From NCBI GenBank assembly GCA_902793285.1, contig CADBCV010000013.1, forward strand, positions 16,235 to 80,234: 64,000 nucleotides of DNA, in the 5' to 3' direction. The DNA is from Oscillospiraceae bacterium (GTDB taxonomy: Bacteria > Bacillota > Clostridia > Oscillospirales > Oscillospiraceae). This document shows, in pieces, positions 1-64,000 of the stretch. The position numbers and the translations under genes were made by a program. A model generated the notes under the pieces. The model searched no databases. It was given only the letters and a program-made list of their open reading frames with translations, and was not told the origin of the DNA. Every line of letters starts with the position of its first letter. Positions within the stretch are counted from its first letter, which is position 1.

Positions 1-783
1 GACAGCTTCGTGACCGCTTTTGTAAGTCTTGCCAGCAATAAACCTATCCCGGAAGCCTACTGGATGAATGATTCCGAGCTGAGAAACGATTCGTCTAAAA
101 ACTTCGCTGATCCAGCAATGATCATGCTGGCTGCGAAAACAGACATGAAAGAAGCAGCAATAACCACTACTGCAATAGACCCGGAACAAGCAAAAGCTGC
201 CATTATGTCGCGCTGTTACGATGTAGATACGCAGAGCCTGATGCTTCAAAGCTATGTCAACAGGAATAATGTGGACTTCTCCATGCCGGTGTATTTTTCC
301 GTCCGCTGTTTGGATTTTGAATCTATGCGAATCCCCGGAGAAGATTATCGTGTAACAGAAAACCCGACTGCATTTGAACTCGGTGATCCGGTTTACTCTC
401 ATGATTACGGGACTTCAATTCTGCGAGGCGAGGAAACAGTTTTTGCTTCAGTGAATTTTACATCGCCTATCGTTTTGTATAACGAGACTACCGGCGGTCA
501 ATGCAAAGTTTTGAGCGTTCGCCTGTCAGCAAATTGCGCGGAATGGAAACTTAGCCATGATGATATGTGCGCAAATCCTGTTGAATGGTACGGCTTCTAC
601 GATGAGCTTATGAACAGCTCGTATCTCACATTGGAGGACGGCAGTACAATCACAATGACAAGAGCACCGTGGGTCGATTTTGAGGGGAATGCTGTGATTC
701 TATTCACCGAATGGCCGGGTACGATTGATATTAGTAAGACCGAGTATTTCTGTATTATGGGTAAACAATTCACGTTCTCCTGA
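1..783 (+). CDS. C-terminal part of a DUF4179-like anti-sigma/surface protein (5' end outside window)
   Basis: The frame is open from base 1, so the gene starts left of the window; the first GTG (base 10) has no ribosome binding site in view. The visible 260 residues carry no membrane segment and end in a pattern (LEDGSTITMT, then an aspartate-rich stretch and a short beta-rich end) that resembles the C-termini of the two DUF4179 anti-sigma proteins elsewhere in this window (1427-2488 and 18529-19599). I infer that it is the extracytoplasmic half of a similar protein, whose sigma factor would lie upstream. Stop TGA at 781-783 is followed about 90 bp later by a sigma factor gene. Family assignment is by likeness only. 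Confidence 0.55.
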   Translation, partial: DSFVTAFVSLASNKPIPEAYWMNDSELRNDSSKNFADPAMIMLAAKTDMKEAAITTTAIDPEQAKAAIMSRCYDVDTQSLMLQSYVNRNNVDFSMPVYFSVRCLDFESMRIPGEDYRVTENPTAFELGDPVYSHDYGTSILRGEETVFASVNFTSPIVLYNETTGGQCKVLSVRLSANCAEWKLSHDDMCANPVEWYGFYDELMNSSYLTLEDGSTITMTRAPWVDFEGNAVILFTEWPGTIDISKTEYFCIMGKQFTFS

Positions 784-815
784 AAAAAGTGGGAAAAACT
801 TTCCTTGTAAGTGGC

Positions 816-836
816 AATCCAATTATAATTTGGATT
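816..836. promoter_or_regulatory. 7-bp inverted repeat ahead of the sigma factor gene
   Basis: AATCCAA (816-822) and TTGGATT (830-836) are perfect complements around an A/T-only 7-base loop, 40 bp before the sigma start. It lies in the only gap between two genes and could be an operator or a weak terminator; no clean -35/-10 pair with standard spacing was found here. Confidence 0.3.
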
Positions 837-875
837 TATAATAGTGAAGGCCCTTCAACATAAAGGAGACAAGGT

Positions 876-1451
876 ATGAACGACAAAGATATTGTAAATC
901 TGTACTGGGAACGCTCAGAACAAGCCATTGTAGAGACAGAAAAGAAATATGGACGATATTGCCATATCATTGCGTACAATATACTGAATAGCAGTGAAGA
1001 CTCTGAGGAATGTGTTAATGATACCTGGATGAGCGCGTGGAATGCAATGCCCGATAAGCGTCCGGAGCGGCTTAGCCCCTTTCTTGCTAAGATCACGCGC
1101 AATTTTGCGTTGACCAAGATCGTACGCCGCACAGCAAAAAAGCGCGGCGGCGGTGAAACGGGGCTTGCACTGGAAGAGTTGGACGAGTGCGTTGCTTCCA
1201 ACTATGATCTGGAACAGGAGATTGAGGGGCGCGAACTCAGCCAAGCTATTGATCATTTTTTGGACAGTCTACCGGAAGAGGAACAACTAATATTTCTAGG
1301 TCGCTATTGGTTCCTGGCAACTGAACAGGAGATAGCAGAGAAAACAGGTTTGAGCCGAAGCGGTGTTGCTGCTGCATTAAAGCGGACAAGAAACAAGCTG
1401 AAAACCTATCTAATTACGGAGGGCTTATGTACTATTCAGAAAGAATCCTGA
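876..1451 (+). CDS. ECF-type RNA polymerase sigma factor (sigma-70 family)
   Basis: 191 residues, the usual size of an ECF sigma factor. Region 2 is seen at residues about 20-85, with the motif EECVNDTWMSAWNAMP typical of sigma2, and region 4 at about 125-185, with a helix-turn-helix around TEQEIAEKTGLSRSGVAAAL. It should direct RNA polymerase to a small set of promoters when released by its partner. AAAGGAG lies just before ATG 876. The 3' end overlaps the next gene by 25 bp, the usual coupling of a sigma factor to its membrane anti-sigma. It is clearly paralogous to the sigma factor at 17975 (shared YGRYC..IAYNI and ECVNDTW), although this copy sits in AT-richer DNA. Confidence 0.9.
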   Translation: MNDKDIVNLYWERSEQAIVETEKKYGRYCHIIAYNILNSSEDSEECVNDTWMSAWNAMPDKRPERLSPFLAKITRNFALTKIVRRTAKKRGGGETGLALEELDECVASNYDLEQEIEGRELSQAIDHFLDSLPEEEQLIFLGRYWFLATEQEIAEKTGLSRSGVAAALKRTRNKLKTYLITEGLCTIQKES

Positions 1452-2488
1452 TAGCCATCGGAGACGTCTCCGATGACAAGATTGAAAAAGTCAGTCAAGC
1501 CTTGAGCTATCAGAAATCAGAACATGGCAAACCCCATGCGTCCCATAGACCGATAAAAATTATCGTCATTGCAGCGGTAATTGCACTGATTATGGCTCTT
1601 GGCATGACGGCCTATGCAATTTATACTCACTGGTCACGCGGCATGGAGCAACAGTTCCCGGTCACGGACGTGGAGAAAGAACTAGCAGAGCAGAGCGGCC
1701 TGTCCGACATTTCCCAGACTGTCAGCGCCACAGCCAACGGCGTGACGATCTCGGTGGAGCAGACCGTCATCGACAGAGATACTGCTCACATCGCTCTGCG
1801 AATTGAGGGCTTTATGCTCCAGGAGGGACAATATCCCGACATTGGCGGCTGGTTACTAGCCTTTGACGGAGAACGGGCGCCCAACATGACCGGCGGCTTC
1901 GTCGTGGAAAGAGATGCCAATGACAAGCTACTCTTCACTGCTCCAGACGGCTCGATGGAGTTTGATTTCGCCGCAAAAGCCGGAGGCAAATGGGCGTCCT
2001 TCGAGGGGAAAGAGATCCGTGTGGTTCTCGAAAGCCTCGGCACCGGCGATAAAGGCAAGTACCAGCCGCTGGTGGAAGGCCCCTGGGAGCTTGTCTGGAC
2101 GCCCAGCAGCAACAGCAAGCGGTTGACCATCCAGCCCGACGCAGCCCTCGGTGATACCGGGATCAAGCTGATCTCCGCAGAGGTTGGCCCAATTTCTGCG
2201 AAGGTCACGATGCAGCTTCCCGAACTCTGGGAGGGCTACAAGACCTTGGAGCATCACGATCTCCAGCTTGTAGGCGTGCGGCTAACGGACGGCACGGTGC
2301 TGACCAACATCTTCGGGCCTCCCTCGCAGGAGGGCTATGTGGATATTGACAATCTGATTCTTGAGCTGGACTACTCTTCTCACCAAATCCTCCAGCCAGA
2401 GCAGGTAGACACACTGATTTTTGCGAGCAATTTCCCTTGGGCGCGGACACTGACAAATAGTGAGCTAATAGTTGTTCCAATCAATTGA
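1427..2488 (+). CDS. DUF4179 membrane protein, probable anti-sigma factor
   Basis: 353 residues: a short cytoplasmic N-terminus (about 1-42), one membrane helix (about 43-66, IIVIAAVIALIMALGMTAYA), then a large extracytoplasmic domain. This is the layout of DUF4179 proteins encoded directly after ECF sigma factors; by family knowledge they bind and hold the sigma factor at the membrane. ATG 1427 lies inside the end of the sigma gene with GGAGGG four bases upstream, so translation is probably coupled. The middle of the gene (about 1640-2400) is noticeably more GC-rich than its surroundings, suggesting a mosaic origin. Confidence 0.75.
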   Translation: MYYSERILIAIGDVSDDKIEKVSQALSYQKSEHGKPHASHRPIKIIVIAAVIALIMALGMTAYAIYTHWSRGMEQQFPVTDVEKELAEQSGLSDISQTVSATANGVTISVEQTVIDRDTAHIALRIEGFMLQEGQYPDIGGWLLAFDGERAPNMTGGFVVERDANDKLLFTAPDGSMEFDFAAKAGGKWASFEGKEIRVVLESLGTGDKGKYQPLVEGPWELVWTPSSNSKRLTIQPDAALGDTGIKLISAEVGPISAKVTMQLPELWEGYKTLEHHDLQLVGVRLTDGTVLTNIFGPPSQEGYVDIDNLILELDYSSHQILQPEQVDTLIFASNFPWARTLTNSELIVVPIN

Positions 2489-2763
2489 ACTATGGTGATA
2501 GCGTAAAGTGGACACCGGAAGCTGATGAAGAGATGATGGGAGCTTTTTGGGAATTCCCACAGATAATTGAAGATCCGAGAATACTGAGGTGTAAACTGGG
2601 ATTATTGAAAACGGCTGTCTGTTTACAGGTCACTTTGCTGAACGAATCTGAAATGGAGCGCCTGCGGGCAATTGGACCACAACAGTTCAGCGAATACCTT
2701 TATCCGGAAACCGGTGGTACATGGCATTATTTGTCTCAGAGAAAACGAGACGATAAGTTTTAA
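2485..2763 (+). pseudogene. Small hypothetical ORF, probably a 5'-truncated remnant
   Basis: Open for 92 codons from a TTG that overlaps the previous stop codon, but with no ribosome binding site. The sequence (KWTPEADEEMMGAFWEFPQ..., ending SQRKRDDKF) has no recognisable motif. It has no promoter and ends 58 bp before the next well-supported start. I read it as the tail of a lost gene; a short real protein of unknown function remains possible. Confidence 0.35.
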
Positions 2764-2821
2764 GCGACGCTCTTACCTGCACAAATCAATAATAGCAGAA
2801 TGTATTCAGGAGGAACAAAAC

Positions 2822-3709
2822 ATGTCGGTCGATGTGATTATCAGACAGAAGGGGCTTTTTAGAAAGACGCTTGCGCTGCAGCCTGTAACAGGCGGGGAAC
2901 TGCGGTATGGAAAATATAACAGCGGTTGGCGGCTTGAAGAGGATGAAAAGCTTGACCTGACGGATTTCACCTGTTATCTGCCGGAGGCCATCGGGCGGGG
3001 GATCAGCGTAACATGGGACCCGAGGCAAAAACGCGAGGTATCGCTGCGTCTGCTGACGCCCACCGGCACCGAAGAGATCCGCGCCTTTTACCGCATGGTG
3101 GAGCGTGTCGTACACTTCTGGCACGGCGAGCTGGAGGTAGACGGCGGCACCATCAGTCTGGAGGAGTGGCTGAAGGGGCAGGAAGACTATTTTCGGTTCA
3201 ATACTGAGGCGCTGAAGACCTTTTGTGAAGAGGTATTGAGGGGGGAGGGCGGCCAGTGCTTCTTCAGCGCCCGCTGGCCGCTTTTTCTGGGAAAAGAGGA
3301 AGCGCTGCTTTTCCTGAATCACCCGGAGACCTTCGATGCCTGGCTCCATGAGCGGCAGAGCGTGGATGCCTATTACGCTGTTCCGGGATTCTTTGTAGAT
3401 GAAAACGGTGAGACCTTCGGGCGCTATGCGCTTCCGGAGGACTGCCGCAGTATTTTCCCGCGCAAAGGCAGCGTCCCCTTCGGCGCGATTGATCCCGCGA
3501 CAGGGAAAGCGTTGGAATGCACACGCTATGAGCTGGCGCTCTACTCAGGTACAGAAGGGCGTATCATTGGGACAATTCCCTATGAGCGACTCTTTGAACG
3601 CTTCCCGCAGGACAAGCTCAGCCGCTACGATGATAGGTGCATGCTTTTAGAACCGCTTACGCTGGATGAACTTCGGGCCTTGATGGGCGAAGACAATCAT
3701 GATATTTAA
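2822..3709 (+). CDS. DUF4299-like hypothetical protein
   Basis: 295 residues, soluble, with no signal peptide or membrane helix. Start ATG 2822 is chosen because AGGAGG lies 7 bases upstream and homologous-looking proteins begin MSV; the frame is open further upstream but without a good site. The N-terminal pattern (MSVDVIIRQKGLFRKTL) and later acidic/aromatic segments recall the DUF4299 family of Firmicutes, whose function is unknown. The next gene starts 36 bp downstream in the same direction, so the two are probably cotranscribed. Confidence 0.6.
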   Translation: MSVDVIIRQKGLFRKTLALQPVTGGELRYGKYNSGWRLEEDEKLDLTDFTCYLPEAIGRGISVTWDPRQKREVSLRLLTPTGTEEIRAFYRMVERVVHFWHGELEVDGGTISLEEWLKGQEDYFRFNTEALKTFCEEVLRGEGGQCFFSARWPLFLGKEEALLFLNHPETFDAWLHERQSVDAYYAVPGFFVDENGETFGRYALPEDCRSIFPRKGSVPFGAIDPATGKALECTRYELALYSGTEGRIIGTIPYERLFERFPQDKLSRYDDRCMLLEPLTLDELRALMGEDNHDI

Positions 3710-3745
3710 CTATGACGTATAATGAAAAGATGCAAGGGAAATAAC

Positions 3746-4153
3746 ATGTGGACTGAACTGAAAACCGAGGAGGAGCTTGCAGCCTTTATGAATCAAGTAT
3801 GCGGCTTCCACGACAGCGTGCTCAAGGAGCTTTCCTATGTCAGCGGCGCGCATGTGGACAAAGATTTGAACATGCACCCCGTGGATGACAAAGCCTGCCT
3901 TCGTGTGCTGATCCAGCGGCAGGACGAGACGCTGCCCGCGCTGGAATTGGAGTTTTCGGGCTTACAGGAACTGCGGCTTTACCCGACTGATCCGGCTTAC
4001 ACCAGCGAGATTCTGGACGCCGCCCTGTTCCTTTGGGATGGACTCATCTGCTGGTGTGACTGCGGCGACATTGGCCCGGAAAATTTCGACGACTACCGTG
4101 GGACAAGCGTCCGCGCCAAGTCTCTCCGCTGGCGGCCAATCGCCGGAGCATAG
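3746..4153 (+). CDS. Conserved hypothetical protein (FHDS...WRP type)
   Basis: 135 residues from ATG 3746, which has AAGGGA 6 bases upstream; ATG 3722 in the same frame lacks a site. An early GFHDSVLKELSYVSGAHV segment and a late CWCDCGD plus RWRPI ending are recognisable features of a small soluble family in Firmicutes, sometimes found among immunity-like genes; function unknown. No transmembrane helix. It lies among other small orphan genes in the accessory region. Confidence 0.55.
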   Translation: MWTELKTEEELAAFMNQVCGFHDSVLKELSYVSGAHVDKDLNMHPVDDKACLRVLIQRQDETLPALELEFSGLQELRLYPTDPAYTSEILDAALFLWDGLICWCDCGDIGPENFDDYRGTSVRAKSLRWRPIAGA

Positions 4154-4188
4154 GATAAGGGGGCAGTTATCTCTCAGACGGACAGCTC

Positions 4189-4566
4189 GTGGCCTCGGAG
4201 CGTTACGAAGACGGTCGTGTATCCGAACGTGAGTTTATCCTTCGAGAAGAGAAACGAGAGATTGGGCTCTCTTTTACGCTTCCAGAACATTTTCCGCCCG
4301 AGCTCTTCTTTGTCAGTCTGTGTCAATACGATGACGCAGGGAAGCTTGTAAGCTATTCTGCTCTGCTTGCTCGTGTTACGGTTTTCTGGGAGGAATGGTA
4401 TGAATACCGGGGCGATGGTCTGATTGACAGGGCCTATTACCGGGAGACAATCGCGACGCACGGAACCGGCAGCCAGTCCAGCCACCGCCTTCTGCACGAT
4501 GAGAACGGTATCGTGACCGCATATGAATCGGAGAACGGTCATGTGTATGAGGTTCAGAGGGGATAA
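4189..4566 (+). CDS. Small hypothetical protein
   Basis: About 125 residues from GTG 4189; the frame is open from 4159, but no start codon is well placed relative to the only purine-rich stretch (4157-4163), so the true start is uncertain and the gene may be 5'-damaged. The product is charged and soluble, with no motif I recognise. It follows the previous gene by 35 bp and precedes a membrane protein by 29 bp, suggesting one transcript of small cargo genes. Confidence 0.4.
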   Translation: MASERYEDGRVSEREFILREEKREIGLSFTLPEHFPPELFFVSLCQYDDAGKLVSYSALLARVTVFWEEWYEYRGDGLIDRAYYRETIATHGTGSQSSHRLLHDENGIVTAYESENGHVYEVQRG

Positions 4567-4595
4567 CAGAGGAGAATTTGAGAGACTGAAAGAAT

Positions 4596-5237
4596 ATGAG
4601 TTTGAAAGTATTGAGTCTGGCGATCGGCGCAATATGGGGCTTGCTTGCGTGGATGTTTCTGCGCGCGGTAAATCCGGAGAATGCGTGGATGGCAATTCCG
4701 GCGGGGATCGGCTTTACACTGCTGCTGTATGCTCTTTTAAAAATCATCCTGCACTTTGAGGATAAGCGCTATGCACAGGTCGAGGCTGGGTTCAGCGAAA
4801 CACCGCGCTTTGCCTGCGAAGGAGTCGTTTATCTCGGCAGGGAAGTCCGCGGTGTACGAATCTATCTCTTTGAGAGCAGTATCAAGCTTGTCAGCATGGA
4901 CAAAAAGCCCGGACTTGATTTTACAATGCCCTTTTCCTGTATTCAGAAGGTTCAGCGAGAGGAAACGCGCAGCCTTATGATACTCCATATGTACGGCGCT
5001 GATGAGAACATGGAGCTTCACTTTGCCAGCCGCGATGCCATGAAGGTCGCCGACATGATCGACACGGCTATGAGAGAATCAAACGATTTCGGTTTAGGAG
5101 AGAAGGATATGGCTGCCATGCCCGAAATGCGGGGCCAGAAGCAAGATCAAAATCTACGAGGACACTGTACTATTGAAATTTCCCCTATACTGTACCAAGT
5201 GCAAGAAAGAAACCAAACTCGGCGTGATAAAATTTAA
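4596..5237 (+). CDS. Hypothetical membrane protein, probably truncated at its C-terminus
   Basis: ATG 4596. Two membrane helices lie near the N-terminus (about residues 5-25 and 30-52), followed by a cytoplasmic domain (about 55-165) of PH-like appearance. The last 45 codons run in a different frame over the Cys-rich KTR gene at 5107-5268 and look nonsensical (poor in hydrophobics, ending QERNQTRRDKI). I infer that the native 3' end was lost where cargo was joined to the transposon module and that translation runs on to the next stop. Confidence 0.5.
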   Translation: MSLKVLSLAIGAIWGLLAWMFLRAVNPENAWMAIPAGIGFTLLLYALLKIILHFEDKRYAQVEAGFSETPRFACEGVVYLGREVRGVRIYLFESSIKLVSMDKKPGLDFTMPFSCIQKVQREETRSLMILHMYGADENMELHFASRDAMKVADMIDTAMRESNDFGLGEKDMAAMPEMRGQKQDQNLRGHCTIEISPILYQVQERNQTRRDKI

Positions 5238-5268
5238 GATCGTAGTCAGCGACGAGCCAGACGCTTAA
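5107..5268 (+). CDS. Cysteine-rich KTR-type small protein (Tn916 orf6-like), ATA at the expected start
   Basis: A frame too short for ordinary ORF calling reads WLPCPKCGARSKIKIYEDT, then LYCTKCKKETK, and ends SDEPDA: two CxxC pairs about 22 residues apart, the hallmark of the Cys_rich_KTR family found beside tet genes in Tn916-like elements. GGAGAGAAGG lies directly upstream, but the codon before Trp is ATA (5107) rather than ATG, and the frame closes upstream at 5095. Either ATA initiates or one base change has silenced the gene. A strong terminator follows immediately. Confidence 0.6.
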   Translation: MWLPCPKCGARSKIKIYEDTVLLKFPLYCTKCKKETKLGVIKFKIVVSDEPDA

Positions 5269-5273
5269 AGCGC

Positions 5274-5319
5274 AGAGCCTGCTACTCCGTGAGTGGAGAA
5301 GCAGGCTCTTTTTTATTTT
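5274..5319. terminator. Strong bidirectional terminator
   Basis: Arms 5274-5288 and 5295-5309 pair over 15 positions with one mismatch and are followed by a T-rich tract on the plus strand. The hairpin lies between the convergent KTR gene and the XRE gene (which stops at 5313) and can serve both. Confidence 0.85.
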
Positions 5320-5663
5320 GCGGCAGCAAGGCTTTGACTTTTGACTATTTCCAGCGCAGCCTGGACAACAGGAAGAAGGGCTCTTATTTGTTCATCGTTG
5401 CAGTCTGAAAGCATAATCTCAAGCTGCTTTCTGGCAGGATCATCTTCAGATTTGCCAGGGTAAAAGATCGCTGTTGGGTCAAATTGCAGTTCTGTGACCA
5501 GCGCATACAGTAAATCCAACTGCGGATTACCTTCACCATGTTCAATTTTGCGGATTGTTTGCTCCGTTATACCAGCTTTTTCTGCAAGCTCTGCCTGTGT
5601 CATTTTCAGACGCTTACGATTATTGAAAATTAAATCGCCCAAGCGTTTCGCATAATCCGACAT
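5313..5663 (-). CDS. XRE-family transcriptional regulator
   Basis: 116 residues. Residues about 8-62 form a helix-turn-helix of the HTH_3 type (MTQAELAEKAGITEQTIRKIEHG), with a short C-terminal helical tail. It is transcribed against the neighbouring genes, as orf9 is in Tn916, where the regulator represses transfer and excision functions; the same job is inferred here. The start has GAGGTGAAG upstream. The divergent promoter region 5664-5925 would be its expected target. Confidence 0.85.
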   Translation of the reverse strand: MSDYAKRLGDLIFNNRKRLKMTQAELAEKAGITEQTIRKIEHGEGNPQLDLLYALVTELQFDPTAIFYPGKSEDDPARKQLEIMLSDCNDEQIRALLPVVQAALEIVKSQSLAAAK

Positions 5664-5925
5664 TTTTCTTCACCTCAAGCCGATTTTACAATATCGGTTT
5701 TGCTGCCGGAATCAAGCAAATTTTCTTTTTTACCGAAAATTTAGTAATGGTAAACTTTTTATGACCAAAAGCGCGAACAGATTACAAGAATTGTCGAATG
5801 CCGGTGAGAATGTTCTTCTCTCGTAGTGTTTATAGAGGAGCGCGTCGAGCGACACGGCAACACAAAACGAATTATGTGCGGTATTATATAAGCGCAGTTC
5901 AAAAAATAATCATAGGAGAAAGAGT
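5664..5925. promoter_or_regulatory. Divergent control region between XRE regulator and Spo0A-like gene
   Basis: 262 bp without a gene. It contains an inverted repeat TTTACC (5729-5734) / GGTAAA (5749-5754), a reasonable place for repressor binding, and an A/T-rich TATTATATAA stretch near 5883 suitable as a -10 for the rightward gene. AGGAG precedes ATG 5926. Operator function is inferred from position only. Confidence 0.35.
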
Positions 5926-6298
5926 ATGAATTGTTTATGTCAGGAGATCGAAAAGAATCTGGTGCAGCCGGAGGAAATTGCCAGATTGCTTAGGAGCATC
6001 GGAGCGTCGGGGAGACTCGTAGGGTTCAAGTATGTAGTGTTTATTGTCTTCATGAACATGCAGAAACCGGATGAACGCTACTGGATTACCAAATGTGCCC
6101 CCGGACGCGGCAAAGGAATTTCATGTCCGGCCTTCTTCTGTCGAACACGCAATCCGTACCCTGATTGCCTCCTGCTGGGATCGTAATGACCATTCTGATC
6201 TAAACCGTGTGGCTGGAATTAAACTGGAGAAAATGCCAAAAAACAGCGAGTTTATTGATATTCTCGTCTCGTATCTGCGATACGGTACATACAAATGA
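5926..6298 (+). pseudogene. Spo0A C-terminal-domain-like regulator, frameshifted
   Basis: The first frame (5926 to about 6095) gives RLLRSIGASGRLVGFKYV... then ...RYWITK; the second frame (about 6097 to 6298) continues PPDAAKEFHVRPSSVEHAI, then CWDRNDH and ends KNSEFIDILVSYL. Together these match the DNA-binding domain of Spo0A (ITKxLYPxIAKKF, then the recognition helix SRVERAIR, then PTNSEFIA). The frame changes inside or next to a run of five C at 6098-6102, consistent with a one-base insertion. AGGAG precedes the ATG. In the module it takes the place of Tn916 orf7/orf8. Broken gene, programmed frameshift or sequencing error are all possible. Confidence 0.7.
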
Positions 6299-6299
6299 C

Positions 6300-6402
6300 A
6301 GCGTTAACGAAGTGAACGGTCTTGCCCGTTCACAGAAGCGCACCGACTCAGCGCGTTTCTGTGAGCCGGGAGGCTCCATATTTTACTCTAACGTGAAACG
6401 CT
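6300..6402 (+). ncRNA. Candidate structured RNA: three hairpins closed by an outer helix
   Basis: AGCGTT (6300-6305) pairs with AACGCT (6397-6402). Inside lie three consecutive hairpins: GTGAACGG/CCGTTCAC (6312-6319 with 6326-6333), a 9-bp stem 6333-6341 with 6353-6361 including one wobble, and GAGCC/GGCTC (6363-6367 with 6372-6376). A closed multibranch fold of this kind is unusual for plain spacer. No known family was recognised. It begins one base after the end of the Spo0A-like gene, so it might also act as its 3' UTR or terminator. Confidence 0.4.
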
Positions 6403-7069
6403 AATAATTGACAGGGCAGGTAGATTCATCCTGCTTGCGGGAAGCCAGACAGCGGGTGAACTGAACTGTGCCCCTTCCGAGACTCGAAAGAATGGCAACA
6501 GCACCAATGCTGTACAAGAAAACAGAAAAATGGTCTTGAAAACCGTTTTAAGCGGAAGGGGCTTTTCGGCCCGTCTGAATCGTAACTTGAAAACTGAATA
6601 TACAGTGTTAAAGGCACAAAACCTGCGTGGCCGAAAGGCCAGCGGCATAAGGAACGGCGCCAGGATGGTATTTGAGATATCGGAGCGATCTACGGAGCCT
6701 TAGACCCGGTTGTGGTAAACCGGTGCGCCATGACAGCGCAGGGGATCATGAAACTTGCTCACGCGCTCCCACGGATTTGAGGGGCAGTACGGAAACACTC
6801 GCCAGCCGATCACAGACGGCGGTGCTTCGGTGCTATGACAGTCTGAACCGCAGACGGCCTTTAACATTCCCGCGTCAGGGTGCGTGGCAAATATGACGAA
6901 CTCAGGTAAATGACAACAGGCTAATACTACGATTATTTTTCTGCTTTAGAAAAATTTTCAGGCACTGTAGTCTGTCGAAGCCAGATACCACGCGTTGGCT
7001 GCAAAAAAACGCCAGCGCGTTCATGTGGCTTTGATGAAAAGCAAGGAAAATAAACAGGAGGCTTTCAAT
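6403..7069 (+). other. 667-bp noncoding stretch with long-range base pairing
   Basis: No convincing gene in either strand. Visible pairings: CCCCTTCCG (6471-6479) with CGGAAGGGG (6553-6561), nine perfect pairs spanning 91 bases; TGGCC-GAAA-GGCCA (6628-6641), a GNRA-capped stem; and TGCGC/GCGCA near 6724-6740. These suggest a folded transcript, or a large leader upstream of the excisionase. The last 15 bases hold the excisionase ribosome binding site (AGGAGG, 7056-7061). Confidence 0.4.
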
Positions 7070-7258
7070 ATGGAATGTACAGAAGCGATTGCCCGCAGAA
7101 CTTATCGTGTAGAGGAAATAGCGACGATGCTCGGTATCAGTCGTGCAGCGGCTTATAACTTAGTCAGCTCGGGGCATATACGCGCGATTCGCGCCGGGCG
7201 TCTGATTCTGATCCCAGTGGATGCGCTGGAGGACTTTCTACAGCGTACCTCCCGATAA
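7070..7258 (+). CDS. xis: Excisionase / helix-turn-helix DNA-binding protein
   Basis: 62 residues from ATG 7070 (AGGAGG 8 bases upstream; the longer open frame from 6995 lacks a site). The pattern YRVEEIATMLGISRAAAYN followed by GHIRAIRAGRLILIPVDALEDFL is the winged-helix HTH_17 / excisionase fold: a recognition helix, a beta wing and a terminal helix. Located 115 bp before the integrase, it is the expected recombination directionality factor that bends the att site for excision. Confidence 0.85.
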   Translation: MECTEAIARRTYRVEEIATMLGISRAAAYNLVSSGHIRAIRAGRLILIPVDALEDFLQRTSR

Positions 7259-7373
7259 AGGCGTAATCCTCCCGCCTGCCAAACTTGCCAACGCCATACC
7301 GTCATGGTAGTATGGGCGCGAGCAAACAATCAATAGACGGCAGAGGGGAGGTTATACGAAGGAGATTTTTAAT

Positions 7374-8639
7374 ATGTCGTGTGAAAAACGTGGCAAGGTT
7401 TGGCGCGTATCCTACCGCCATAACGGAGTTATCTACAAAGAGACTTTTGATACGGAAAAACAGGCACGGGCAAGAGATGCCATTGTAAAAGCAGAAAAGG
7501 AGTCGGGGACTTTTTCTCCCCCTCATGCGCTGATTGACCCTGAAAAGAATCCGCGCGGTTATGGCAAGGGCATCACGGTTCGGGAGCTGATGAAGCGTTT
7601 TGTCGAAGAATACGGCCCGACTGAGTGGAAGCCGAATGTGCTGGCGCAGAATCGCAACCGGATCGAGTATTACATTAACCCTTTCCTGGGCGATGAGCTT
7701 CTTATGGACCTCAGTGTACAGCGTATTGAGCGTTACTACAGAGATCTGCTCAAAACCCCTTCGGTGGACGATCCCGATGAGACGGTAGGGAAGAGCGTGA
7801 TCGAGAAGATCCACACCATGCTGTGTACAGCCTACAAGCAGGCCCAGCGTTGGGGCTATGTCCCCCGCGATGAAAAGACCGTTGTGTCCCTGGCTCGCCG
7901 TCCAAGGTACAGGTCGGATGAACGGGAGATCTGGACGCCGCAGCAGTATCGTACAGCGCTGGATTCCTGCGAGCACCACGGTTTGCGGCTCTGGCTGCTT
8001 CTTTCCGCCTCCTGTTCGGCGCGGATCGGGGAGCTGCTCGGCCTCCAATGGGACTGTGTAGAGTTCAGCGACGACGGCACTGCCTCGATTACCTTCCGCC
8101 AGCAGCTCCAGCGTATGGATCGGGAGGGGATGACCAACAGCGAAAAGTTTGAGGTCTATTATGCCTTCCCGTCCGGCAGGGACAGCAAAACAGTCCTGGC
8201 CTTGTGCGGTATGAAGGATAAGACCGGAGCTGCCGCTCCTCCTCGGACAGTCTATGTGGGGGCTCAGGTCGCCGCAGCTCTGAAAGCGGAGCAGCAGCGC
8301 CAGAAAACGCTCAAGATCGTACACGGACGGCATTACGAGGATTTCAATATCGTCATCGCCCAGGACTTGGGCAGGCCGTTTGAAGAGCATGAGATTCGCA
8401 GAAAGCTCAAAAAACTTTGCGAGGATGCGTCTCTGCCGGTGGTCGTCCCTCATGCGATGCGGCATCTGAGCGTGACCCTGAAGCTCCTGATTTCCGGGGA
8501 TGTCAAGGCTGTTCAGGCTGACAGCGGCCATAAGGACGCCGGAATGGTCCTGAATCGGTATAGTCATGCCATAGATGCTGAGCGGAAAAAGATGGCGATG
8601 CAGCTCGACGGGTTGCTTTACTGTCCCGGTCAGACGTGA
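7374..8639 (+). CDS. int: Tyrosine recombinase, Tn916-family integrase type
   Basis: 421 residues. An N-terminal arm-binding beta domain (about 1-45, GKVWRVSYRHNG) is followed by a core-binding SAM-like domain (about 68-170) and a catalytic domain (about 185-410). The catalytic set is complete: Arg217 (SARIGELLGLQW), His360 and Arg363 (HAMRH), His386 (GHKD) and Tyr396 (LNRYSH). It should cut and rejoin att sites to insert or excise the element. Position after xis and at the end of the AT-rich segment, pointing at tRNA genes, fits an element terminus. ATG 7374 follows AAGGAG. Confidence 0.95.
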   Translation: MSCEKRGKVWRVSYRHNGVIYKETFDTEKQARARDAIVKAEKESGTFSPPHALIDPEKNPRGYGKGITVRELMKRFVEEYGPTEWKPNVLAQNRNRIEYYINPFLGDELLMDLSVQRIERYYRDLLKTPSVDDPDETVGKSVIEKIHTMLCTAYKQAQRWGYVPRDEKTVVSLARRPRYRSDEREIWTPQQYRTALDSCEHHGLRLWLLLSASCSARIGELLGLQWDCVEFSDDGTASITFRQQLQRMDREGMTNSEKFEVYYAFPSGRDSKTVLALCGMKDKTGAAAPPRTVYVGAQVAAALKAEQQRQKTLKIVHGRHYEDFNIVIAQDLGRPFEEHEIRRKLKKLCEDASLPVVVPHAMRHLSVTLKLLISGDVKAVQADSGHKDAGMVLNRYSHAIDAERKKMAMQLDGLLYCPGQT

Positions 8640-8649
8640 CCGAAAGAGT

Positions 8650-8828
8650 GTTCCCAAGCAAGCCTCCGCGACAGGAGCGTGTTTCCAATGTCCCCAATGT
8701 TCCCATGCTGTCTGATGCGTCTAAAGCGCAAAAATAGTCTCTCAGATAGCCTGAGAGACGGTAAAATCAGCACTTTTTTGGAGAAATGAAAGCGCACGCA
8801 AAAGACTGGGCGTTCCCAAGTGTTCCCA
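8650..8828. repeat. Four GTTCCCA motifs and a hairpin between integrase and tRNA-Thr
   Basis: GTTCCCA occurs at 8650-8656, 8699-8705, 8812-8818 and 8822-8828 (the last two exactly 10 bp, one helical turn, apart), with related TTTCCAATG/CCCCAATG between. A perfect 9-bp stem GTCTCTCAG/CTGAGAGAC (8737-8745 with 8751-8759) lies in the middle. Repeated short motifs next to int are what arm-type integrase binding sites look like; this role is inferred. Confidence 0.4.
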
Positions 8829-8875
8829 AAGGAAAACGCACTACAAAAACCCCCTCGAAAATGCCCCGAAAAGTT

Positions 8876-8903
8876 AAAAAAACACCCGAAAATCGGGTGT
8901 TTT
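8876..8903 (-). terminator. Terminator of the tRNA transcription unit
   Basis: Arms AACACCCGA (8881-8889) and TCGGGTGTT (8893-8901) pair perfectly. Read leftward the stem is followed by a run of T (A-run 8876-8882 on the plus strand). It lies directly after the 3' end of tRNA-Thr. Confidence 0.8.
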
Positions 8904-8979
<76 letters not shown>

Positions 8980-8984
8980 AAAGT

Positions 8985-9010
8985 ATATGCCCCTTATAGA
9001 AGGGGCATAT
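8985..9010. other. Perfect 11-bp hairpin between the two tRNA sequences
   Basis: ATATGCCCCTT (8985-8995) and AAGGGGCATAT (9000-9010) pair fully around ATAG. It lies in the spacer of the leftward tRNA unit; it may guide processing or be a remnant terminator. Confidence 0.55.
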
Positions 9011-9013
9011 CTG

Positions 9014-9074
9014 TGGCGACCGAGAAGGGACTTGAACCCTCGACCTCCGGCGTGACAGGCCGGCGTTCTAACCC
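9014..9074 (-). pseudogene. 3' fragment of tRNA-Asp (anticodon GTC), 5' half missing
   Basis: Read leftward from 9074, the sequence GGGTTAGAAC leads into a correct anticodon arm CCGGC-CTGTCAC-GCCGG (anticodon GTC), a T arm with GGTTCAAGTCC, the 3' acceptor strand CTCGGTC, discriminator G and CCA (9014-9016). The matching 5' acceptor (GACCGAG) and the 5' side of the D stem are absent; 9075 onward is unrelated sequence. Elements that integrate in tRNA genes leave exactly such displaced 3' halves, so this is a probable att scar. Confidence 0.75.
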
Positions 9075-9211
9075 AGACGGGACCCGATTTGTCAAGCGCC
9101 TTTTTCAAAAAATTCCCCATCTTTTCTTGGCGCGGCAGGGACAGCCTCGGGCGGCGGGCCTGGCGGCGGAAAAAATGCAGCGCTTTTTCGCCCAAAGTCG
9201 GGGGCTTTTGC

Positions 9212-9240
9212 TTGCAAACGGAGAGGCAGAATGTTATACT
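9212..9240 (+). promoter_or_regulatory. Sigma-A-type promoter for the LRR gene cluster
   Basis: TTGCAA (9212-9217), 17-bp spacer, TATACT (9235-9240), 53 bp before ATG 9294. This is the best match upstream of the tandem LRR genes. Confidence 0.55.
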
Positions 9241-9293
9241 TTCTAATTACAGTGCAATCGCGCGCCAAGCTATTGAAGCGCCGGAGGGTGGAG

Positions 9294-10934
9294 ATGGAAT
9301 TGAAAAGAGTAGCGCAGAGATTTCTGGCTCTGCTGATTCTGGGCGGGGCCCTGGTCTTCGGTATGTCCGGCGTCTATCATGAGGCCCCCTGGATCGTCGC
9401 GCCGCTGTTCGGCAGCGTGAAGATCGAACTCGGCGGCAGGCGCGTCGCGGCGAACACCGAAACGCTCACCGCCCGCGTCTCAAAGCGGGACCTTTCGCAG
9501 CTCGCCTATCTCACAAAGCTTAAAAGCGCAGACCTGCGCGGGAGCGAGTGCTACGAGGAGATTACGGCCTGGCGCAATGCCCACCCGGAGGTGGAGGTTC
9601 TCTACTCTGTCCCGCTTCCCGACGGGCAGTGGGTGGATAATACCGCGAGCGAGCTGAACCTCACCGCCGTCCGGAGCGAGCAGACATCCCAGCTTCTCGA
9701 TGCCATCGCCTGTATGCCCAATATCCGCGAGGTCTATCTCGGCGAGGTCGGCGGAGAGCGTCTCAATATTCAGTCCATGCGCGAGATCCGCGAGGTGCTG
9801 CCCGGGGCGGATTTCCACTTCTCCGCGGTCATCGGCGGCAAGCTCTTTGACGGCGAGGCTGAAACGCTCGACCTGCGGGACATCCGGCACGAGCAGGCCC
9901 AGGATCTCGCGGTGGTGCTCGGGTGCATGAACAGACTCAAGTCGGTCGAGCTCGGCAGCGACGCCACGGGCTCCGTCCCCTGGGAGGATATCGCCCTGCT
10001 CAAATCCAACTGCGCCGATGTGCGCTTTCGCTACAGCTTCACGCTCTACGGGCAGGCTCTCGATCTCGACACCGAGAGGCTGGACTTTCGCGGGACCGAG
10101 GTCACGGACAACGGCAACGCCCTCTACGCGGTCCTCTCCTGCATGAATAACTGCACGTATCTCGACATGGACAGTACCGGCGTCTCGAACGAATCCCTCG
10201 CCCGCCTGCAGGAGCTCTTCCCCAAGACCCGCATCGTCTGGCGCGTGTGGTTCGGGGAGAACTACAGCGTGCGCACGGACGCGGAAAAGATCCTCGCCTC
10301 CAAACCCACGGTCGGCGGCATGATTTACGATGCGTCGGTACTGCAATACTGCACAGACATCAAGTATCTCGACCTCGGCCACAATGACGATCTCGCGGAT
10401 CTCTCCTTCGCGGCGAAGATGCCGAAGCTCGAGGTGCTCATCATCGCCATGACCGCCATCACGGATCTGTCTCCGCTGAGAAGCTGCCCGAATCTGGAAT
10501 ACGTGGAGCTCAACTCCACCAACATCGCGGACCTCACGCCGCTCGAGAACGCCGTCGGCCTGCACCATCTGAACATCGCCGGCTGCCCCAATATCCGCGA
10601 CATCACGCCCCTCTACAATCTCGTGAATCTGGAGCGCCTCTGGATCGGGCGCGACACGCCGGTCCCCGAGGAGCAGGCGCAGAAGATGCGGGAGCTCGTG
10701 CCCGGCTGCAAGGTCAACACCACGACGGACGATCCCCACGGCGACGCCTGGCGCTTTACCGCCTACGATCCCGAGGAGCCCAAGTATTACTGGGTGCCGC
10801 GCTATGAGCTTTTAAGAGAGCAGATGGGCTATAATTATCAGGAGTACAGCTTCTACTGGCTGGACCCCCTGTGCGATCTGGAGGCCCCGGAGGAGTATCG
10901 GGGCATGTACGGAAAAGAGGTTTACGGACTATGA
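9294..10934 (+). CDS. Leucine-rich-repeat exported protein, paralog 1
   Basis: 546 residues from ATG 9294 (GGAGGGTGGAG upstream; the open frame from 9231 lacks a site). An N-terminal hydrophobic segment (about 8-25) has no lipobox cysteine, so it is membrane-anchored or secreted. The middle holds irregular beta-leucine repeats, then SDS22-like LRRs from about residue 360 (YLDLGHNDDL, LEVLIIAMTAITDLSPL, LEYVELNSTNIADLTPL). Shared family motifs are YLDMDSTGVSN, VWRVWFG, VRTDAEKILASKP, LERLWIG and a C-terminal RYELLREQ...FYWLDPL. It is the first of four adjacent paralogs. Cell-surface binding is inferred; no ligand is evident. Confidence 0.8.
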   Translation: MELKRVAQRFLALLILGGALVFGMSGVYHEAPWIVAPLFGSVKIELGGRRVAANTETLTARVSKRDLSQLAYLTKLKSADLRGSECYEEITAWRNAHPEVEVLYSVPLPDGQWVDNTASELNLTAVRSEQTSQLLDAIACMPNIREVYLGEVGGERLNIQSMREIREVLPGADFHFSAVIGGKLFDGEAETLDLRDIRHEQAQDLAVVLGCMNRLKSVELGSDATGSVPWEDIALLKSNCADVRFRYSFTLYGQALDLDTERLDFRGTEVTDNGNALYAVLSCMNNCTYLDMDSTGVSNESLARLQELFPKTRIVWRVWFGENYSVRTDAEKILASKPTVGGMIYDASVLQYCTDIKYLDLGHNDDLADLSFAAKMPKLEVLIIAMTAITDLSPLRSCPNLEYVELNSTNIADLTPLENAVGLHHLNIAGCPNIRDITPLYNLVNLERLWIGRDTPVPEEQAQKMRELVPGCKVNTTTDDPHGDAWRFTAYDPEEPKYYWVPRYELLREQMGYNYQEYSFYWLDPLCDLEAPEEYRGMYGKEVYGL

Positions 10935-12223
10935 GCATGAAAAACCACCGCCTGTTCTGCTTTGTTCTGTGCCTTGCGCTGTGCCTGCTCCTCGCGGGCT
11001 GCGGCGGCACAAAGGCGGCGGCCGTGTCCGCCCCGGCGGAGACGGCAGAGCCTGCGCCAGAGCCAGCGCCGACACCGACCCCGGAGCCGACGCCGGAGCC
11101 TGTGTTCAGCGTGCTCGGGCGGGAATACACCCCCTCCAGCACGACGCTGGAGCTTGCGGGCCTCACGGAGGCACAGGCCCCGGAGATCGCAAAAATCCTC
11201 CCGGCGCTCACAGGGCTTGAGACCGTCCACATCGGGAGCGAGACGGAAACTCCCCTCTCCTGGGAGACGCTCAAAACCCTGCACGATGCCGCGCCCTGGG
11301 CCGCGCTCGACTACGGCTTTACGATCTTCGGAAAAGCCTTCAATCTCAGCGATGAGGAGATGGATCTCAAGTACATCCCCATGGAGGACGAGGGGGAGCT
11401 CGTGGGCAAGGTAGCCGCCTGCATGTCGAGGCTCAAGACTCTCGACATGGATAGCTGCCGCGTCTCCAACGAGGCGATGGCAAGGCTCCGCGACAGCCTG
11501 CCGGAGACCGAGGTCATCTGGCGCGTCAACTTCGCCCAGGGCTACACCGCCCGCACCAACGAGACGCGCATCCTCGCCTCCATGCCCGGGCAGGCGGGGG
11601 AGCTTGTGCACAACAATGTGGAAAATCTCAAATACTGCACGAAGGTGAAGTATCTCGATCTCGGCCACAACAACTATCTCGACACGCTCGAATTTATCCG
11701 CACGATGCCGGATCTTGAGGTGCTGATCGCGGCGCTGAGCTTTATTGAGGATTTCTCCCCCGTGGCGGACTGCCCGAAGCTCGAGTATGTGGAAGCCTTC
11801 ACCACGAGGCTGCACGATCTCACGCCGTTTGCGGAGCTTCACAACTTAAAGCATCTCAACATCTGCTATAACTTTGCCGTCACGGACATCACGCCCCTCT
11901 ACGGGCTCGACCTCGAGCGGCTCTGGATCGGGATGCACGACCCCGTCCCGCCCGAGCAGATCGCGGAGTTTAAGCGCCTGCACCCCAACTGCGTGGTGAA
12001 CGACACCACCCCCGACCCCACCGAGGAGTACTGGCGCTTTGCCGAGCACGGGGACGAGATGGGAAACCAGCGCTACGATCCCCGCTATGAGCTCCTGCGG
12101 GAGCAGATGCGCTATTCGGACGAGGCGTACAATTTCTACTGGACAGATCCCCTCTACGACTGGACCTGCCCGCGCGAGGTGACCCCGGACCCGGAGGTCA
12201 AGGATTTTCAGGATCTGTACTAA
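10931..12223 (+). CDS. Leucine-rich-repeat lipoprotein, paralog 2
   Basis: 430 residues; ATG 10931 overlaps the previous stop (ATGA), so the two are translationally coupled. A signal peptide with lipobox LLAGC at about residues 22-26 indicates a lipid-anchored surface protein. A Pro/Thr/Glu-rich linker (about 37-62) precedes the folded part. The family core is shared with the neighbours: LDMDSCRVSNEAM, VIWRVNFAQGY, RILASMP, YLDLGHNNYL, LERLWIG and the C-terminal PRYELLREQMRY...NFYWTDPL. It is shorter than paralog 1 because part of the N-terminal repeat array is missing. Confidence 0.8.
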   Translation: MSMKNHRLFCFVLCLALCLLLAGCGGTKAAAVSAPAETAEPAPEPAPTPTPEPTPEPVFSVLGREYTPSSTTLELAGLTEAQAPEIAKILPALTGLETVHIGSETETPLSWETLKTLHDAAPWAALDYGFTIFGKAFNLSDEEMDLKYIPMEDEGELVGKVAACMSRLKTLDMDSCRVSNEAMARLRDSLPETEVIWRVNFAQGYTARTNETRILASMPGQAGELVHNNVENLKYCTKVKYLDLGHNNYLDTLEFIRTMPDLEVLIAALSFIEDFSPVADCPKLEYVEAFTTRLHDLTPFAELHNLKHLNICYNFAVTDITPLYGLDLERLWIGMHDPVPPEQIAEFKRLHPNCVVNDTTPDPTEEYWRFAEHGDEMGNQRYDPRYELLREQMRYSDEAYNFYWTDPLYDWTCPREVTPDPEVKDFQDLY

Positions 12224-12254
12224 ATTCAATGGCAAACGCGGTTTGCCATTGAAT
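12224..12254. terminator. Perfect 14-bp hairpin after LRR paralog 2
   Basis: ATTCAATGGCAAAC (12224-12237) and GTTTGCCATTGAAT (12241-12254) pair completely around GCG, immediately after the stop codon. No T-run follows, so it may stabilise the 3' end rather than terminate. Confidence 0.55.
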
Positions 12255-12641
12255 ACTCGCGCTTATCGCACGCGGCGGAGCGTGCCGCGCCCGTCAGCGA
12301 AGCGTCGAAACCACTATTCCGTAGGGGTCGACGGTCAGACCGGCTTCTCTTGCCGCCATGCGGCAATTCACCTTCTCCCCAGACCGACCCGAAACCTCAC
12401 CGCATCAGGAATGCGGGTACAGGGGTAAAAGCCCGCCCGGCGGTACAATGTTGGTTTCCGTATTCGCCTGGGCACAGAGAAAAAACGCCGGTTTCCCCGC
12501 GCGGGCCGATGAAGGCATCGGCCCCTACGATGCAGATTAACGCTGTAAGTGTTGAATCTGTCTGTCTTTCAGTATGAAACCGAAACCCATATCTTGAAAT
12601 GATATAGAAGGCTGTTATCAGCAAGTTCTAAGGAGTATTCC
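12255..12641. repeat. Intergenic dispersed-repeat region between LRR paralogs 2 and 3
   Basis: No gene. It carries a GTAGGGGTCG module (about 12321), the CCCGAAACCTCACCGCATCAG motif that recurs near 36371 and 36451, and an inverted module GGCATCGGCCCCTACGATG (about 12515-12533). It ends with the AAGGAG ribosome site of the next gene. The repeat splits the LRR cluster into two pairs. Confidence 0.6.
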
Positions 12642-14000
12642 ATGCAGAACAGAACAATTCGCGCCCTTCTGTGCGCCGCGCTTTTGTGCCTGCTGCCCGC
12701 GGGCTGCGGGAAAAGCGCCGACGCCGCGCTCGCGCCATCAACGCCCCCGGTCTCCGCGGAGATCGTGTTTGCCGCGGGCAGCGTTTCCCCGGACGCCGGG
12801 GAAGTGAAGCTCGCCCTTCGCGCGGGGGAGACCGCGCTGCTCGATTCCCTGCCCGCCCTCTCTTCCGCCGATCTCAGCGGCAGCGAGGATGAGCGGGAGG
12901 TCGCCGCCTGGTGTAAGGCCCACCCGGAGGTCGAATGCTATTATACCGTCACCCTCCCCGGCGGGGAGGTGCTGGATTCCGGCACGAAGAGCTATGACCT
13001 GAGCGGGGCGTCGCCTGAGGACGCCATAGCCGCGGCAGAGAAGCTGGCCCTGCTGCCGGCGCTCAGAACCCTGCGCCTCGGCGCGGAGGGCGGGAGCCAG
13101 ACCTGGGAGAGCCTTGCCAAACTCCGCGAGCTCCTCCCGGACACGGTCTTTCGCTACGGCTTCACGCTCTACGGAAAAAGCTGCGACCTCTCGGACGCCT
13201 CGCTCAATCTGCGCGGCGTGCCTGTTTCGGACGGCGGCGCGGAGCTCCGGCGCGTGATCCCCCTGATGCACGATCTCAACTATGTGGACATGGACAGTAC
13301 CGGCGTCTCGAACGGGGAGATGGAGAAGCTGCGCGCGGACTACCCGGATGTGAAATTCGTCTGGCGCGTCTTCTTCGGCGACAGCTACAGCGTCCGCACG
13401 GACGTGCAGCGTATCCTCGCCTCCAAGCCCTCCGCGGGCGGGATGCTCTATGACTGGGACGTGGAAGCCCTCTCCTGCTGCCATGACGTGGTGTTTCTCG
13501 ATCTCGGCCACAACCAGGGGCTCACGGACATCTCCTTTGTGAGCCAGATGCCGAAGCTCGAGGTCGCGATCCTCGGCATGTGCGGCTGGTCCGACGCGAC
13601 GCCCCTCGCGGACTGCCCGGAGCTTGAGTATCTTGAAATGTTCTCTACGAACTGCACGGATCTCTCGCCGCTTGCCAAGTGCAAAAATCTCAAGCACTTA
13701 AACGCCGCGAACATCGTCGATCTGGAGGATATCTCCCCCATGTATACCATGACGCAGCTCGAGCGCTTTTACATCGGCAGCATGAACCGCGTCCCCTGGG
13801 AGCAGTGTGAGGAGTTTCAGAAGCGCGTGCCCGACTGCGAGTTTGACACCCTCGTCTACGAGGACCCCACCGGCGGGCACTGGCGCTGGGACGAGAATGC
13901 CGATCAGGTCCCGCGCTACTACCTTCTGCGGATGCAGTTCGGAAACTATGAGAGCGAGGTCTACTCCTTCACCTGGAATGACAAGCTCTATAACCCGTGA
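12642..14000 (+). CDS. Leucine-rich-repeat lipoprotein, paralog 3
   Basis: 452 residues from ATG 12642 (TAAGGAG 9 bases upstream). The signal peptide ends in lipobox LPAGC (about 19-23). Family features follow in order: an N-terminal region with SSADLSGSEDEREVAAWCK (also in paralog 4), YVDMDSTGVSNGEM, VWRVFFGDSYSVRTD, RILASKP, FLDLGHNQGL, SDS22-like repeats at about 280-370, LERFYIG, and a C-terminal PRYYLLRMQF...SFTWND. It is probably a surface protein. Sixteen bases separate it from paralog 4, so they are cotranscribed. Confidence 0.8.
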   Translation: MQNRTIRALLCAALLCLLPAGCGKSADAALAPSTPPVSAEIVFAAGSVSPDAGEVKLALRAGETALLDSLPALSSADLSGSEDEREVAAWCKAHPEVECYYTVTLPGGEVLDSGTKSYDLSGASPEDAIAAAEKLALLPALRTLRLGAEGGSQTWESLAKLRELLPDTVFRYGFTLYGKSCDLSDASLNLRGVPVSDGGAELRRVIPLMHDLNYVDMDSTGVSNGEMEKLRADYPDVKFVWRVFFGDSYSVRTDVQRILASKPSAGGMLYDWDVEALSCCHDVVFLDLGHNQGLTDISFVSQMPKLEVAILGMCGWSDATPLADCPELEYLEMFSTNCTDLSPLAKCKNLKHLNAANIVDLEDISPMYTMTQLERFYIGSMNRVPWEQCEEFQKRVPDCEFDTLVYEDPTGGHWRWDENADQVPRYYLLRMQFGNYESEVYSFTWNDKLYNP

Positions 14001-14015
14001 TAAAGGAGAAACGCC

Positions 14016-15860
14016 ATGAAATGTAAAAGAATTCTGTGCGCGGCGCTGCTGCTTGCGCTGTGCCTGCTCCTCGCCGCCTGCGGAAAGGTGAAGTCCCTTC
14101 CCGCCGCCCCCGCCGCGACCGAGGCTCCGCCGACGAGCGTACACTTTGCCGCGGGGGACGTCGATCTCGCGGCGACGGACTTGAAGCTCCGCCTTGCCTC
14201 CGGGGAGACGGCGCTGCTCGACTCTCTCACCGCCCTCAAAACCGCCGACTTCAGCGGCAGCGAGAATGAGGAGGAGGTCGCCGCCTGGGTGAAGGCCCAC
14301 CCCCAGATCCAGGCCCGCTACACCGTCACGCTCCCGAACGGGACGGCGCTGGACTCCGACGCGAAGAGCGCCGATCTCAGTTCCATGTCGCCCGCCGACG
14401 CGGAGAGCGCCGCGCGAAAGCTCGCCCTCCTGCCGGGCCTCACACGCGTGAATCTCGGCCGCGAGGGGGGCGGCTTCACCTGGAGCGATATCGCCCGCCT
14501 GCGGGAGATCCTGCCGGCGGTGCCGTTCCAGTACGCCTTCAAGCTCTACGGCAAGGACTGCGACCTCTCGGACACGACCATCAATCTCTTCCGCGTGCAG
14601 GTGCCCGATAACGGCAATCTCATTGATGAGGTCATGGGCTACATGCCCCAGCTCACTTACGTGGACATGGATAGCTGCGGCCTTGAGCCGAAGCGTCTCG
14701 AGGAGATCAATCTCCGCCACCCCGACGCGAAGCTCGTCTTCCGCGTCTACTTCGGCGACAACTACACCGCCCGCACCGATGCCGAGCGCATCCTCGCCTC
14801 CATGGCGAGCCGCGGCGGGATGCTCACAAACTACAACGTGGACGGGCTCTACTACTGCCACGATGTAAAGTATCTTGATCTCGGCCACAACACGGAGCTC
14901 ACAGACATCGGCTTTGCCGCGCAGATGCCGAAGCTCGAGGTCGCCATTTTCTCCATGTGCAACGTCTCGGATCTCACGCCCCTCGCCTCCTGCCCAGAGC
15001 TTGAGTATCTGGAGCTCTCCAACACCTACGCAAGCGACCTGCGTCCCCTGTCCGGGCTCAAAAAGCTGCGCCACCTGAACGTGGCGAGCATCGGCTTTGA
15101 CCAGCCCTGGGACGGGTCTGAGCGCATCCAGCTCAAGGACATCACGCCGCTCTACCCGCTCACGGAGCTGGAGCGCCTCTGGATCGGGGCCTATAACCCC
15201 GTCCCGCCCGAGCAGGTGGAGGAGATGCGCCGCCGCGCCCCGAACTGCGAGATCGACCTCACCGTGTATGAGGACCCGGTGGGCGGCCGCTGGCGCTATG
15301 TGGCGATGGCGGACTATATCAACACCTACGTCGACACCTACCATGAGCGCTATGTGAAGCTGCGCGAACAGTTCGGCGACTACGACTACGCCGCCTTCAA
15401 CTTCACCTGGAACGACCCCATGCTCGACCCCAATTACGATCCCGCGACCGCGCCGACGGCCACGCCGAAGCCCGCGGCCGCGCCGACCCAGGCGCCCACC
15501 TATGTACAGCCCTATGTGCCGGTGGAGGAAGAGGAGGAGGAAGAGCCGTACGAGGTCTATACCCCGCCCTTCGACCCCTACGCCGATCAGAGCGTGCCGC
15601 TCATCCCGGCCCAGCCCCCTGAGACGAGCGAGGATATCCTCGGCGAGTCTGACGGCGAGGGCGGCGTGGAATTCAGCGACGTCTTCGGCGACAGCAGCGG
15701 CAGCGTCGCCCAGACCGACGGCGGCGAGAGCGGCAGCGAGAGCAGCGGCGAGGGCGGCTCCGGCGAGGGCGGCGGAGACGGCTTCACGAATGAGAGCGGC
15801 GGCAGCGTCTTCCCCGAGGGGGAGGGCATTGTCAGCGCAGAAGAGGGAGGCACACCTTGA
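14016..15860 (+). CDS. Leucine-rich-repeat lipoprotein, paralog 4, with acidic Gly/Ser tail
   Basis: 614 residues from ATG 14016 (AAAGGAG upstream). Lipobox LLAAC lies at about 17-21. The LRR core closely matches paralog 3 (TADFSGSENEEEVAAWVKAH, YVDMDSCGLE, FRVYFGDNYTARTDAERI, YLDLGHNTEL, LERLWIG, RYVKLREQF). After the family ending (NFTWNDPML, about residue 470) comes an extra tail of about 145 residues: a Pro/Ala/Thr linker, six consecutive Glu, then a Gly/Ser/Glu-rich low-complexity region. The tail may span the cell wall. The stop overlaps the nadE start. Confidence 0.8.
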   Translation: MKCKRILCAALLLALCLLLAACGKVKSLPAAPAATEAPPTSVHFAAGDVDLAATDLKLRLASGETALLDSLTALKTADFSGSENEEEVAAWVKAHPQIQARYTVTLPNGTALDSDAKSADLSSMSPADAESAARKLALLPGLTRVNLGREGGGFTWSDIARLREILPAVPFQYAFKLYGKDCDLSDTTINLFRVQVPDNGNLIDEVMGYMPQLTYVDMDSCGLEPKRLEEINLRHPDAKLVFRVYFGDNYTARTDAERILASMASRGGMLTNYNVDGLYYCHDVKYLDLGHNTELTDIGFAAQMPKLEVAIFSMCNVSDLTPLASCPELEYLELSNTYASDLRPLSGLKKLRHLNVASIGFDQPWDGSERIQLKDITPLYPLTELERLWIGAYNPVPPEQVEEMRRRAPNCEIDLTVYEDPVGGRWRYVAMADYINTYVDTYHERYVKLREQFGDYDYAAFNFTWNDPMLDPNYDPATAPTATPKPAAAPTQAPTYVQPYVPVEEEEEEEPYEVYTPPFDPYADQSVPLIPAQPPETSEDILGESDGEGGVEFSDVFGDSSGSVAQTDGGESGSESSGEGGSGEGGGDGFTNESGGSVFPEGEGIVSAEEGGTP

Positions 15861-16588
15861 GAGACTATCAGGCGGAATTTGAAAAGCGCGTGGCCTATAT
15901 CCGCGCAAAGCTCCAAGAGGCCCACGCCAACGGGATTGTCTTCGGAAACTCCGGCGGCAAGGACAGCGCCCTTGTCGGCATCCTCTGCAAGGCGGCGTGC
16001 GGCAACACCCTCGGCGTCATCATGCCCTGCGCCTCCCGGCAGAACTACGGCCAGGACCGGGACGACGGCAACGCCCTCGCCGAAAAGTTCGGCATCGAGA
16101 CGCGCACGGTCGATCTCACCGCCGTGCGGGAGGCGGAGCTCAAGGCGCTCGCGGGGGTCGCCTCGCTCAACGACATGGCCCTCACGAACATCGCCCCGCG
16201 CCTTCGCATGACGACGCTCTATACCATCGCCGCGGCCGAGAACCGTCTCGTCGCCGGCACCGGCAACCGCAGCGAGATCTACATGGGCTACTTCACCAAA
16301 TGGGGCGACGGGGCCAGCGACTTTAACCCCATCGCGGACCTCTGCGCCACCGAGGTATTCGAGTTCCTGCGCTTTCTGAACGCGCCCTCCTCCATCGTGG
16401 AGAAGGCCCCCTCCGCCGGGCTCTTTGAAGGGCAGACGGACGAGCAGGAGATGGGCGTGACTTACCGCGCCATCGACAGCTATCTCCACGGCGGGGAAGT
16501 TTCGGACGCGGACCGGGCCATCATCGACCGCTATCACAGCCGCAGCGAGCATAAGCGCCGCCCCGTCAGCACCTTTGAAAACCCGTGA
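15857..16588 (+). CDS. nadE: NAD(+) synthase, ammonia-dependent type
   Basis: 243 residues; TTG 15857 overlaps the previous stop (TTGA) and has GGGAGG upstream. The adenine-nucleotide alpha-hydrolase fold shows the PP-loop SGGKDS at residues 32-37, then GTGNRSEIYMGYFTKWGDG, a strong NadE signature, and ATEVFEFLRFL. It amidates nicotinate adenine dinucleotide to NAD+ using ATP. There is no N-terminal nitrilase (glutaminase) domain, so ammonia is the expected nitrogen donor. Its coupling to a surface LRR gene is odd and may reflect transcriptional convenience only. Confidence 0.92.
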   Translation: MRDYQAEFEKRVAYIRAKLQEAHANGIVFGNSGGKDSALVGILCKAACGNTLGVIMPCASRQNYGQDRDDGNALAEKFGIETRTVDLTAVREAELKALAGVASLNDMALTNIAPRLRMTTLYTIAAAENRLVAGTGNRSEIYMGYFTKWGDGASDFNPIADLCATEVFEFLRFLNAPSSIVEKAPSAGLFEGQTDEQEMGVTYRAIDSYLHGGEVSDADRAIIDRYHSRSEHKRRPVSTFENP

Positions 16589-16593
16589 AACGA

Positions 16594-16622
16594 AAAACGC
16601 CGTCCGTCCGGGCGGCGTTTTC
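16594..16622 (+). terminator. Terminator after nadE
   Basis: AAAACGCCG and CGGCGTTTT arms flank a short GC loop and run into TTTTC, 5 bases after the nadE stop. Confidence 0.8.
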
Positions 16623-16702
16623 TTGTGCGTGCAATCTGACATTTTTTACAAACATCCGGCGGTGAAACTGTATTATTTCTCTATATCGCGGCGTAAAAAA
16701 AC

Positions 16703-16731
16703 TTGTTGCGGGGAAAAGATTGCTGTATAAT
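16703..16731 (+). promoter_or_regulatory. Sigma-A promoter of the GMP synthase gene
   Basis: TTGTTG (16703-16708), 17-bp spacer, TATAAT (16726-16731), 40 bp before the start codon. The short leader leaves no room for a guanine riboswitch. Confidence 0.75.
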
Positions 16732-16771
16732 AACCGCGTTAAAAAATCTAAAATAGAAAGGTGTCTGTACT

Positions 16772-17752
16772 ATGGAACAAGCAAGACGTCCCGAAAGCAT
16801 GGCGCGCATCACCACCCCGGCCCTCGCCCAGGCTTTTATTGACGAGCAGATTGCAGCCCTGCGCGCCCAGATCGGCGACAAGAAGGTCCTGCTGGCCCTC
16901 TCCGGCGGCGTGGATTCCTCCGTCGTCGCGGCGCTTCTCATCCGGGCTGTGGGCAGGCAGCTCGTCTGCGTCCATGTTAATCACGGCCTTCTCCGCAAGG
17001 GCGAGCCTGAGCAGGTGATCCAGGTCTTCCGCAACGAGATGGACGCGAACCTCATCTACGTCGACGCGGTGGACCGCTTCCTCGACCAGCTTGCCGGCGT
17101 CTCCGATCCCGAGCAGAAGCGCAAGATCATCGGCAAGGTGTTTATCGACGTCTTTGCCGAGGAAGCCAAAAAGCTCGACGGCATCAGCTTCCTCGCCCAG
17201 GGCACCATCTATCCCGATATCCTGGAGTCCGGCCCCGTCAAGTCTCACCATAATGTGGGCGGCCTGCCCCCGGAGCTCGACTTTGAGCTTGTGGAGCCCG
17301 TCAAGTTCCTGTATAAGGACGAGGTCCGCGTGGTCGGCAAGGCCCTGGGCCTCCCGGACGGCATGGTCTACCGCCAGCCCTTCCCGGGCCCCGGTCTCGG
17401 CGTGCGCTGCGTCGGTGCCATCACCCGCGACCGGCTCGAGGCTGTGCGCGAGTCCGACGCGATTCTGCGCGAGGAGTTTAAGAAAAACGGTCTTGAGGGC
17501 AAGGTCTGGCAGTACTTCACCATCGTGCCCGACTTTAAGTCCACCGGCATTACCGACGGCCTGCGCACCTACGAGTGGCCCGTCGTGATCCGCGCCGTCA
17601 ACACCGTGGACGCCGTCACCGCCGAGGTTGCGGAGCTCGACTTCAAGCTCATGGCCCACATCGTCGAGCGCATCACGCACGAGGTCAAGGGCGTCAACCG
17701 CGTCCTCTGGGACCTCACCCCCAAGCCCACCGGAACGATCGAGTGGGAATAA
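16772..17752 (+). CDS. guaA: GMP synthase ATP-pyrophosphatase protein lacking the glutaminase domain
   Basis: 326 residues from ATG 16772. The N-type ATP-PPase domain has the PP-loop SGGVDSS at 44-50, then VHVNHGLLRKGE, AQGTIYPD and KSHHNVGGLP. The C-terminal GMP synthase dimerisation domain carries RQPFPGPGLGVR and ends KPTGTIEWE. It converts XMP to GMP with ATP. Usual bacterial GuaA is about 510 residues with an N-terminal class-I amidotransferase; here this half is absent, and the 160 bp upstream do not encode it. The protein therefore resembles the archaeal split form (GuaAb) and must use ammonia or a glutaminase encoded elsewhere. Confidence 0.9.
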   Translation: MEQARRPESMARITTPALAQAFIDEQIAALRAQIGDKKVLLALSGGVDSSVVAALLIRAVGRQLVCVHVNHGLLRKGEPEQVIQVFRNEMDANLIYVDAVDRFLDQLAGVSDPEQKRKIIGKVFIDVFAEEAKKLDGISFLAQGTIYPDILESGPVKSHHNVGGLPPELDFELVEPVKFLYKDEVRVVGKALGLPDGMVYRQPFPGPGLGVRCVGAITRDRLEAVRESDAILREEFKKNGLEGKVWQYFTIVPDFKSTGITDGLRTYEWPVVIRAVNTVDAVTAEVAELDFKLMAHIVERITHEVKGVNRVLWDLTPKPTGTIEWE

Positions 17753-17770
17753 GCAGAATCTATCACAGCT

Positions 17771-17809
17771 TATCGACAAATCCAGAATCGGATTCTGGAT
17801 TTGTCGATA
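17771..17809. terminator. 39-bp near-perfect palindrome after guaA
   Basis: Nineteen bases (17771-17789) are exactly complementary to 17791-17809 around one central base, and a moderately T-rich sequence follows. Most likely a terminator, though the length and perfection are unusual and it could be a protein binding site. Confidence 0.6.
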
Positions 17810-17857
17810 TTTTCAAAATGCCAGACACTGTCTGTTAAATTCGGGCGACCATGTGAA

Positions 17858-17883
17858 TGCGGCGGGGAGCAGTCCCCGCCGCA
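17858..17883. terminator. GC-rich hairpin ahead of the second sigma operon
   Basis: TGCGGCGGGGA (17858-17868) pairs with TCCCCGCCGCA (17873-17883), 11 bp around GCAG, followed by a short TTT. It lies 92 bp before the sigma start and could insulate the operon. Confidence 0.45.
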
Positions 17884-17974
17884 TTTGCAGTGAGATGAAA
17901 AAAACATTTTTAAAACCTTCGCCGCGTTTTGGTGTCTATATGGGTGAGAGCTCTTGAAAAGAAGGAGGTTCCGT

Positions 17975-18541
17975 ATGGAAGACAGAGAAATTGTTGATCT
18001 GTACTGGCAGCGTTCCGATCTGGCCATATCGGAAACGGAACAAAAATACGGCAGATACTGCCGCACGATTGCCTATAACATCTGCGGAACAGAGGAGGAC
18101 GCGGAGGAGTGCGTGAACGACACCTGGTTTCGCGCGTGGAACCGTATGCCCTCCGAGCGCCCGACGGTGCTGTCGGCATTTCTCGGCTGTATCACAAGAA
18201 ATCTCGCCATCAACACGATCAAGGCGAAAAACAGAATCAAGCGCGGCGGAGGGGAAGCGTCTCTTGCCCTGGAGGAACTCAGCGAGTGCATCCCCGGCGG
18301 GAGAAGCCCCGAAAGAGTCCTGGAGGAAAAGGAATTGGAAAAGCGGATCGGGCGCTTCACGGCGGAATTAAAGGAGGCAGACCGGATGATCTTTGTCCTG
18401 CGGTACTGGTATCTTGTGCCAATTGCGGACATTGCGGAGAAGCTGCAATGCAGCGAGGCGAAGGTCAAAAGCAGCCTGTTTCGCACCCGAAAAAAGCTGA
18501 TGGAAACCTTACAGGAGGAGGGCTTATATTGGACAAACTGA
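17975..18541 (+). CDS. ECF-type RNA polymerase sigma factor, chromosomal paralog
   Basis: 188 residues. ATG 17975 is preferred over upstream TTG 17954 because GAAGGAGG lies 6 bases before it. Sigma2 is at about 20-85 (EECVNDTWFRAWNRMP), sigma4 at about 125-180 (VPIADIAEKLQCSEAKVKSSLFR). It is plainly paralogous to the sigma factor at 876 (shared YGRYC, IAYNI, RGGGE.SLALEEL.EC). The 3' end overlaps the next gene by 13 bp; the partner there is the expected anti-sigma. Confidence 0.9.
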   Translation: MEDREIVDLYWQRSDLAISETEQKYGRYCRTIAYNICGTEEDAEECVNDTWFRAWNRMPSERPTVLSAFLGCITRNLAINTIKAKNRIKRGGGEASLALEELSECIPGGRSPERVLEEKELEKRIGRFTAELKEADRMIFVLRYWYLVPIADIAEKLQCSEAKVKSSLFRTRKKLMETLQEEGLYWTN

Positions 18542-19599
18542 CACTTCTGCGCGCGATGAACGGCATTCATGAGGAGGATGTAGTCATGGCCGGAAAGCTC
18601 TATTTTCACGGGAACAAAACGCATAGAACAACAAAACGCCTGCTCACGCTCGCGCTTGCGGCGGCGCTGATGCTTGCGCTGGGGGCCGCGGCCTGGGCGG
18701 TATGGAGCGTCCATATCGCCCGGCAGCAGGATCTGAGAGCCGATTTGAAGATCGAGGAGAGCAAGGTAAACAGCTATATGGAATACGATGTGACGCAGCA
18801 GGAGAAGGCCGGGAGCGCGGCAAGTCTCGTCCTGCTCTCCGCCGTCAACGACGGGACTGAGCAGCGGATCTATGTCGATGTCTCCCCGGTGGCAAAAGAA
18901 GACATCGCCCGCTTCCCCGCCGATGTACGCTTTGCCTGGAGCATTGCCGGCACGGAGATCGGCGGCTTTGCCGGCCCCCAGCTTCCGGTAACGCTTAACT
19001 TATCAGGAGACGAGGCGATCCGAAACGCCGTGCTGGACTACGCATACGACGAAGAAACGGAGACCCTGACCCTGCAATGCTATGCGGATGTAAAGTCCCT
19101 TGAAAAGGGAATGGCTGATCTCGGCACGGACAGTGTTCCGCTGCAGGTCCACATGATCGTCGGGGAAGACGACTCCCACACATTCGGCCCCGTCCCCTTC
19201 CTGCTGACGGCGGAGCAGAAACGCAGCTTTGACTTCGGACATGCACAGTACCATGACAAGGAGCTTGACAAGACTATCGAGATCGTCGGGCTGGAGCTCA
19301 CGCCCTTCAGCGCGGTCTGGAAGGTAAACTATGAGGGCGCGGCATCCTTCCACGAGCCGGGCGCAGACCCGGAAGCCTACAGGCCCTGGAGCATCCTGGA
19401 GGACAGGGTGTGCATCGAGGCAAAGCTCATTTTCTCCGACGGCTCGACATTTTCCACCGGCGGCGCGCTGACCTGTCCCTTTGAAAACGGCGTGGTTGAG
19501 CTCCACTGCGGCTGGGGCAGTGCGATCGACATCAACGATGTGCAGCGCATCGTGCTGGGGGATCTTGTGCTCTGGGAGAGAGAGGCAGACAGCCGGTAA
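18529..19599 (+). CDS. DUF4179-like anti-sigma membrane protein
   Basis: 356 residues from TTG 18529, chosen because AGGAGGAG lies 9 bases upstream and the site mirrors the overlap seen at 1427. The N-terminal cytoplasmic part is about 1-40 (MDKLTLLRAMNGIHEEDV), the membrane helix about 41-62 (LLTLALAAALMLALGAAAWAV), then a large extracytoplasmic beta-rich domain with a C-terminal FSDGSTFS segment like those of its paralogs. Expected to restrain the sigma factor until an envelope signal arrives. Confidence 0.75.
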   Translation: MDKLTLLRAMNGIHEEDVVMAGKLYFHGNKTHRTTKRLLTLALAAALMLALGAAAWAVWSVHIARQQDLRADLKIEESKVNSYMEYDVTQQEKAGSAASLVLLSAVNDGTEQRIYVDVSPVAKEDIARFPADVRFAWSIAGTEIGGFAGPQLPVTLNLSGDEAIRNAVLDYAYDEETETLTLQCYADVKSLEKGMADLGTDSVPLQVHMIVGEDDSHTFGPVPFLLTAEQKRSFDFGHAQYHDKELDKTIEIVGLELTPFSAVWKVNYEGAASFHEPGADPEAYRPWSILEDRVCIEAKLIFSDGSTFSTGGALTCPFENGVVELHCGWGSAIDINDVQRIVLGDLVLWEREADSR

Positions 19600-19600
19600 A

Positions 19601-20542
19601 TACGCCGGCACAGAAGCTCTGCGCCGGAACCGGGCCAAAACCGGGCTTGACCGCTACAAGGCCATCCTGATCGCGGACTCGGACAACGACGCTGTAAACG
19701 GCAGCGCCGACGTTCCGGCGGCGGAGAGGGCGCGCCAGGCGGCAGGCGCGCTCAACTCCTACACCGTCTACCCGCTGACGCTGAAAACCTACAGCGACAT
19801 CGGCCAGCGCTGGACTATCCCCCTGTTCACGGGAACAAGATTCGACGCGCTGATCGACTGGGCCGCCTTTGTGGGCACGCTCTCGCCGCAGGACAAGACC
19901 CCCGTGGAGGCGATCCTGCCGGACGATGAGGACGACTGGGACGAGGACGGCTGGGACGACGACGATTGGGACTACGAATGGGAATATGACGTGGAAGAGG
20001 AAGACCAGCCTGCAGCCGCCGGCGGTGAGGATGTCTGGTATGAAGCCGCCTGGGACCCGTATGACTGGGAGAACTTTGACTGGGACGAATTCGCCTGGGA
20101 GGATTTTGACTGGGAAGACATGGACATGGACACGCTCGAGGCATTTCTGGACTGTGTGCCGACGGAGCTGATCTGGGAGCTTCCGGACGCGGCAGCGGAG
20201 CGGGCCGGGGACAGCGGCTTTCTCGCGGCGGTCACGACCCGGATGGCCGAGAAGGACGTCACGGTTCTCTCCCCCTCGGGCTGGCGGTACAGCCTCTCCA
20301 AGGGCGGGCGCTTCCTCCTCACCGTGCGCACAGATCGGACCGAGCTTCTGAACGTCCTGCTGGACGGGAAGGCGCTCACCGAGTATCGGAAGGATTTTGA
20401 TGTGATCGGCGAGAACACAGGCTCCTTCCTCATGCTCTTCAGCGAGACCGTTATGCAGGGCCTCAACGAGGGCAAGCATACGATCACGCTCGATATCAAC
20501 GGCATCGGCACGATCACGAGAAGCATCAGCGTTGAAAAATAA
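19601..20542 (+). pseudogene. Remnant of a surface protein with an acidic Trp/Asp-rich stretch
   Basis: The frame is open across the end of the anti-sigma gene, but no start with a ribosome site exists after 19599, so the 5' end is probably lost. About 314 residues remain: a folded N-terminal part (YKAILIADSDNDAV, YSDIGQRWTIPLF), a striking stretch of about 65 residues (about 19919-20135) made almost only of Asp, Glu, Trp, Tyr and Phe in short WD/WE steps, and a C-terminal beta domain ending HTITLDINGIGTITRSISV that resembles X2/Ig-like surface modules. Function unknown. A terminator follows directly. Confidence 0.5.
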
Positions 20543-20551
20543 ATAAAACAG

Positions 20552-20600
20552 CCGGCATTGCCTGACGCGCATCTTTTCACGCGGCGGACAATGCCGGTTT
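20552..20600 (+). terminator. Terminator after the acidic WD-rich gene
   Basis: CCGGCATTG (20552-20560) pairs with CAATGCCGG (20589-20597), with further GCG pairing inside, followed by TTTTCTTT. Confidence 0.8.
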
Positions 20601-20660
20601 TCTTTGTCCGGGTCAATTTGTTTGACGCTTACTGCAAACGGCCCGCATCGGCAGTAGGGA

Positions 20661-20813
20661 ACCTCTAAAAACTCAGGTCTGGTGATGCGTCGAGAGATTT
20701 TGTTCCAGATTGAAGGGCAAAAAACGCAGGAATCCTTTGTAGCTTTCAAGTTTTTTGCACGAAAAGCTGGGACAAAAGATCCGGCGCAGCGCCGGGCAGG
20801 AGTTTTTAGAGGT
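20661..20813. mobile_element. MITE-like element with 14-bp perfect terminal inverted repeats
   Basis: ACCTCTAAAAACTC (20661-20674) is exactly complementary to GAGTTTTTAGAGGT (20800-20813). The 153-bp unit has no coding capacity. CAGTAGGG occurs just outside both ends (20652-20659 and 20817-20824), consistent with an 8-bp target duplication or with insertion into a GTAGGGG repeat. Transposase source unknown. Confidence 0.65.
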
Positions 20814-20817
20814 GACC

Positions 20818-20853
20818 AGTAGGGGCGGCTATCATGTCAGCCGCCCCTACAGT
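20818..20853. repeat. GTAGGGGCGG palindromic repeat
   Basis: AGTAGGGGCGGCT and AGCCGCCCCTAC form a long hairpin around ATCATGTC. It is a member of the dispersed family described in the findings. Confidence 0.7.
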
Positions 20854-20955
20854 ATAGAAGGCGTGAACCGACTTATTTCACAGCCGCATTTTTAAAAATC
20901 ATCGCGCAGCGATACCTTCACTCCACTCTCTACACTCCAAACTCCGCGAAGCGGT

Positions 20956-22029
20956 TCAGGTGCTGATCTCGAGCATCTGTTCCAGAAGCCCGTCGTCCGG
21001 GAAGACCATCATGTCCCGCACGCCGAGCGTCACGGCCGCGCCGGTTTTGAGGGTACGGAAGGCAAAGCCGTTTGTGATGACGCGCACAAGGCTCTCCCCG
21101 ATGCGCACGCGGCAGTCGTCCACGTCGCCGAGATAGTACTGCCGCTCGAGCGTGCCGTGAAGGGGGCCGTCGGCCGTGAAGTAGAAGTTCTCCGGCCGGA
21201 TGGCCGCGTCCACCTTCCCGCGCTGCGCCCCGGCGTAGGGGATACTCTGCCCGCCGAGGGCGGGGATGACGACCTCACCGTCTCGCGCCTCGCCCTTGAA
21301 GAAGTCCACCTTGCCGAGAAAGTCCGCCACAAACTGGTTTGCGGGCGTGTTATAGATCTCCTCCGGCGTGCCGCACTGCTGCACGACGCCGCGGTTGATG
21401 AGGAAGATCCGGTCACTCATGGCCATGGCCTCAGTCTGGTCGTGGGTGACATAGACCACGTTGATGCCGAGCTTCTGCTGGATCTCCTTGATCTCAAAGC
21501 GCATGGACTCCCGCAGCTTCGCGTCGAGATTGGAAAGCGGCTCGTCGAGAAGCAGGAGCTTCGGCTCCGCCACGAGCGCCCGCGCGAGGGCGACGCGCTG
21601 CTGCTGCCCGCCGGAGAGCTGACTCGGCAGGCGTTCGGCGTAGCGGCTGAGATGCACGATGGCAAGCACCTTCTCCACGCGCGCTTTGATCTCGCTCTTC
21701 GGCGTGTGCCGGATCGTGAGGGGGTAGGCCACGTTTTCGAAGACGTCCATGTGGGGCCAGACGGCGTAGCTCTGGAAGACCATGCCGACGCCGCGCTTTT
21801 CCGGGGGGACAAAGGTCCTGCCGCCGGAGACGAGCATGTCGTCAAAATAAATCTCCCCCTCCGTCGGCCTTTCAAAGCCCGCGATCATGCGCAGCATCGT
21901 GGTCTTGCCGCAGCCGGAGGGCCCGAGGAGGGTGATGAACTCCCCCTCCCCGAACACGGCGTCAAATTCCCGGAGGACCACATTGTCACCGAATGCCTTG
22001 GTGACCTTCTGAATTGTGACAGTTGCCAT
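20956..22029 (-). CDS. ABC transporter ATP-binding protein, ferric/spermidine (FbpC/PotA) type
   Basis: 357 residues. Walker A GPSGCGKTT (about 37-45), Q-loop in VFQSYAVWPHM, signature LSGGQQQRVALARAL, Walker B LLLLDEPLSNLDAKLR and H-switch VTHDQ are all present. A C-terminal TOBE-like domain follows (about 245-350). It powers the permease encoded just upstream; the three genes 25618 to 20956 lie 8 and 11 bp apart in the order binding protein, permease, ATPase, a complete importer operon. Iron(III) or another oxyanion or polyamine substrate cannot be told apart from the sequence. Confidence 0.9.
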   Translation of the reverse strand: MATVTIQKVTKAFGDNVVLREFDAVFGEGEFITLLGPSGCGKTTMLRMIAGFERPTEGEIYFDDMLVSGGRTFVPPEKRGVGMVFQSYAVWPHMDVFENVAYPLTIRHTPKSEIKARVEKVLAIVHLSRYAERLPSQLSGGQQQRVALARALVAEPKLLLLDEPLSNLDAKLRESMRFEIKEIQQKLGINVVYVTHDQTEAMAMSDRIFLINRGVVQQCGTPEEIYNTPANQFVADFLGKVDFFKGEARDGEVVIPALGGQSIPYAGAQRGKVDAAIRPENFYFTADGPLHGTLERQYYLGDVDDCRVRIGESLVRVITNGFAFRTLKTGAAVTLGVRDMMVFPDDGLLEQMLEIST

Positions 22030-22040
22030 TTTGGGCCCCC

Positions 22041-24530
22041 TTAGATGGAGAACTCGCCCTTTGTGAGGCGGTTCAGGATGAGATTCAGGAGCATGACGAT
22101 CAACAGGATGCCGAAGGCCATGGCGCAGCTCATGGGCTGGCTTGTGAAGGTCCAGTACTCATAGAGCTGGAAGCCGATGGTCTTGGTGGTGCTGGAATAG
22201 AGCAGCGTCGTCATGGAGAGCTCATAAAAGCTCGGGATGAAGATGAGAAACCAGCCCGCCGCGATGGACGGGAAGATGAGCGGCCCCGTGATGCGGCGCA
22301 TCGTGCGCCCCCAGCCCGCGCCGGAGATCTGGCTGCTCTCCTCGAGCGAGACGTGGATCTGGCTCATGGCGGAGACGACGGTGCGCATCCCCATCATGAG
22401 GTACTTGATGAGATAGGCGATGATCATGATGTATGCGGTGTTGTAGATGTTGATGCCGAAATTGCCCTTCATGGTCATGATGAGGCCGAGGGCGATGACG
22501 ACAGACGGCGTGCCGGAGCCGAGCGTGATGAGAAAGTCCGGCAGCTTTCTGCCCCGGATGCGGGTGCGCTGCAGAAGATAGCTCACGGTGCAGGCGATCA
22601 GGATGCCGACGGTCGCCGCGACAGAGGCAAAGAGGAGGGAGTTTTTGAGACTGTTCACCGTCTCGGTCCGCGCGAAGACGGTCTTCCAGTTGGAGAGCGT
22701 GAAGTTCCCCGCCGAAAGGACGCTCTTGCCCACGTCGATCTTAAAGGAGGTGAGGAGGATCGTCGCAAAGGGGATGAGGATCACGACGACGGCGAAGAGG
22801 GAAACCAGCGCCGTGAGCGGCAGGCGCCAGCGCCCGAGCTCCACCAGGGCGGGCCGGACGGATTTGCCGGAGACCGTGATGTACTGCCGCCGCGCGAGCA
22901 CCACGTCCGAGAGGAAGAGGATCACGACGGCGAGGAGCATGAGGAAGACCGCCATGCCGGTCGCGTCGTGCAGGCCCTGCTGGCCGAGGGAGACATACTC
23001 CACGATGCGCGTCGTGACCGTGTGCACGCGCCCGGGGCTGCCGATGATGGAGGGGATGCCGTAGCAGCTCATGGCGCTCACAAACACGAGAAGCGCCCCG
23101 GAGATGAGGGACGGGAGCATCATCGGGAGCGTCACGGTGAAGACGGTTTTGAGGGGCGATGCCCCGCTCACGCGGCTCGCCTCCTCGAGCGAGGGGTCCA
23201 TCTTCTCCATGGCGCGGCTCACAGTGATGAAGGCGTAGGGGTAATAAAAGCTCGTGAGCACCCAGACCATGCCGGGCAGGGTGTAGACATTGAGGGGGCC
23301 CGGCGCGTCGCTGAGGCGCAGAAGGGCGCGCAGCCAGCGGTTCACCGTGCCGACGTTGGGATTTAGAAGCCGCAGCCAGGCCATGGCCCCCACATAGGGC
23401 GGGACCATGTAGGTGAGGACAAAAAGGCCGCGGAAAAATTTTTTGCCGTACAGATCCGTCCGCCCCACGAGCCAGGCGAGCGGAAAGGCGAGGAGGGTGC
23501 CGAAGGCCATCGTCATGGTCGCGGCGATCAGGGTGTTTTTCACCGCGTCCAGGTTGAGGGAATAGGTATAGAGGCGGCGGATGGTCTCAAGCGAGAAGCG
23601 CCCCTCCGGGAAGAGGGCGCGAATCAGCATGTACACGAGGGGCAGAAGCTGAAAGAGGAGCAGAAAGTCCACGATGAGAAGGATCAAAACCCACTTGAGA
23701 TTGAGCCGCCAGACCCCCTCCCCCGCCATGAAAAACGCGAGCAGCAGGGCGTTGAAGGCGAGGATCGCGCCGAGGAGGATGGCGGTCCGGCTGTGGCCCA
23801 CGACGAGCTGTTCAACGGCGGAGACCTCGCCCCGCGCGATCATGCGGAAGGCGGTGAGCTGGGCGGCCTTGTCCCGCACGCTCTTTTTGAGGGTGTTGAC
23901 CTGCTCCATGACGTCCGGCTCCGAGGCCCCGGCGCTCACATAGTACGCCTGCATGAGCATCGCGGCACGCTCCGTGCCGGTGCGCTTTTCCGTGAGCTTT
24001 TGCGCGGCCTCCGGAACCTCCGCCTTCTCATCGAGCACGGCAGCGAGGAGTGCCGTGCGGAGCTCCGCTGCCGCCTCCCCGGTCTGGGCCGTGATCTGCT
24101 TGCGGTTCGCGGTGCTCAGCTTCGGCCCCGCCGTGAGGTAGCTGGCATAGAGGAGCTTTTGAGAGAGCTCCTCCCCTGCTGCCCCGTCCGCAGTTTGTAG
24201 TAAGGCGTCCGCCTCGGCCCCGCCGCCCTTCTGGAGGCTCTCCCAGCTCTCGCGCAAAAGCGCGGCCGTGGTCTCTGCGAGGCGGTCCCTGTCAGCGTCC
24301 GGGAGGGTTTTGAGCGCGGGGGCGAGGGTTTTGTCCCAGGCGCGCGCCGTCTCCCGCCCGAGCTGATAGACGGCCCTGTAGGCAGACTCGGCGCTGAAGC
24401 CGGAGGCGGCATACTCCCGCATCCCGCGCCGCCCATTGAGGATGAGGCCGGCTCCGAGGAGAAAGAGGGCCAGGAGCAGCGCCTTCACCGCGAGCGCCGC
24501 GCGGGACTGTGATCGGTCGATCTTCCGCAT
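22041..24530 (-). CDS. ABC transporter permease, fused double-domain FbpB type with an extra N-terminal external domain
   Basis: 829 residues. Two binding-protein-dependent permease domains are fused in tandem (about 325-550 and 600-820), each with an EAA-like loop (MDPSLEEASRVSGASPLK; IHVSLEESSQISGAGWGR) that contacts the ATPase. Ordinary FbpB proteins are about 500-560 residues; this one has an additional 270-residue N-terminal part: one helix (about 14-32), a helical, Ala/Glu/Lys-rich external domain (about 35-245), and another helix (about 248-270) before the usual core. The extra domain is unrecognised and may be a sensor or docking module. Confidence 0.88.
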   Translation of the reverse strand: MRKIDRSQSRAALAVKALLLALFLLGAGLILNGRRGMREYAASGFSAESAYRAVYQLGRETARAWDKTLAPALKTLPDADRDRLAETTAALLRESWESLQKGGGAEADALLQTADGAAGEELSQKLLYASYLTAGPKLSTANRKQITAQTGEAAAELRTALLAAVLDEKAEVPEAAQKLTEKRTGTERAAMLMQAYYVSAGASEPDVMEQVNTLKKSVRDKAAQLTAFRMIARGEVSAVEQLVVGHSRTAILLGAILAFNALLLAFFMAGEGVWRLNLKWVLILLIVDFLLLFQLLPLVYMLIRALFPEGRFSLETIRRLYTYSLNLDAVKNTLIAATMTMAFGTLLAFPLAWLVGRTDLYGKKFFRGLFVLTYMVPPYVGAMAWLRLLNPNVGTVNRWLRALLRLSDAPGPLNVYTLPGMVWVLTSFYYPYAFITVSRAMEKMDPSLEEASRVSGASPLKTVFTVTLPMMLPSLISGALLVFVSAMSCYGIPSIIGSPGRVHTVTTRIVEYVSLGQQGLHDATGMAVFLMLLAVVILFLSDVVLARRQYITVSGKSVRPALVELGRWRLPLTALVSLFAVVVILIPFATILLTSFKIDVGKSVLSAGNFTLSNWKTVFARTETVNSLKNSLLFASVAATVGILIACTVSYLLQRTRIRGRKLPDFLITLGSGTPSVVIALGLIMTMKGNFGINIYNTAYIMIIAYLIKYLMMGMRTVVSAMSQIHVSLEESSQISGAGWGRTMRRITGPLIFPSIAAGWFLIFIPSFYELSMTTLLYSSTTKTIGFQLYEYWTFTSQPMSCAMAFGILLIVMLLNLILNRLTKGEFSI

Positions 24531-24538
24531 GGGGGCCC

Positions 24539-25618
24539 TTACTTCGCCGTGACGATCTCGGTCCAGGCGGTGTTGATGGCCTCGCGGTTACGGTAGGCGT
24601 TCTCCCAGTCCACGCCGAGATCGTGGTCGATGAGCCACTGGGTGTCCACGGAGCCGTGGGGGATCTCCTCCATGCCCTTGAAGACGGAGTGCATGTAGCC
24701 CTCGAGGATGAGCTTCTGGGCGTCCTCGCTCAGAAACCACTGTTCAAGCGCCTCGCACGCCTCGGTATTGACGTTTTTGCTGTGCTCCTCCGCGACGGTC
24801 ATCACAGTGGAGGGGATGAGCACCACGCCGTCCTCCGGGTAGATGCAGGCGAGATTCGTGACGGGGGTGCCGGCGTCCTCGGCCTCCTTGAGGACCTTGA
24901 GCACGGACTCCTCGAGGATCATGATGGCGGCGCACTCGCCGGTCTGGAGCTTCGTGATGGCGGTGGAGCCGGATTCGATCATGACGTTATTGGCGGCAAG
25001 GCCGCGGAGATAGTCCTCGCCGTAGTGGTCGTCCTGCGTGAGGGATGCGACGGCGGCGAAGGTGGTGCCGCTCGACATGGGGTTGCCCATGGAGATATAG
25101 CCCTTGAGGGCGGGGTCGGTGGCAAAGTCATGGAAGCTCTTCGGGATGGCGACGCCCTTCGCGGCCCAGGCTTCCTCCATCTCGGGGTTATAGGCGAGGA
25201 CCATGTTGCACACGCGCACGGGGTACCAGTAGCCCTCCTCGTCATAGGGGAAGCGGAGCAGGTCCGCAGGGTCCTCGATCTCCACCGGCTCTAAGTAGCC
25301 CGCCTCCTTGAGCTCGAGCGAGAGGGCGGGCTCCGCGACCAGCATCATGTCGCAGTCGAGCGCGCCGGTCTCCATCTCGCCGTAGATCTTGGTGATGAGG
25401 GAGCTTGTGCCGCCGTAGAAGAAGAAGCTGCCGTTGTTGCCGGGTGTGAGATTCGGGAACTCCTTTTTGATCGCCTCGTCCAGCATGTCGAGCACGAACT
25501 GGTACATGGAGGAGTAGATGACGACCTCGCCCTCCACATCCTCATTCACGGCGAAGGCGGCGGAGCCGAGGGACAGCATCAGCGCGAGCGTTAGCGCAAA
25601 GGCCAGGATTTTTTTCAT
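24539..25618 (-). CDS. ABC transporter substrate-binding protein, FbpA-like
   Basis: 359 residues from ATG 25618 (GGAGGTATGCAAC upstream; 18 extra codons of open frame precede it without a site). A signal peptide MKKILAFALTLALMLSLGSA ending AFA gives an exported protein without a lipobox. The mature start GEVVIYSSMYQFVLDMLDEA and AITKLQTGECAAIMILEES are typical of type-2 periplasmic binding proteins for ferric iron, thiamine or phosphonates. It delivers the ligand to the adjacent permease/ATPase. The ligand is unassigned. Confidence 0.85.
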   Translation of the reverse strand: MKKILAFALTLALMLSLGSAAFAVNEDVEGEVVIYSSMYQFVLDMLDEAIKKEFPNLTPGNNGSFFFYGGTSSLITKIYGEMETGALDCDMMLVAEPALSLELKEAGYLEPVEIEDPADLLRFPYDEEGYWYPVRVCNMVLAYNPEMEEAWAAKGVAIPKSFHDFATDPALKGYISMGNPMSSGTTFAAVASLTQDDHYGEDYLRGLAANNVMIESGSTAITKLQTGECAAIMILEESVLKVLKEAEDAGTPVTNLACIYPEDGVVLIPSTVMTVAEEHSKNVNTEACEALEQWFLSEDAQKLILEGYMHSVFKGMEEIPHGSVDTQWLIDHDLGVDWENAYRNREAINTAWTEIVTAK

Positions 25619-25660
25619 GTTGCATACCTCCGTTGTTTGATTTTCGGTTTTATCGGATTG

Positions 25661-25735
25661 CGGGCGGGGCAAGCCCCGCCCCTACGACAGGCGGGAACAT
25701 TTACACATATGGGACGATTGTGCCGGGTCGCAGGC
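25661..25735. repeat. Dispersed repeat between the ABC and aromatic operons
   Basis: GGGCGGGGC (25663-25671) and GCCCCGCCC (25674-25682) form a hairpin ending in CTACGACAGGCGGGAAC, then the spacer motif GGACGATTGTGCCGGGTCGC also seen near 36650, 53370 and (inverted) 63930. It could terminate the aromatic operon, which ends at 25749. Confidence 0.6.
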
Positions 25736-25748
25736 TGCGCGCGCTCTC

Positions 25749-26915
25749 TCAGCCCATGATCTTCTTGAGATCGGCGAGGCGCTCGAGGGCGGCGTTGAGG
25801 GTCTCGTCCTTCTTGGCAAAGTGGAGGCGGATGATGTGGTTCACGTTCTCCCGGAAGAAGGAGCTGCCCGGGACGCCCGCGACGCCGACCTTCGCGGCCA
25901 TCTCCTCGCAGAATTCCACGTCGCTCTGCCCCTTTTTGAGATAGGGGGAGATGTCGGTGAGGAGAAAGTATGTCCCCTCGGGATCGGTGAAGGGAATGCC
26001 GAGATCGCGGAGCCCTCCCGTGAAGAGGGCCTTCATGTGGGCGTAGTGGGCGGTAAAGTCGGTATAATAGCTGTCGGGCATCTCAAGGCCCACGATGGCG
26101 GCCTCCATGAGGGGTGCGGGCGCGCCGACGGCGTTGAAGTCGTGAAACTGCTTGATCTTGTCCATGAGGTGCTTCGGCGCGATGGCGTAGCCGAGACGCC
26201 AGCCCGTGATGGAATAGGTCTTGGAGAGAGAGTTGCAGGTGACGGTGCGCTCCCACATGCCGGGGAGATTGGCGAGGTAGGTGTGGACGTGCCCCTCGTA
26301 GATGATATGCTCATACACCTCGTCCGTGACGGCGTAGACGTCGTACTTGATGCAGAGGGCGGCGATGAGCTCCAGCTCCTCCTTCGTGAAGACGCGGCCG
26401 CTGGGGTTTGAGGGGTTGCAGAGGATGATGGCCTTGATGCCCTTTTTGAACACATCCTCGAGGACGTTGGGGTCAAAGCGGAAGGAGGGCGGGACGAGGG
26501 GGATGAAGACCGGCTCGCAGTCGGCGAAGAGGGTCTGGGCGGCGTAGTTTTCAAAATACGGGGAGAACATGGCGATCTTGTCCCCGGGATTCGTGAGGGC
26601 GAAAAGCGTGTCCACCATGGCCTCGGTCGAGCCGATGGTCACGACGATCTCGGTCTCGGGGTCGATGTCGCGGCCCATGAAGCGCCTGGTCTTCGCGGCG
26701 ACGGCGCGGCGGAAGTTCGGCGCGCCCATCGTGATGGGGTACTGGTGAGGGCCGACGGCGGCGACCTCGGCAAGCCTGTCGGTCATGGCCTTGGGCGGGT
26801 CAAAGTCCGGGAAGCCCTGGGCGAGGTTGATGGCGTTATTCGCGATGGCGATGCGCGTCATGCGGCGGATGACGGAGTCTGTGAACTGGCTGCACTTTTG
26901 ATTCATGGGTTTCAT
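25749..26915 (-). CDS. Class I/II PLP-dependent aminotransferase, probably aromatic/aspartate type
   Basis: 388 residues from ATG 26915, which overlaps the aroQ stop. The fold-type I features are LAQGFPDFDPP near the start, NPSNPSGRVF, TDEVYEHIIY, the lysine in SLSKTYSITGWRLGYA that binds PLP, and a late ENVNHIIRLHFA. It sits last in the aromatic operon, so it most likely transaminates phenylpyruvate and 4-hydroxyphenylpyruvate to Phe and Tyr; aspartate or kynurenine-type activity is the alternative. The longer open frame upstream (to 27005) is within aroQ and is ignored. Confidence 0.85.
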   Translation of the reverse strand: MKPMNQKCSQFTDSVIRRMTRIAIANNAINLAQGFPDFDPPKAMTDRLAEVAAVGPHQYPITMGAPNFRRAVAAKTRRFMGRDIDPETEIVVTIGSTEAMVDTLFALTNPGDKIAMFSPYFENYAAQTLFADCEPVFIPLVPPSFRFDPNVLEDVFKKGIKAIILCNPSNPSGRVFTKEELELIAALCIKYDVYAVTDEVYEHIIYEGHVHTYLANLPGMWERTVTCNSLSKTYSITGWRLGYAIAPKHLMDKIKQFHDFNAVGAPAPLMEAAIVGLEMPDSYYTDFTAHYAHMKALFTGGLRDLGIPFTDPEGTYFLLTDISPYLKKGQSDVEFCEEMAAKVGVAGVPGSSFFRENVNHIIRLHFAKKDETLNAALERLADLKKIMG

Positions 26916-27358
26916 GTGTTTTCTCTCCCCTCCAGATAGTTTTTGAGAAACAGGATGGCCTGCCGGTAGCCCTCGAAGCCGAGGCCGATATAGCTTTTTA
27001 CGCACGCGAGGCCCGCGTAGGAGATCTGCCGGAAGCTCTCGCGCTTTGTGACGTCGGAAAGGTGCACCTCCACGGCGGGGATACTGACGGCCTTGAGCGC
27101 GTCGAGGATGGCGACGCTCGTGTGCGTGTAGGCCGCGGGGTTTATCACAATGCCGTCAATGCGGCCGTACGCGCCCTGGATCGTGTCCACGATGGCCCCC
27201 TCGTGATTGGACTGGAAAAGCTCCGCCTCGATGCCCTGCGCTTCACAGGTCTCGCGGATGAAGTTTTCCAGCGCCGCAAAGTCCTGCCTGCCGTAGATGT
27301 CCGGCTCCCGCAGGCCGAGCATGTTGAGATTCGGCCCGTTGATGATGAGCAGCTTCAT
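26912..27358 (-). CDS. aroQ: Type II 3-dehydroquinate dehydratase
   Basis: 148 residues, the standard length. It begins MKLLIINGPNLNMLGLREP (active-site loop with the catalytic Tyr in DIYG), then QSNHEGAIVDTIQ, INPAAYTHTSVAILDAL and EVHLSDVTKRESFR, all diagnostic. It dehydrates 3-dehydroquinate to 3-dehydroshikimate, cytosolic shikimate pathway. It overlaps both neighbours by 4 bp. Confidence 0.95.
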   Translation of the reverse strand: MKLLIINGPNLNMLGLREPDIYGRQDFAALENFIRETCEAQGIEAELFQSNHEGAIVDTIQGAYGRIDGIVINPAAYTHTSVAILDALKAVSIPAVEVHLSDVTKRESFRQISYAGLACVKSYIGLGFEGYRQAILFLKNYLEGRENT

Positions 27359-28575
27359 CCCAGCGCCTCCAGAACGGCGCGCGCGGTCTCCTCCGGCGTG
27401 CCGGTATTTTCGACGGTGAAGTCGGCAAACTGCGCGTACAGCGGGGCGCGGCGGGCGTACATGGCGCCGAGGTCCGCGTTTTCCGACAGGGGCCTCCCCT
27501 TTCGCGCAAGCTCCCCGACCGGCCGCGTGAGCCAGACGAGACGCCCGTTCTGGTGCAGGAGCGGGTAGTTTTCCGCCCGGGTGACGCAGCCGCCGCCCGT
27601 GGCGATAACCGTGTGGGACTCTTTGCCGAGCGCCGCGAGGACGGCCGTCTCCCGCCGGCGAAAGCCCGCCTCCCCCTCCAGCTCGAAGATGCGGGGGATG
27701 GACATGCCGGCCTCGCGCTCGATCTCTCTGTCCGCCTCGGCACAGGGGCGGCCCAGCCGCTGCGCGAGGAGCGCTCCCACGGTGGACTTGCCGCAGCCCG
27801 GCATCCCGATGAGGATGATGTTCTGCATGGAGGCGTCGAGAAGGGCTGTGATACGGGCGATCTCGGAATCGGGGAGGGCGCGGCCCTGGAAGATTTCGCT
27901 TGCGCGCTTGGCCTGGGCCACCAGCATCGTAAGACCCCCGGCGCAGGGGATGCCGCGCGCCTCCGCCTGCAGAAGGAGGGCGGTGCGCTTCGGGTTATAC
28001 ACCACATCCAAGACAGCCTCGAGCCCCGGGAAGCTGCAGAGCTCCACCGGGCTCACGCCGTTTTTGGGGTACATGCCGAGGGGCGTGGTGTTCACAAGGA
28101 TTTTCGCGTCCGCGTGGCGGTCGAGGTTCTGGTAGTTATTCTCACCATTCCGGGAGATGGGCACCACCTCGGCCCCGTGCGCTCTCAGCACCGCGCAGAC
28201 CGTGACGGATGCCCCGCCGGTGCCGAGGACGAGGGCCTTATTCCCCGCGATGCTGCCGGGGAGCGTTTGACGCAGCAGCGTCTCGAAGCCGAAGGCGTCG
28301 GTATTGTCGCCGAAGATCGTGCCGTCCTCGCGCCGCAGGAGAGTGTTGACGCTGCCGATGGTCCTTGCCGTGTCGGAGAGCGCATCGCAGAGGGGGATGA
28401 CGGTCTTTTTATACGGGATCGTGACGTTGAGGCCGTGCCAGGCGCCCTCCCGGATGAAAGCCTCCAGCTCCGCCGGCGCTTTTTCATAGAGGGCGTAGTC
28501 ATAGTCCGCAAGTTCCCGGTGGATGCGGGGGGAGTAGCTGTGGCCGAGCTTTTCGCCGAGCAGTCCGCATTGCAT
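27355..28575 (-). CDS. aroE-aroK: Shikimate dehydrogenase / shikimate kinase fusion
   Basis: 406 residues with two enzymes in one chain. Residues 1-245 are AroE: LGHSYSPRIH, NVTIPYKK (catalytic Lys), NTDAFGF and the NADP site GTGGASVT. Residues about 249-406 are AroK: the P-loop GMPGCGKST, the shikimate site in ADREIE, GGGCV and a lid GRPLSENADL. The two reactions are consecutive around shikimate, 3-dehydroshikimate to shikimate to shikimate 3-phosphate. A Met in the linker (ALLDASMQNIILIG) could mark the old kinase start, and an internal restart is possible. Confidence 0.93.
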   Translation of the reverse strand: MQCGLLGEKLGHSYSPRIHRELADYDYALYEKAPAELEAFIREGAWHGLNVTIPYKKTVIPLCDALSDTARTIGSVNTLLRREDGTIFGDNTDAFGFETLLRQTLPGSIAGNKALVLGTGGASVTVCAVLRAHGAEVVPISRNGENNYQNLDRHADAKILVNTTPLGMYPKNGVSPVELCSFPGLEAVLDVVYNPKRTALLLQAEARGIPCAGGLTMLVAQAKRASEIFQGRALPDSEIARITALLDASMQNIILIGMPGCGKSTVGALLAQRLGRPCAEADREIEREAGMSIPRIFELEGEAGFRRRETAVLAALGKESHTVIATGGGCVTRAENYPLLHQNGRLVWLTRPVGELARKGRPLSENADLGAMYARRAPLYAQFADFTVENTGTPEETARAVLEALG

Positions 28576-28576
28576 G

Positions 28577-29719
28577 TCAGATCACCTCGCTGTAGCTGCC
28601 GAGATACTCGTACTCGTCCGTGAGCTCGCCGAGCTCGCCCATGAGCTGGATGAAGCGCGGGGAGTAGACCGAGGTCTCGAAGTCAAAGTAGAACATGAAC
28701 TCGAAGCTCCGCTCCGGCATGGGGCGGCTTTCGAGCTTTGTGACATTGATGCCGAGGGCGTTGAAGCGGGAGAGGAGCTTATAGAGAGAGCCCGGCTCGT
28801 GCGGCAGGACCATCATGACGCTGGTCCGGTCCGCGCCGGGGTAGATTTCAAGATTGCGGGAAATGCAGATGAAGCGGGTGTAGTTGTTGCCGGAGTCCTG
28901 CACGTCGCTCTTTAAGATATCGAGCCCGTAGAGTCTCGAGCAGGCGCGGGAGGAGAGGGCCGCGATCCCGGGCTCTGTGGACTCCGCCGCCATTTTCGCG
29001 GCGAGGGCGGTGTTCTCGCAGGGGATGACCTTCACCTTCGGCAGGGTCTGCAGAAAGGCCGCGCACTGGGCGATGGCCTGGGGGTGGGAGTAGATCTCGC
29101 GGATGTCCTCGAGCTTCGTGCCCGGGCGGACGAGGAGGTTGTGGTCCACCTTTACCCGCACGGAGCGCACGATGCGAAAATCGTGCTTTCGCATGAGGTC
29201 GTAGACTGCGTTCACCGTGCCGGCGGTGCTGTTTTCCACCGGGATGACCCCATAGCGGCAGAGGCCCTTTTCGATGGCTGCGAAGACCGCGTCAAAGCTC
29301 GAGAAATAAAAGGTGCTGGGGCGCTTGAAGAGCTTTTCGCAGGCGATGCCGGAGTAGGCCCCCTCCACCCCCTGGCAGGCCACCGTGGCCGTCTCGGGAA
29401 AGAGCTGGGGCGTTTCCCGCAGGGCCTTTTCGATGGCGCGGGTCTCGGCGCTCTCGGGGCGGAGGATGCGCGTCTGATAGCTGCGGGAGAGCTCCATGAT
29501 GAGGGAGAAGAGGGAGAAAGCGTACTCGCGCATCTCCTCCGGGCACTGGGCCTCCAGGGTGCGGAGCTTCTCCTTTTCCCGGCGCAGGTCCAGAACGCGC
29601 ATCCCGTTATCCCGCTTCCAGAGGGCGATGTCGCCCGCGATGTCCATGCGGCGGTTGAAGAGCCCTAAAAGCTCGGCATCCAGCTCGTCAAGCTGCCTGC
29701 GGTAGTCCTGTAATTCCAT
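28577..29719 (-). CDS. pheA: Bifunctional chorismate mutase / prephenate dehydratase
   Basis: 380 residues. An AroQ-class chorismate mutase domain occupies about 1-90 (LDELDAELLGLFNRRMDIA, REKEKLRTLE); the prephenate dehydratase domain about 105-290 (VACQGVEGAYSGIACEKLF, VIPVENSTAGTVNAVYDLM, and the catalytic Thr-Arg-Phe in NNYTRFICI); and an ACT regulatory domain about 295-375 (VLPHEPGSLYKLLSRFNALG, LESRP) that normally binds phenylalanine. It makes phenylpyruvate from chorismate. One base separates it from aroE-aroK. Confidence 0.95.
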   Translation of the reverse strand: MELQDYRRQLDELDAELLGLFNRRMDIAGDIALWKRDNGMRVLDLRREKEKLRTLEAQCPEEMREYAFSLFSLIMELSRSYQTRILRPESAETRAIEKALRETPQLFPETATVACQGVEGAYSGIACEKLFKRPSTFYFSSFDAVFAAIEKGLCRYGVIPVENSTAGTVNAVYDLMRKHDFRIVRSVRVKVDHNLLVRPGTKLEDIREIYSHPQAIAQCAAFLQTLPKVKVIPCENTALAAKMAAESTEPGIAALSSRACSRLYGLDILKSDVQDSGNNYTRFICISRNLEIYPGADRTSVMMVLPHEPGSLYKLLSRFNALGINVTKLESRPMPERSFEFMFYFDFETSVYSPRFIQLMGELGELTDEYEYLGSYSEVI

Positions 29720-29732
29720 GTGGGTCCCTCCC

Positions 29733-30785
29733 TCAAATGATCATATCATAGACCGCGACGGCGGCCGCGGCCTCGAGGACCGGGACGGCGCGCGGAACGA
29801 TGCAGGGGTCGTGCCGCCCCTCGACCGTGAGCGTCTCAGGCGAGAGCGTTTTGAGATTCACGCTCTGCTGCGCCCGCGCAATCGACGGGGTGGGCTTGAT
29901 CGCGGCTCTGAACACCAGGGGCATCCCGTTTGAAATGCCGCCGAGGATGCCGCCCGCGTGGTTCGTGACGGTTTCGACGCGCCCGGCGTTTACACAGAAG
30001 GCATCGTTATGCTCACTGCCGCGCATCCGGGCGGCCCGGAAGCCCGCGCCGAACTCCACGCCCTTCACGGCGGGGACGGCGAAGACGAGGCGGGCGATCT
30101 GGTTCTCAAGCCCGTCAAACATCGGCTCCCCCACGCCGGGAGGCAGGCCGCGCACCACGCACTCGATGATGCCGCCGACGGAGTCCCCCTCCGCCCGGGC
30201 GCTCTGAATGGCAAGGCGCATTTGCTCCCCCGCGGCGTCGTCCACGACGGGGAAGGACTTTTCCGCGACGGAGCTTTCAAACGCGCCCTCGTCCCGGATG
30301 CCCGCGAGCTCCCAAATCCGGGCATCGACCGTGATGCCCCGTACCGCGAGCGCCTGCCTGAGGATGCCCCCCGCGACGCAGAGGGGCGCCGTGAGCCTGC
30401 CGGAGAAGTGGCCCCCGCCGCTGAAGTCCTGAAAGCCGCCGAACTTCACCTCCGCGGTGTAGTCGGCATGGCCCGGGCGGGGCGTGATTTTGAGCTTGGA
30501 ATAATCCCGCGGTCTTGTGTTGGTGTTTCGGATTACGGCGGTCAGCGGCGCGCCGCAGGTACAGCCGTCCTTGAGCCCTGCGAGAAATTCCGGGCGGTCT
30601 GCCTCCCTGCGGGGGGTGGACCAATCGTTCTGTCCGGGGGCGCGGCGGTTTAAGAAGGCTTGCAGCGCCTCCGTGTCCACGGGCAGCCCCGCGGGCAGGC
30701 CGTCGAGCGTCATGCCGATGGCCTCCGAATGGCTCTGCCCGAAAATGCTCAGGCGCAGGCGCCGGCCGATAAAGGTACTGCTCAT
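29733..30785 (-). CDS. aroC: Chorismate synthase
   Basis: 350 residues from ATG 30785; GGAGGTGCGCGAG precedes it, and the GTG at 30794 falls inside that site so is not used. Signatures are the N-terminal FGQSHSEAIG, RPGHADYTAEVKFGGF, and SGGGHFSGRLTAPL. FMN-dependent trans-elimination converts EPSP to chorismate, the branch point. The stop of aroA overlaps its start by 4 bp. Confidence 0.95.
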   Translation of the reverse strand: MSSTFIGRRLRLSIFGQSHSEAIGMTLDGLPAGLPVDTEALQAFLNRRAPGQNDWSTPRREADRPEFLAGLKDGCTCGAPLTAVIRNTNTRPRDYSKLKITPRPGHADYTAEVKFGGFQDFSGGGHFSGRLTAPLCVAGGILRQALAVRGITVDARIWELAGIRDEGAFESSVAEKSFPVVDDAAGEQMRLAIQSARAEGDSVGGIIECVVRGLPPGVGEPMFDGLENQIARLVFAVPAVKGVEFGAGFRAARMRGSEHNDAFCVNAGRVETVTNHAGGILGGISNGMPLVFRAAIKPTPSIARAQQSVNLKTLSPETLTVEGRHDPCIVPRAVPVLEAAAAVAVYDMII

Positions 30786-32044
30786 CTCGCGCACCTCCAG
30801 AAGTCCTCCCAGAAAGCGGGATAGGATTTTCGCACGCAGTCTGCGCCGCTGATCGTTACGCTCTCACGGCAGAGGCCGGCGGCAACGGCGGCGCTCATGG
30901 CGATGCGGTGGTCGCGGCAGGAATCAACGTCACCGCCGCGAAGTCCGCCCGTGCCGTGGATGACGAGGCCGTCGGGCAGCTCCTCCGCCGCCCCGCCGAG
31001 GTCGCGTATCAGCTTTGCCGTCGTTTGCAGGCGGTCGGACTCCTTCATGCGAAGCCGCGCCGCGTTTACGATGCGCGTGTCGCCCTCCGCCCCGCAGGCG
31101 AGCACCGACAGAACCGGAACCAGATCGGGGATCGGGGCGGCGTCAATGGTGAGAGGCCGCAGCTTTGCGCGCCGTACTGTCACCTCGCCCTCGGAGGCTT
31201 CGAGCGAAGCGCCGAACTGTCTTAAGATTTCCAGAACGGCCATGTCCCCCTGGGCAGAGCGGAGATTCAGCCCGCGCACGGTGACGCCCTTTTCGCTCAG
31301 CGCGCCCATACAGAGGAAGAAGGCGGCGTTTGACCAGTCCCCTTCCGCGCGCAGGACGCCGGGAAGCGCAAAACCTTGGAGGCCGGGGATGCGCCAGCTC
31401 TGTCCCGCCCGCTCGATCCGGACGCCGGAGCGCGTGAGCGCGTCCTCCGTCAGGCGGAGATAGCCCGCGGATTCAAGCGTCCCCTCCGCCGTGACCGAGC
31501 TCGCGCCCGAAAGCCGCGGCAGGGCCATCAGGAGGCCCGAGAAATACTGGCTTGACACGTCCCCCGCGAGGCTGTAGGCCCCGCTCTGGAGCTGTCCGCC
31601 GAAACGCAGCCAGCTCCCGTCCCGGGAAATCTCCATCCCGTGGGCGCGCAGGACGTCTTCATAGATCTGCATGGGCCGCTCGGGCAGGCGGCCCTCCATT
31701 TTGAAACAGCCTGAGACGCCGAGCGCCCCGGCCACGGGGAGCAGAAAGCGGAGCGTTGAGCCGCTCTCCCCGCAGGGGAGCAGGCCGCCGCTGACCGGCT
31801 TTTGAATGGGCGTGACACGGATGCGGCGTCCCTTCGTTTCGATCCCCGCGCCAAGCGCTTTGAGGCACTTCGCCGTGGCGAGGATGTCCTTGGAAAAGCC
31901 GTCGATCAGAAGGGTTGTTTTCTCCGTCCCCAGCGCGGCGCAGATCAGCAGGCGGTGGGCAACAGATTTGGAGGAGGGAATACAGACTTTGCCCGCGCAG
32001 GGCCCCGGTGTCAGCCCGACAGAAAAACCGCGTTCCTTCTTCAT
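30782..32044 (-). CDS. aroA: 3-phosphoshikimate 1-carboxyvinyltransferase (EPSP synthase)
   Basis: 420 residues from ATG 32044, which overlaps the aroB stop (ATGA). Two-domain inside-out barrel signatures: IPSSKSVAHRLLICAAL, LPCGESGSTLRFLLPVAG, SSQYFSGLLMALP, RMKESDRLQT and DHRIAMSAAVA. It transfers enolpyruvate from PEP to shikimate 3-phosphate. The GESGSTLRF motif has Glu-Ser in place of the common Gly-Asn-Ala-Gly; this type of site is associated with class II, naturally glyphosate-tolerant enzymes in other bacteria, but tolerance here is not established. Confidence 0.94.
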   Translation of the reverse strand: MKKERGFSVGLTPGPCAGKVCIPSSKSVAHRLLICAALGTEKTTLLIDGFSKDILATAKCLKALGAGIETKGRRIRVTPIQKPVSGGLLPCGESGSTLRFLLPVAGALGVSGCFKMEGRLPERPMQIYEDVLRAHGMEISRDGSWLRFGGQLQSGAYSLAGDVSSQYFSGLLMALPRLSGASSVTAEGTLESAGYLRLTEDALTRSGVRIERAGQSWRIPGLQGFALPGVLRAEGDWSNAAFFLCMGALSEKGVTVRGLNLRSAQGDMAVLEILRQFGASLEASEGEVTVRRAKLRPLTIDAAPIPDLVPVLSVLACGAEGDTRIVNAARLRMKESDRLQTTAKLIRDLGGAAEELPDGLVIHGTGGLRGGDVDSCRDHRIAMSAAVAAGLCRESVTISGADCVRKSYPAFWEDFWRCAR

Positions 32045-33093
32045 CTCAGCCCCGCCTCCAGCCAGGTGTACGCCTCCTCCGCCGTCACGGGGAGGATCTC
32101 GCACCGGCCGACGGCGCGCGGCACGATGAGGTGCAGCCTGCCGCCGGAAAATTTCTTGTCCAAAAGTAAGGTATCATAGAGCTCCGCCGCGCTGTACTTT
32201 GTCTCGGTTGGAAGATCATATGCGCGCAGGAGGGCGATCACGGCGTCGCGGTCAGCGGGGGCGAGCAGGCCCTTTTTGCAGGCCGCGCGGCATATCATCG
32301 CCGTGCCGACCGAGACGGCCTCCCCGTGCAGGAGAGTGTAGGCGCTGCGGCTCTCCACCGCATGGCCAAAGGTATGGCCGAGATTCAAAAGTCTGCGCGC
32401 CCCGGTATCCCGCTCATCCTCCGCGACGATGGCAGCCTTGTGCCTTACGCAGGTTTCGATGACCTCCGCTGGCTCGATGCTCTTATCCCCGAGGGCCTTG
32501 AAGAGCGCGGGGTCGCCGAGGACGGCGTATTTGATGACCTCCGCGTACCCCGCCGCAAGCTCCCGCGCCGGCAGGGTTTGGAGAGTGTCGGTATCGCACA
32601 GGACCAGGGCGGGCTGATAGAACGCGCCCACCTGGTTTTTCCCCTGGGGCAGGTCGATGGCGGTCTTCCCGCCGACGGAGGAGTCCACCGCCGCGAGGAG
32701 CGTGGTGGGAACCTGGACGAAAGCGATGCCCCGCTGGTAGGTCGCGGCGGCAAAGCCGGCGAGATCGCCGGTCACCCCGCCGCCGAGGGCGACAAGGCAG
32801 TCCGTGCGGGTAAAGCGCCGCTCGGCGAGAAATTCCAAAAGCTCCCCATAGTGCCGCAGGCACTTGGTCCCCTCCCCCGCCGGGAGGACGAGGGAGCAGG
32901 TCTCAAGCCCCGCACCCTGAAGGCTCTCCAAAGCCGCCGCGCCGTAGAGGGGGAAGACGTTCTCCCCGGCGATGACGGCGCACTTTCGGGCCTTTGTCCT
33001 CTCGCGCACGCCCGCGCCCAGGGTTTGAAGGAGCCCCTGGCCGATCCGCACCGCGTAGTGCCCCGAGGGGGCGTTGACCGTGACGCTTCTCAT
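32041..33093 (-). CDS. aroB: 3-dehydroquinate synthase
   Basis: 350 residues from ATG 33093, overlapping the tyrA stop by 4 bp. NAD site GGGVTGDLAGFAAATYQRG, then PTTLLAAVDSSVGGKTAID, ELAAGYAEVIKYA, and the zinc ligands in LLNLGHTFGHAVE and LLHGEAV. It cyclises DAHP to 3-dehydroquinate. Slightly shorter than the usual 355-370 residues, but complete. Confidence 0.95.
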   Translation of the reverse strand: MRSVTVNAPSGHYAVRIGQGLLQTLGAGVRERTKARKCAVIAGENVFPLYGAAALESLQGAGLETCSLVLPAGEGTKCLRHYGELLEFLAERRFTRTDCLVALGGGVTGDLAGFAAATYQRGIAFVQVPTTLLAAVDSSVGGKTAIDLPQGKNQVGAFYQPALVLCDTDTLQTLPARELAAGYAEVIKYAVLGDPALFKALGDKSIEPAEVIETCVRHKAAIVAEDERDTGARRLLNLGHTFGHAVESRSAYTLLHGEAVSVGTAMICRAACKKGLLAPADRDAVIALLRAYDLPTETKYSAAELYDTLLLDKKFSGGRLHLIVPRAVGRCEILPVTAEEAYTWLEAGLR

Positions 33094-33926
33094 TTCCCGT
33101 CGATCTCCTCTTTGAGGCGCTTCCCCTCGGCAAGCAGGGCCGTGAGGGTTTCCCCGTCCTCCGCCGCCATGGCGTCGCGGTAGGATTTCAGGTTTTCGAT
33201 GAGGCAGTCCACCTCGCGGATGAGGTATTCGCGGTTTTCCAGAAAGAGCTCCGACCACATGGGGGCGTTGAGCCAGGCCACGCGGGTGAGATCCTTGTAG
33301 CTGCCGGCGGAGAAGCCGTGGTGGAGCTTTGCCGTGGGGCTTTTCACATAGGCGTTGGACACCACATGCGCAAGCTGGGAGGTGAAGGCGATCATCTCGT
33401 CGTGGGCCTCGGCCGTCGTGACCGAGAAACGCCCGAAGCCAGCCGGGGCGAGGAGGGTCTTGACTCTCTCGAGGAGGAAGATATCGTCAAACTGCGGCGG
33501 CACGATGACCATGGGCTGGCGGGCGTACATGGTGGCCTTCGCATATTTGTAGCCGGAATACTGGGTGCCCGCCATGGGGTGGCCGCCCACAAAGGTGAAG
33601 CCGTGCTCCGCCGCGATGGGAAAGCACGCCTCGCAGACCGTGCGCTTCGTGCCGCAGCAGTCCATGACGAGGGGCTTTTTGCCGATGTAGGGGGCGAAGT
33701 CCCGCAGGGTCTCGATGGCGGCCTCCGGGAAGATGGTGAGGAGGACAAGGTCGCAGTCGGAGATGTTCTCCTTCGTGAGCTCCCCGTCCGCATCGCCGCT
33801 CAGGAGGGCGAAGTCCAGGGTGCTCCGGCTGCGGTTGTGGGCGAGGACCGTCCAGCCCGCCGCGTGGTAGGCCTTCACGAAGCTGCCGCCGATGAGGCCG
33901 AGCCCAAATACGCCGACGGTGCTCAT
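33090..33926 (-). CDS. tyrA: Prephenate dehydrogenase
   Basis: 278 residues. The N-terminal Rossmann motif [15 protein letters not shown] binds NAD(P); DCCGTKR and [12 protein letters not shown] follow, containing the catalytic His, and the helical dimerisation domain (about 165-278) has [13 protein letters not shown]. It oxidatively decarboxylates prephenate to 4-hydroxyphenylpyruvate for tyrosine. No ACT domain is present, unlike the longer Gram-positive forms, so feedback control may rest on aroF and on the attenuator. Confidence 0.93.
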
Positions 33927-34924
33927 CGGATCGCCTCCCGCACGGCGCGGACCTTTTCGGCAAGGGCCGCAAACTCCTCGGGTCGGAGGCTCTGCGCCCC
34001 GTCGCAGAGGGCGTGGATGGGGTCGTTGTGCACCTCGATGATGAGCCCGTCCGCCCCTGCCGCGGTCGCGGCGAGGGCCATGGGCGGCACCAGGCGCGCG
34101 ATGCCGGTGGCATGGCTCGGATCCACGATGATGGGCAGGTGCGTAAGCTCCCGCAGCATCGGCACCGCGGAGAGATCGAGGGTGTTGCGGGTGTAGTCCG
34201 AGAAGGTGCGGATGCCCCGCTCGCAGAGCATGACGCGCTCGTTCCCGCTCGCCATGATGTACTCCGCGCTCATGAGAAGCTCCTTGAGGGTGTTGGCAAG
34301 GCCGCGCTTGAGGAGGATCGGCTTATCCACACTGCCGAGCTCGCGCAGAAGGTCGAAGTTCTGCATGTTGCGCGCGCCGATCTGGATAACGTCCACATCC
34401 TCAAAGAGCGGCAGGTCGTTGATGTTCATGAGCTCCGTCACGATGGGGAGCCCCGTCTCGGCCCGGGCGATCTTGAGAAGCTCCAGCCCCTCGGCCTTGA
34501 GGCCCGCGAAATCATAGGGGGAGGTGCGGGGCTTGAACGCGCCGCCGCGCATGAGCGTCGCGCCCGCGGCCTTCACGGCCTTCGCCACCGTGACGATCTG
34601 CTCCTCCGACTCGACCGAGCAGGGGCCCGCGATCATGACGAAATTGCCCGCGCCGACCTTCACGTCACCCACCTCCACCACGAGAGACTCCGGGTGGAAC
34701 TTCCGGTTGCACATCTTGAAGGGCTCCGACACGCGCTTGACGCTGTCCACGATGTCAAGGCTCTCCACAAGGTCGATGTCCACGCGGGAGGTGTCCCCCA
34801 CGAGGCCGAGGACGGTCTGAAATTCCCCGTCCGAGATGTGGATGCGAAGGCCCAGACCCTGGAGCCACGCGATGAGCTGCGCCCGCTTTTCCTCCGGAAC
34901 GCCGTGCTTTAATACAACGATCAT
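33923..34924 (-). CDS. aroF: DAHP synthase, type I-beta with N-terminal regulatory domain
   Basis: 333 residues. Residues 1-70 form a ferredoxin-like regulatory domain ([10 protein letters not shown]...), as in the Thermotoga enzyme, which is Tyr/Phe-inhibited; residues about 80-330 are the TIM-barrel with [51 protein letters not shown] and DPSHATG. It condenses PEP and erythrose 4-phosphate, the first committed step. As first gene of the operon, its start (CAGGAGGATTATCAC before ATG) lies 156 bp after the leader peptide stop. Confidence 0.95.
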
Positions 34925-35003
34925 GTGATAATCCTCCTGATTGTATCATTCAAGTCGTTTTTCAGGCAGCTTTGCCGCCTGAAATCCATGATTTCAATCG
35001 AAT
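34925..35003 (-). promoter_or_regulatory. aroF leader segment between attenuator and start codon
   Basis: Contains an 8-bp hairpin TTTCAGGC/GCCTGAAA (about 34961-34984) without a T-run and then the aroF ribosome site. It may stabilise the read-through transcript. Confidence 0.4.
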
Positions 35004-35035
35004 AAAAAACAAACCGCACAGGATAACCTGTGCGG
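35004..35035 (-). terminator. Attenuator terminator of the aromatic operon
   Basis: On the minus strand CCGCACAGG-TTAT-CCTGTGCGG is a perfect 9-bp stem followed by TTTGTTTTTT. Its loop and 3' arm include TTATCCT, which is complementary over 7 bp to AGGATAA right at the leader peptide stop, giving an alternative antiterminator pairing (35020-35026 with 35074-35080). Confidence 0.88.
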
Positions 35036-35079
35036 CAAAAAGCTGATTGCGTCCCTCTTTTTTGCGCCACAAATTATCC

Positions 35080-35136
35080 TTACCTGGCAAGGCCGGTAAA
35101 GAGGTAATAATAGGCGTAAAACAGAGAAGTGTTCAT
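35080..35136 (-). CDS. Aromatic operon leader peptide (Tyr/Phe-rich)
   Basis: An 18-codon ORF, MNTSLFYAYYYLFTGLAR, with four Tyr and two Phe within eight consecutive residues. It lies between a sigma-A promoter and an intrinsic terminator upstream of aroF. By analogy with known attenuators, a ribosome stalled at uncharged Tyr/Phe codons leaves AGGATAA (35074-35080) free to pair with the terminator loop, so the operon is read; when translation reaches the stop, that segment is covered and the terminator forms. The upstream GGGAG (about 35146-35150) can serve as ribosome binding site. Confidence 0.88.
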   Translation of the reverse strand: MNTSLFYAYYYLFTGLAR

Positions 35137-35169
35137 GAAAAAATCTCCCGATCTTTCATTCTTTACTGT

Positions 35170-35198
35170 ATTGTAGCGCAATTTCATTATACTGTCAA
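35170..35198 (-). promoter_or_regulatory. Sigma-A promoter of the aromatic operon
   Basis: On the minus strand TTGACA (35193-35198), 17-bp spacer, TACAAT (35170-35175), about 35 bp before the leader peptide start. Confidence 0.88.
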
Positions 35199-35312
35199 GC
35201 TGAATAAGAATACGAAGAATTTCATGCCTCGGCCCGTTTTTTTGGAAAAATTCACGAAGCGGTGCATAGTGCCGGGCCGCTTTCGACAGAGTTTTCGCAG
35301 TGTTCACGATTT

Positions 35313-35341
35313 TTGTCTGGTGTTTGTCGAAAGAATATGAT
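35313..35341 (+). promoter_or_regulatory. Sigma-A-type promoter of the sortase-like gene
   Basis: TTGTCT (35313-35318), 17-bp spacer, TATGAT (35336-35341), 42 bp before ATG 35383. It is divergent from the aromatic operon promoter. Confidence 0.65.
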
Positions 35342-35382
35342 ATGATACATAAAATCACAAAAAGAAAAGAGCTGGTTTTTTC

Positions 35383-36342
35383 ATGAAGAGAAAGCTGCTG
35401 CTTCCGATGCTTCTGATATTCGCCCTGCTGCTGACAGGCTGCGCCGCGCTCTCCCCCGCGAAGGAAAGCGCCCTGCCCAGCGCCGCGCCGACGGCGATCC
35501 CCGCCCCGACGCCGACGCCGACGCCCACCGTGAAGCCCGTCTCGCCCGAGGTGCAGGCCCTCCAGCCCCGCAACCAGGAGGTCTGGCGCGAGATGCACCG
35601 GCGCGAGGGGATGGACGGCCGCCTGATGATCCCGTCGGCGGGCATCAACGTCGCCCTCTTCACGTGGATCAACGCCTCCGTCTCCGCCGCCGATCCCGAG
35701 GAGATCGTGGCCCAGGTGCGCCAGCTCATCGTGGACTATGAGGACAGCGCCGTTTTGTATAACGACGGCTACGGCAGCGTCATCGCGGACCACTCCAACC
35801 AGGACTTCTCGACGCTCTCGAACGTCGCGGTGGGCGATCCGGCCTACATCCTCGCGGGCGACCATGTGGTGAGTCTCCGCTGCAGGCTCGTGACGGACGG
35901 CGTCAACACCGGCACCGGCATCACCGACAAGGACGGCAACAACATCACCGCGGGCTCCGACTACACCTGCTACACCTGTCTGGAGGACTGGACCCACATT
36001 CTCGTGGTGGGGTTTGAGGTCACCGACCGGGACTTCTTCGACGTGGACCGCTTCGATATCGGCGCGGCGGAGACCCCGAACGGCGCCGCCGTTTCGACCG
36101 TGAGCGCAAGCCCCGCCCCCGCCGAGCTGCCGGGCGCCACCACGCCGCCGACGCCGACGCCTATCTACACGCCGGTCGGCTCCCCGACGCCGAGCCCCTC
36201 CCCCACGCCCGAGCGCGAGGAACGGGAGACGCCGCAGGGCGGCTATGACGACTACTACGACATTCTCGGCGGCTACGACATCTACGCCGACCCCAGCGGC
36301 TCCGCCGGCTCCGGCAGCATCGACGGGGGGTATTTGGCTTAA
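35383..36342 (+). CDS. Lipoprotein with a sortase-like domain lacking the conserved arginine
   Basis: 319 residues. Lipobox LLTGC with Cys20; a Pro/Thr linker (about 32-52); a folded domain (about 76-215) with sortase-like order: LMIPSAGINVALF, then ADHSNQDFSTLSNVAVGD with His137 at the catalytic position, then DYTCYTCLEDWTHILVVGF with Cys196 and Cys199. In sortases an Arg follows the Cys by about 8-9 residues (xRLVVxG); here His205 stands there. A Pro-rich and Tyr/Asp/Gly-rich tail (about 225-319) follows. It may be an inactive or divergent transpeptidase. Lipid anchoring of a sortase fold is unusual. Confidence 0.6.
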   Translation: MKRKLLLPMLLIFALLLTGCAALSPAKESALPSAAPTAIPAPTPTPTPTVKPVSPEVQALQPRNQEVWREMHRREGMDGRLMIPSAGINVALFTWINASVSAADPEEIVAQVRQLIVDYEDSAVLYNDGYGSVIADHSNQDFSTLSNVAVGDPAYILAGDHVVSLRCRLVTDGVNTGTGITDKDGNNITAGSDYTCYTCLEDWTHILVVGFEVTDRDFFDVDRFDIGAAETPNGAAVSTVSASPAPAELPGATTPPTPTPIYTPVGSPTPSPSPTPEREERETPQGGYDDYYDILGGYDIYADPSGSAGSGSIDGGYLA

Positions 36343-36344
36343 TG

Positions 36345-36483
36345 CCGTAGGGGTCGATCCCCTGATCGACCCGAAACCCCGCCATATCGGAAATGTACGT
36401 TGCGTGGTAAAAAATTCCGTCCCCACCGTAGGGGCGGGCGTCCCGACCGCCCGAAACCTCACCGGATCGGGAACGTGCGTATA
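36345..36483. repeat. Two dispersed-repeat modules
   Basis: GTAGGGGTCGATCCCCTGATCG (about 36347) and GTAGGGGCGGGCGTCCCGACCG (about 36430) are each followed by a GAAACCYCRCC...ATCGGRAAYGT motif, the same pair that occurs near 12384. No gene. Confidence 0.65.
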
Positions 36484-36524
36484 AACAGGAAACGCCCGGC
36501 GGCAACGCATCCAAAAACAGAATA

Positions 36525-36574
36525 GCCCCGGGCGAATCCGCAGCACAGTACGGCTTCGCCCGGGGGCATTTTTT
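36525..36574 (+). terminator. Terminator downstream of the sortase-like gene
   Basis: GCCCCGGGCGAA (36525-36536) pairs with TTCGCCCGGGG plus C (36555-36567) with one bulged G, followed by ATTTTTTG. Confidence 0.78.
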
Positions 36575-36587
36575 GTTATGGATCATA

Positions 36588-36720
36588 CCGCGCGGGCGGC
36601 TGATAGCCGCCCCTACGGAAAAGCGGGACCATTTGTGCACCGCGGTACGGTTGTACCGGGTTGTGGGCTTGCGGGCTGATGAGGGTGTACGCCCTGCGGG
36701 TGCATCGGCCCCTGCGGAAG
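36588..36720. repeat. Paired dispersed repeats before the phosphodiesterase gene
   Basis: GCGCGGGCGGCTGATAGCCGCCCCTACGG-type palindrome (about 36591-36616), the spacer motif TACGGTTGTACCGGGTTGTGG (about 36643-36663), then a second degenerate module ending GGCCCCTGCGG (about 36718). Confidence 0.6.
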
Positions 36721-37266
36721 TCACCAGCGGTATTGCCTGTATGTCTCCCCGGACTCGAGGTCGAGCCAGCGGAAGAGGCCGTCTTCATACACCATGGCGC
36801 TGTGGGGGCTCTGCTCCTTGGGGATGGCGGCGGAGCCGGGATTTAAGACCAGGATGCCGTCCCGCTCCTCGCACACAGGGACGTGGATATGCCCGAAGAG
36901 GAAGGCGTCCCCCGCGCAGAGCTTCGGGTGCTCCTCCGGCGTATAGAGGTGGCCGTGGGTCACGAAGACGCGGCGCGTGCCGCACAGCAGAAGGCTGTAG
37001 TCCGCCATGAGGGGAAAGCCCAGGACAGTCTGGTCGATCTCCGCGTCGCAGTTGCCGCGCACGCCGAAGACCGGGACATCGAGCGCCGTGAGCATGGCGG
37101 TGACCTCCTTCGGCGCGTAGTCCCGGGGCAGGTCGTTTCGCGGCCCGTGGTAGAGCGTATCGCCGAGGAGCAGAAGGCTTTCGCAGCCCTCCTCCCGCAG
37201 GCGGTGTATCACTTTGCGGCAGTAATACGCCGAGCCGTGGATGTCAGAGGCGATAAAGAGCTTCAT
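36721..37266 (-). CDS. YfcE/MJ0936-family metallophosphodiesterase
   Basis: 181 residues from ATG 37266, one base after the previous stop. Calcineurin-like metal motifs: DIHGS (residues 8-12), LGDTLYHG, RGNCD, THGHLY and GHIHVPV. It is expected to hydrolyse phosphodiesters in a Mn2+-dependent manner; the substrate is unknown. Position directly after an aminotransferase gene suggests one transcript. The longer frame upstream lies in the aminotransferase gene and is ignored. Confidence 0.9.
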   Translation of the reverse strand: MKLFIASDIHGSAYYCRKVIHRLREEGCESLLLLGDTLYHGPRNDLPRDYAPKEVTAMLTALDVPVFGVRGNCDAEIDQTVLGFPLMADYSLLLCGTRRVFVTHGHLYTPEEHPKLCAGDAFLFGHIHVPVCEERDGILVLNPGSAAIPKEQSPHSAMVYEDGLFRWLDLESGETYRQYRW

Positions 37267-37267
37267 C

Positions 37268-38548
37268 TCAATCGGCCAAAAGCGCCTCAACGGCGGCGAT
37301 GCGCTGGCAGAGGCAGAAGACCTCCATGCTGCCGTGCAGCTCGCTGATGGAGGGGAAGGACGGGGCGATGCGGATGTTCTTATCCTCCGGGTCGCGGCCA
37401 TAGGGGAAGGTCGCGCCGGCGTTGGTGAGCTTCACGCCCGCCTCCGCGCAGAGGGAGACGCAGCGCGCGGCGGTGCCGGGCAGACCGTCAAAGCTGATGA
37501 AGTAGCCGCCGTTGGGGTTTGTCCAGGTGCCGATGCCGTAGGGGGCAAGGCCGGTGTCCAGGGCGGTGAGCACGTAGTCGAACTTGGGGCGCAGGTAGTC
37601 TGCCTGCTTTTTCATGTGGGCCTTGATGCCGTCCACGCTCTTGAGATAGTGGACATGGCGGATCTGGTTGATCTTGTCGTAGCCGATGGTCTGCACACCC
37701 ATCTGTTTGAGCAGGAACTTGACGTTGTTCGCGCTCGCGGCGAGGACCGCGACGCCGGCGCCGGAGAAGGTGACCTTGCTTGTGGACATGAACTCATAGA
37801 CCATATCCTCGCTGCCGCACTCCCGGCAGGCGTCGAAGATGTTCAAGAGCTCGTCGTCCTGCTCGCGGAAGCCGTGGACGAGATAGGCGTTGTCCCAGAA
37901 GATGCGAAAGTCGTCCGCCGCGGGCTTGAGGGCGGCGAAGGCGCGCACCGTCTCGGCGGAGTAGGTGTAGCCCTGGGGGTTGGAGTACTTCGGCACGCAC
38001 CAGATGCCCTTGACGCTGGGGTCGGACTCCGCGTACTGGCGCACAAGGTCCATATCCGGGCCGTCCGGCGTCATGGGGATGTTGATCATCTCCACGCCGA
38101 ACTCCTGGCAGATGCGGAAGTGCCTGTCATAGCCCGGCACGGGGCAGAGGAAGCGGAGCTGCCCCTGCTGGCCCCAGGGCTTGCTGCCGCCGTACACGCC
38201 GAGCACCAGCGCCTTGATAAAGCAGTCGTACATGAGGGCGAGACTGGACTGGCCGCCCATGATGATGTTCTCCATCGGAAGGCCCAGCACCTCGCCGAAG
38301 AGCTCCTTGGCCTCGTCCACACCGGCAAGCTCGCCGTAGTTGCGCACGTCGGTCCCCTTGCGGCTGTAGATGAGCTCATAGGGGTTCATGCTCAGCATAT
38401 CCATGCTGAGATTGAGCTGGGTGGGGTCGGGCTTGCCGCGCGACATGTCGAGCTTGAGGCCGCGGGCCTTCACGGTTTCGTAGCGCGCCATGAGCTTTTC
38501 ATGCTCGCCGCGCAGCTCTTCCTTGGTCATGGACAGGTAATTGTTCAT
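37268..38548 (-). CDS. Aminotransferase class I/II, aspartate/alanine-type PF12897-like
   Basis: 426 residues. The N-terminal LDMSRGKPDPTQLNLSMDML, then VRNYGELAGVDEAKELF and GGQSSLALMYD, the NPQGYTYS segment, FWDNAYLVHGF, and the PLP lysine in MSTSKVTFSGAGVAVLAAS are characteristic of the large family often annotated as aspartate aminotransferase (PF12897). Substrate is likely aspartate or alanine; the sequence alone cannot decide. Confidence 0.85.
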   Translation of the reverse strand: MNNYLSMTKEELRGEHEKLMARYETVKARGLKLDMSRGKPDPTQLNLSMDMLSMNPYELIYSRKGTDVRNYGELAGVDEAKELFGEVLGLPMENIIMGGQSSLALMYDCFIKALVLGVYGGSKPWGQQGQLRFLCPVPGYDRHFRICQEFGVEMINIPMTPDGPDMDLVRQYAESDPSVKGIWCVPKYSNPQGYTYSAETVRAFAALKPAADDFRIFWDNAYLVHGFREQDDELLNIFDACRECGSEDMVYEFMSTSKVTFSGAGVAVLAASANNVKFLLKQMGVQTIGYDKINQIRHVHYLKSVDGIKAHMKKQADYLRPKFDYVLTALDTGLAPYGIGTWTNPNGGYFISFDGLPGTAARCVSLCAEAGVKLTNAGATFPYGRDPEDKNIRIAPSFPSISELHGSMEVFCLCQRIAAVEALLAD

Positions 38549-38589
38549 TGTATTTCCCTCGATTCATGAAAGATATAACAAAATGATGC

Positions 38590-39387
38590 TTAGAGCCGGA
38601 CCGCCTCAAAGCCCGCGCCGGTGAAGTGCCAGAGCTCCCGGAAGCCCGTCTCGCGGGCGAGCGCCTCGCACCGGTCGAAGGCGCAGGCGATGGCGTTTGC
38701 GCTGTGGGCGTCGGAGCTCACGCAGATCCTGCCGCCGAGCTCGCAGAGATGCCGCAGGAGCTCCGGCGCGGGATAGGGCGTGGTGCGCCAGCCCCGGCTG
38801 ATGGCCCCGGAGTTGATCTCGAAGATCTTGCCCGCCGCGCTCAGCGTCTCAAGGGCGGCAAAGGCGGCGTCGCGGTAGGTTTTCGACGTCTCGTCATAGA
38901 GGGGCGCGCGCTCGTTGTATTTGGTGAGCAGATCGAAGTGGCCCACGATGGAGATCTCCGGGAAGGCCGCCATGGTGCAGAGCCTGTCGTAATAGAGCTG
39001 GGCCGCCCGGTCCGCCCCGCCGTGGACGGCGATGAGCCGCGCGGCCTCCTCGGGCGTATTGTCGATGGCGATGCCGCCCAGCATGTGGCAGGAGCCGATG
39101 ATGTAGTCATAGGGCGGGGTGCTGCGGCGCGCGGCGTCAAGGTCATACTCGAGCCCGCACCAGACCGCGATCCTGCCGGCATAGCGCTCGCGGAGGCTTC
39201 GCATCTCGGCGATGAAGCGCGCCTCATCCTCCGCGGGGCAGCACCAGTCCGTCTCCCCCTCGATGGGGCAGTGGAGACTCACCCCGACGGATGTGAGGCC
39301 CGCGTCCAGGGCGGCGCGGACCATCGCCTCCGGGCTGTCTCTCCCGTCGTCGAACGTGGTGTGACAGTGCAGGTTCTGCCGGACCAT
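38590..39387 (-). CDS. PHP-domain histidinol-phosphatase-type hydrolase
   Basis: 265 residues. Metal-binding PHP motifs are NLHCHTTFDDGRDSPE (start), SLHCP, GLEYD, IIGSCHML, VGHFDLLTKY, INSGAI and SSDAHS, spread over the whole length as in HisJ/HisK. Histidinol phosphate phosphatase is the most likely role, but no other his gene is in the window. AAAGGGGGG lies upstream of the ATG. Confidence 0.85.
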   Translation of the reverse strand: MVRQNLHCHTTFDDGRDSPEAMVRAALDAGLTSVGVSLHCPIEGETDWCCPAEDEARFIAEMRSLRERYAGRIAVWCGLEYDLDAARRSTPPYDYIIGSCHMLGGIAIDNTPEEAARLIAVHGGADRAAQLYYDRLCTMAAFPEISIVGHFDLLTKYNERAPLYDETSKTYRDAAFAALETLSAAGKIFEINSGAISRGWRTTPYPAPELLRHLCELGGRICVSSDAHSANAIACAFDRCEALARETGFRELWHFTGAGFEAVRL

Positions 39388-39429
39388 GGCGGCGCCCCCC
39401 TTTCAATGATACGCTATTCTACCCACAAG

Positions 39430-39467
39430 AAAAGCCCATGTCAAGAAAATCTTGGCATGGGCTTTTT
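39430..39467. terminator. Bidirectional terminator
   Basis: AAAGCCCATGTCAAG (39431-39445) pairs with CTTGGCATGGGCTTT (39451-39465) with one G-U pair; T-runs exist on the plus side and an AAGAAAA stretch on the other. It terminates the glutaredoxin gene leftward. Confidence 0.8.
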
Positions 39468-39468
39468 C

Positions 39469-39750
39469 TCAGCCTGCGAGGACCTTATCGAAGGCCGCTC
39501 GGATGTTCTGCTTGATGGTGTCGTAGCTGTGGGTGAAGTGCGCCTCATAGAGCTTTTCGCCCTGATAGAAGATCGTCGGCACGCTGTAGTAGTCGCGCTT
39601 GTCCGCGATCTCGGGTTGCTCGCTCTCCTCGATCCAGTCGATGCGGATATCCCGGTAGGCGGGGTTTTCCTCCGTGAGCTCCCCGATGGCGCGCTTTGCG
39701 TTGCGGCAGTAGGGGCAGGAGGCGAGATAGAAAAGTTCGATTTCCTTCAT
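39469..39750 (-). CDS. Glutaredoxin/thioredoxin-like protein
   Basis: 93 residues with CPYC at about 12-15 (LASCPYCRNAKRAI), a cis-Pro loop in YSVPTIFYQGEKLYE and the helical end FDKVLAG. It is a small cytosolic thiol-disulfide reductant. Five bases after rubrerythrin, so probably in one oxidative-stress transcript. Confidence 0.85.
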   Translation of the reverse strand: MKEIELFYLASCPYCRNAKRAIGELTEENPAYRDIRIDWIEESEQPEIADKRDYYSVPTIFYQGEKLYEAHFTHSYDTIKQNIRAAFDKVLAG

Positions 39751-39755
39751 GGGCT

Positions 39756-40295
39756 TTAGTAATTCTCGGCGTTCACTTCAAAATACGCCTGCGGGTGGTT
39801 GCAGACGGGGCAGATCTCGGGCGCGGACTCACCGACGACGATGTGGCCGCAGTTGCGGCACTCCCAGACCTTCACGCTGCTCTTTTTGAAGACCTCCTGG
39901 ATCTCCACGTTCTTCAAAAGGGCGCGGTAGCGCTCCTCGTGGTGCTTCTCGATGGCGGCGACGCCGCGGAATTTGACGGCAAGCTCGGGGAAGCCCTCGG
40001 CCTCGGCGGTCTTGGCGAAGCCCTCATACATGTCGGTCCACTCGTAATTCTCCCCGGCCGCCGCGGCGGCGAGGTTTTCGGCGGTCGTGCCGATGCCGTC
40101 GAGCTCCTTGAACCAGAGTTTGGCGTGCTCCTTCTCGTTCTCGGCGGTCTTGAGGAAGAGGGCCGCGATCTGCTCAAAGCCCTCCTTCTTCGCCTTGGAG
40201 GCAAAGTAGGTGTACTTGTTTCTGGCCTGGGATTCGCCCGCGAAGGCGGCCTCCAGGTTCTTCTCGGTCTGCGTTCCGGCGTACTTGTTTGCCAT
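39756..40295 (-). CDS. rbr: Rubrerythrin
   Basis: 179 residues from ATG 40295 (AAGGAGGTTTTCTT upstream). Ferritin-like diiron domain about 1-140: [22 protein letters not shown], then [10 protein letters not shown] and [10 protein letters not shown] supply the ligands. C-terminal rubredoxin-like domain: WECRNCGH and [11 protein letters not shown]. It reduces hydrogen peroxide in anaerobes. It follows mgtE by 26 bp and precedes the glutaredoxin by 5 bp. Confidence 0.96.
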
Positions 40296-40321
40296 AAGAA
40301 AACCTCCTTGTTTCCATTGAA

Positions 40322-41695
40322 TCAAAATAATACTGCCTTTGCGATGCTGAAATAGACCAGCAGGGACAGGGCATCGACGATGGTGGTGATGAAGGGGCTC
40401 GCCATGACGGCGGGGTCGAAGCCGAGACGCTTTGCGCAGAGGGGCAGCGTGCAGCCCACGACCTTTGCCGCGAGGACCGTGAGGGCCATGGTGAGACAGA
40501 CGACGAAGGCCGTCATCACGGTGATGTCCGTGTTGCCGAGGATCATGCGGTCAAAGACCATGATCTTCAAAAAGCAGAGCGAGGCAAGGGCCGCGCCGCA
40601 GAGGACGGCGGTCTGGATCTCCTTCCAGACGACCTTCGGGAGATCCGGCAGCTCCAGCTCGCCAAGGGAGAGGGCGCGGATCACGGTGACGGACGCCTGG
40701 GAGCCGGAGTTGCCGCCCGTGTCCATGAGCATGGGGATGAAGGCCGTGAGCACCACCTGGGCGGCAAGGGCGCTTTCAAAGCCGGTGATGATCATGCCGG
40801 TGAAGGTGGCCGAGACCATGAGGAGCAAAAGCCACGGGATGCGGTGCCTGAAGAGATCCCAGGGCGTCGAGCGCAGATAGGTCTTCTCCGAGGGGAGCAT
40901 ACCGGCCATCTTCTCGATATCCTCCGTGGTCTCCTCGACGAGGACGTCCATCGCGTCGTCGAAGGTCACGATGCCGACCATACGCTCATCCGCGTCCACG
41001 ACGGGCAGGGCCAGGAAGTTATACTTGGAGAGCATCTGCGCGACCTCTTCCTGGTCCGTCAGGGTGCTGACGGAGATGACATGCCCGTCCATGATCTCGG
41101 AGACGGGGGTATTGTCGTCGGGGGCGAGGAGCAGATCCTTGACCGACACGGTGCCGAGGAGCCGCCGCGCCTCCGTCACATAGCAGGTGTAGATGGTCTC
41201 CTTGTCGACACCGGTGCGGCGGATGCGCTGGATGGCCTCCGCCACGGTCATCTGCGGGCGCAGGGACACATACTCCGTGGTCATGATGGAGCCGGCGGAG
41301 TTTTCGGGGTAGCGCAGGATCTCGTTGATCTCGCGGCGCATCTCGGGGTCCGCCTGGGCGAGGATGCGCTTGACGACGCTCGCGGGCATCTCCTCGACAA
41401 GATCCGCCGCGTCGTCCACATAGAGCTCGCTCACGACCTCGTGCAGCTCCTTGTCCGAAAAGCCGCGGATCAGATGCTCCTGCAGCTCCGGTGAGAGCTC
41501 CGCGAAAGCCTCCGCCGCAAGCTCCTTCGGCAGAAGGCGGAACAGGAGCGGGGTGCGCTCCTCATCCAGGTCCTCAAACACCGCCGCGATGTCCGCCGCG
41601 TTCATGGTGGCCATCACGTCCTTGAGCGTCTGATACTTCTTCTCCGCCAGGAGCTTCATAAAGGATTTTTCAAGCGTGACAAACTGTTCTGCCAT
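40322..41695 (-). CDS. mgtE: Magnesium transporter MgtE
   Basis: 457 residues: N-terminal MgtE domain (about 20-125), two CBS domains (about 135-255, [18 protein letters not shown] and [20 protein letters not shown]), the plug helix, and five membrane helices (about 290-457) with the [20 protein letters not shown] selectivity segment. It is a Mg2+-gated Mg2+ channel; the cytosolic domains sense Mg2+. It is preceded by a 149-nt interval containing a small ORF and a good promoter. Confidence 0.95.
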
Positions 41696-41763
41696 CGGGT
41701 TTTCCTCCTTTCGGTTTTCGTCCGGGGTGGGAAGCCGACACGCAGACCAAAGTCAACCTTATT

Positions 41764-41844
41764 CTATTGTTCCGCGGAAACGCCATGCGTATTCCGCAAT
41801 CGACTTCGGCCTGCCGATGCGCCGGTACCGCTTCCAGCGTCCAT
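41764..41844 (-). CDS. Small upstream ORF in the mgtE leader
   Basis: 26 codons, MDAGSGTGASAGRSRLRNTH and on to VSAEQ, starting ATG 41844 with an excellent AGAAGGAGG 7 bases upstream. It ends 68 bases before the mgtE start. The product is Gly/Ser/Ala/Arg-rich without homology I know. It may be a regulatory leader peptide or a chance ORF beside a real ribosome site; the strong Shine-Dalgarno is the main support. Confidence 0.4.
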   Translation of the reverse strand: MDAGSGTGASAGRSRLRNTHGVSAEQ

Positions 41845-41892
41845 GACGTTTCCTCCTTCTAATTTGATAGGATCAGGCACTTGCCCTTTCAA

Positions 41893-41922
41893 ATTTTACC
41901 CTGCCGGAGGGTCTTTTGTCAA
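41893..41922 (-). promoter_or_regulatory. Sigma-A promoter for the mgtE transcript
   Basis: On the minus strand TTGACA (41917-41922), 18-bp spacer, TAAAAT (41893-41898). It begins right after the terminator of the upstream gene and gives a leader of about 190 nt. Confidence 0.65.
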
Positions 41923-41949
41923 TAAAAAAACCCGGCATTCCTGCCGGGT
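41923..41949 (-). terminator. Terminator of the DUF6465-like gene
   Basis: ACCCGGCA (41930-41937) pairs with TGCCGGGT (41942-41949); read leftward it runs into TTTTTTTATT. Confidence 0.88.
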
Positions 41950-41956
41950 GGAGAGA

Positions 41957-42226
41957 TTACCAAAGATTCGTGTCACCGGTTTCTTCGCCGCGTACCCAGT
42001 ACGCTTTGTTCTGGTCGACTCTCACATATACTTTATCGGCATCGCCGACCTTGGCAAGGATCTCGTTCACGGAGATCTCACCGCCGAGCGGGGACTGGAC
42101 GATCACTTCGGCAGTCTTCTTGGCCGCGGCTTTCTTCGCGGCGGGCTTTCTGGCGGCGGGAGCTTCAGCCTTGGGAGCGGCTTTCTTCGCAGCCGCAGTC
42201 TCTTCGCTTGCTTTTCTGGGTGCCAT
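41957..42226 (-). CDS. Small Ala/Lys-rich protein, DUF6465-like
   Basis: 89 residues. Residues 1-38 are an Ala/Lys-rich, histone-H1-like low-complexity arm (AAKKAAPKAEAPAARKPAAK); residues 39-89 are a small folded part (VIVQSPLGGEISVNEILAKV...VYVRVDQNKAYWVRG) like the DUF6465 family. It may bind nucleic acid or polyphosphate through the basic arm; function unknown. It has its own promoter and terminator, so it is monocistronic. Confidence 0.65.
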   Translation of the reverse strand: MAPRKASEETAAAKKAAPKAEAPAARKPAAKKAAAKKTAEVIVQSPLGGEISVNEILAKVGDADKVYVRVDQNKAYWVRGEETGDTNLW

Positions 42227-42279
42227 GTGAAATACCTCCTCCTTACAGAATGCGATATCCGTCTTCGGATAACGCGAAT

Positions 42280-42307
42280 ATTATACCACGATTGCGTAAA
42301 AAAGCAA
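42280..42307 (-). promoter_or_regulatory. Promoter of the DUF6465-like gene
   Basis: On the minus strand TTGCTT (42302-42307), 16-bp spacer, TATAAT (42280-42285), 54 bp before the ATG. Confidence 0.6.
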
Positions 42308-42352
42308 CTGCTTTTTGTACTATTTCTGAGCTCAGGTGAACTTTTTTTGAAA

Positions 42353-42379
42353 ATGCCGCGGGAGCGCGGCATTTTTTTG
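42353..42379 (+). terminator. Orphan terminator-like hairpin
   Basis: ATGCCGCG (42353-42360) pairs with CGCGGCAT (42365-42372), followed by seven T. No plus-strand gene precedes it, so it either shields the next promoter or ends an unseen short RNA. Confidence 0.65.
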
Positions 42380-42422
42380 CGCGCCCCGGGGCAAAACTTT
42401 TGCGCACTCCCGTTCAAAATGC

Positions 42423-42451
42423 TTGAAAACAGGGCGGGAAACCTGTATAAT
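42423..42451 (+). promoter_or_regulatory. Sigma-A promoter of the solute-binding protein gene
   Basis: TTGAAA (42423-42428), 17-bp spacer, TATAAT (42446-42451), 80 bp before ATG 42532. Confidence 0.82.
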
Positions 42452-42531
42452 GCATTTAAATTTGGTTTTTTTATCCTCACATAAACAGGTTTAAAACTCT
42501 TCGCGGCCCGGCCGCGTCTGGGGTGAATGAT

Positions 42532-44181
42532 ATGAGACAGCTTAGAAGAATCAAATCCGCCCTTGCGCTTTTGCTTGCGGGGCTGCTGCTTGCGGGCTGC
42601 GCGGGCAATACGGGCAGCTTCCGCGCGGAAACGCTCTCCGAGCAGGACAACACCGCGCCGAAGCCCCGCTATCTGCGCTTCGTCGGCAGTGACAGCAGCA
42701 ACGTCGATCCCCAGTGCACAAGCGGCGACTACACCGTGGCGCTGAACGTCTTCGACCGCCTCGTGGAGGTGCAGACCGACGATGAAAACGGCAGCGCCCT
42801 CGTCCCCTCCCTGGCCGAGAGCTGGACCGTCTCGCCGGACGGACTGTGCTACACCTTCCGCCTGCACGAGGGGGTCCGCTTCTCGGACGGGAGCCTGCTC
42901 ACAGCCGGGGACGTGCTCTTCACCATGAAGCGCCTGCTCACCTATCCCGACTCCGTCAACGGCGATATCGCCATGCCCATCCACGGGGCGGCGGCCCTGC
43001 GCGCGGGTCTGACGCAGGAGCTGGACGGCTTTCGCATCCTGAGCGACACGGAGTTTGAGATCACCCTTGCCCAGCCCTATGCCGCCTTTCTCGCAAACCT
43101 CTCCACACCCGGCGCCTCGATTCTGAGCGAGGCGGCGACCCTCGCCGCCGGGGAGAGCTTTGGCCGGGACGCCGCCACCCTCGTCGGCACCGGGCCCTTT
43201 ATCTTCCGGGACTGGGTGCGCGGCGACCATATGACGCTGGAGGCAAACCCTGCCTGCTGGAGCGGCGCGCCCCGCTGCGGGGGGCTGGAGATCCGCATCG
43301 TCCCGGACCCGGAGCAGCAGCGCCTCCTGTTTACCCGCGGGGAGCTGGACATCCTGGATCTCGAGAATATCGGCGACAGCGCGGAGTATTTTATCCGCGG
43401 GGAGACCTACCGCGACAAGCTCTGCCGCGGCTCCCGCGTGGGCATCACCTACATCGCCCTGAATGAGAGCGTCGCGCCCCTCGACAATGCCGACGTGCGC
43501 CGCGCGCTGCAGCTGGCTCTCGACCGGAACATCCTGCTCACGGTCGGCGCGGGCGGCAGGGGCCTTGTGGAAAACGGCATCTTCCCCCACGGTCTCATCG
43601 GCTTCAACCCGGAGCTTGAGGAGATCCCCTGTGATCCCGCCGAGGCAAGGCGTCTTTTGGAGCAGGCGGGCTATGGCGACGGGTTTGACCTCACCCTCAT
43701 CGTGGACAGCAGCGCCGGCAAGAGCCGGGAGGAAATGCTCACGCTCGTCGCCTCCATGTGGGAGAGCGTCGGCGTACATACAACGCTCAAGCCCATGGAC
43801 GAGAATGATTTTATCGCCCTGCGCAAGCAGGGGCTCGCGCCGTGCTACTGCTCCACCTGGTCGGCGGACTTTAATGACCCCGACAACTTTATCTACACCT
43901 TCTTCGGAAACGAGGAGAACACCCGCGCCCGCAGCCTCTGCTACGGGGACAGCGCGGTGATGGAGCGCGTACACAGCGCGCGGGCCATCGCGGAGGAGGA
44001 CGCCCGCCTCGCGGAATACCGGGCGCTGGAACAGAAGATCGTCCGGGAGGACGCCGCCTGGATTCCGCTCTATTCCGCGCAGCACTACTTCGCCGTGAGC
44101 GACAGGGTGGAGGGCTTCAAGGTCTCCTGGAACGGCTGGTCCAGTAACCGCTACCAGGACGTGGCGCTCCGGGAGGGCTGA
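42532..44181 (+). CDS. Family-5 extracellular solute-binding lipoprotein (oligopeptide/nickel type)
   Basis: 549 residues from ATG 42532, preferred over GTG 42523 because GGGGTGA lies 6 bases upstream. Lipobox LLAGC is at about 19-23. The SBP_bac_5 fold is recognisable: VFDRLVEVQTDDENGSALVP, LAESWTVSPDGLCYTFRLHE, GVRFSDGSLLTAGDVLFTMK, and ADVRRALQLALDRNIL. It should bind peptides or small cations outside the cell, but no permease or ATPase genes adjoin. It is cotranscribed (4-bp gap) with a GGDEF protein, suggesting ligand sensing rather than transport. Confidence 0.88.
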   Translation: MRQLRRIKSALALLLAGLLLAGCAGNTGSFRAETLSEQDNTAPKPRYLRFVGSDSSNVDPQCTSGDYTVALNVFDRLVEVQTDDENGSALVPSLAESWTVSPDGLCYTFRLHEGVRFSDGSLLTAGDVLFTMKRLLTYPDSVNGDIAMPIHGAAALRAGLTQELDGFRILSDTEFEITLAQPYAAFLANLSTPGASILSEAATLAAGESFGRDAATLVGTGPFIFRDWVRGDHMTLEANPACWSGAPRCGGLEIRIVPDPEQQRLLFTRGELDILDLENIGDSAEYFIRGETYRDKLCRGSRVGITYIALNESVAPLDNADVRRALQLALDRNILLTVGAGGRGLVENGIFPHGLIGFNPELEEIPCDPAEARRLLEQAGYGDGFDLTLIVDSSAGKSREEMLTLVASMWESVGVHTTLKPMDENDFIALRKQGLAPCYCSTWSADFNDPDNFIYTFFGNEENTRARSLCYGDSAVMERVHSARAIAEEDARLAEYRALEQKIVREDAAWIPLYSAQHYFAVSDRVEGFKVSWNGWSSNRYQDVALREG

Positions 44182-44185
44182 GCCT

Positions 44186-45940
44186 ATGAAAAAACCGACA
44201 AAATCCCTGGCCTTGCGCATCGGCACGCTCTGTATGCTCGCGATCTTCTGCAGCATCGCCATCATCGGCGGCATCAGCATCTCCGCCATCAAGCGCGAGG
44301 GAGACCTGGACTCCTCCCGCCATATGAATCTCGTCTGCGATGACAAGAGCAAGAGTCTCAATGAATTTCTCATGAGTGTCGAGCAGTCCGTCGGCGTGGT
44401 CGCGCACTTCGCGGCGGAGGATATCAGCAGCGTCGCGCTTGTCAAGGGCGGCGTCATCGGCACGGACGGCTTCGGCAGCTATGATCCCGAGGGGAAGATC
44501 GACACTGCGCAGAGGCGCGCCCTCGTCGATTATCTCGAGGACCATGTCGGGCGTGTGTTCGCGGTCCTGCAAAGCTCGGCAAACTACACCCACGGCGCCT
44601 ATTCCTTCTACTACCGCCTGAGTACCGAGCTCTCTCCGGAGCCGCTCGGCGTCTGGTACGGGAAGGTGAACAACGAGAGCAATTACACCATGCTCTCCCT
44701 CACCGATCTTGAGGAATACGCACCCGACTACTATGCCCGCGTCGGCTGGTATTATGAGCCCCTCACGAATGGGGAGCACACCTGGCTGAGCCCCTATTAT
44801 AACGAAAACCTGGAGGAGAACGTCCTGTCCTACATTGTCCCGGTCTACAAGGCCGGCACCTTCATCGGGCTTGTCGGCATGGACATCCGCTACGATACCC
44901 TTGTGGACCGCATCCGGGATGTCCAGGTCTTTGAAACCGGCTATGCCTATATCACCCGGCCCGACGGGGAGATTATCTATCACCCCACCATCGACGCCGG
45001 CGAAATGCAGGACAGCTTCAACCCGGAGCTCACGCCCGTCGCCCGCTACATCTCCGGCACGGACAGCACCGGCGAGCATACCATCGCCTACACCTATAAC
45101 GGCGCGGAGAAGGAGATGGCCTTCTCCACCCTCGCAAACGGCATGAAGCTCATCGTCGTGGCCCCCTCGCGGGAGATCAACGCCGGCTGGCACCGTCTCG
45201 TCAACCGCATCGTCATCGCGGGCCTCGCCCTGCTCATGATCTTCGGCCTCCTTGTCCGCTACACCGTCCGGCGCATCACGGGGCCCCTCAAGCGCCTCAC
45301 GCTCGCCTCCCGCCACCTTGCCGAGGGCCACTACGATGTCGAGCTCGATTACAACAGCGAGGATGAGGTTGGCGTGCTGACGGACGCTTTCCGCACGCTC
45401 ACTGCCCACCTGCAGATCTACATCAACGATCTCAACAGCCGCGCCTACCGCGACGCGCTGACCGGGGTGCGCAACAAGGGCGCTTTTGACATCGCCATGC
45501 AGAAGCTCGACGATCAGATCCGGACCCAGACCCCGGATCAGCCGCGCCCCGACTTTGCCATCGCCATGTTCGACTGCGACCTGCTCAAGCAGATCAACGA
45601 CGATCACGGCCACGACAAGGGCGACCTCTACCTCCAGAACGCGAGCAGGCTCGTCTGCCGCATCTTCACGCACAGCCCCGTCTTCCGCATCGGCGGGGAC
45701 GAGTTCGCGGTCGTCCTGGAAAATGAGGACTTCATCCGCCGTGAGGAGCTTTTTACCGTCATTGACCACGCCTGCGAAAACATCAACGCTACCGCCGCCG
45801 ATCCCTGGGATATGGTTCACATCTCGGGCGGCATGGCGGTCTACGATCCCGCCGAGGATGAAAACGCGGAGAGCGTCCTCACCCGCGCAGACGCTCTGAT
45901 GTACGAGGATAAGAAACGGCGCAAGCTCGATGTGCGCTGA
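44186..45940 (+). CDS. Membrane diguanylate cyclase: Cache sensor, HAMP, GGDEF
   Basis: 584 residues. TM1 about 11-34, an extracytoplasmic double-Cache domain about 38-330 (GLVGMDIRYDTL, TGYAYITRPDGEIIYHP), TM2 about 340-358, HAMP about 359-412 and GGDEF about 420-580 with intact active site RIGGDEFAV (GGDEF 503-507). It synthesises cyclic di-GMP. The RxxD inhibitory site is not visible before GGDEF. The partner gene just upstream encodes a peptide-type binding protein, a plausible ligand presenter. GGGAGGG precedes the start. Confidence 0.93.
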   Translation: MKKPTKSLALRIGTLCMLAIFCSIAIIGGISISAIKREGDLDSSRHMNLVCDDKSKSLNEFLMSVEQSVGVVAHFAAEDISSVALVKGGVIGTDGFGSYDPEGKIDTAQRRALVDYLEDHVGRVFAVLQSSANYTHGAYSFYYRLSTELSPEPLGVWYGKVNNESNYTMLSLTDLEEYAPDYYARVGWYYEPLTNGEHTWLSPYYNENLEENVLSYIVPVYKAGTFIGLVGMDIRYDTLVDRIRDVQVFETGYAYITRPDGEIIYHPTIDAGEMQDSFNPELTPVARYISGTDSTGEHTIAYTYNGAEKEMAFSTLANGMKLIVVAPSREINAGWHRLVNRIVIAGLALLMIFGLLVRYTVRRITGPLKRLTLASRHLAEGHYDVELDYNSEDEVGVLTDAFRTLTAHLQIYINDLNSRAYRDALTGVRNKGAFDIAMQKLDDQIRTQTPDQPRPDFAIAMFDCDLLKQINDDHGHDKGDLYLQNASRLVCRIFTHSPVFRIGGDEFAVVLENEDFIRREELFTVIDHACENINATAADPWDMVHISGGMAVYDPAEDENAESVLTRADALMYEDKKRRKLDVR

Positions 45941-45951
45941 GCAGATCACGG

Positions 45952-45993
45952 CGGCCCCGCAGCGTCCCTGCGGGGCCGTCTTATTATTTTTCG
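45952..45993 (+). terminator. Terminator after the GGDEF gene
   Basis: CGGCCCCGCAG (45952-45962) pairs with CTGCGGGGCCG (45968-45978), followed by TCTTATTATTTTT. Confidence 0.88.
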
Positions 45994-46078
45994 CATAATA
46001 TTAACAGTTTCTTGATAAAAAAACCGGCGGGCGGGTGTATGCTCCCGGCATGAAGCACGGGAGAGAAAGGGATGAATC

Positions 46079-46756
46079 ATGGATTTTCAATACCGGCACG
46101 AGTGGAAGCATGAGATAAGCTATGCCGACATGCTGGCCCTGCGCCAGCGTCTCAGCGCGGTGATGGCGCGCGATCCGCACGCTGTGGGCGGGAGCTATCA
46201 GATCCGCAGCCTCTACTTCGATAACCTCGCGGACAAGGCCCTGCGCGAGAAGATCGACGGCGTCAACATGCGCGAGAAGTTTCGCATACGCCTGTATAAT
46301 CGGGACAGCTCCGTCATCCACCTCGAGAAGAAGGCCAAGCGCGGCGGTCTCGGCACCAAGTTCTCGGCCTCCCTCACGGCGGAGGAGGCGCAGAAGATCG
46401 TGGACGGCGACACCGCCTGGATGATGGAGAGCGGCCGGGATCTCGTCCAAGAGCTCTGCTGCAAGATGCGCTACCAGGGTCTGAGACCCAAAACCATCGT
46501 CGATTACACGCGCGAGCCCTTTATCTACCGCCCCGGGAACGTGCGCGTCACACTCGACTACAACATCCGCACGGGGCTTTCCTGCCGGGATTTTCTGAAT
46601 CCCGACTGCGTCACCGTCCCTGCGGGCGACGCCCCCATCCTCCTCGAGGTGAAGTGGGACGCCTTCCTGCCCGACATCATCCGCGACGCCGTGCAGACCC
46701 CCGGCCGCCGCGTGGAGGCTTTTTCCAAGTACGCCCAGTGCCGCGTCTACGATTGA
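46079..46756 (+). CDS. VTC-domain protein (polyphosphate polymerase-like)
   Basis: 225 residues forming one VTC domain: the start YRHEWKHEISYADM, then SLYFDN, basic tunnel residues in FRIRLYNRDS and HLEKKAKRGG, KTIVDYTREPFIY and late LEVKWDAFLPDII and EAFSKYAQCR. In yeast Vtc4 this fold makes polyphosphate from ATP; bacterial copies next to DUF4956 have no proven role. It is first of a three-gene run (33-bp and 12-bp gaps). Confidence 0.9.
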   Translation: MDFQYRHEWKHEISYADMLALRQRLSAVMARDPHAVGGSYQIRSLYFDNLADKALREKIDGVNMREKFRIRLYNRDSSVIHLEKKAKRGGLGTKFSASLTAEEAQKIVDGDTAWMMESGRDLVQELCCKMRYQGLRPKTIVDYTREPFIYRPGNVRVTLDYNIRTGLSCRDFLNPDCVTVPAGDAPILLEVKWDAFLPDIIRDAVQTPGRRVEAFSKYAQCRVYD

Positions 46757-46789
46757 GCGGCACTTAAATAACAGAAGGAGTTAAACCAT

Positions 46790-47461
46790 ATGAGCTTTCA
46801 GGACATTTTCAAATCCAGCTTTCTCGAGAACGTCAACAGCGTGAGCGTGCTGGACATGGCGCTTGCGATGGTGCTGGCCTTCGGGCTCGGCCTTTTCATC
46901 TTCTTTATTTATAAGAAGACCTACGCCGGCGTCATGTACTCCTCGACCTTTGGCGTCACGCTCATCGCCCTCACCATGATCACGACGCTCGTGATCCTCG
47001 CCGTCACATCGAACATCGTGCTGTCCCTCGGCATGGTGGGCGCTCTGTCCATCGTCCGCTTCCGCACCGCCATCAAGGAGCCTTTGGACATTGCCTTCCT
47101 CTTCTGGGCCATCGCGGCGGGCATCGTGCTCGCGGCGGGGCTCATCCCGCTGGCTGTGTTCGGCAGCGTCATCATCGGCATCATCCTGCTGGTTTTCGCA
47201 AACCTCAAGGATAGCTCCCGCCCCTTCATCGTCGTCATCAACTGCGACGGGCAGAACAGCGAGAAGGCCGCCATGCGCGTCCTGCGCGAATACGCCGGGC
47301 GCTGCTCGGTCAAGAGCAAGACCGCCCGCGAGAACGCGGTCGAGCTCACGGTGGAGATCCGTCTGCGCGGCGGCAACACCGATTTCATCAACGAGATCGC
47401 AAAGCTCAGCGGCGTCTCCAGCGCGGTTCTCGTCAGCTACAACGGCGACTACATGGGCTAA
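46790..47461 (+). CDS. DUF4956 membrane protein
   Basis: 223 residues with four predicted membrane helices (about 20-45, 50-75, 80-95 after which comes the conserved ALSIVRFRTAIKEPLDIAFLFWAIA, and 112-135), then a soluble ACT-like C-terminal domain (about 140-223). The VRFRTAIKEP motif is diagnostic of DUF4956. Between a VTC-type enzyme and an exported carbohydrate-binding protein, it is the likely membrane partner of both. AGAAGGAG precedes the ATG. Confidence 0.9.
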   Translation: MSFQDIFKSSFLENVNSVSVLDMALAMVLAFGLGLFIFFIYKKTYAGVMYSSTFGVTLIALTMITTLVILAVTSNIVLSLGMVGALSIVRFRTAIKEPLDIAFLFWAIAAGIVLAAGLIPLAVFGSVIIGIILLVFANLKDSSRPFIVVINCDGQNSEKAAMRVLREYAGRCSVKSKTARENAVELTVEIRLRGGNTDFINEIAKLSGVSSAVLVSYNGDYMG

Positions 47462-47473
47462 GGGGGCGCGGCG

Positions 47474-49465
47474 GTGTCAACGCACAAGTACATTGATCTC
47501 ATCTGCGTTGCCGTCCTCGTCTGCACGCTCCTTGTCACGGTCCTGTTCATAAACGGCGAGCGCCTCGGCATCCAGGCCGTCGTGGACGGGGACTCGATAG
47601 AGAGCAGCGATTCCGCCTTCTTCACCCGCAACGACCGAAACGGCAACTGGGACCCCGCCGGCGCGACGGAGATCACCCTTCTCGGCGACCACGCCCGCAT
47701 CAGCGGCGGCGGGGCCTACGCCTATGACAACAAGGTGGTCCTCGCCCAGGCCGGGCGCTATCGCGTCTCCGGCGCGCTGGAGGACGGCACCCTCGTCGTG
47801 AGCGCCGACAGCAGCGCCAAGGTCTGGATCATGCTGGACGGAGTGGACATCGCCTGCGCGGACGACGCGTGCCTGCGCATCGACGAGGCCGACAAGGTCT
47901 TCCTCACCCTCGCGGCGGGGTCCGAGAACAGCATGACCGGCGGCGAGGTTTACAGCGACGAGGCTGTGGAGGCCGGGCGCAGCGGCGTCATCGCAAGCCG
48001 GGACGATCTCACCATAAACGGCACCGGCAGTCTGCGCATCACGGCGGGCTGGAAGCACGGCATCGACGCGAACGACGATCTCGTCATCACGGGCGGCGAC
48101 ATCACGATCGAGGCCCCGGGCGACGCCCTGCACGTGAACGACAGCTTCCGCACGGAAAACGCCGCCCTCACCCTCAAGGCGGGGGACGAGGGGGTCCAGG
48201 TGCAGAACGCGGAGAGCCTTCTCTACATCGCCTCCGGCAGCCTCACGGTGGACAGTACCGGCGCGGGGCTCAAGGGCGCGGGCACGCTCCTGCTTGAGGG
48301 CGGCAGCGTGGATCTTCGCTCCGAGGGCGACGGCATCCACATGGACGAGAGCGTCACCGTCACGGACGGCACCCTCCGCATCGCCTGCGGGGACGACGGC
48401 ATCCACGCGGACAAGGCGGTCACCCTCGCGGGCGGCAGCGTCACGGTCAGCGAGTGCTATGAGGGCATCGAGGCCCTCACCATTGACATGCGCGGAGGCG
48501 AGGTTTCGATCTACCCCAGCGACGACGGGCTCAACGCAAACGGCGGCAGCGACATGTTCGGCGGCCCCGGGATGTGGAACGAGGCCCCGAGCACCGAGAC
48601 GAACACGGACGAGGAGACCTGGATCCACATCAGCGGCGGCACGCTCACGGTCGTGAACAACGTCGCCCGCGACGCGGACGGGCTCGACTCCAACGGCGAT
48701 ATCCTGATCTCGGGCGGCAAGGTCTTTGTGAGCCTCACGAGCGCCGGCAGCAACAGCGCCATCGACTACGGCAGCGAGAGCGGCGGCGTGTGCGAGATCA
48801 CGGGGGGCGAGGTTGTGGCCTGCGGCAGCGCCATGATGGCCGAGGGCTTCAGCGACACTTCCGCCCAGTGCTCCGTCCTCTATAACCTCGGCTACAACAT
48901 CCAGGCCGAGACGGAGATCCGCCTCGAGGACAGCGCGGGGCAAGTCCTCCTGCGCTACACCCCGCCCTGCACCTTTTCCTCCGTCTCCCTCAGCGCCCCG
49001 GGCATGGAGCTCGGCGGGACCTACACCCTCGTCATCGGGGAAAAGGAGGAGCAGATCACGCTTGAGACCGTCGCCTCCACCTACGGCGATTTGAGGAGCG
49101 GCGGCTTCGGCGCAAACGGCGGCTTCGGTCGGCCCCAGCGGGACGAGTCCATGCAGACCGCACGCCCTGAGAACATGGGCCCCAGACCCTCCGACATGCC
49201 GCAGCGCCCCGAGGGGAGCGGCACGCCCACGGATTTTGCCGGGATGATGCCCGACTTTGACGGCGAGCGCCCGGATATCGGCGCCATGCCCGATTTTAAC
49301 GGCGGACAGCCGGGGCAGATGCCCGCGGAGGAAAACGCGGCGGACGCGACGGCGGAGATCCCCACGGGCCCCCAGCCCGTCAGCCGGGACACCTGGTTCC
49401 TCCTCGAAGCCTGCGCCCTGGTCCTCATCCTCGGTCTCCTGTTCGCGATCCGGTATAAGAGATAA
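47474..49465 (+). CDS. Exported carbohydrate-binding (Cthe_2159-like) beta-helix protein
   Basis: 663 residues from GTG 47474 (AAGGGGG upstream). A signal anchor lies at about 10-28. A long region (about 55-450) of short glycine/aspartate-rich repeats (ISGG, DDGIHADKAVTLAGG, GDGIHMDESVTVTDG) has the look of a parallel beta-helix of the Cthe_2159 type, which binds acidic polysaccharide and Ca2+ in Clostridium. A Met/Pro/Gly-rich linker (about 540-625) precedes a C-terminal membrane helix (about 635-658) and RYKR end. Probably a wall-spanning surface protein. Confidence 0.8.
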   Translation: MSTHKYIDLICVAVLVCTLLVTVLFINGERLGIQAVVDGDSIESSDSAFFTRNDRNGNWDPAGATEITLLGDHARISGGGAYAYDNKVVLAQAGRYRVSGALEDGTLVVSADSSAKVWIMLDGVDIACADDACLRIDEADKVFLTLAAGSENSMTGGEVYSDEAVEAGRSGVIASRDDLTINGTGSLRITAGWKHGIDANDDLVITGGDITIEAPGDALHVNDSFRTENAALTLKAGDEGVQVQNAESLLYIASGSLTVDSTGAGLKGAGTLLLEGGSVDLRSEGDGIHMDESVTVTDGTLRIACGDDGIHADKAVTLAGGSVTVSECYEGIEALTIDMRGGEVSIYPSDDGLNANGGSDMFGGPGMWNEAPSTETNTDEETWIHISGGTLTVVNNVARDADGLDSNGDILISGGKVFVSLTSAGSNSAIDYGSESGGVCEITGGEVVACGSAMMAEGFSDTSAQCSVLYNLGYNIQAETEIRLEDSAGQVLLRYTPPCTFSSVSLSAPGMELGGTYTLVIGEKEEQITLETVASTYGDLRSGGFGANGGFGRPQRDESMQTARPENMGPRPSDMPQRPEGSGTPTDFAGMMPDFDGERPDIGAMPDFNGGQPGQMPAEENAADATAEIPTGPQPVSRDTWFLLEACALVLILGLLFAIRYKR

Positions 49466-49478
49466 GAAACATAACATT

Positions 49479-49640
49479 GTAGGGGCCGACGCCCCCGGCG
49501 GCCCGGCATTGAAATGTCTGAATATGTTTTGACCCCCGGCGAATTCGTACCTTGATACGCTTTCGCCGGGGGCTGTTTGTTTAATTTGGGCCTATTCCGC
49601 GCGGGCGGTCGAGGACGCCCGCCCCTACGATATTATACAG
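49479..49640. repeat. Terminator flanked by dispersed repeats
   Basis: GTAGGGGCCGACGCCCCCGGC (about 49481-49501), then a terminator with CCCCCGGCGAA (49533-49543) pairing TTCGCCGGGGG (49562-49572) and trailing CTGTTTGTTT, then GCGCGGGCGGTCGAGGACGC and its inverse ending CCCCTACG (about 49598-49629). No gene. Confidence 0.7.
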
Positions 49641-49647
49641 GGAAGCG

Positions 49648-50439
49648 TCAAATCCCCGCCAGGAGGAAGCAGAAGTACACCGTCGGGATGGAGAAGAGCA
49701 GGCTGTCGGCCCGGTCAAACACGCCGCCGTGGCCGGGGATGAGGTTGGAGAAATCCTTCACGCCGATCATCCGCTTGAGAAGCGACTCCGCAAGATCCCC
49801 GATCTGCCCCATGCTGGTGCCGAGGAGCGACGTGCCGAGGCAGAGCCACAGGGGGGCGGGCGTCGTGCCGCGGAACACAAGCCACACGAGCGCCCCCGTC
49901 ACGAGGGAGGACAGCGCCCCGCAGAGGGCCCCCTCGACGGTCTTCTTGGGACTCACGGCGGGGGCGAGCTTGTGCTTTCCGAAGCGCGTCCCGCCGAAGA
50001 GGGCCGCCGTGTCGCACACAACACTCCCGACGACGGCGGTGAGGAGCGTCTGCCACCAGACGCGGCTGACGGAGATGGTCATGATGATGCCAATGAGCAC
50101 GCAGGGGTAGGTGAGCCCCGCGAGCGTGTAGAGCGCCCCGATGCCGGACACCTGCCGGTGCAGCACGCCCGAGAAGAGCGCGAGATACAGACAGAACACA
50201 AAGCACGCCGCGTAGCAGAAGAGCCCCATGTCAAAAAACGTCAGCACCGCATGGGCCGCGAGATACACGAACATGACCCAGAGCGTGCACCGCGCGCCGA
50301 GCTTTTCCACGTTCTTGCTGTATTCATAGGCGCACAGGGCCCCCGCCGTGCCGAAGTACAGAATCCGGGCGGGCGCGAAGGGCATACAGGCCGCGGTGAT
50401 CAGAATCAGGATCACGGCGGATTTGACACGGTCTTTCAA
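49648..50439 (-). CDS. cdsA: Phosphatidate cytidylyltransferase
   Basis: 263 residues from TTG 50439, with AGAGAGGA 7 bases upstream; the open frame extends further but without a site. About seven or eight membrane helices. The C-terminal signature is present: SPKKTVEGALCGALSS and later SLLGTSMGQIGDLAESLLKRMIGVKDFSNLIPGHGG in part (GDLAES, KD, PGHGGVFDR). It makes CDP-diacylglycerol for phospholipid synthesis. Unlike most genomes it is not beside uppS or dxr here. Confidence 0.9.
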   Translation of the reverse strand: MKDRVKSAVILILITAACMPFAPARILYFGTAGALCAYEYSKNVEKLGARCTLWVMFVYLAAHAVLTFFDMGLFCYAACFVFCLYLALFSGVLHRQVSGIGALYTLAGLTYPCVLIGIIMTISVSRVWWQTLLTAVVGSVVCDTAALFGGTRFGKHKLAPAVSPKKTVEGALCGALSSLVTGALVWLVFRGTTPAPLWLCLGTSLLGTSMGQIGDLAESLLKRMIGVKDFSNLIPGHGGVFDRADSLLFSIPTVYFCFLLAGI

Positions 50440-51263
50440 GCGGCATCCTCTCTTTCTCGGCTGGGAAATCGGAAAACCTGCGCGGCGATTCACTCTCTGT
50501 CATTCTGAGGAGCATCGCGACGAAGAATCCCGTCGGTCTTGCGGGGGCTTCTTCCCCCGCACCCGGGATAACACGTCGCGGCTGTATCATGACAAATCTG
50601 CGGATTTTTCTAAGAATATTTTAAGCATACCATAAACCCGCGCCGAACACAAGCGCGGGCGTTATTTTTTATACGGCGAGAGTATTTGACCCACCCCGTC
50701 ATTGCGAGGAACCAGTGCGCACACCAATGTCATTAAGATAAAGAATGTCATGGCTTCACGCAAGCGAAGGATCTCGTGGTTGGTTGCAATTAGGACGGGA
50801 TTCTTCGTCGCTATGCTCCTCAGAATGACACTAACTAAATAACATTAGTTCGCAATGACGAGGTGGGCGCGCTGTCGCCGTTAGGCAGAAACAGCACATT
50901 TTTAAGCGTTACAAAGTCGTAGGGGACGTCGCCTACCCGCAGGGCACCAAGCCCGGCGTCCCGGAAAAGGCTGCCCCGACCGCAGACGAAACCGCAGAGG
51001 AAGACCCCTCCGACACCTTTGTAGGGGACGACGCCCTCGGCGTGAGTACGCCAGAGCCTTCCCCTTGAGGGGAAGGTGGCTCGCCCCGATCCCCCGCGAG
51101 GGGCGAGACGGATGAGGTGGCAAGCCCATCGCCTGTACATGGCCGGTCAGAGACGGCAGGCTCCACCTCATCCCCACCAGTTTGCGAACTGGTGGACCTT
51201 CCCCTCAAGGGGAAGGCAAGACGCCCCACGCGTCTCTTTACCCCCGGAATCTAAAACTTCCTG
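50440..51263. repeat. 824-bp intergenic region built of repeats
   Basis: No gene seen. TGTCATTCTGAGGAGC...GAAGAATCCCGT occurs at 50499-50533 and inverted at 50795-50830 (third copy at 53086). GTCATTGCGAGG / CGCAATGACGAGG sit near 50699 and 50850. GTAGGGGAC modules occur near 50922 and 51023. From 51055 to 51222 the palindrome CCTTCCCCTTGAGGGGAAGG and its partner flank ATGAGGTGG/CCACCTCAT, forming a large nested inverted repeat. Confidence 0.7.
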
Positions 51264-51292
51264 TTGTGCCCTGCGACAGACTGTGCTACAAT
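51264..51292 (+). promoter_or_regulatory. Promoter of the HerA-like ATPase gene
   Basis: TTGTGC (51264-51269), 17-bp spacer, TACAAT (51287-51292), 38 bp before ATG 51331. Confidence 0.65.
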
Positions 51293-51330
51293 ATATGTAC
51301 ATTTTATAACAACAACAGGGGGACAGAACC

Positions 51331-53025
51331 ATGTATACAGAAAACAAAATCTGGATGGCCCAGTCTGACAAGCGCCTCTACCTGCTGCCGAACATGGCAA
51401 ACCGCCACGGCCTGATCGCGGGCGCCACCGGCACCGGCAAAACCGTCACCATGAAGGTCATGGCGGAGTCCTTCTCGGATATGGGCGTGCCGGTCTTCCT
51501 CGCAGACATCAAGGGCGACCTCACCGGCATGTGCAAGCCCGGCAGGGACAGCGCCGACATGCAGGCGCGCATCTCACGCTTCGGCATCGAAAACTTCTCC
51601 TACAAGGGCTATCCCACCCGCTTCTGGGACATCTTCGGCGAGGCGGGGCATCCCGTGCGCGTCACGGTGAGCTCCATGGGCCCCGTGCTGCTGGCAAGGC
51701 TCCTCGGCCTCACGGAGATCCAGACCGGCGTTTTGAACATCGTCTTCAAGGTCGCGGACGACAACGGCCTGCTGCTGCTCGATCTCAAGGATCTGCGCGC
51801 CATGCTCCAGTTCGTAGGCGAGAACCGCGCGGAGTTCACCGTGGAGTACGGCAACGTCTCCGCCGCGAGCATCGGCGCCATCCAGCGCGCCCTGCTCGCT
51901 TTCGAGCAGGAGGGCGGCGAGCTCTTCTTCGGCGAGCCGGAGCTCGACATCTCCGACTGGATGGCCACCGACGAGAGCGGCCGCGGCTACATCAACGTCC
52001 TCTCCAGCCAGAAGCTCATTCAGTCGCCCACGGTCTACGCGACCTTCCTGCTCTGGATGCTGACCGAGCTCTTCGAGCGTCTCCCCGAGGTGGGCGATCT
52101 CGACAAGCCCAAGATGATCTTCTTCTTTGACGAGGCGCACCTGCTCTTTAACGGGATGCCGAAGGCGCTCTTGCAGAAGATCGTCCAGGTGGTCAAGCTC
52201 ATCCGCTCCAAGGCCGTCGGCGTCTACTTCATCAGCCAGAGCCCGAGCGATATCCCCGGCGACGTGCTGGCCCAGCTCTCCAACCGTGTCCAACACGCCC
52301 TGCGCGCCTACACCCCGGACGAGCAGAAGGCCGTCCGCGCCGCGGCGAGGGCCTTCCGCGCAAACCCCGCCTTCAAGACCGAGGACGCCATCATGGAGCT
52401 CGGCGTCGGCGAGGCGCTTGTGAGCTTCCTCGATGAGGACGGCATCCCCAGCATCGTCGAGCGCGCCTCCATCCTCCCGCCCCAGAGCCTGATGGGGGCT
52501 GCCGGGACCGAGGAGGTACGGCTTCGCATCTACGGCGACACGCTGGACGCCAAGTACCGCGAGGGCGTGGACCGCGAGTCCGCCTATGAGATCCTCACCC
52601 GCGCGAATGCCGAGCTTGAGAAGCAGCGGGCCGAGGCTGCCGCCGCCGCGGCGGAGGAAGCCGCGCGCAAGAAGGCCGAGGCCGAGGCCGAAAAGCAGCG
52701 CCTGAGAGAGGAGGCCGCCGCCGAGAAGCAGCGTCTCAAGGAGGAGGCCGCGGCGCTCAAGGCCGCCGAGAAGGAGGCCCTTGCCGCCGAGAAGGCCGCC
52801 GAGCGGGAAGCCGCGAAGAAAAAGAAGATCGCCCAGCAGGCCGCGACGACCGCCGCCTCCACGGTGGTGGGCGCGCTCTCCACGAACCTCATCAACGCCG
52901 CGACCGGCGGCAAGACCACGAGCGCCCAGACCATCGCGAAGCGCGCCGCGCGGAATGCCCTGACCTCCGCCATGCGCTCCGGCTCCACCGCCATCATCCG
53001 CGGACTGTTCGGGAACAAGAAGTAA
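51331..53025 (+). CDS. HerA-like / DUF853 ATPase with a long coiled-coil tail
   Basis: 564 residues. A RecA-fold helicase HerA-like domain spans about 1-410: Walker A GATGTGKT (31-38), [11 protein letters not shown], Walker [24 protein letters not shown] highly charged coiled coil (about 420-500, [20 protein letters not shown]-like heptads) follows, then an Ala/Thr-rich end [12 protein letters not shown]. The family is annotated as a predicted ATPase of unknown cell role. It stands alone with its own promoter; no nuclease (NurA/SIR2) partner is adjacent, so a defence role is not supported. Confidence 0.88.
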
Positions 53026-53057
53026 GCGCGAAGAGGCAAAAAAGTCGGTATGAACCC

Positions 53058-53223
53058 GTAGGGGATGTTAGCAGCTAAAACTCCATGTCATTCTGAGGAG
53101 CGAAGCGACGAAGAATCCCGTAGACAACCGGGAGATCCTTCGCTTGCGCGAACATTAGAGATTCTTTGCGGCTTGCCGCTTAAGGTGTTATAAGCTAGTA
53201 GGGGCGGCTATCAGCCGTCCGGC
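53058..53223. repeat. Dispersed repeats after the ATPase gene
   Basis: CCGTAGGGGATG (about 53056-53067), the third TCATTCTGAGGAGCGAAGCG copy (53086-53121), and AGTAGGGGCGGCTATCAGCCG (about 53199-53219). Confidence 0.65.
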
Positions 53224-53247
53224 AGTATCAGATAACCATATAAATGC

Positions 53248-53297
53248 AATGTACGGCGAAATCGCAGCATTTTGCGAAATCGCCGTACATTTTTTGT
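53248..53297 (+). terminator. Intrinsic terminator
   Basis: AATGTACGGCGA (53248-53259) pairs with TCGCCGTACATT (53280-53291), followed by TTTTTGTG. It lies 223 bp after the ATPase gene, with repeats in between. Confidence 0.75.
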
Positions 53298-53305
53298 GTG
53301 TCGTA

Positions 53306-53430
53306 TCATAGAGCCGCGCGGGACGTCGAGGGCGCCGTCCCCTACGACAGGCGGCAAGATTTCTGCATCATGGTTCGATTGTACCGCATCGTAGGTTTGC
53401 TGGCGGCTGATAGCCGCCCCTACGGTGCCG
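53306..53430. repeat. Paired GTAGGGGAC / GTAGGGGCGG modules with common spacer
   Basis: GACGTCGAGGGCGCCGTCCCCTACGACAGGCGGCAAG, then ATGGTTCGATTGTACCGCATCG, then GGCGGCTGATAGCCGCCCCTACGG (quoted in parts of the stretch 53324-53424). The spacer matches those near 25710 and 36650. Confidence 0.65.
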
Positions 53431-53439
53431 GTGGGATTT

Positions 53440-54438
53440 TTACTCCGCTTCTCGCTCGCCGCAGCAGCTCAGGTAGAGGCGGTGCACAATTACGGCGAGC
53501 CCCAGGCAGCAGAAGGCCATGCCGCCGTAGCAACTGAGATACCAGTCGCCGTGGCGCTGCACGAGATACTCCGTCATCCCGATGCCGGCGAGCAGAATGA
53601 GCCACAAAACCCACAGCAGCCAGTGCCAGAGTCGCCGGCCGTTTGCCCGCACGGAGAGGACGCTGTAATAGACAAGCAGCGCGAGGATGCACACGGCGGA
53701 GAGGATCTGCACGATGCTCACAAAGCCGTTGATGGGCAGAAAGCTCGAGTCATAGCGGGTGGAGTCCATCACAAACTCGGACGCCGAGTAGTAGAGCAGG
53801 AACATGGCAACGGTGTTCCCCTGACTCCGTCCCGCTTTCATGGGGATCTCGCGGCGCTTGAGATAAAATTTCAGCACGCACGCGCAGAGAAGCAGCAGGA
53901 TAAAGAAGTGCGCGAAGAAGGTGGCGAAGCGGTATTCCACCGCGCCTGCGGAGTTTGTGATCCCGGCTGCAAAGGGCAGGTGCTGCAAAACAGAGCTCGT
54001 CACGGGGATCTTGCTGCGGCAGGCGTTATTGAACAGGGAGCTTAAGCGCACGAAGGCGATCGCGAGGGCGAGCCCCGGGGCCGCAGCGTCGAGGAGCTTT
54101 GCGGTGTCCCCGTCATCGAGCTTCGCGGCGAGGAAGGCGGCAAGCCACACCCCGGGAATCGCGGCGGAGAGGACGTAGCTGCCGGCGGAGTAGTCGGTCA
54201 TGGCCCGCACAAGGCCGGCGTACTGCTCCTGATGGCAGTACCAGTGCAGAAGGCGGCAGAGGGGGACAGAGAACAGCAGGGCCAATGGGAAAAACAGCAG
54301 CATCGAGACAAGGCGGCCCTTGCCCGTCACCTGCAGGGAGAGACTCATAAAGAGCGCCGCGAGAAGCCCCACGCCGATGATGATCGCGCTCCAGTACAGA
54401 ACGGTACTGCCGCTGTAGACGGCGATAGGATTGATCAT
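53440..54438 (-). CDS. Prolipoprotein diacylglyceryl transferase (Lgt)-like membrane protein
   Basis: 332 residues with about eight membrane helices. The Lgt-like segment is LDAAAPGLALAIAFVRLSSLFNN, where Lgt enzymes carry a conserved R-x-GNF-N motif, and STRYDSSFLPINGFVSIVQ resembles the later R(Y)D...SQ region. Some catalytic positions differ (LSSLFNNACRSKIP), so activity is uncertain. The gene overlaps the NAGPA-type gene by 4 bp and is the last gene of a six-gene run. Confidence 0.65.
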   Translation of the reverse strand: MINPIAVYSGSTVLYWSAIIIGVGLLAALFMSLSLQVTGKGRLVSMLLFFPLALLFSVPLCRLLHWYCHQEQYAGLVRAMTDYSAGSYVLSAAIPGVWLAAFLAAKLDDGDTAKLLDAAAPGLALAIAFVRLSSLFNNACRSKIPVTSSVLQHLPFAAGITNSAGAVEYRFATFFAHFFILLLLCACVLKFYLKRREIPMKAGRSQGNTVAMFLLYYSASEFVMDSTRYDSSFLPINGFVSIVQILSAVCILALLVYYSVLSVRANGRRLWHWLLWVLWLILLAGIGMTEYLVQRHGDWYLSCYGGMAFCCLGLAVIVHRLYLSCCGEREAE

Positions 54439-55982
54439 GGGCGCACCTCCTCCGGGATCGCGGTGGCAAAGTAGATGATATCGCTGACCGCGCGTTCAAA
54501 GCCGAAATCCACATGGTTGATGGGCCCGCCCATCATGATGATCTCCGCGGTCTGGCCGCCGTCGAGGGTATAGGCTTTCCAGACGTTCTTGGAGTAGATG
54601 ATGCGCGCAAGCTCGTTGACGGTGGCGCGGGGTCTCGCATCGGGCGTGTGGTTGATGGTCATGAGCAGGTAGTGCAGCTCGTCCGTCATGGCGATGCAGG
54701 AGCGGGAGTATTCGGTGTTGATCTCGCCGATGGGGTAGGCGGCGCAGTACTGCAGCTCGCCGTTATCCACGAGCACCGGCCCGAAGGCCACGGCGAAAAC
54801 CACGTCGTTGTCCTGCATGAAGCGCTCGGCCTCGCCCTCGCCCATGAGCTCGCCCGCGCGGGAGAAGAGCATGTCGCCCGACGCCGTGAAGAAGCAGGAG
54901 TCCACCTGGGCGGGGTTGTTGCGGTAGAGCTTGCGCTGGTAGGCCGTGATGCCGAGATCGCGGAAGGCGTAGAAGTCCCCGTTCATGGCGACCACCGCGT
55001 TGGAAGCGTTTGCCATGTCGGAGGCGTAGAGCTGGACGCTCGAGCTGTAGCTGTCGTCGGCGAGCTTGCGCCGGAGCTGGGAGCCGTGGGCCACCTTGAC
55101 CTCGGCAAAGGTGCAGCAGCGCTGCTCGATATATTCCTTCCAGGCGACGACGAAGATCGTGTCGTCAAAGTAGTAGCGGATCGGCTCGTCCGGCACAAAA
55201 TCCGCGCTGGGGTCAAAGGTCATCTTCTGCCCGTCGAGCAGGATGGAGGCGCGCTGGATGAGCGCCTCGATGTCCGCGGGGTCATAGGTCGTGCCGAAGC
55301 CGTTGGGGTCCGGGGCGGGCGCGACGGTGAGGCTCTCCTGCAGGGTGTAGATCTTGCGGATGTAGGCGAGATCGCCCATGGCGTCGGCCGCGGCGTTGTT
55401 GACATACACGTCGAGCTTGTCCGAAAGGCGCAGCTTCGTGTCCGTCCCCGAGAAGGCGGCGCTGCCGGAGGCCGGGTGCAGGTACAAAAGCACCCAGCAG
55501 AGGATCGCGAGCGTCATCGCAAGAAACAGGAGCGACAGGAGCGCGCGCAGGGCCCAGGGGATGCGGCGCTTTTTATATTCGCGCGGGGGCCTGGAGGGTT
55601 TGGGCTCCTTTTCCGCTTTGAGTTTCTTCTCCGGTTTCGGGGCCTTTGCGGGCTTTTCCGTTTTGGTGTTCTGTCCGAAGCGGCGCTTCTTTCCCGTCTG
55701 CGGCTCTTCGGCGGGGGCTTCCTCTTCCTCGGCAAGCTCCCGGCTCGTCTGGGCAAAGCGGGTGTCGAGCGCGGAGAGATCAAAGAGGACCGTGGCCTCC
55801 GGCGCGGGCTCCTGTTCCGTCTCCGCCGTCTCCACGTAATCCGGCTCCTCCGGCTCTGTATAGACCGGCTCCTCCCTCATGGGGGCGGCGGGCTTTTTCT
55901 CCGCCGGGGCGGGCGTGTCATCGCCGCGAAACTCCGCGAGGATGGCGTCGAGCTCGCTGTAATCAAAGCTGTCTTTGCTCAT
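54435..55982 (-). CDS. Phosphodiester glycosidase (NAGPA-type) domain membrane protein
   Basis: 515 residues. A long charged cytoplasmic arm (about 1-140, Pro/Glu then Lys/Pro rich) is followed by one membrane helix (about 147-170) and an external domain; the NAGPA fold occupies about 305-510 (AVVAMNGDFYAFRDLG, SCIAMTDELHYLLMT, and the closing YTLDGGQTAEIIMMGGPINH). Related domains remove blocking sugars or act on wall glycopolymers; the substrate here is unknown. The neighbours (serine hydrolase, Lgt-like) support an envelope role. Confidence 0.85.
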   Translation of the reverse strand: MSKDSFDYSELDAILAEFRGDDTPAPAEKKPAAPMREEPVYTEPEEPDYVETAETEQEPAPEATVLFDLSALDTRFAQTSRELAEEEEAPAEEPQTGKKRRFGQNTKTEKPAKAPKPEKKLKAEKEPKPSRPPREYKKRRIPWALRALLSLLFLAMTLAILCWVLLYLHPASGSAAFSGTDTKLRLSDKLDVYVNNAAADAMGDLAYIRKIYTLQESLTVAPAPDPNGFGTTYDPADIEALIQRASILLDGQKMTFDPSADFVPDEPIRYYFDDTIFVVAWKEYIEQRCCTFAEVKVAHGSQLRRKLADDSYSSSVQLYASDMANASNAVVAMNGDFYAFRDLGITAYQRKLYRNNPAQVDSCFFTASGDMLFSRAGELMGEGEAERFMQDNDVVFAVAFGPVLVDNGELQYCAAYPIGEINTEYSRSCIAMTDELHYLLMTINHTPDARPRATVNELARIIYSKNVWKAYTLDGGQTAEIIMMGGPINHVDFGFERAVSDIIYFATAIPEEVRP

Positions 55983-55996
55983 ACACTCTCCCCCTC

Positions 55997-57595
55997 TCAG
56001 TAGCCGATCCCGCCGGCGAGAGCGCGCAGCAGCGCGGCATTCGTGAGCACCTGCCAGCGCCCGTCGGCGTAGGCCAGGGAGAGCTCAAAAGCGGCCTCGG
56101 TGTAGTAGTCCGGGGCGTCCTGCAGCACCGTGTCGAGGGCGTTGAGATAGGCCTCGTTTGCGATCTCGGGGCGGTAGCGGTTGTTTTCGTCATACACCTC
56201 ATGGGTGGAGCGGACCTGGACGATCCGCCGGGCCTCCTCCTGGGTCTGTTGGGCCACGGCCTCCTCCATGCGGTTCAGATCGAGATAGGTAAAGCGCACG
56301 GGCTGCACAGCCTCGAGCTTATCCACGCGGCACTCCCCGTCGAGAGCATAGGAAAAGCTCTCATGCAGGGCGGTGTAGATCTTCCGCCCCGCGGGGCTTG
56401 CCGGGGCCTCGCCGAGACCGAGATCCGAGTAGTCGCGCAGCTCGTGATAGGCGCTCTCATAGTCTCCCGCGCAGACCGCGCCGAGAAAGCGCGCGGCGCT
56501 CTCCGCGGGGTCGCCGCTGGGCTTTGCCAGGACCGTGCCGTAGTAGACCCCGCCGACTGCGAGCAGCATGGCGGAGGCGCTGAGAAGCAGTGACATAAGA
56601 AGCCCCGGAAAACGCGCGTGATACCGCAGGCACAGAACGATCAGGAGGATGAGCCCCGCAAGCAGAAAGAGACCCACCGCCGCGAGCGGGACAAAGATCG
56701 GCAGCTCCACGCGCGCGGGCGCGGGCTCCGGCGTCGGCTGGGGCTCCGGCGTCACGACCGGGGCGGGCGTCGGGGTCGGCTCCGGCGTCGGCGCGGGCTT
56801 ATTGGCAAGCGTCTCGGCATATTCGCACATGGCGGTGCACCAGGCAGTCAGAAACTCCTCGCTCGTGTTGAAGCTCGCGGTGAACATCACAAGCGCGATG
56901 GGCTGCGTCGTAAAGCAGATGGCGCAGTCGTTGAGGATCGGGATATAGCTGTCCGGGGGCGACATCCAGCCCGGCTTCTGGGCGATGCGAAAGCGCGGCT
57001 CGTTGAGCTTGAAGAAGCGGTCGGTCATGGCCTGCTGCATCGTGGGGATGATGTCGGGAAAGCGCTCCTGCTCGTCATAGAGGAGCTTGAGACAGTGGAT
57101 AAACTCCCGCGCGGTGTAGTAGTTGTGCATCGTGATCTCGACAGACTCGCTCCCCGGCTCCACCCCCATGTAGGGCGCGGTGAGCACGCGGAAATTATCG
57201 TACCCGTCGAGAAAGGTGTTGAAGAGAAACATGGCGTTCTCATTGCTCGAGTCGATGAGAACCGCGTCCTGCACATCCTTGTAGGAGAAGTACTCCTCAT
57301 ACGGGGTCCAGTCGAGACTGCCGTCGGCCAGGTGCTCGGCAAAATACATACACAGCGGCACCTTGTACATACTCGCGGCGACGGCGTATTCGTCGCCGTT
57401 GATGTAGTGCTCCTCCCCGGTCACAAGGTTCAGATAGCCCGCGTGGATGGAGGACTCGTCCATCTCGTACTCGGCGAAGACCTTTGCGTTCACCTCGTCC
57501 CAGGAGGGGTCCTCCTCGGCCCGTGCGGGCGGTGTGAGCCCCAGGCAGAGCAGCAGCGCCGCGGCCGCGGCCGTGAATCTTTGAAATGCTCTCAT
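55997..57595 (-). CDS. Exported serine hydrolase, beta-lactamase-like, with C-terminal membrane part
   Basis: 532 residues. Signal peptide 1-26 (ends PARAEED). The class A-type catalytic domain (about 35-270) has S75-x-x-K78 in VAASMYKVPL and SSN at 116-118; in the third motif KPG stands where KTG or KSG is expected. A Pro/Thr linker (about 272-300), two membrane helices (about 303-325 and 333-355) and an unrecognised external domain (about 365-530) follow. It may be a DD-peptidase-like enzyme or sensor. The start overlaps the upstream gene (ATGA). Confidence 0.8.
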   Translation of the reverse strand: MRAFQRFTAAAAALLLCLGLTPPARAEEDPSWDEVNAKVFAEYEMDESSIHAGYLNLVTGEEHYINGDEYAVAASMYKVPLCMYFAEHLADGSLDWTPYEEYFSYKDVQDAVLIDSSNENAMFLFNTFLDGYDNFRVLTAPYMGVEPGSESVEITMHNYYTAREFIHCLKLLYDEQERFPDIIPTMQQAMTDRFFKLNEPRFRIAQKPGWMSPPDSYIPILNDCAICFTTQPIALVMFTASFNTSEEFLTAWCTAMCEYAETLANKPAPTPEPTPTPAPVVTPEPQPTPEPAPARVELPIFVPLAAVGLFLLAGLILLIVLCLRYHARFPGLLMSLLLSASAMLLAVGGVYYGTVLAKPSGDPAESAARFLGAVCAGDYESAYHELRDYSDLGLGEAPASPAGRKIYTALHESFSYALDGECRVDKLEAVQPVRFTYLDLNRMEEAVAQQTQEEARRIVQVRSTHEVYDENNRYRPEIANEAYLNALDTVLQDAPDYYTEAAFELSLAYADGRWQVLTNAALLRALAGGIGY

Positions 57596-58381
57596 GCAGA
57601 CACTCCATTAAAAACTGATAGTCGATTTATTAATTTTATCATATCCCGCCGATTTTGCAAGCCCAATGCGGGCTTTTTTGCAAAGGGCAGCTTCTGCGCG
57701 GCGTGGCGGAGGAGGGAGGGCTTTTGCTCCGTTTCACGCTCTGCGGGGGTCAGCCCCTCAAAGCGCAGCAGGGCCACCTGGGGCTCGATGTCGGCGGTGA
57801 CGGTGATGCGGTCCGTGTCGTAGTGCTTGACCATACTGGGGGCGAAGTGCTTGGTCAGCTCCTCCACATGCTCAAGCCGCCGGGGGCCGCGCTTTCCGTC
57901 CCGGTAATGCATGGGGATGAGCACCTTGGGAAAAAGCTCCTCGCTCAGGCGGAACACCTCCTGCGACGGGAGGGCCGTGCAGGAACCCGCGGTGATCATC
58001 ATGGCGTCAAGGTTGTAGAGCTTGCCCGCCTGCTCCCCGGTGAGAGGCGCGCCGATGTCGCCCATGTGGGCCACGCGGATGCCGTCGGCCTCGATGAGGT
58101 GGATGAGACAGGACCCGCGCATGATGCCGCAGACCGTGTCGTGCCAGACCTCCATGGGCGTGACGGTGAAGGGGCAGTCAGCCGCCGGCCTCTCGGAGAG
58201 CACGACGCCCTCTCTGTAATTATGCCCGTAGCTCTCGTGGCTGATGAGGAGCCTGTCGGCCTTCACGCCCCGGAGCTTCGGATAGCCAGGGGATGTAGTC
58301 GGCGTTGTACGGGTCGATGCACAGGGTATAGCCCCTGTGCGTCACGGTAAAGCAGGCGTGTCCCAGCCAGCGTATCTCCAT
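57592..58381 (-). pseudogene. MBL-fold metal-dependent hydrolase, frameshifted near the N-terminus
   Basis: From ATG 58381 the frame reads MEIRWLGHACFTVTHRGYTL, CIDPYNADYIP, the normal start of an MBL (UlaG-like) hydrolase; then the continuing sequence PKLRGVKADRLLISHESYGHN is in another frame that runs to 57592 (GSCLIHLIEADGIRVAHMGD, IPMHY). The shift lies near 58288, where removing one base restores one 263-residue protein. The HxHxD loop is replaced by SHESYGHN. It is broken, unless the extra base is a sequencing error or frameshifting occurs. The downstream overlap with the serine hydrolase is intact. Confidence 0.8.
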
Positions 58382-58384
58382 GGT

Positions 58385-59308
58385 TTACCCCTCCATGATA
58401 TGCATTGCCCGGAGCTGCGGGCTCTCGATGTGCGAGGCGATCTCAAAGGCGTGGGGCTCCAGATAATCCCAGCTCCCGTGGGTGAGGCGCTGCGCTTTGA
58501 GTTCCGCAATGACGGCGGCGCAGATATCCTCGATGACGGCGGACTTCAGAATGCGGCCCTGCTCGTCGTTCTCCGCCGTGAGCAGAAATTCCAACGCCTC
58601 GCGCAGGCTCGAGAGGCGCTCAAGCCCCGCCATCGCCCGGAGCTGCCACTTGTAATAGGGCATGTGCCGCCGGTTTAATAGAAAGATTGCCCCGCAGGCG
58701 GCGTTGACAAATTCCGTCAGGGCGAGCATCGCCGCGCCGTACTCCCCGTGGCGCACACAGCGGGGGTAATTATACTGCCCCGCCTGGGCCATGGCGATCA
58801 CCCGCGCGGCGAGCTTTTTGAGACGCACATCCTCCGGCATCCCGGTGAGGAGCGTGTCCCGGATGGAAGAGAAGAGCCCCTGGTCGTCGCGGAAGACCTC
58901 GCCGTTCGTGGCCTCCGCGAGCGCGTGGGACGGGATGGCGAGCCACTGCGGCAAATCCTCCGGCGCGCCGGAGGTCCCGGTATAGCGCTCGTAGAAATCG
59001 CGGATGCGGCGCACGCCCCGGCTCGTCTCGCCGAGGGCGCTGCGCTCCTTCGCCCGCTGAAAGGGCAGGGCGCGGTAGGCGCGCGAAAGCTCCACGCCGA
59101 TGGCGCGGTCCGTCTCGTCGTCGATCCAGAGGCAGAAGCCCTCGGGAAAGTCGTGGTCGCGGGAGAGCGCGTCGTCAAAGCCGAAGCACTCGGACCCGTG
59201 GCCCGCAAGCCCCGCGGCGATGCGCCCGGCATAAGCGGGAAAGAGCCGCTCGATCATGTCCGCGCCGTAGCGCTCATAGAGGCGTCTCGCCTCCTCAAGT
59301 CCCTGCAT
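58385..59308 (-). CDS. DUF4037 protein (nucleotidyltransferase-like)
   Basis: 307 residues from ATG 59308. The early segment AGLAGHGSECFGFDDALSRDHDF is the GS...D.D nucleotidyltransferase-like core recognisable in DUF4037, and a helical domain (about 190-300) follows, including CVRHGEYGAAMLAL. Function unknown; minimal nucleotidyltransferases of this kind modify small molecules or proteins. It overlaps the TPR gene by 14 bp, a pairing that suggests the two act together. Confidence 0.8.
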   Translation of the reverse strand: MQGLEEARRLYERYGADMIERLFPAYAGRIAAGLAGHGSECFGFDDALSRDHDFPEGFCLWIDDETDRAIGVELSRAYRALPFQRAKERSALGETSRGVRRIRDFYERYTGTSGAPEDLPQWLAIPSHALAEATNGEVFRDDQGLFSSIRDTLLTGMPEDVRLKKLAARVIAMAQAGQYNYPRCVRHGEYGAAMLALTEFVNAACGAIFLLNRRHMPYYKWQLRAMAGLERLSSLREALEFLLTAENDEQGRILKSAVIEDICAAVIAELKAQRLTHGSWDYLEPHAFEIASHIESPQLRAMHIMEG

Positions 59309-60113
59309 AGATCGCCTCCGCCCTTTCCCGAAGCTCCTTCGCGTAGAGGAAGAAGCCAAAATGATCGAAGGTCGGCGCGCACTTGGAGATGGTGAAGGCG
59401 TGGTAGCCGTCCCGGGGGAGATCCGGGGCGTTGAGACACGCCCAGGCCATGTCGAGACAGTCCGCGATGCGCGCGTCCTCCGCATCGCGCTTCCCGTACA
59501 GCTCGGCAAGATTGCACCAGGTCACGGCGCTGTCGTTCTCCGGGTGCTCGGTCTTCTCGATCGTCTGGAGGGCGAGATCGAAAAAGCGCTCGGCGCTCTT
59601 CACATCGCCGACATCGTCATAGCTCAGCGCCATGTTGTTGTAGAGCCCCGCGAAGCGGTAGTCCGCGGGGTCGAGATGGTCGGCATAGACCCGGGCGACA
59701 TGCGTGAAGATGGGGATGGACTCCGCCGCGTGCCCGAAGGCTTTGAGCGTCGTCGCGGCGTTCAGGAGGATCGTCGCCCCGGAGACGGTGCGGCCGAGGC
59801 AGTGGGCGCGGATGATTGCAAGCGCGTGATTCACAGCCGCAAGGCCCTTCTCCGCCTCCTGTGTCCGGCGGTACTGGCCCAGAAGCTCACTCGTCACGCT
59901 CACTTCCGCGCGCCAGTCGCCGACCTGCCGCGCTGTCTCGAGCGCCCCCTCCAGAAGATCGCGCGCGTCCTCCTCGCGCCCCTGATTGCACAGGGCGTCA
60001 AAGCGCGCGATGAGGCGCGGCACATCCACGGAATGCGGACAGGGCGCAGCGTCCGGCGTGCCGGTATACTGCGCTGTATCAAAAATGCAGCAAAATTCGT
60101 TGTGATCCATCAA
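59295..60113 (-). CDS. Tetratricopeptide-repeat protein
   Basis: 272 residues. At least four TPR-like helix pairs at about 38-235 (GREEDARDLLEGALETARQV, EAEKGLAAVNHALAII, LYNNMALSYDDVGDVKSAER, TWCNLAELYGKRDAEDA), with an unusual N-terminal segment bearing two Cys. ATG 60113 or 60110 may start it. It is first gene of the leftward run; TATAAT at 60225-60230 (minus strand) is a candidate -10. Likely a protein-protein scaffold for the DUF4037 partner. Confidence 0.8.
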   Translation of the reverse strand: MMDHNEFCCIFDTAQYTGTPDAAPCPHSVDVPRLIARFDALCNQGREEDARDLLEGALETARQVGDWRAEVSVTSELLGQYRRTQEAEKGLAAVNHALAIIRAHCLGRTVSGATILLNAATTLKAFGHAAESIPIFTHVARVYADHLDPADYRFAGLYNNMALSYDDVGDVKSAERFFDLALQTIEKTEHPENDSAVTWCNLAELYGKRDAEDARIADCLDMAWACLNAPDLPRDGYHAFTISKCAPTFDHFGFFLYAKELRERAEAIYAGT

Positions 60114-60159
60114 GCAGACTCCAAATATGATCGGTTCGTGATGTAACGGCTGAATGCCG

Positions 60160-60192
60160 CGCTGTCTGACCTCCCTTTCAAAAAGGGAGCTT
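60160..60192. repeat. CTCCCTTT/AAAGGGAG hairpin repeat
   Basis: ACCTCCCTTTCAAAAAGGGAG followed by CTTGGA; the same unit recurs at about 63861-63885 near the right edge. Confidence 0.6.
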
Positions 60193-60259
60193 GGATGCTG
60201 ACCCAGCCCGTGCTGAATAATGCATTATACCATACAAAGCCCGAAGCGCCAACTGCTTC

Positions 60260-60288
60260 TTGAAAGAAACGCGCCGAATGGGTATAAT
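60260..60288 (+). promoter_or_regulatory. Sigma-A promoter of the DUF255 gene
   Basis: TTGAAA (60260-60265), 17-bp spacer, TATAAT (60283-60288), 31 bp before ATG 60320. Confidence 0.8.
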
Positions 60289-60319
60289 AAATGAAAAAAC
60301 AGTGTCTGGAGGCTCCGGT

Positions 60320-62293
<1,974 letters not shown>

Positions 62294-62307
62294 GAGGAGG
62301 CGCGAAG

Positions 62308-62907
62308 ATGAAAAAGACCGCCGCGCTCCTGCTGGCGCTTTTGCTGGCCGTTCTGCTGGCCGGCTGCGGCAGAGAGAAGGAGGAGGCCGCCGCCCCCACG
62401 GCGACGCCGGCCCCCACCCCCACGCCGAACGAGGTGTTTGAGGTCCGCCTTGATCTCAACAACCTCTATACTTACTTTGACTACAAGGAATACCGCGCGG
62501 ACGTGCGGGACGAGAGCACGGCCGAGATAAACTCCGCCACCGTCGCCTACGGGCTGCAGCTCAAGCCCCAGTTCACCGCCGCGAACGACCCCGCGCACAA
62601 GGACACCATGACCCTGCGCTTTGAGGCGGAGGGCGTGGTGATGAGCGGGGACTTCGACATCGACTTTCGCACCCTCACTTTCACCGGGACCCCCGCGACG
62701 AGCGAGCGCGTCCAGGTGAGCGAGCTTCTGCACTTCTGGCCCAAGGGGGACCGGACCACCACCTGGGCCTTCGGCAACTACTCCAGCAGCAACATCATGT
62801 ACTTTGAGTCCTTCCGCGTCACCGAGGTCTCGGGCAGCGTCTATTTGAAAATGGCGGATCTGAACGCCGCCCCCACGCCCACCTTCATCCCGCACCCGAC
62901 AGTGTGA
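62308..62907 (+). CDS. Lipoprotein of unknown function
   Basis: 199 residues from ATG 62308 (GAGGAGG upstream). Lipobox LLAGC at about 16-20, a Pro/Thr linker ([12 protein letters not shown], about 29-40), then a beta-rich domain of about 150 residues without a recognised motif (EVRLDLNNLYTYFDYKEY, VMSGDFDIDFRTLTF). Fourteen bases after the DUF255 gene, so cotranscribed. Resembles the next lipoprotein only in its linker. Confidence 0.75.
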   Translation: MKKTAALLLALLLAVLLAGCGREKEEAAAPTATPAPTPTPNEVFEVRLDLNNLYTYFDYKEYRADVRDESTAEINSATVAYGLQLKPQFTAANDPAHKDTMTLRFEAEGVVMSGDFDIDFRTLTFTGTPATSERVQVSELLHFWPKGDRTTTWAFGNYSSSNIMYFESFRVTEVSGSVYLKMADLNAAPTPTFIPHPTV

Positions 62908-62923
62908 GTGTCGCAGATTTCCA

Positions 62924-62952
62924 TTGCTTTCGGAACTTTCGCGTGGTAGTAT
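62924..62952 (+). promoter_or_regulatory. Promoter of the zinc-ribbon lipoprotein
   Basis: TTGCTT (62924-62929), 17-bp spacer, TAGTAT (62947-62952), 72 bp before ATG 63025. Confidence 0.55.
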
Positions 62953-63024
62953 AGGCACGAAGCGCAAAACCAGATCTATTCCGGCTCTGCAACTCAATTG
63001 TCTGATAAAGGAGCTGTTTTGAAC

Positions 63025-63756
63025 ATGAAAAAAAGAAGCATCTGCATCCTGCTCGCGGCGCTGATGGCGCTCTCGCTCACGGGCTGTCTCGGGAACAGGC
63101 CCGCCCCCACGCCGGAGCCGCTGCCCAGCATGACCCTGCCGCCCGTGCCGGACCCGACGCCGACACCCGCGCCCACGCCGAGCCCCACCCCGACGCCGAC
63201 AGCCACACCCGCGCCGACGCCCACACCCACGCCGGAGCCCACGCCGGAGCCTGAACCAGACCCGACGCCCGTGCCCGGCCCCACGGCCCCCGCGCCGGTG
63301 ATCTCCAAGCAGCCCTACGGGGAGTCGCAGTACACGGGCGCAAGCGCCACGTTCATCGCAGACGCCGCGCCCTACACCAATGTGGGCTGGCGCGCGGTCA
63401 CGCCCGAGGGAGACGATGTGAGCATGGCCACCTTCCAGAGCAACTTCCCGGAGGCCAGCGTCTCGGACATCTTTAACTCCACCCTCACCATCGGGAACCT
63501 CACCCAGGGGATGAACGGCTGGTCCTTCTACTGCGTGTTCGGAAACAGCGGCACGCTCGTGACCACAAACCGCGCCGCGCTCAAGATCCTCGGCAACGCG
63601 GCCCAGCCCCAGGTTCAGCAAAACCCTGCGCTTGAGCAGTTTGCCCAGCTTGAGAGCAGCGCCGCAACCGTCTCCTGCCCCATCTGCGGCGAGACCATCC
63701 CGGCCTCCTCCGCCGTCTGCCCGGTCTGCGGCGAGTATATCAACGACCAGGTGTGA
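63025..63756 (+). CDS. Lipoprotein with Pro/Thr repeats, Ig-like domain and C-terminal zinc ribbon
   Basis: 243 residues from ATG 63025 (AAAGGAG upstream). Lipobox SLTGC at about 17-21. Residues about 27-92 are almost only P-T/P-A/P-E dipeptide steps, a wall-spanning spacer. An Ig/bacterial Big-like domain (about 94-190) reads [20 protein letters not shown] and [15 protein letters not shown], as in extracellular binding modules. The C-terminus (about 218-243) holds two CPxCG knuckles ([16 protein letters not shown]), a double zinc ribbon, which is rare outside the cytoplasm. Confidence 0.8.
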
Positions 63757-64000
63757 CAGGCCCCTCAAAGCTGCGTTCCTCCGCGCCCGGGCGAATGCGC
63801 AAAACCGACATCGTGCCGCCGGGCGGTCGGGGACGCCCGCCCCTACGGAGTTCCCGCTAACCTCCCTTTCGCAAAGGGAGCTTGGAGGCGTAGAGGACGG
63901 CGCCCTCATCGGCCCGCAAAGCTGCGACATGGTACAATCGTCCCGCGATCCAGAAATGTTCCCACATCACCGTAGGGGACGGCGTCCTCGACGTCCCGTA
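63757..64000. repeat. Dispersed-repeat region at the right edge
   Basis: No gene in 244 bp. GGGCGGTCGGGGACGCCCGCC then CCCTACGG (about 63820-63848); the CTCCCTTT hairpin (63861-63885); an inverted copy of the common spacer (TACAATCGTCCCGCGATCCAG, about 63934-63954); and GTAGGGGACGGCGTCCTCGAC (about 63972-63992), cut by the window edge. Confidence 0.65.

Follow-up and report, generated by a model that had tools for sequence, protein, structure and literature searches.

A candidate Tyr/Phe leader-peptide attenuator before a nine-gene aromatic operon and a TrpX-like transporter in Clostridia

The window, a stretch of 64,000 nucleotides from a gut-dwelling Oscillospiraceae bacterium (contig CADBCV010000013.1, positions 16,235 to 80,234), carries an aromatic amino acid operon of nine ORFs on its minus strand. 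All nine match the expected NCBIfam families and six of them score over the curated cut-off; the matches of tyrA, the aroE-aroK fusion and the aminotransferase fall under theirs. Read in the direction of transcription, the operon consists of aroF, encoding DAHP synthase (33923..34924; NF006421, 478 bits, cut-off 335); tyrA, encoding prephenate dehydrogenase (33090..33926); aroB (32041..33093; TIGR01357, 346 bits, cut-off 305) and aroA (30782..32044; TIGR01356, 327 bits, cut-off 287), the starts of both being our choice; aroC (29733..30794; NF003793, 389 bits, cut-off 321); pheA, encoding chorismate mutase/prephenate dehydratase (28577..29719; NF008865, 224 bits, cut-off 219); the aroE-aroK fusion (27355..28575); aroQ, encoding a type II dehydroquinase (26912..27358; TIGR01088, 178 bits, cut-off 170); and a class I aminotransferase with a tentative start (25749..26915; NF006488, 379 bits, cut-off 498). 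This is the order, from aroF to a terminal aminotransferase, that an earlier note on this DNA had given. Neighbouring ORFs overlap or lie at most 13 nt apart. A consensus scan of the operon strand between 25500 and 35000 returned no promoter-like sites and one terminator-like site.

Before aroF, between 35198 and 35004 on the same strand, lies a Tyr/Phe-rich leader. It opens with a sigma-A type promoter (35170..35198), identified by consensus match at 11 of 12 positions, in which TTGACA (35198-35193) and TACAAT (35175-35170) are separated by a 17-nt spacer. GGGAG (35145..35149), 8 nt 5' of the leader ATG, reads as a likely ribosome-binding site. The leader ORF (35080..35136) encodes MNTSLFYAYYYLFTGLAR followed by a stop codon; its 18 codons include four for Tyr (Tyr7, 9, 10 and 11), two for Phe (Phe6 and 13) and zero for Trp, and its start codon and ribosome-binding site suggest that it is translated. 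An intrinsic terminator (35004..35036), recognised by folding and covariation, sits between the leader ORF and aroF, the first gene of the operon: the stem GCCGCACAGG-TTAT-CCTGTGCGGT (35036-35013) is followed by the T-run TTGTTTTTT (35012-35004) and, with its tail, has a folding energy of -19.0 kcal/mol. The promoter, with its 17-nt spacer, and the 18-codon ORF at 35136-35080, with four Tyr and two Phe codons, were found as the earlier note had described them, as were the terminator and its T-run; the stem has 10 pairs, including a terminal G-U, rather than the 9 bp claimed. In the predicted fold without a ribosome, the end of the ORF forms a 5' hairpin, TTACCGGC-CTT-GCCAGGTAA (35080..35099), whose 3' side overlaps the antiterminator 5' arm by its first base. 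A second hairpin, TTTCAGGCGGC-AAA-GCTGCCTGAAA, lies between the terminator and aroF (34960-34984) and has no T-run.

The antiterminator 5' arm, which covaries in relatives, occupies 35059..35080 (AGGATAATTTGTG at 35080-35068 plus GCAAAAA at 35065-35059), and the 3' arm 35020..35041 (TTTTTGC at 35041-35035 plus CACAGGTTATCCT at 35032-35020), both on the minus strand. Together they form 13 bp between AGGATAATTTGTG and CACAGGTTATCCT, a 2x2 internal loop and 7 bp between GCAAAAA and TTTTTGC (-23.7 kcal/mol). The 7-bp pairing of AGGATAA with TTATCCT proposed earlier is real, but it is only the outer part of a helix of about 20 bp. Because the antiterminator uses the terminator 5' arm, the loop and the first three bases of the 3' arm, the two structures are mutually exclusive. 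Compared with 200 dinucleotide shuffles, the leader RNA had a fold z of -4.4, and 0/200 shuffles folded as well.

We predicted the effect of ribosome position using an assumed footprint that reaches 15 nt from the first A-site base. With this footprint, AGGATAATTTGTG is covered when the ribosome stands on the stop codon and free when it stands at Tyr9-Tyr11 or at Phe13. In partition function calculations on the RNA left free, the terminator had a probability of 0.97 without a ribosome and 0.95 with one at the stop, against 0.12, 0.17 and 0.24 with a ribosome at Tyr9, 10 and 11 and 0.02 at Phe13; the contrast between the stop and Tyr9-11 or Phe13 is consistent, within the limits of sequence, with the claim that the geometry fits ribosome-stalling attenuation. 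For a stall at Phe6 or Tyr7 the full-length terminator is predicted to be intact (0.97-0.98), which counts against the attenuator reading. In a transcript that ends at TTATCCT and so still lacks the remainder of the terminator, the antiterminator is predicted for stalls at codons 6, 7, 9, 10, 11 and 13, but not once the ribosome has advanced to codon 18 or 19. Among 77 loci with leaders, an equilibrium switch (terminator >0.5 at the stop and <0.5 at some aromatic codon) was seen in 22 and was absent in 55. Equilibrium folding was therefore dropped as a general proof of a switch; this modelled result counts against a purely thermodynamic picture, and co-transcriptional kinetics must be assumed.

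We compared the leader with sequences upstream of aroF in relatives. AroF matched at least 595 stretches, at least 591 of them true relatives, and the best 80 loci were kept as a comparison set, not a census. Their records are mostly labelled Oscillospiraceae, Ruminococcaceae, Lachnospiraceae or Clostridia MAGs, and a few are labelled, as recorded, as other phyla (Thermoguttaceae, Lentisphaerae, Kiritimatiellae). An ORF of 10-45 codons, at most 300 nt upstream of aroF and with at least 6 Y/F/W in 10 residues, was present in 72 of these best 80 loci, compared with 0/80 in antisense, 17/800 in dinucleotide shuffles and 10/2568 in other 300-nt windows of the same loci. At a threshold of at least 5 in 10, the corresponding counts were 75/80 against 5/80, 75/800 and 42/2568. 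Judged by these controls, the aromatic-rich ORF before aroF is not a product of chance. When 520 nt upstream were considered, 77 of 81 rows (the window plus the 80 loci) reached at least 5 aromatics in 10; among the four that did not (L008, L019, L025 and L062), L019 has a short YYY-containing ORF ahead of a terminator despite its count, and no aromatic leader ORF was seen upstream of aroF in L008, L025 and L062.

Across the 77 aroF leaders there are 305 Tyr, 308 Phe and 13 Trp, so that Tyr and Phe are used equally. The peptides run from 13 to over 30 residues, and the order of aromatic residues and the residues that flank them vary over wider distances; by this comparison, composition is kept more than exact sequence. 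Among peptides of the window's genus there is some similarity by position: YYYFT or YYFT frequently occurs close to the end. A search of the 61 genomes of the genus located aroF in 48, and a leader (at least 4 Y/F/W in 10) was present at 29/29 fetched aroF loci besides the window's own. Trp codons occur in 10 of the 77 leaders; the idea that they track trp genes was rejected, as the short flanks downstream show tyrA, aroB or aroA by eye and no link. The aroF leaders of L010 and L012 end in WRWRKF, with no convincing terminator by scan, and are perhaps a separate, Trp-containing leader type.

A permissive search found some terminator hairpin in 80 of the 81 rows, weak in a few (for example L062). 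Pairing between the ORF-end segment and the terminator arm beat shuffles at p<0.05 in 54/80 rows and at p<0.01 in 26/80 (median p 0.025), with p of 0.05 or more in 26/80. Ranked among the corresponding segments from other loci, the ORF-end segment had a median rank of 0.076 and was under 0.1 in 43/80. We built an alignment, A1, in which the window is joined by 28 of the 41 loci with the motif TTTG[TC]G.TGC or a near variant, giving 29 sequences. The other 13 motif loci were left out, 11 with an ORF that runs through the arm and two (L020 and L046) removed by hand; 11 loci of another arm type and 28 loci with neither motif also lie outside A1. Since the rows were picked by TTTG[TC]G.TGC or near variants, its invariance in A1 is by construction.

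In A1 the terminator had 95.2% of cells paired, two-sided changes at 7 of 10 pairs (reached by 3/500 shuffles) and a covariation of 0.370 compared with 0.179 in shuffles (0/500). The antiterminator was 86.0% paired with a covariation of 0.219 against 0.173 (0/500 shuffles), and its 5 pairs with two-sided changes were not above shuffles (mean 4.4; 228/500). We also performed a gap-free test on the four bases adjoining TTTGTG; these mostly find their partners in the terminator loop, and in some rows also at the end of the 5' arm or the start of the 3' arm. The aroF leaders gave 19 distinct pairs with 0.711 paired against 0.615 (4/2000 shuffles; 28/29 A1 rows anchored), and the transporter leaders described below gave 12 distinct pairs with 0.708 against 0.523 (2/2000 shuffles; 23/25 rows of their alignment, A2, anchored). 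For A2 this gap-free count replaces a column-wise pair count because gaps split the helix. The earlier note had looked to relatives for a conserved Tyr/Phe ORF and compensatory changes in both helices; the ORF is there at the 72 of 80 loci and the 29/29 genus loci, and both helices covary, so this comparison did not refute the note's reading. The 11 loci of the other arm type, which include Oscillibacter and Dysosmobacter records, carry CGGTTTGGC or a sequence near it inside the ORF end. In most of the 11, this sequence pairs with the terminator arm, and 6/11 reach p of 0.05 or less; the FGLAE-like tails that their peptides have in common look like the result of a constraint on the RNA. At L028, L030, L033, L034, L036-L038, L042, L044, L056 and L059, leader ORFs cross the antiterminator arm and have tails such as GKAYFGLAE, a peptide tail that seems to be set by RNA pairing.

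A covariance model of the antiterminator region, with the Tyr/Phe codons outside the model, matched strongly at two places in the window's genome, namely at the aroF leader (E 1.7e-14) and, with E 1.2e-9, at G000:C43:11686-11786. At this second copy (L091/L128, G000:C43:11000-17000), a leader MPRMRYTAAYVYYDYLYQRT, with Tyr and no Phe, precedes an ABC substrate-binding protein (PF04392, 180 bits; NCBIfam TrpX, 213 bits, below the cut-off of 390), and this TrpX-like gene is followed by permease and ATPase genes. The element is not confined to the aroF operon, where the earlier note had placed it. Across 40 genomes, the window's own included, there were 26 model matches in 18 genomes (E up to 0.05); an aromatic-rich ORF (at least 4 Y/F/W/H in 10) was present at 25 of the 26, and L120 is a weak match without a leader. 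The targets were aroF in 13 cases, TrpX-like genes in 11 and a TrpB-like gene in 1. A TrpX-like protein occurs in 48 of the 61 genomes of the genus; among the 30 best loci, upstream sequence of at least 200 nt was available for 27, and a leader was present at 25 of those (all but L151 and L153). The upstream sequence of L141, L147 and L152 is short, though the 172 nt of L152 still show a leader. A class-wide search with another model, R1, matched 11/291 genomes (own included), a count that is no measure of distribution because R1 is narrow and the filters strict; among its matches, L102 is an inverted repeat without a leader. As the same element stands before the aroF operon and a TrpX-like transporter, synthesis and uptake would form one Tyr/Phe regulon, with a transporter whose substrate appears to be Tyr/Phe.

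T-boxes are present in the window's genome as well (8 matches, 3 over the cut-off), where they precede valS, pheS, alaS and metN-like genes among others, as read from the downstream proteins. With one of them before a gene read as pheS, leader-peptide and T-box systems coexist in this genome. Another T-box stands before a second TrpX-like protein (HMM 201 bits, cut-off 390). Divergent TrpX-like paralogues of this kind (28-34% identity; L089, L190-L209) were examined in 20 of the 26 cases listed, own included; the remaining 6, and two further proteins of 43% identity, lie outside this set. Each of the 20 is preceded by a T-box, over the gathering threshold in 7 cases, and in all 20 the specifier is GAA-UGG (Trp); the specifier frame agrees by eye with GTC, TTC and GCC at the T-boxes of the putative valS, pheS and alaS genes. 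A T-box with UGG before one TrpX-like paralogue and the leader before the other point to Trp and Tyr/Phe transporters, respectively, and the divergent paralogue appears to be a Trp transporter under T-box control.

In the aroF leader itself, a T-box (RF00230) gave no match at E up to 10, and Rfam 15 at the gathering threshold gave none in the leader or in 20 related loci; a T-box or known riboswitch in the leader was rejected on this lack of an Rfam match. At E up to 10, the leader had matches of 16.8 bits or less only. One of these, RF04312 (trpB motif, 16.8 bits), was rejected, with 0/8 genomes over the cut-off and weak matches in 5/14 control genomes too. Rfam at gathering within the window found two tRNAs only; the match at 9017-9089 is barely over the threshold (32.7 bits, threshold 29) and stands beside a strong one (71 bits).

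Rarer targets were also found. A second match in genome G108 (L103/L129) lies ahead of genes for a phenylacetate-CoA ligase (560 bits, cut-off 646) and an ACT-domain protein, and its leader, MFLSVLFVFICLYFYFFAFLFCKSKSVLCCG, is rich in Phe; a search of the G108 family for further PaaK examples gave matches in 2/6 genomes and no new target. In genome G317 (L116/L130), the genes downstream of the leader MRNVSAKYWRYFNFTFYGFAAGV encode a TrpB-like enzyme, a sodium/solute symporter, PaaK and an ACT protein. Three of the four genomes of the G317 family have a match, and the other two matches (L218 and L219) retain AKYWRYF, with its one Trp codon, before a TrpB-like ORF that is similar by eye. The antiterminator of this family changes on both sides, with GGTCGA opposite TTGACC and GGTTGA opposite TCAACC. 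The leader codons, together with what is generally known of PaaK/ACT clusters, lead us to infer that the PaaK/ACT/TrpB-like operons may salvage aryl acids into amino acids.

The aroF leader is very probably a ribosome-mediated transcription attenuator that senses charged tRNA-Tyr and tRNA-Phe. We infer stalling, a switch in cells and an operon-wide effect as follows. The predicted transcription start lies near 35163, after which a ribosome would begin to translate the leader of 18 codons. As long as Tyr and Phe are plentiful, this ribosome would reach the UAA at 35082-35080 and, with an assumed footprint of about 15 nt, cover AGGATAATTTGTG; the antiterminator would then be blocked, the terminator would form and transcription would end at the T-run. 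If Tyr (codons 9-11) or Phe (codon 13) were short, the ribosome would stall upstream and leave the antiterminator 5' arm free to pair with the emerging terminator 5' arm and loop, allowing read-through into the nine genes from aroF to the aminotransferase. A TrpX-like transporter that shares the element with the aroF operon would join the same Tyr/Phe regulon, and the divergent paralogue would remain under the Trp T-box.

Other explanations account for parts of these observations. Control of the terminator by a T-box or small-molecule riboswitch, with the leader ORF incidental, would suit a genome with 8 T-box matches, and antiterminator/terminator geometry is common to riboswitches; yet no Rfam family reached its gathering threshold in the leader or the 20 related loci, no T-box appeared in the leader at E up to 10, and what persists from locus to locus is an aromatic-rich ORF in varying surroundings, which a riboswitch would have no need of. 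We regard this reading as very unlikely. Even less likely, in our judgement, is a TnaC-like arrest, in which the nascent peptide would halt the ribosome by sensing free Tyr or Phe rather than through codon starvation: mainly composition is kept over wider distances, in peptides of 13 to over 30 residues and varying order, and 305 Tyr against 308 Phe in the 77 leaders is what codon counting predicts, although the YYYFT or YYFT near the peptide end in the window's genus is a positional similarity in its favour. The explanation we find least likely of all is a plain terminator beside a chance aromatic-rich ORF, with no regulation. Terminators upstream of operons are common and equilibrium folds lack a switch in 55/77 loci, but such ORFs are rare in shuffles and antisense, and in each of two gene contexts, aroF and transporter, the extended part of the antiterminator covaries with the bases that it pairs with.

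The pheA (pheL) and trp attenuators of enterobacteria likewise combine a short ORF rich in the regulating codons with an alternative antiterminator and terminator. Unlike those systems, which serve one branch, the leader described here mixes Tyr and Phe codons, and its operon spans the common pathway and both branches; they belong to a different phylum from the Clostridia element, and no sequence relation is claimed. As described, uORFC-13-1 is also an upstream ORF adjoining a terminator before aroF, known from 24 representatives in Acholeplasma and environmental sequences, with a U run coding for at least one Phe and a proposed role as a sensor of Phe incorporation (PMC8632094). By that description it differs from the dense Tyr/Phe ORFs, defined antiterminator, Clostridia hosts and several target operons found here. 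The tyrosine operon of the Bacillus cereus group is reported to be under T-box control, which involves the same pathway and the same signal, charged tRNA, though there the tRNA binds the leader directly and no leader peptide is involved (PMC2494555). In Lactobacillales, the gbs2033/gbs1262 elements occur before ABC transporter operons and the aroFBC-tyrA operon of E. faecium, and so share with our leader one cis element for both kinds of target, a terminator and, for gbs1262, an antiterminator; they were read as riboswitches of 195-270 nt, and the main text of that report does not contain the term 'leader peptide' (PMC4448216). His leader peptides before hisZ and hisS* in bacilli are a further reported case of leader-peptide attenuation in Firmicutes, where T-boxes are usual, but they use His codons and hisS-type genes and have no relation to aromatic operons (PMC2965389). 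Finally, a T-box reported before trpX in Streptococcus suis links a TrpX-type transporter to amino acid supply through an RNA element and matches the T-box paralogue seen here; it differs from our leader in being a T-box and in its amino acid, Trp (PMC9382623).

No recognisable description of the Clostridia element was seen among the full-text literature matches listed, a set that leaves most subscription journals outside. The class of mechanism is already known; the element, its spread and the regulon with its T-box partition appear to be new. We think it reasonably likely that much of Clostridia reuses an undescribed Tyr/Phe attenuator cassette, which would form the core of an aromatic regulon that takes in synthesis, uptake and, in part of the genomes, the salvage of aryl acids via PaaK/ACT/TrpB-like operons, that this cassette shares the job with T-boxes, and that TrpX-like paralogues can be separated as Tyr/Phe or Trp by their leaders alone. 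Leader-peptide attenuation is usually taught from Proteobacteria. If this reading is true, it would be a recurrent form of control of aromatic synthesis in gut and rumen Clostridia, alongside T-boxes. It would also give a testable substrate prediction, Tyr/Phe rather than Trp, for a transporter family named after tryptophan, and would hint at a biosynthetic (salvage) direction for PaaK/ACT/TrpB-like operons in some of these Clostridia.
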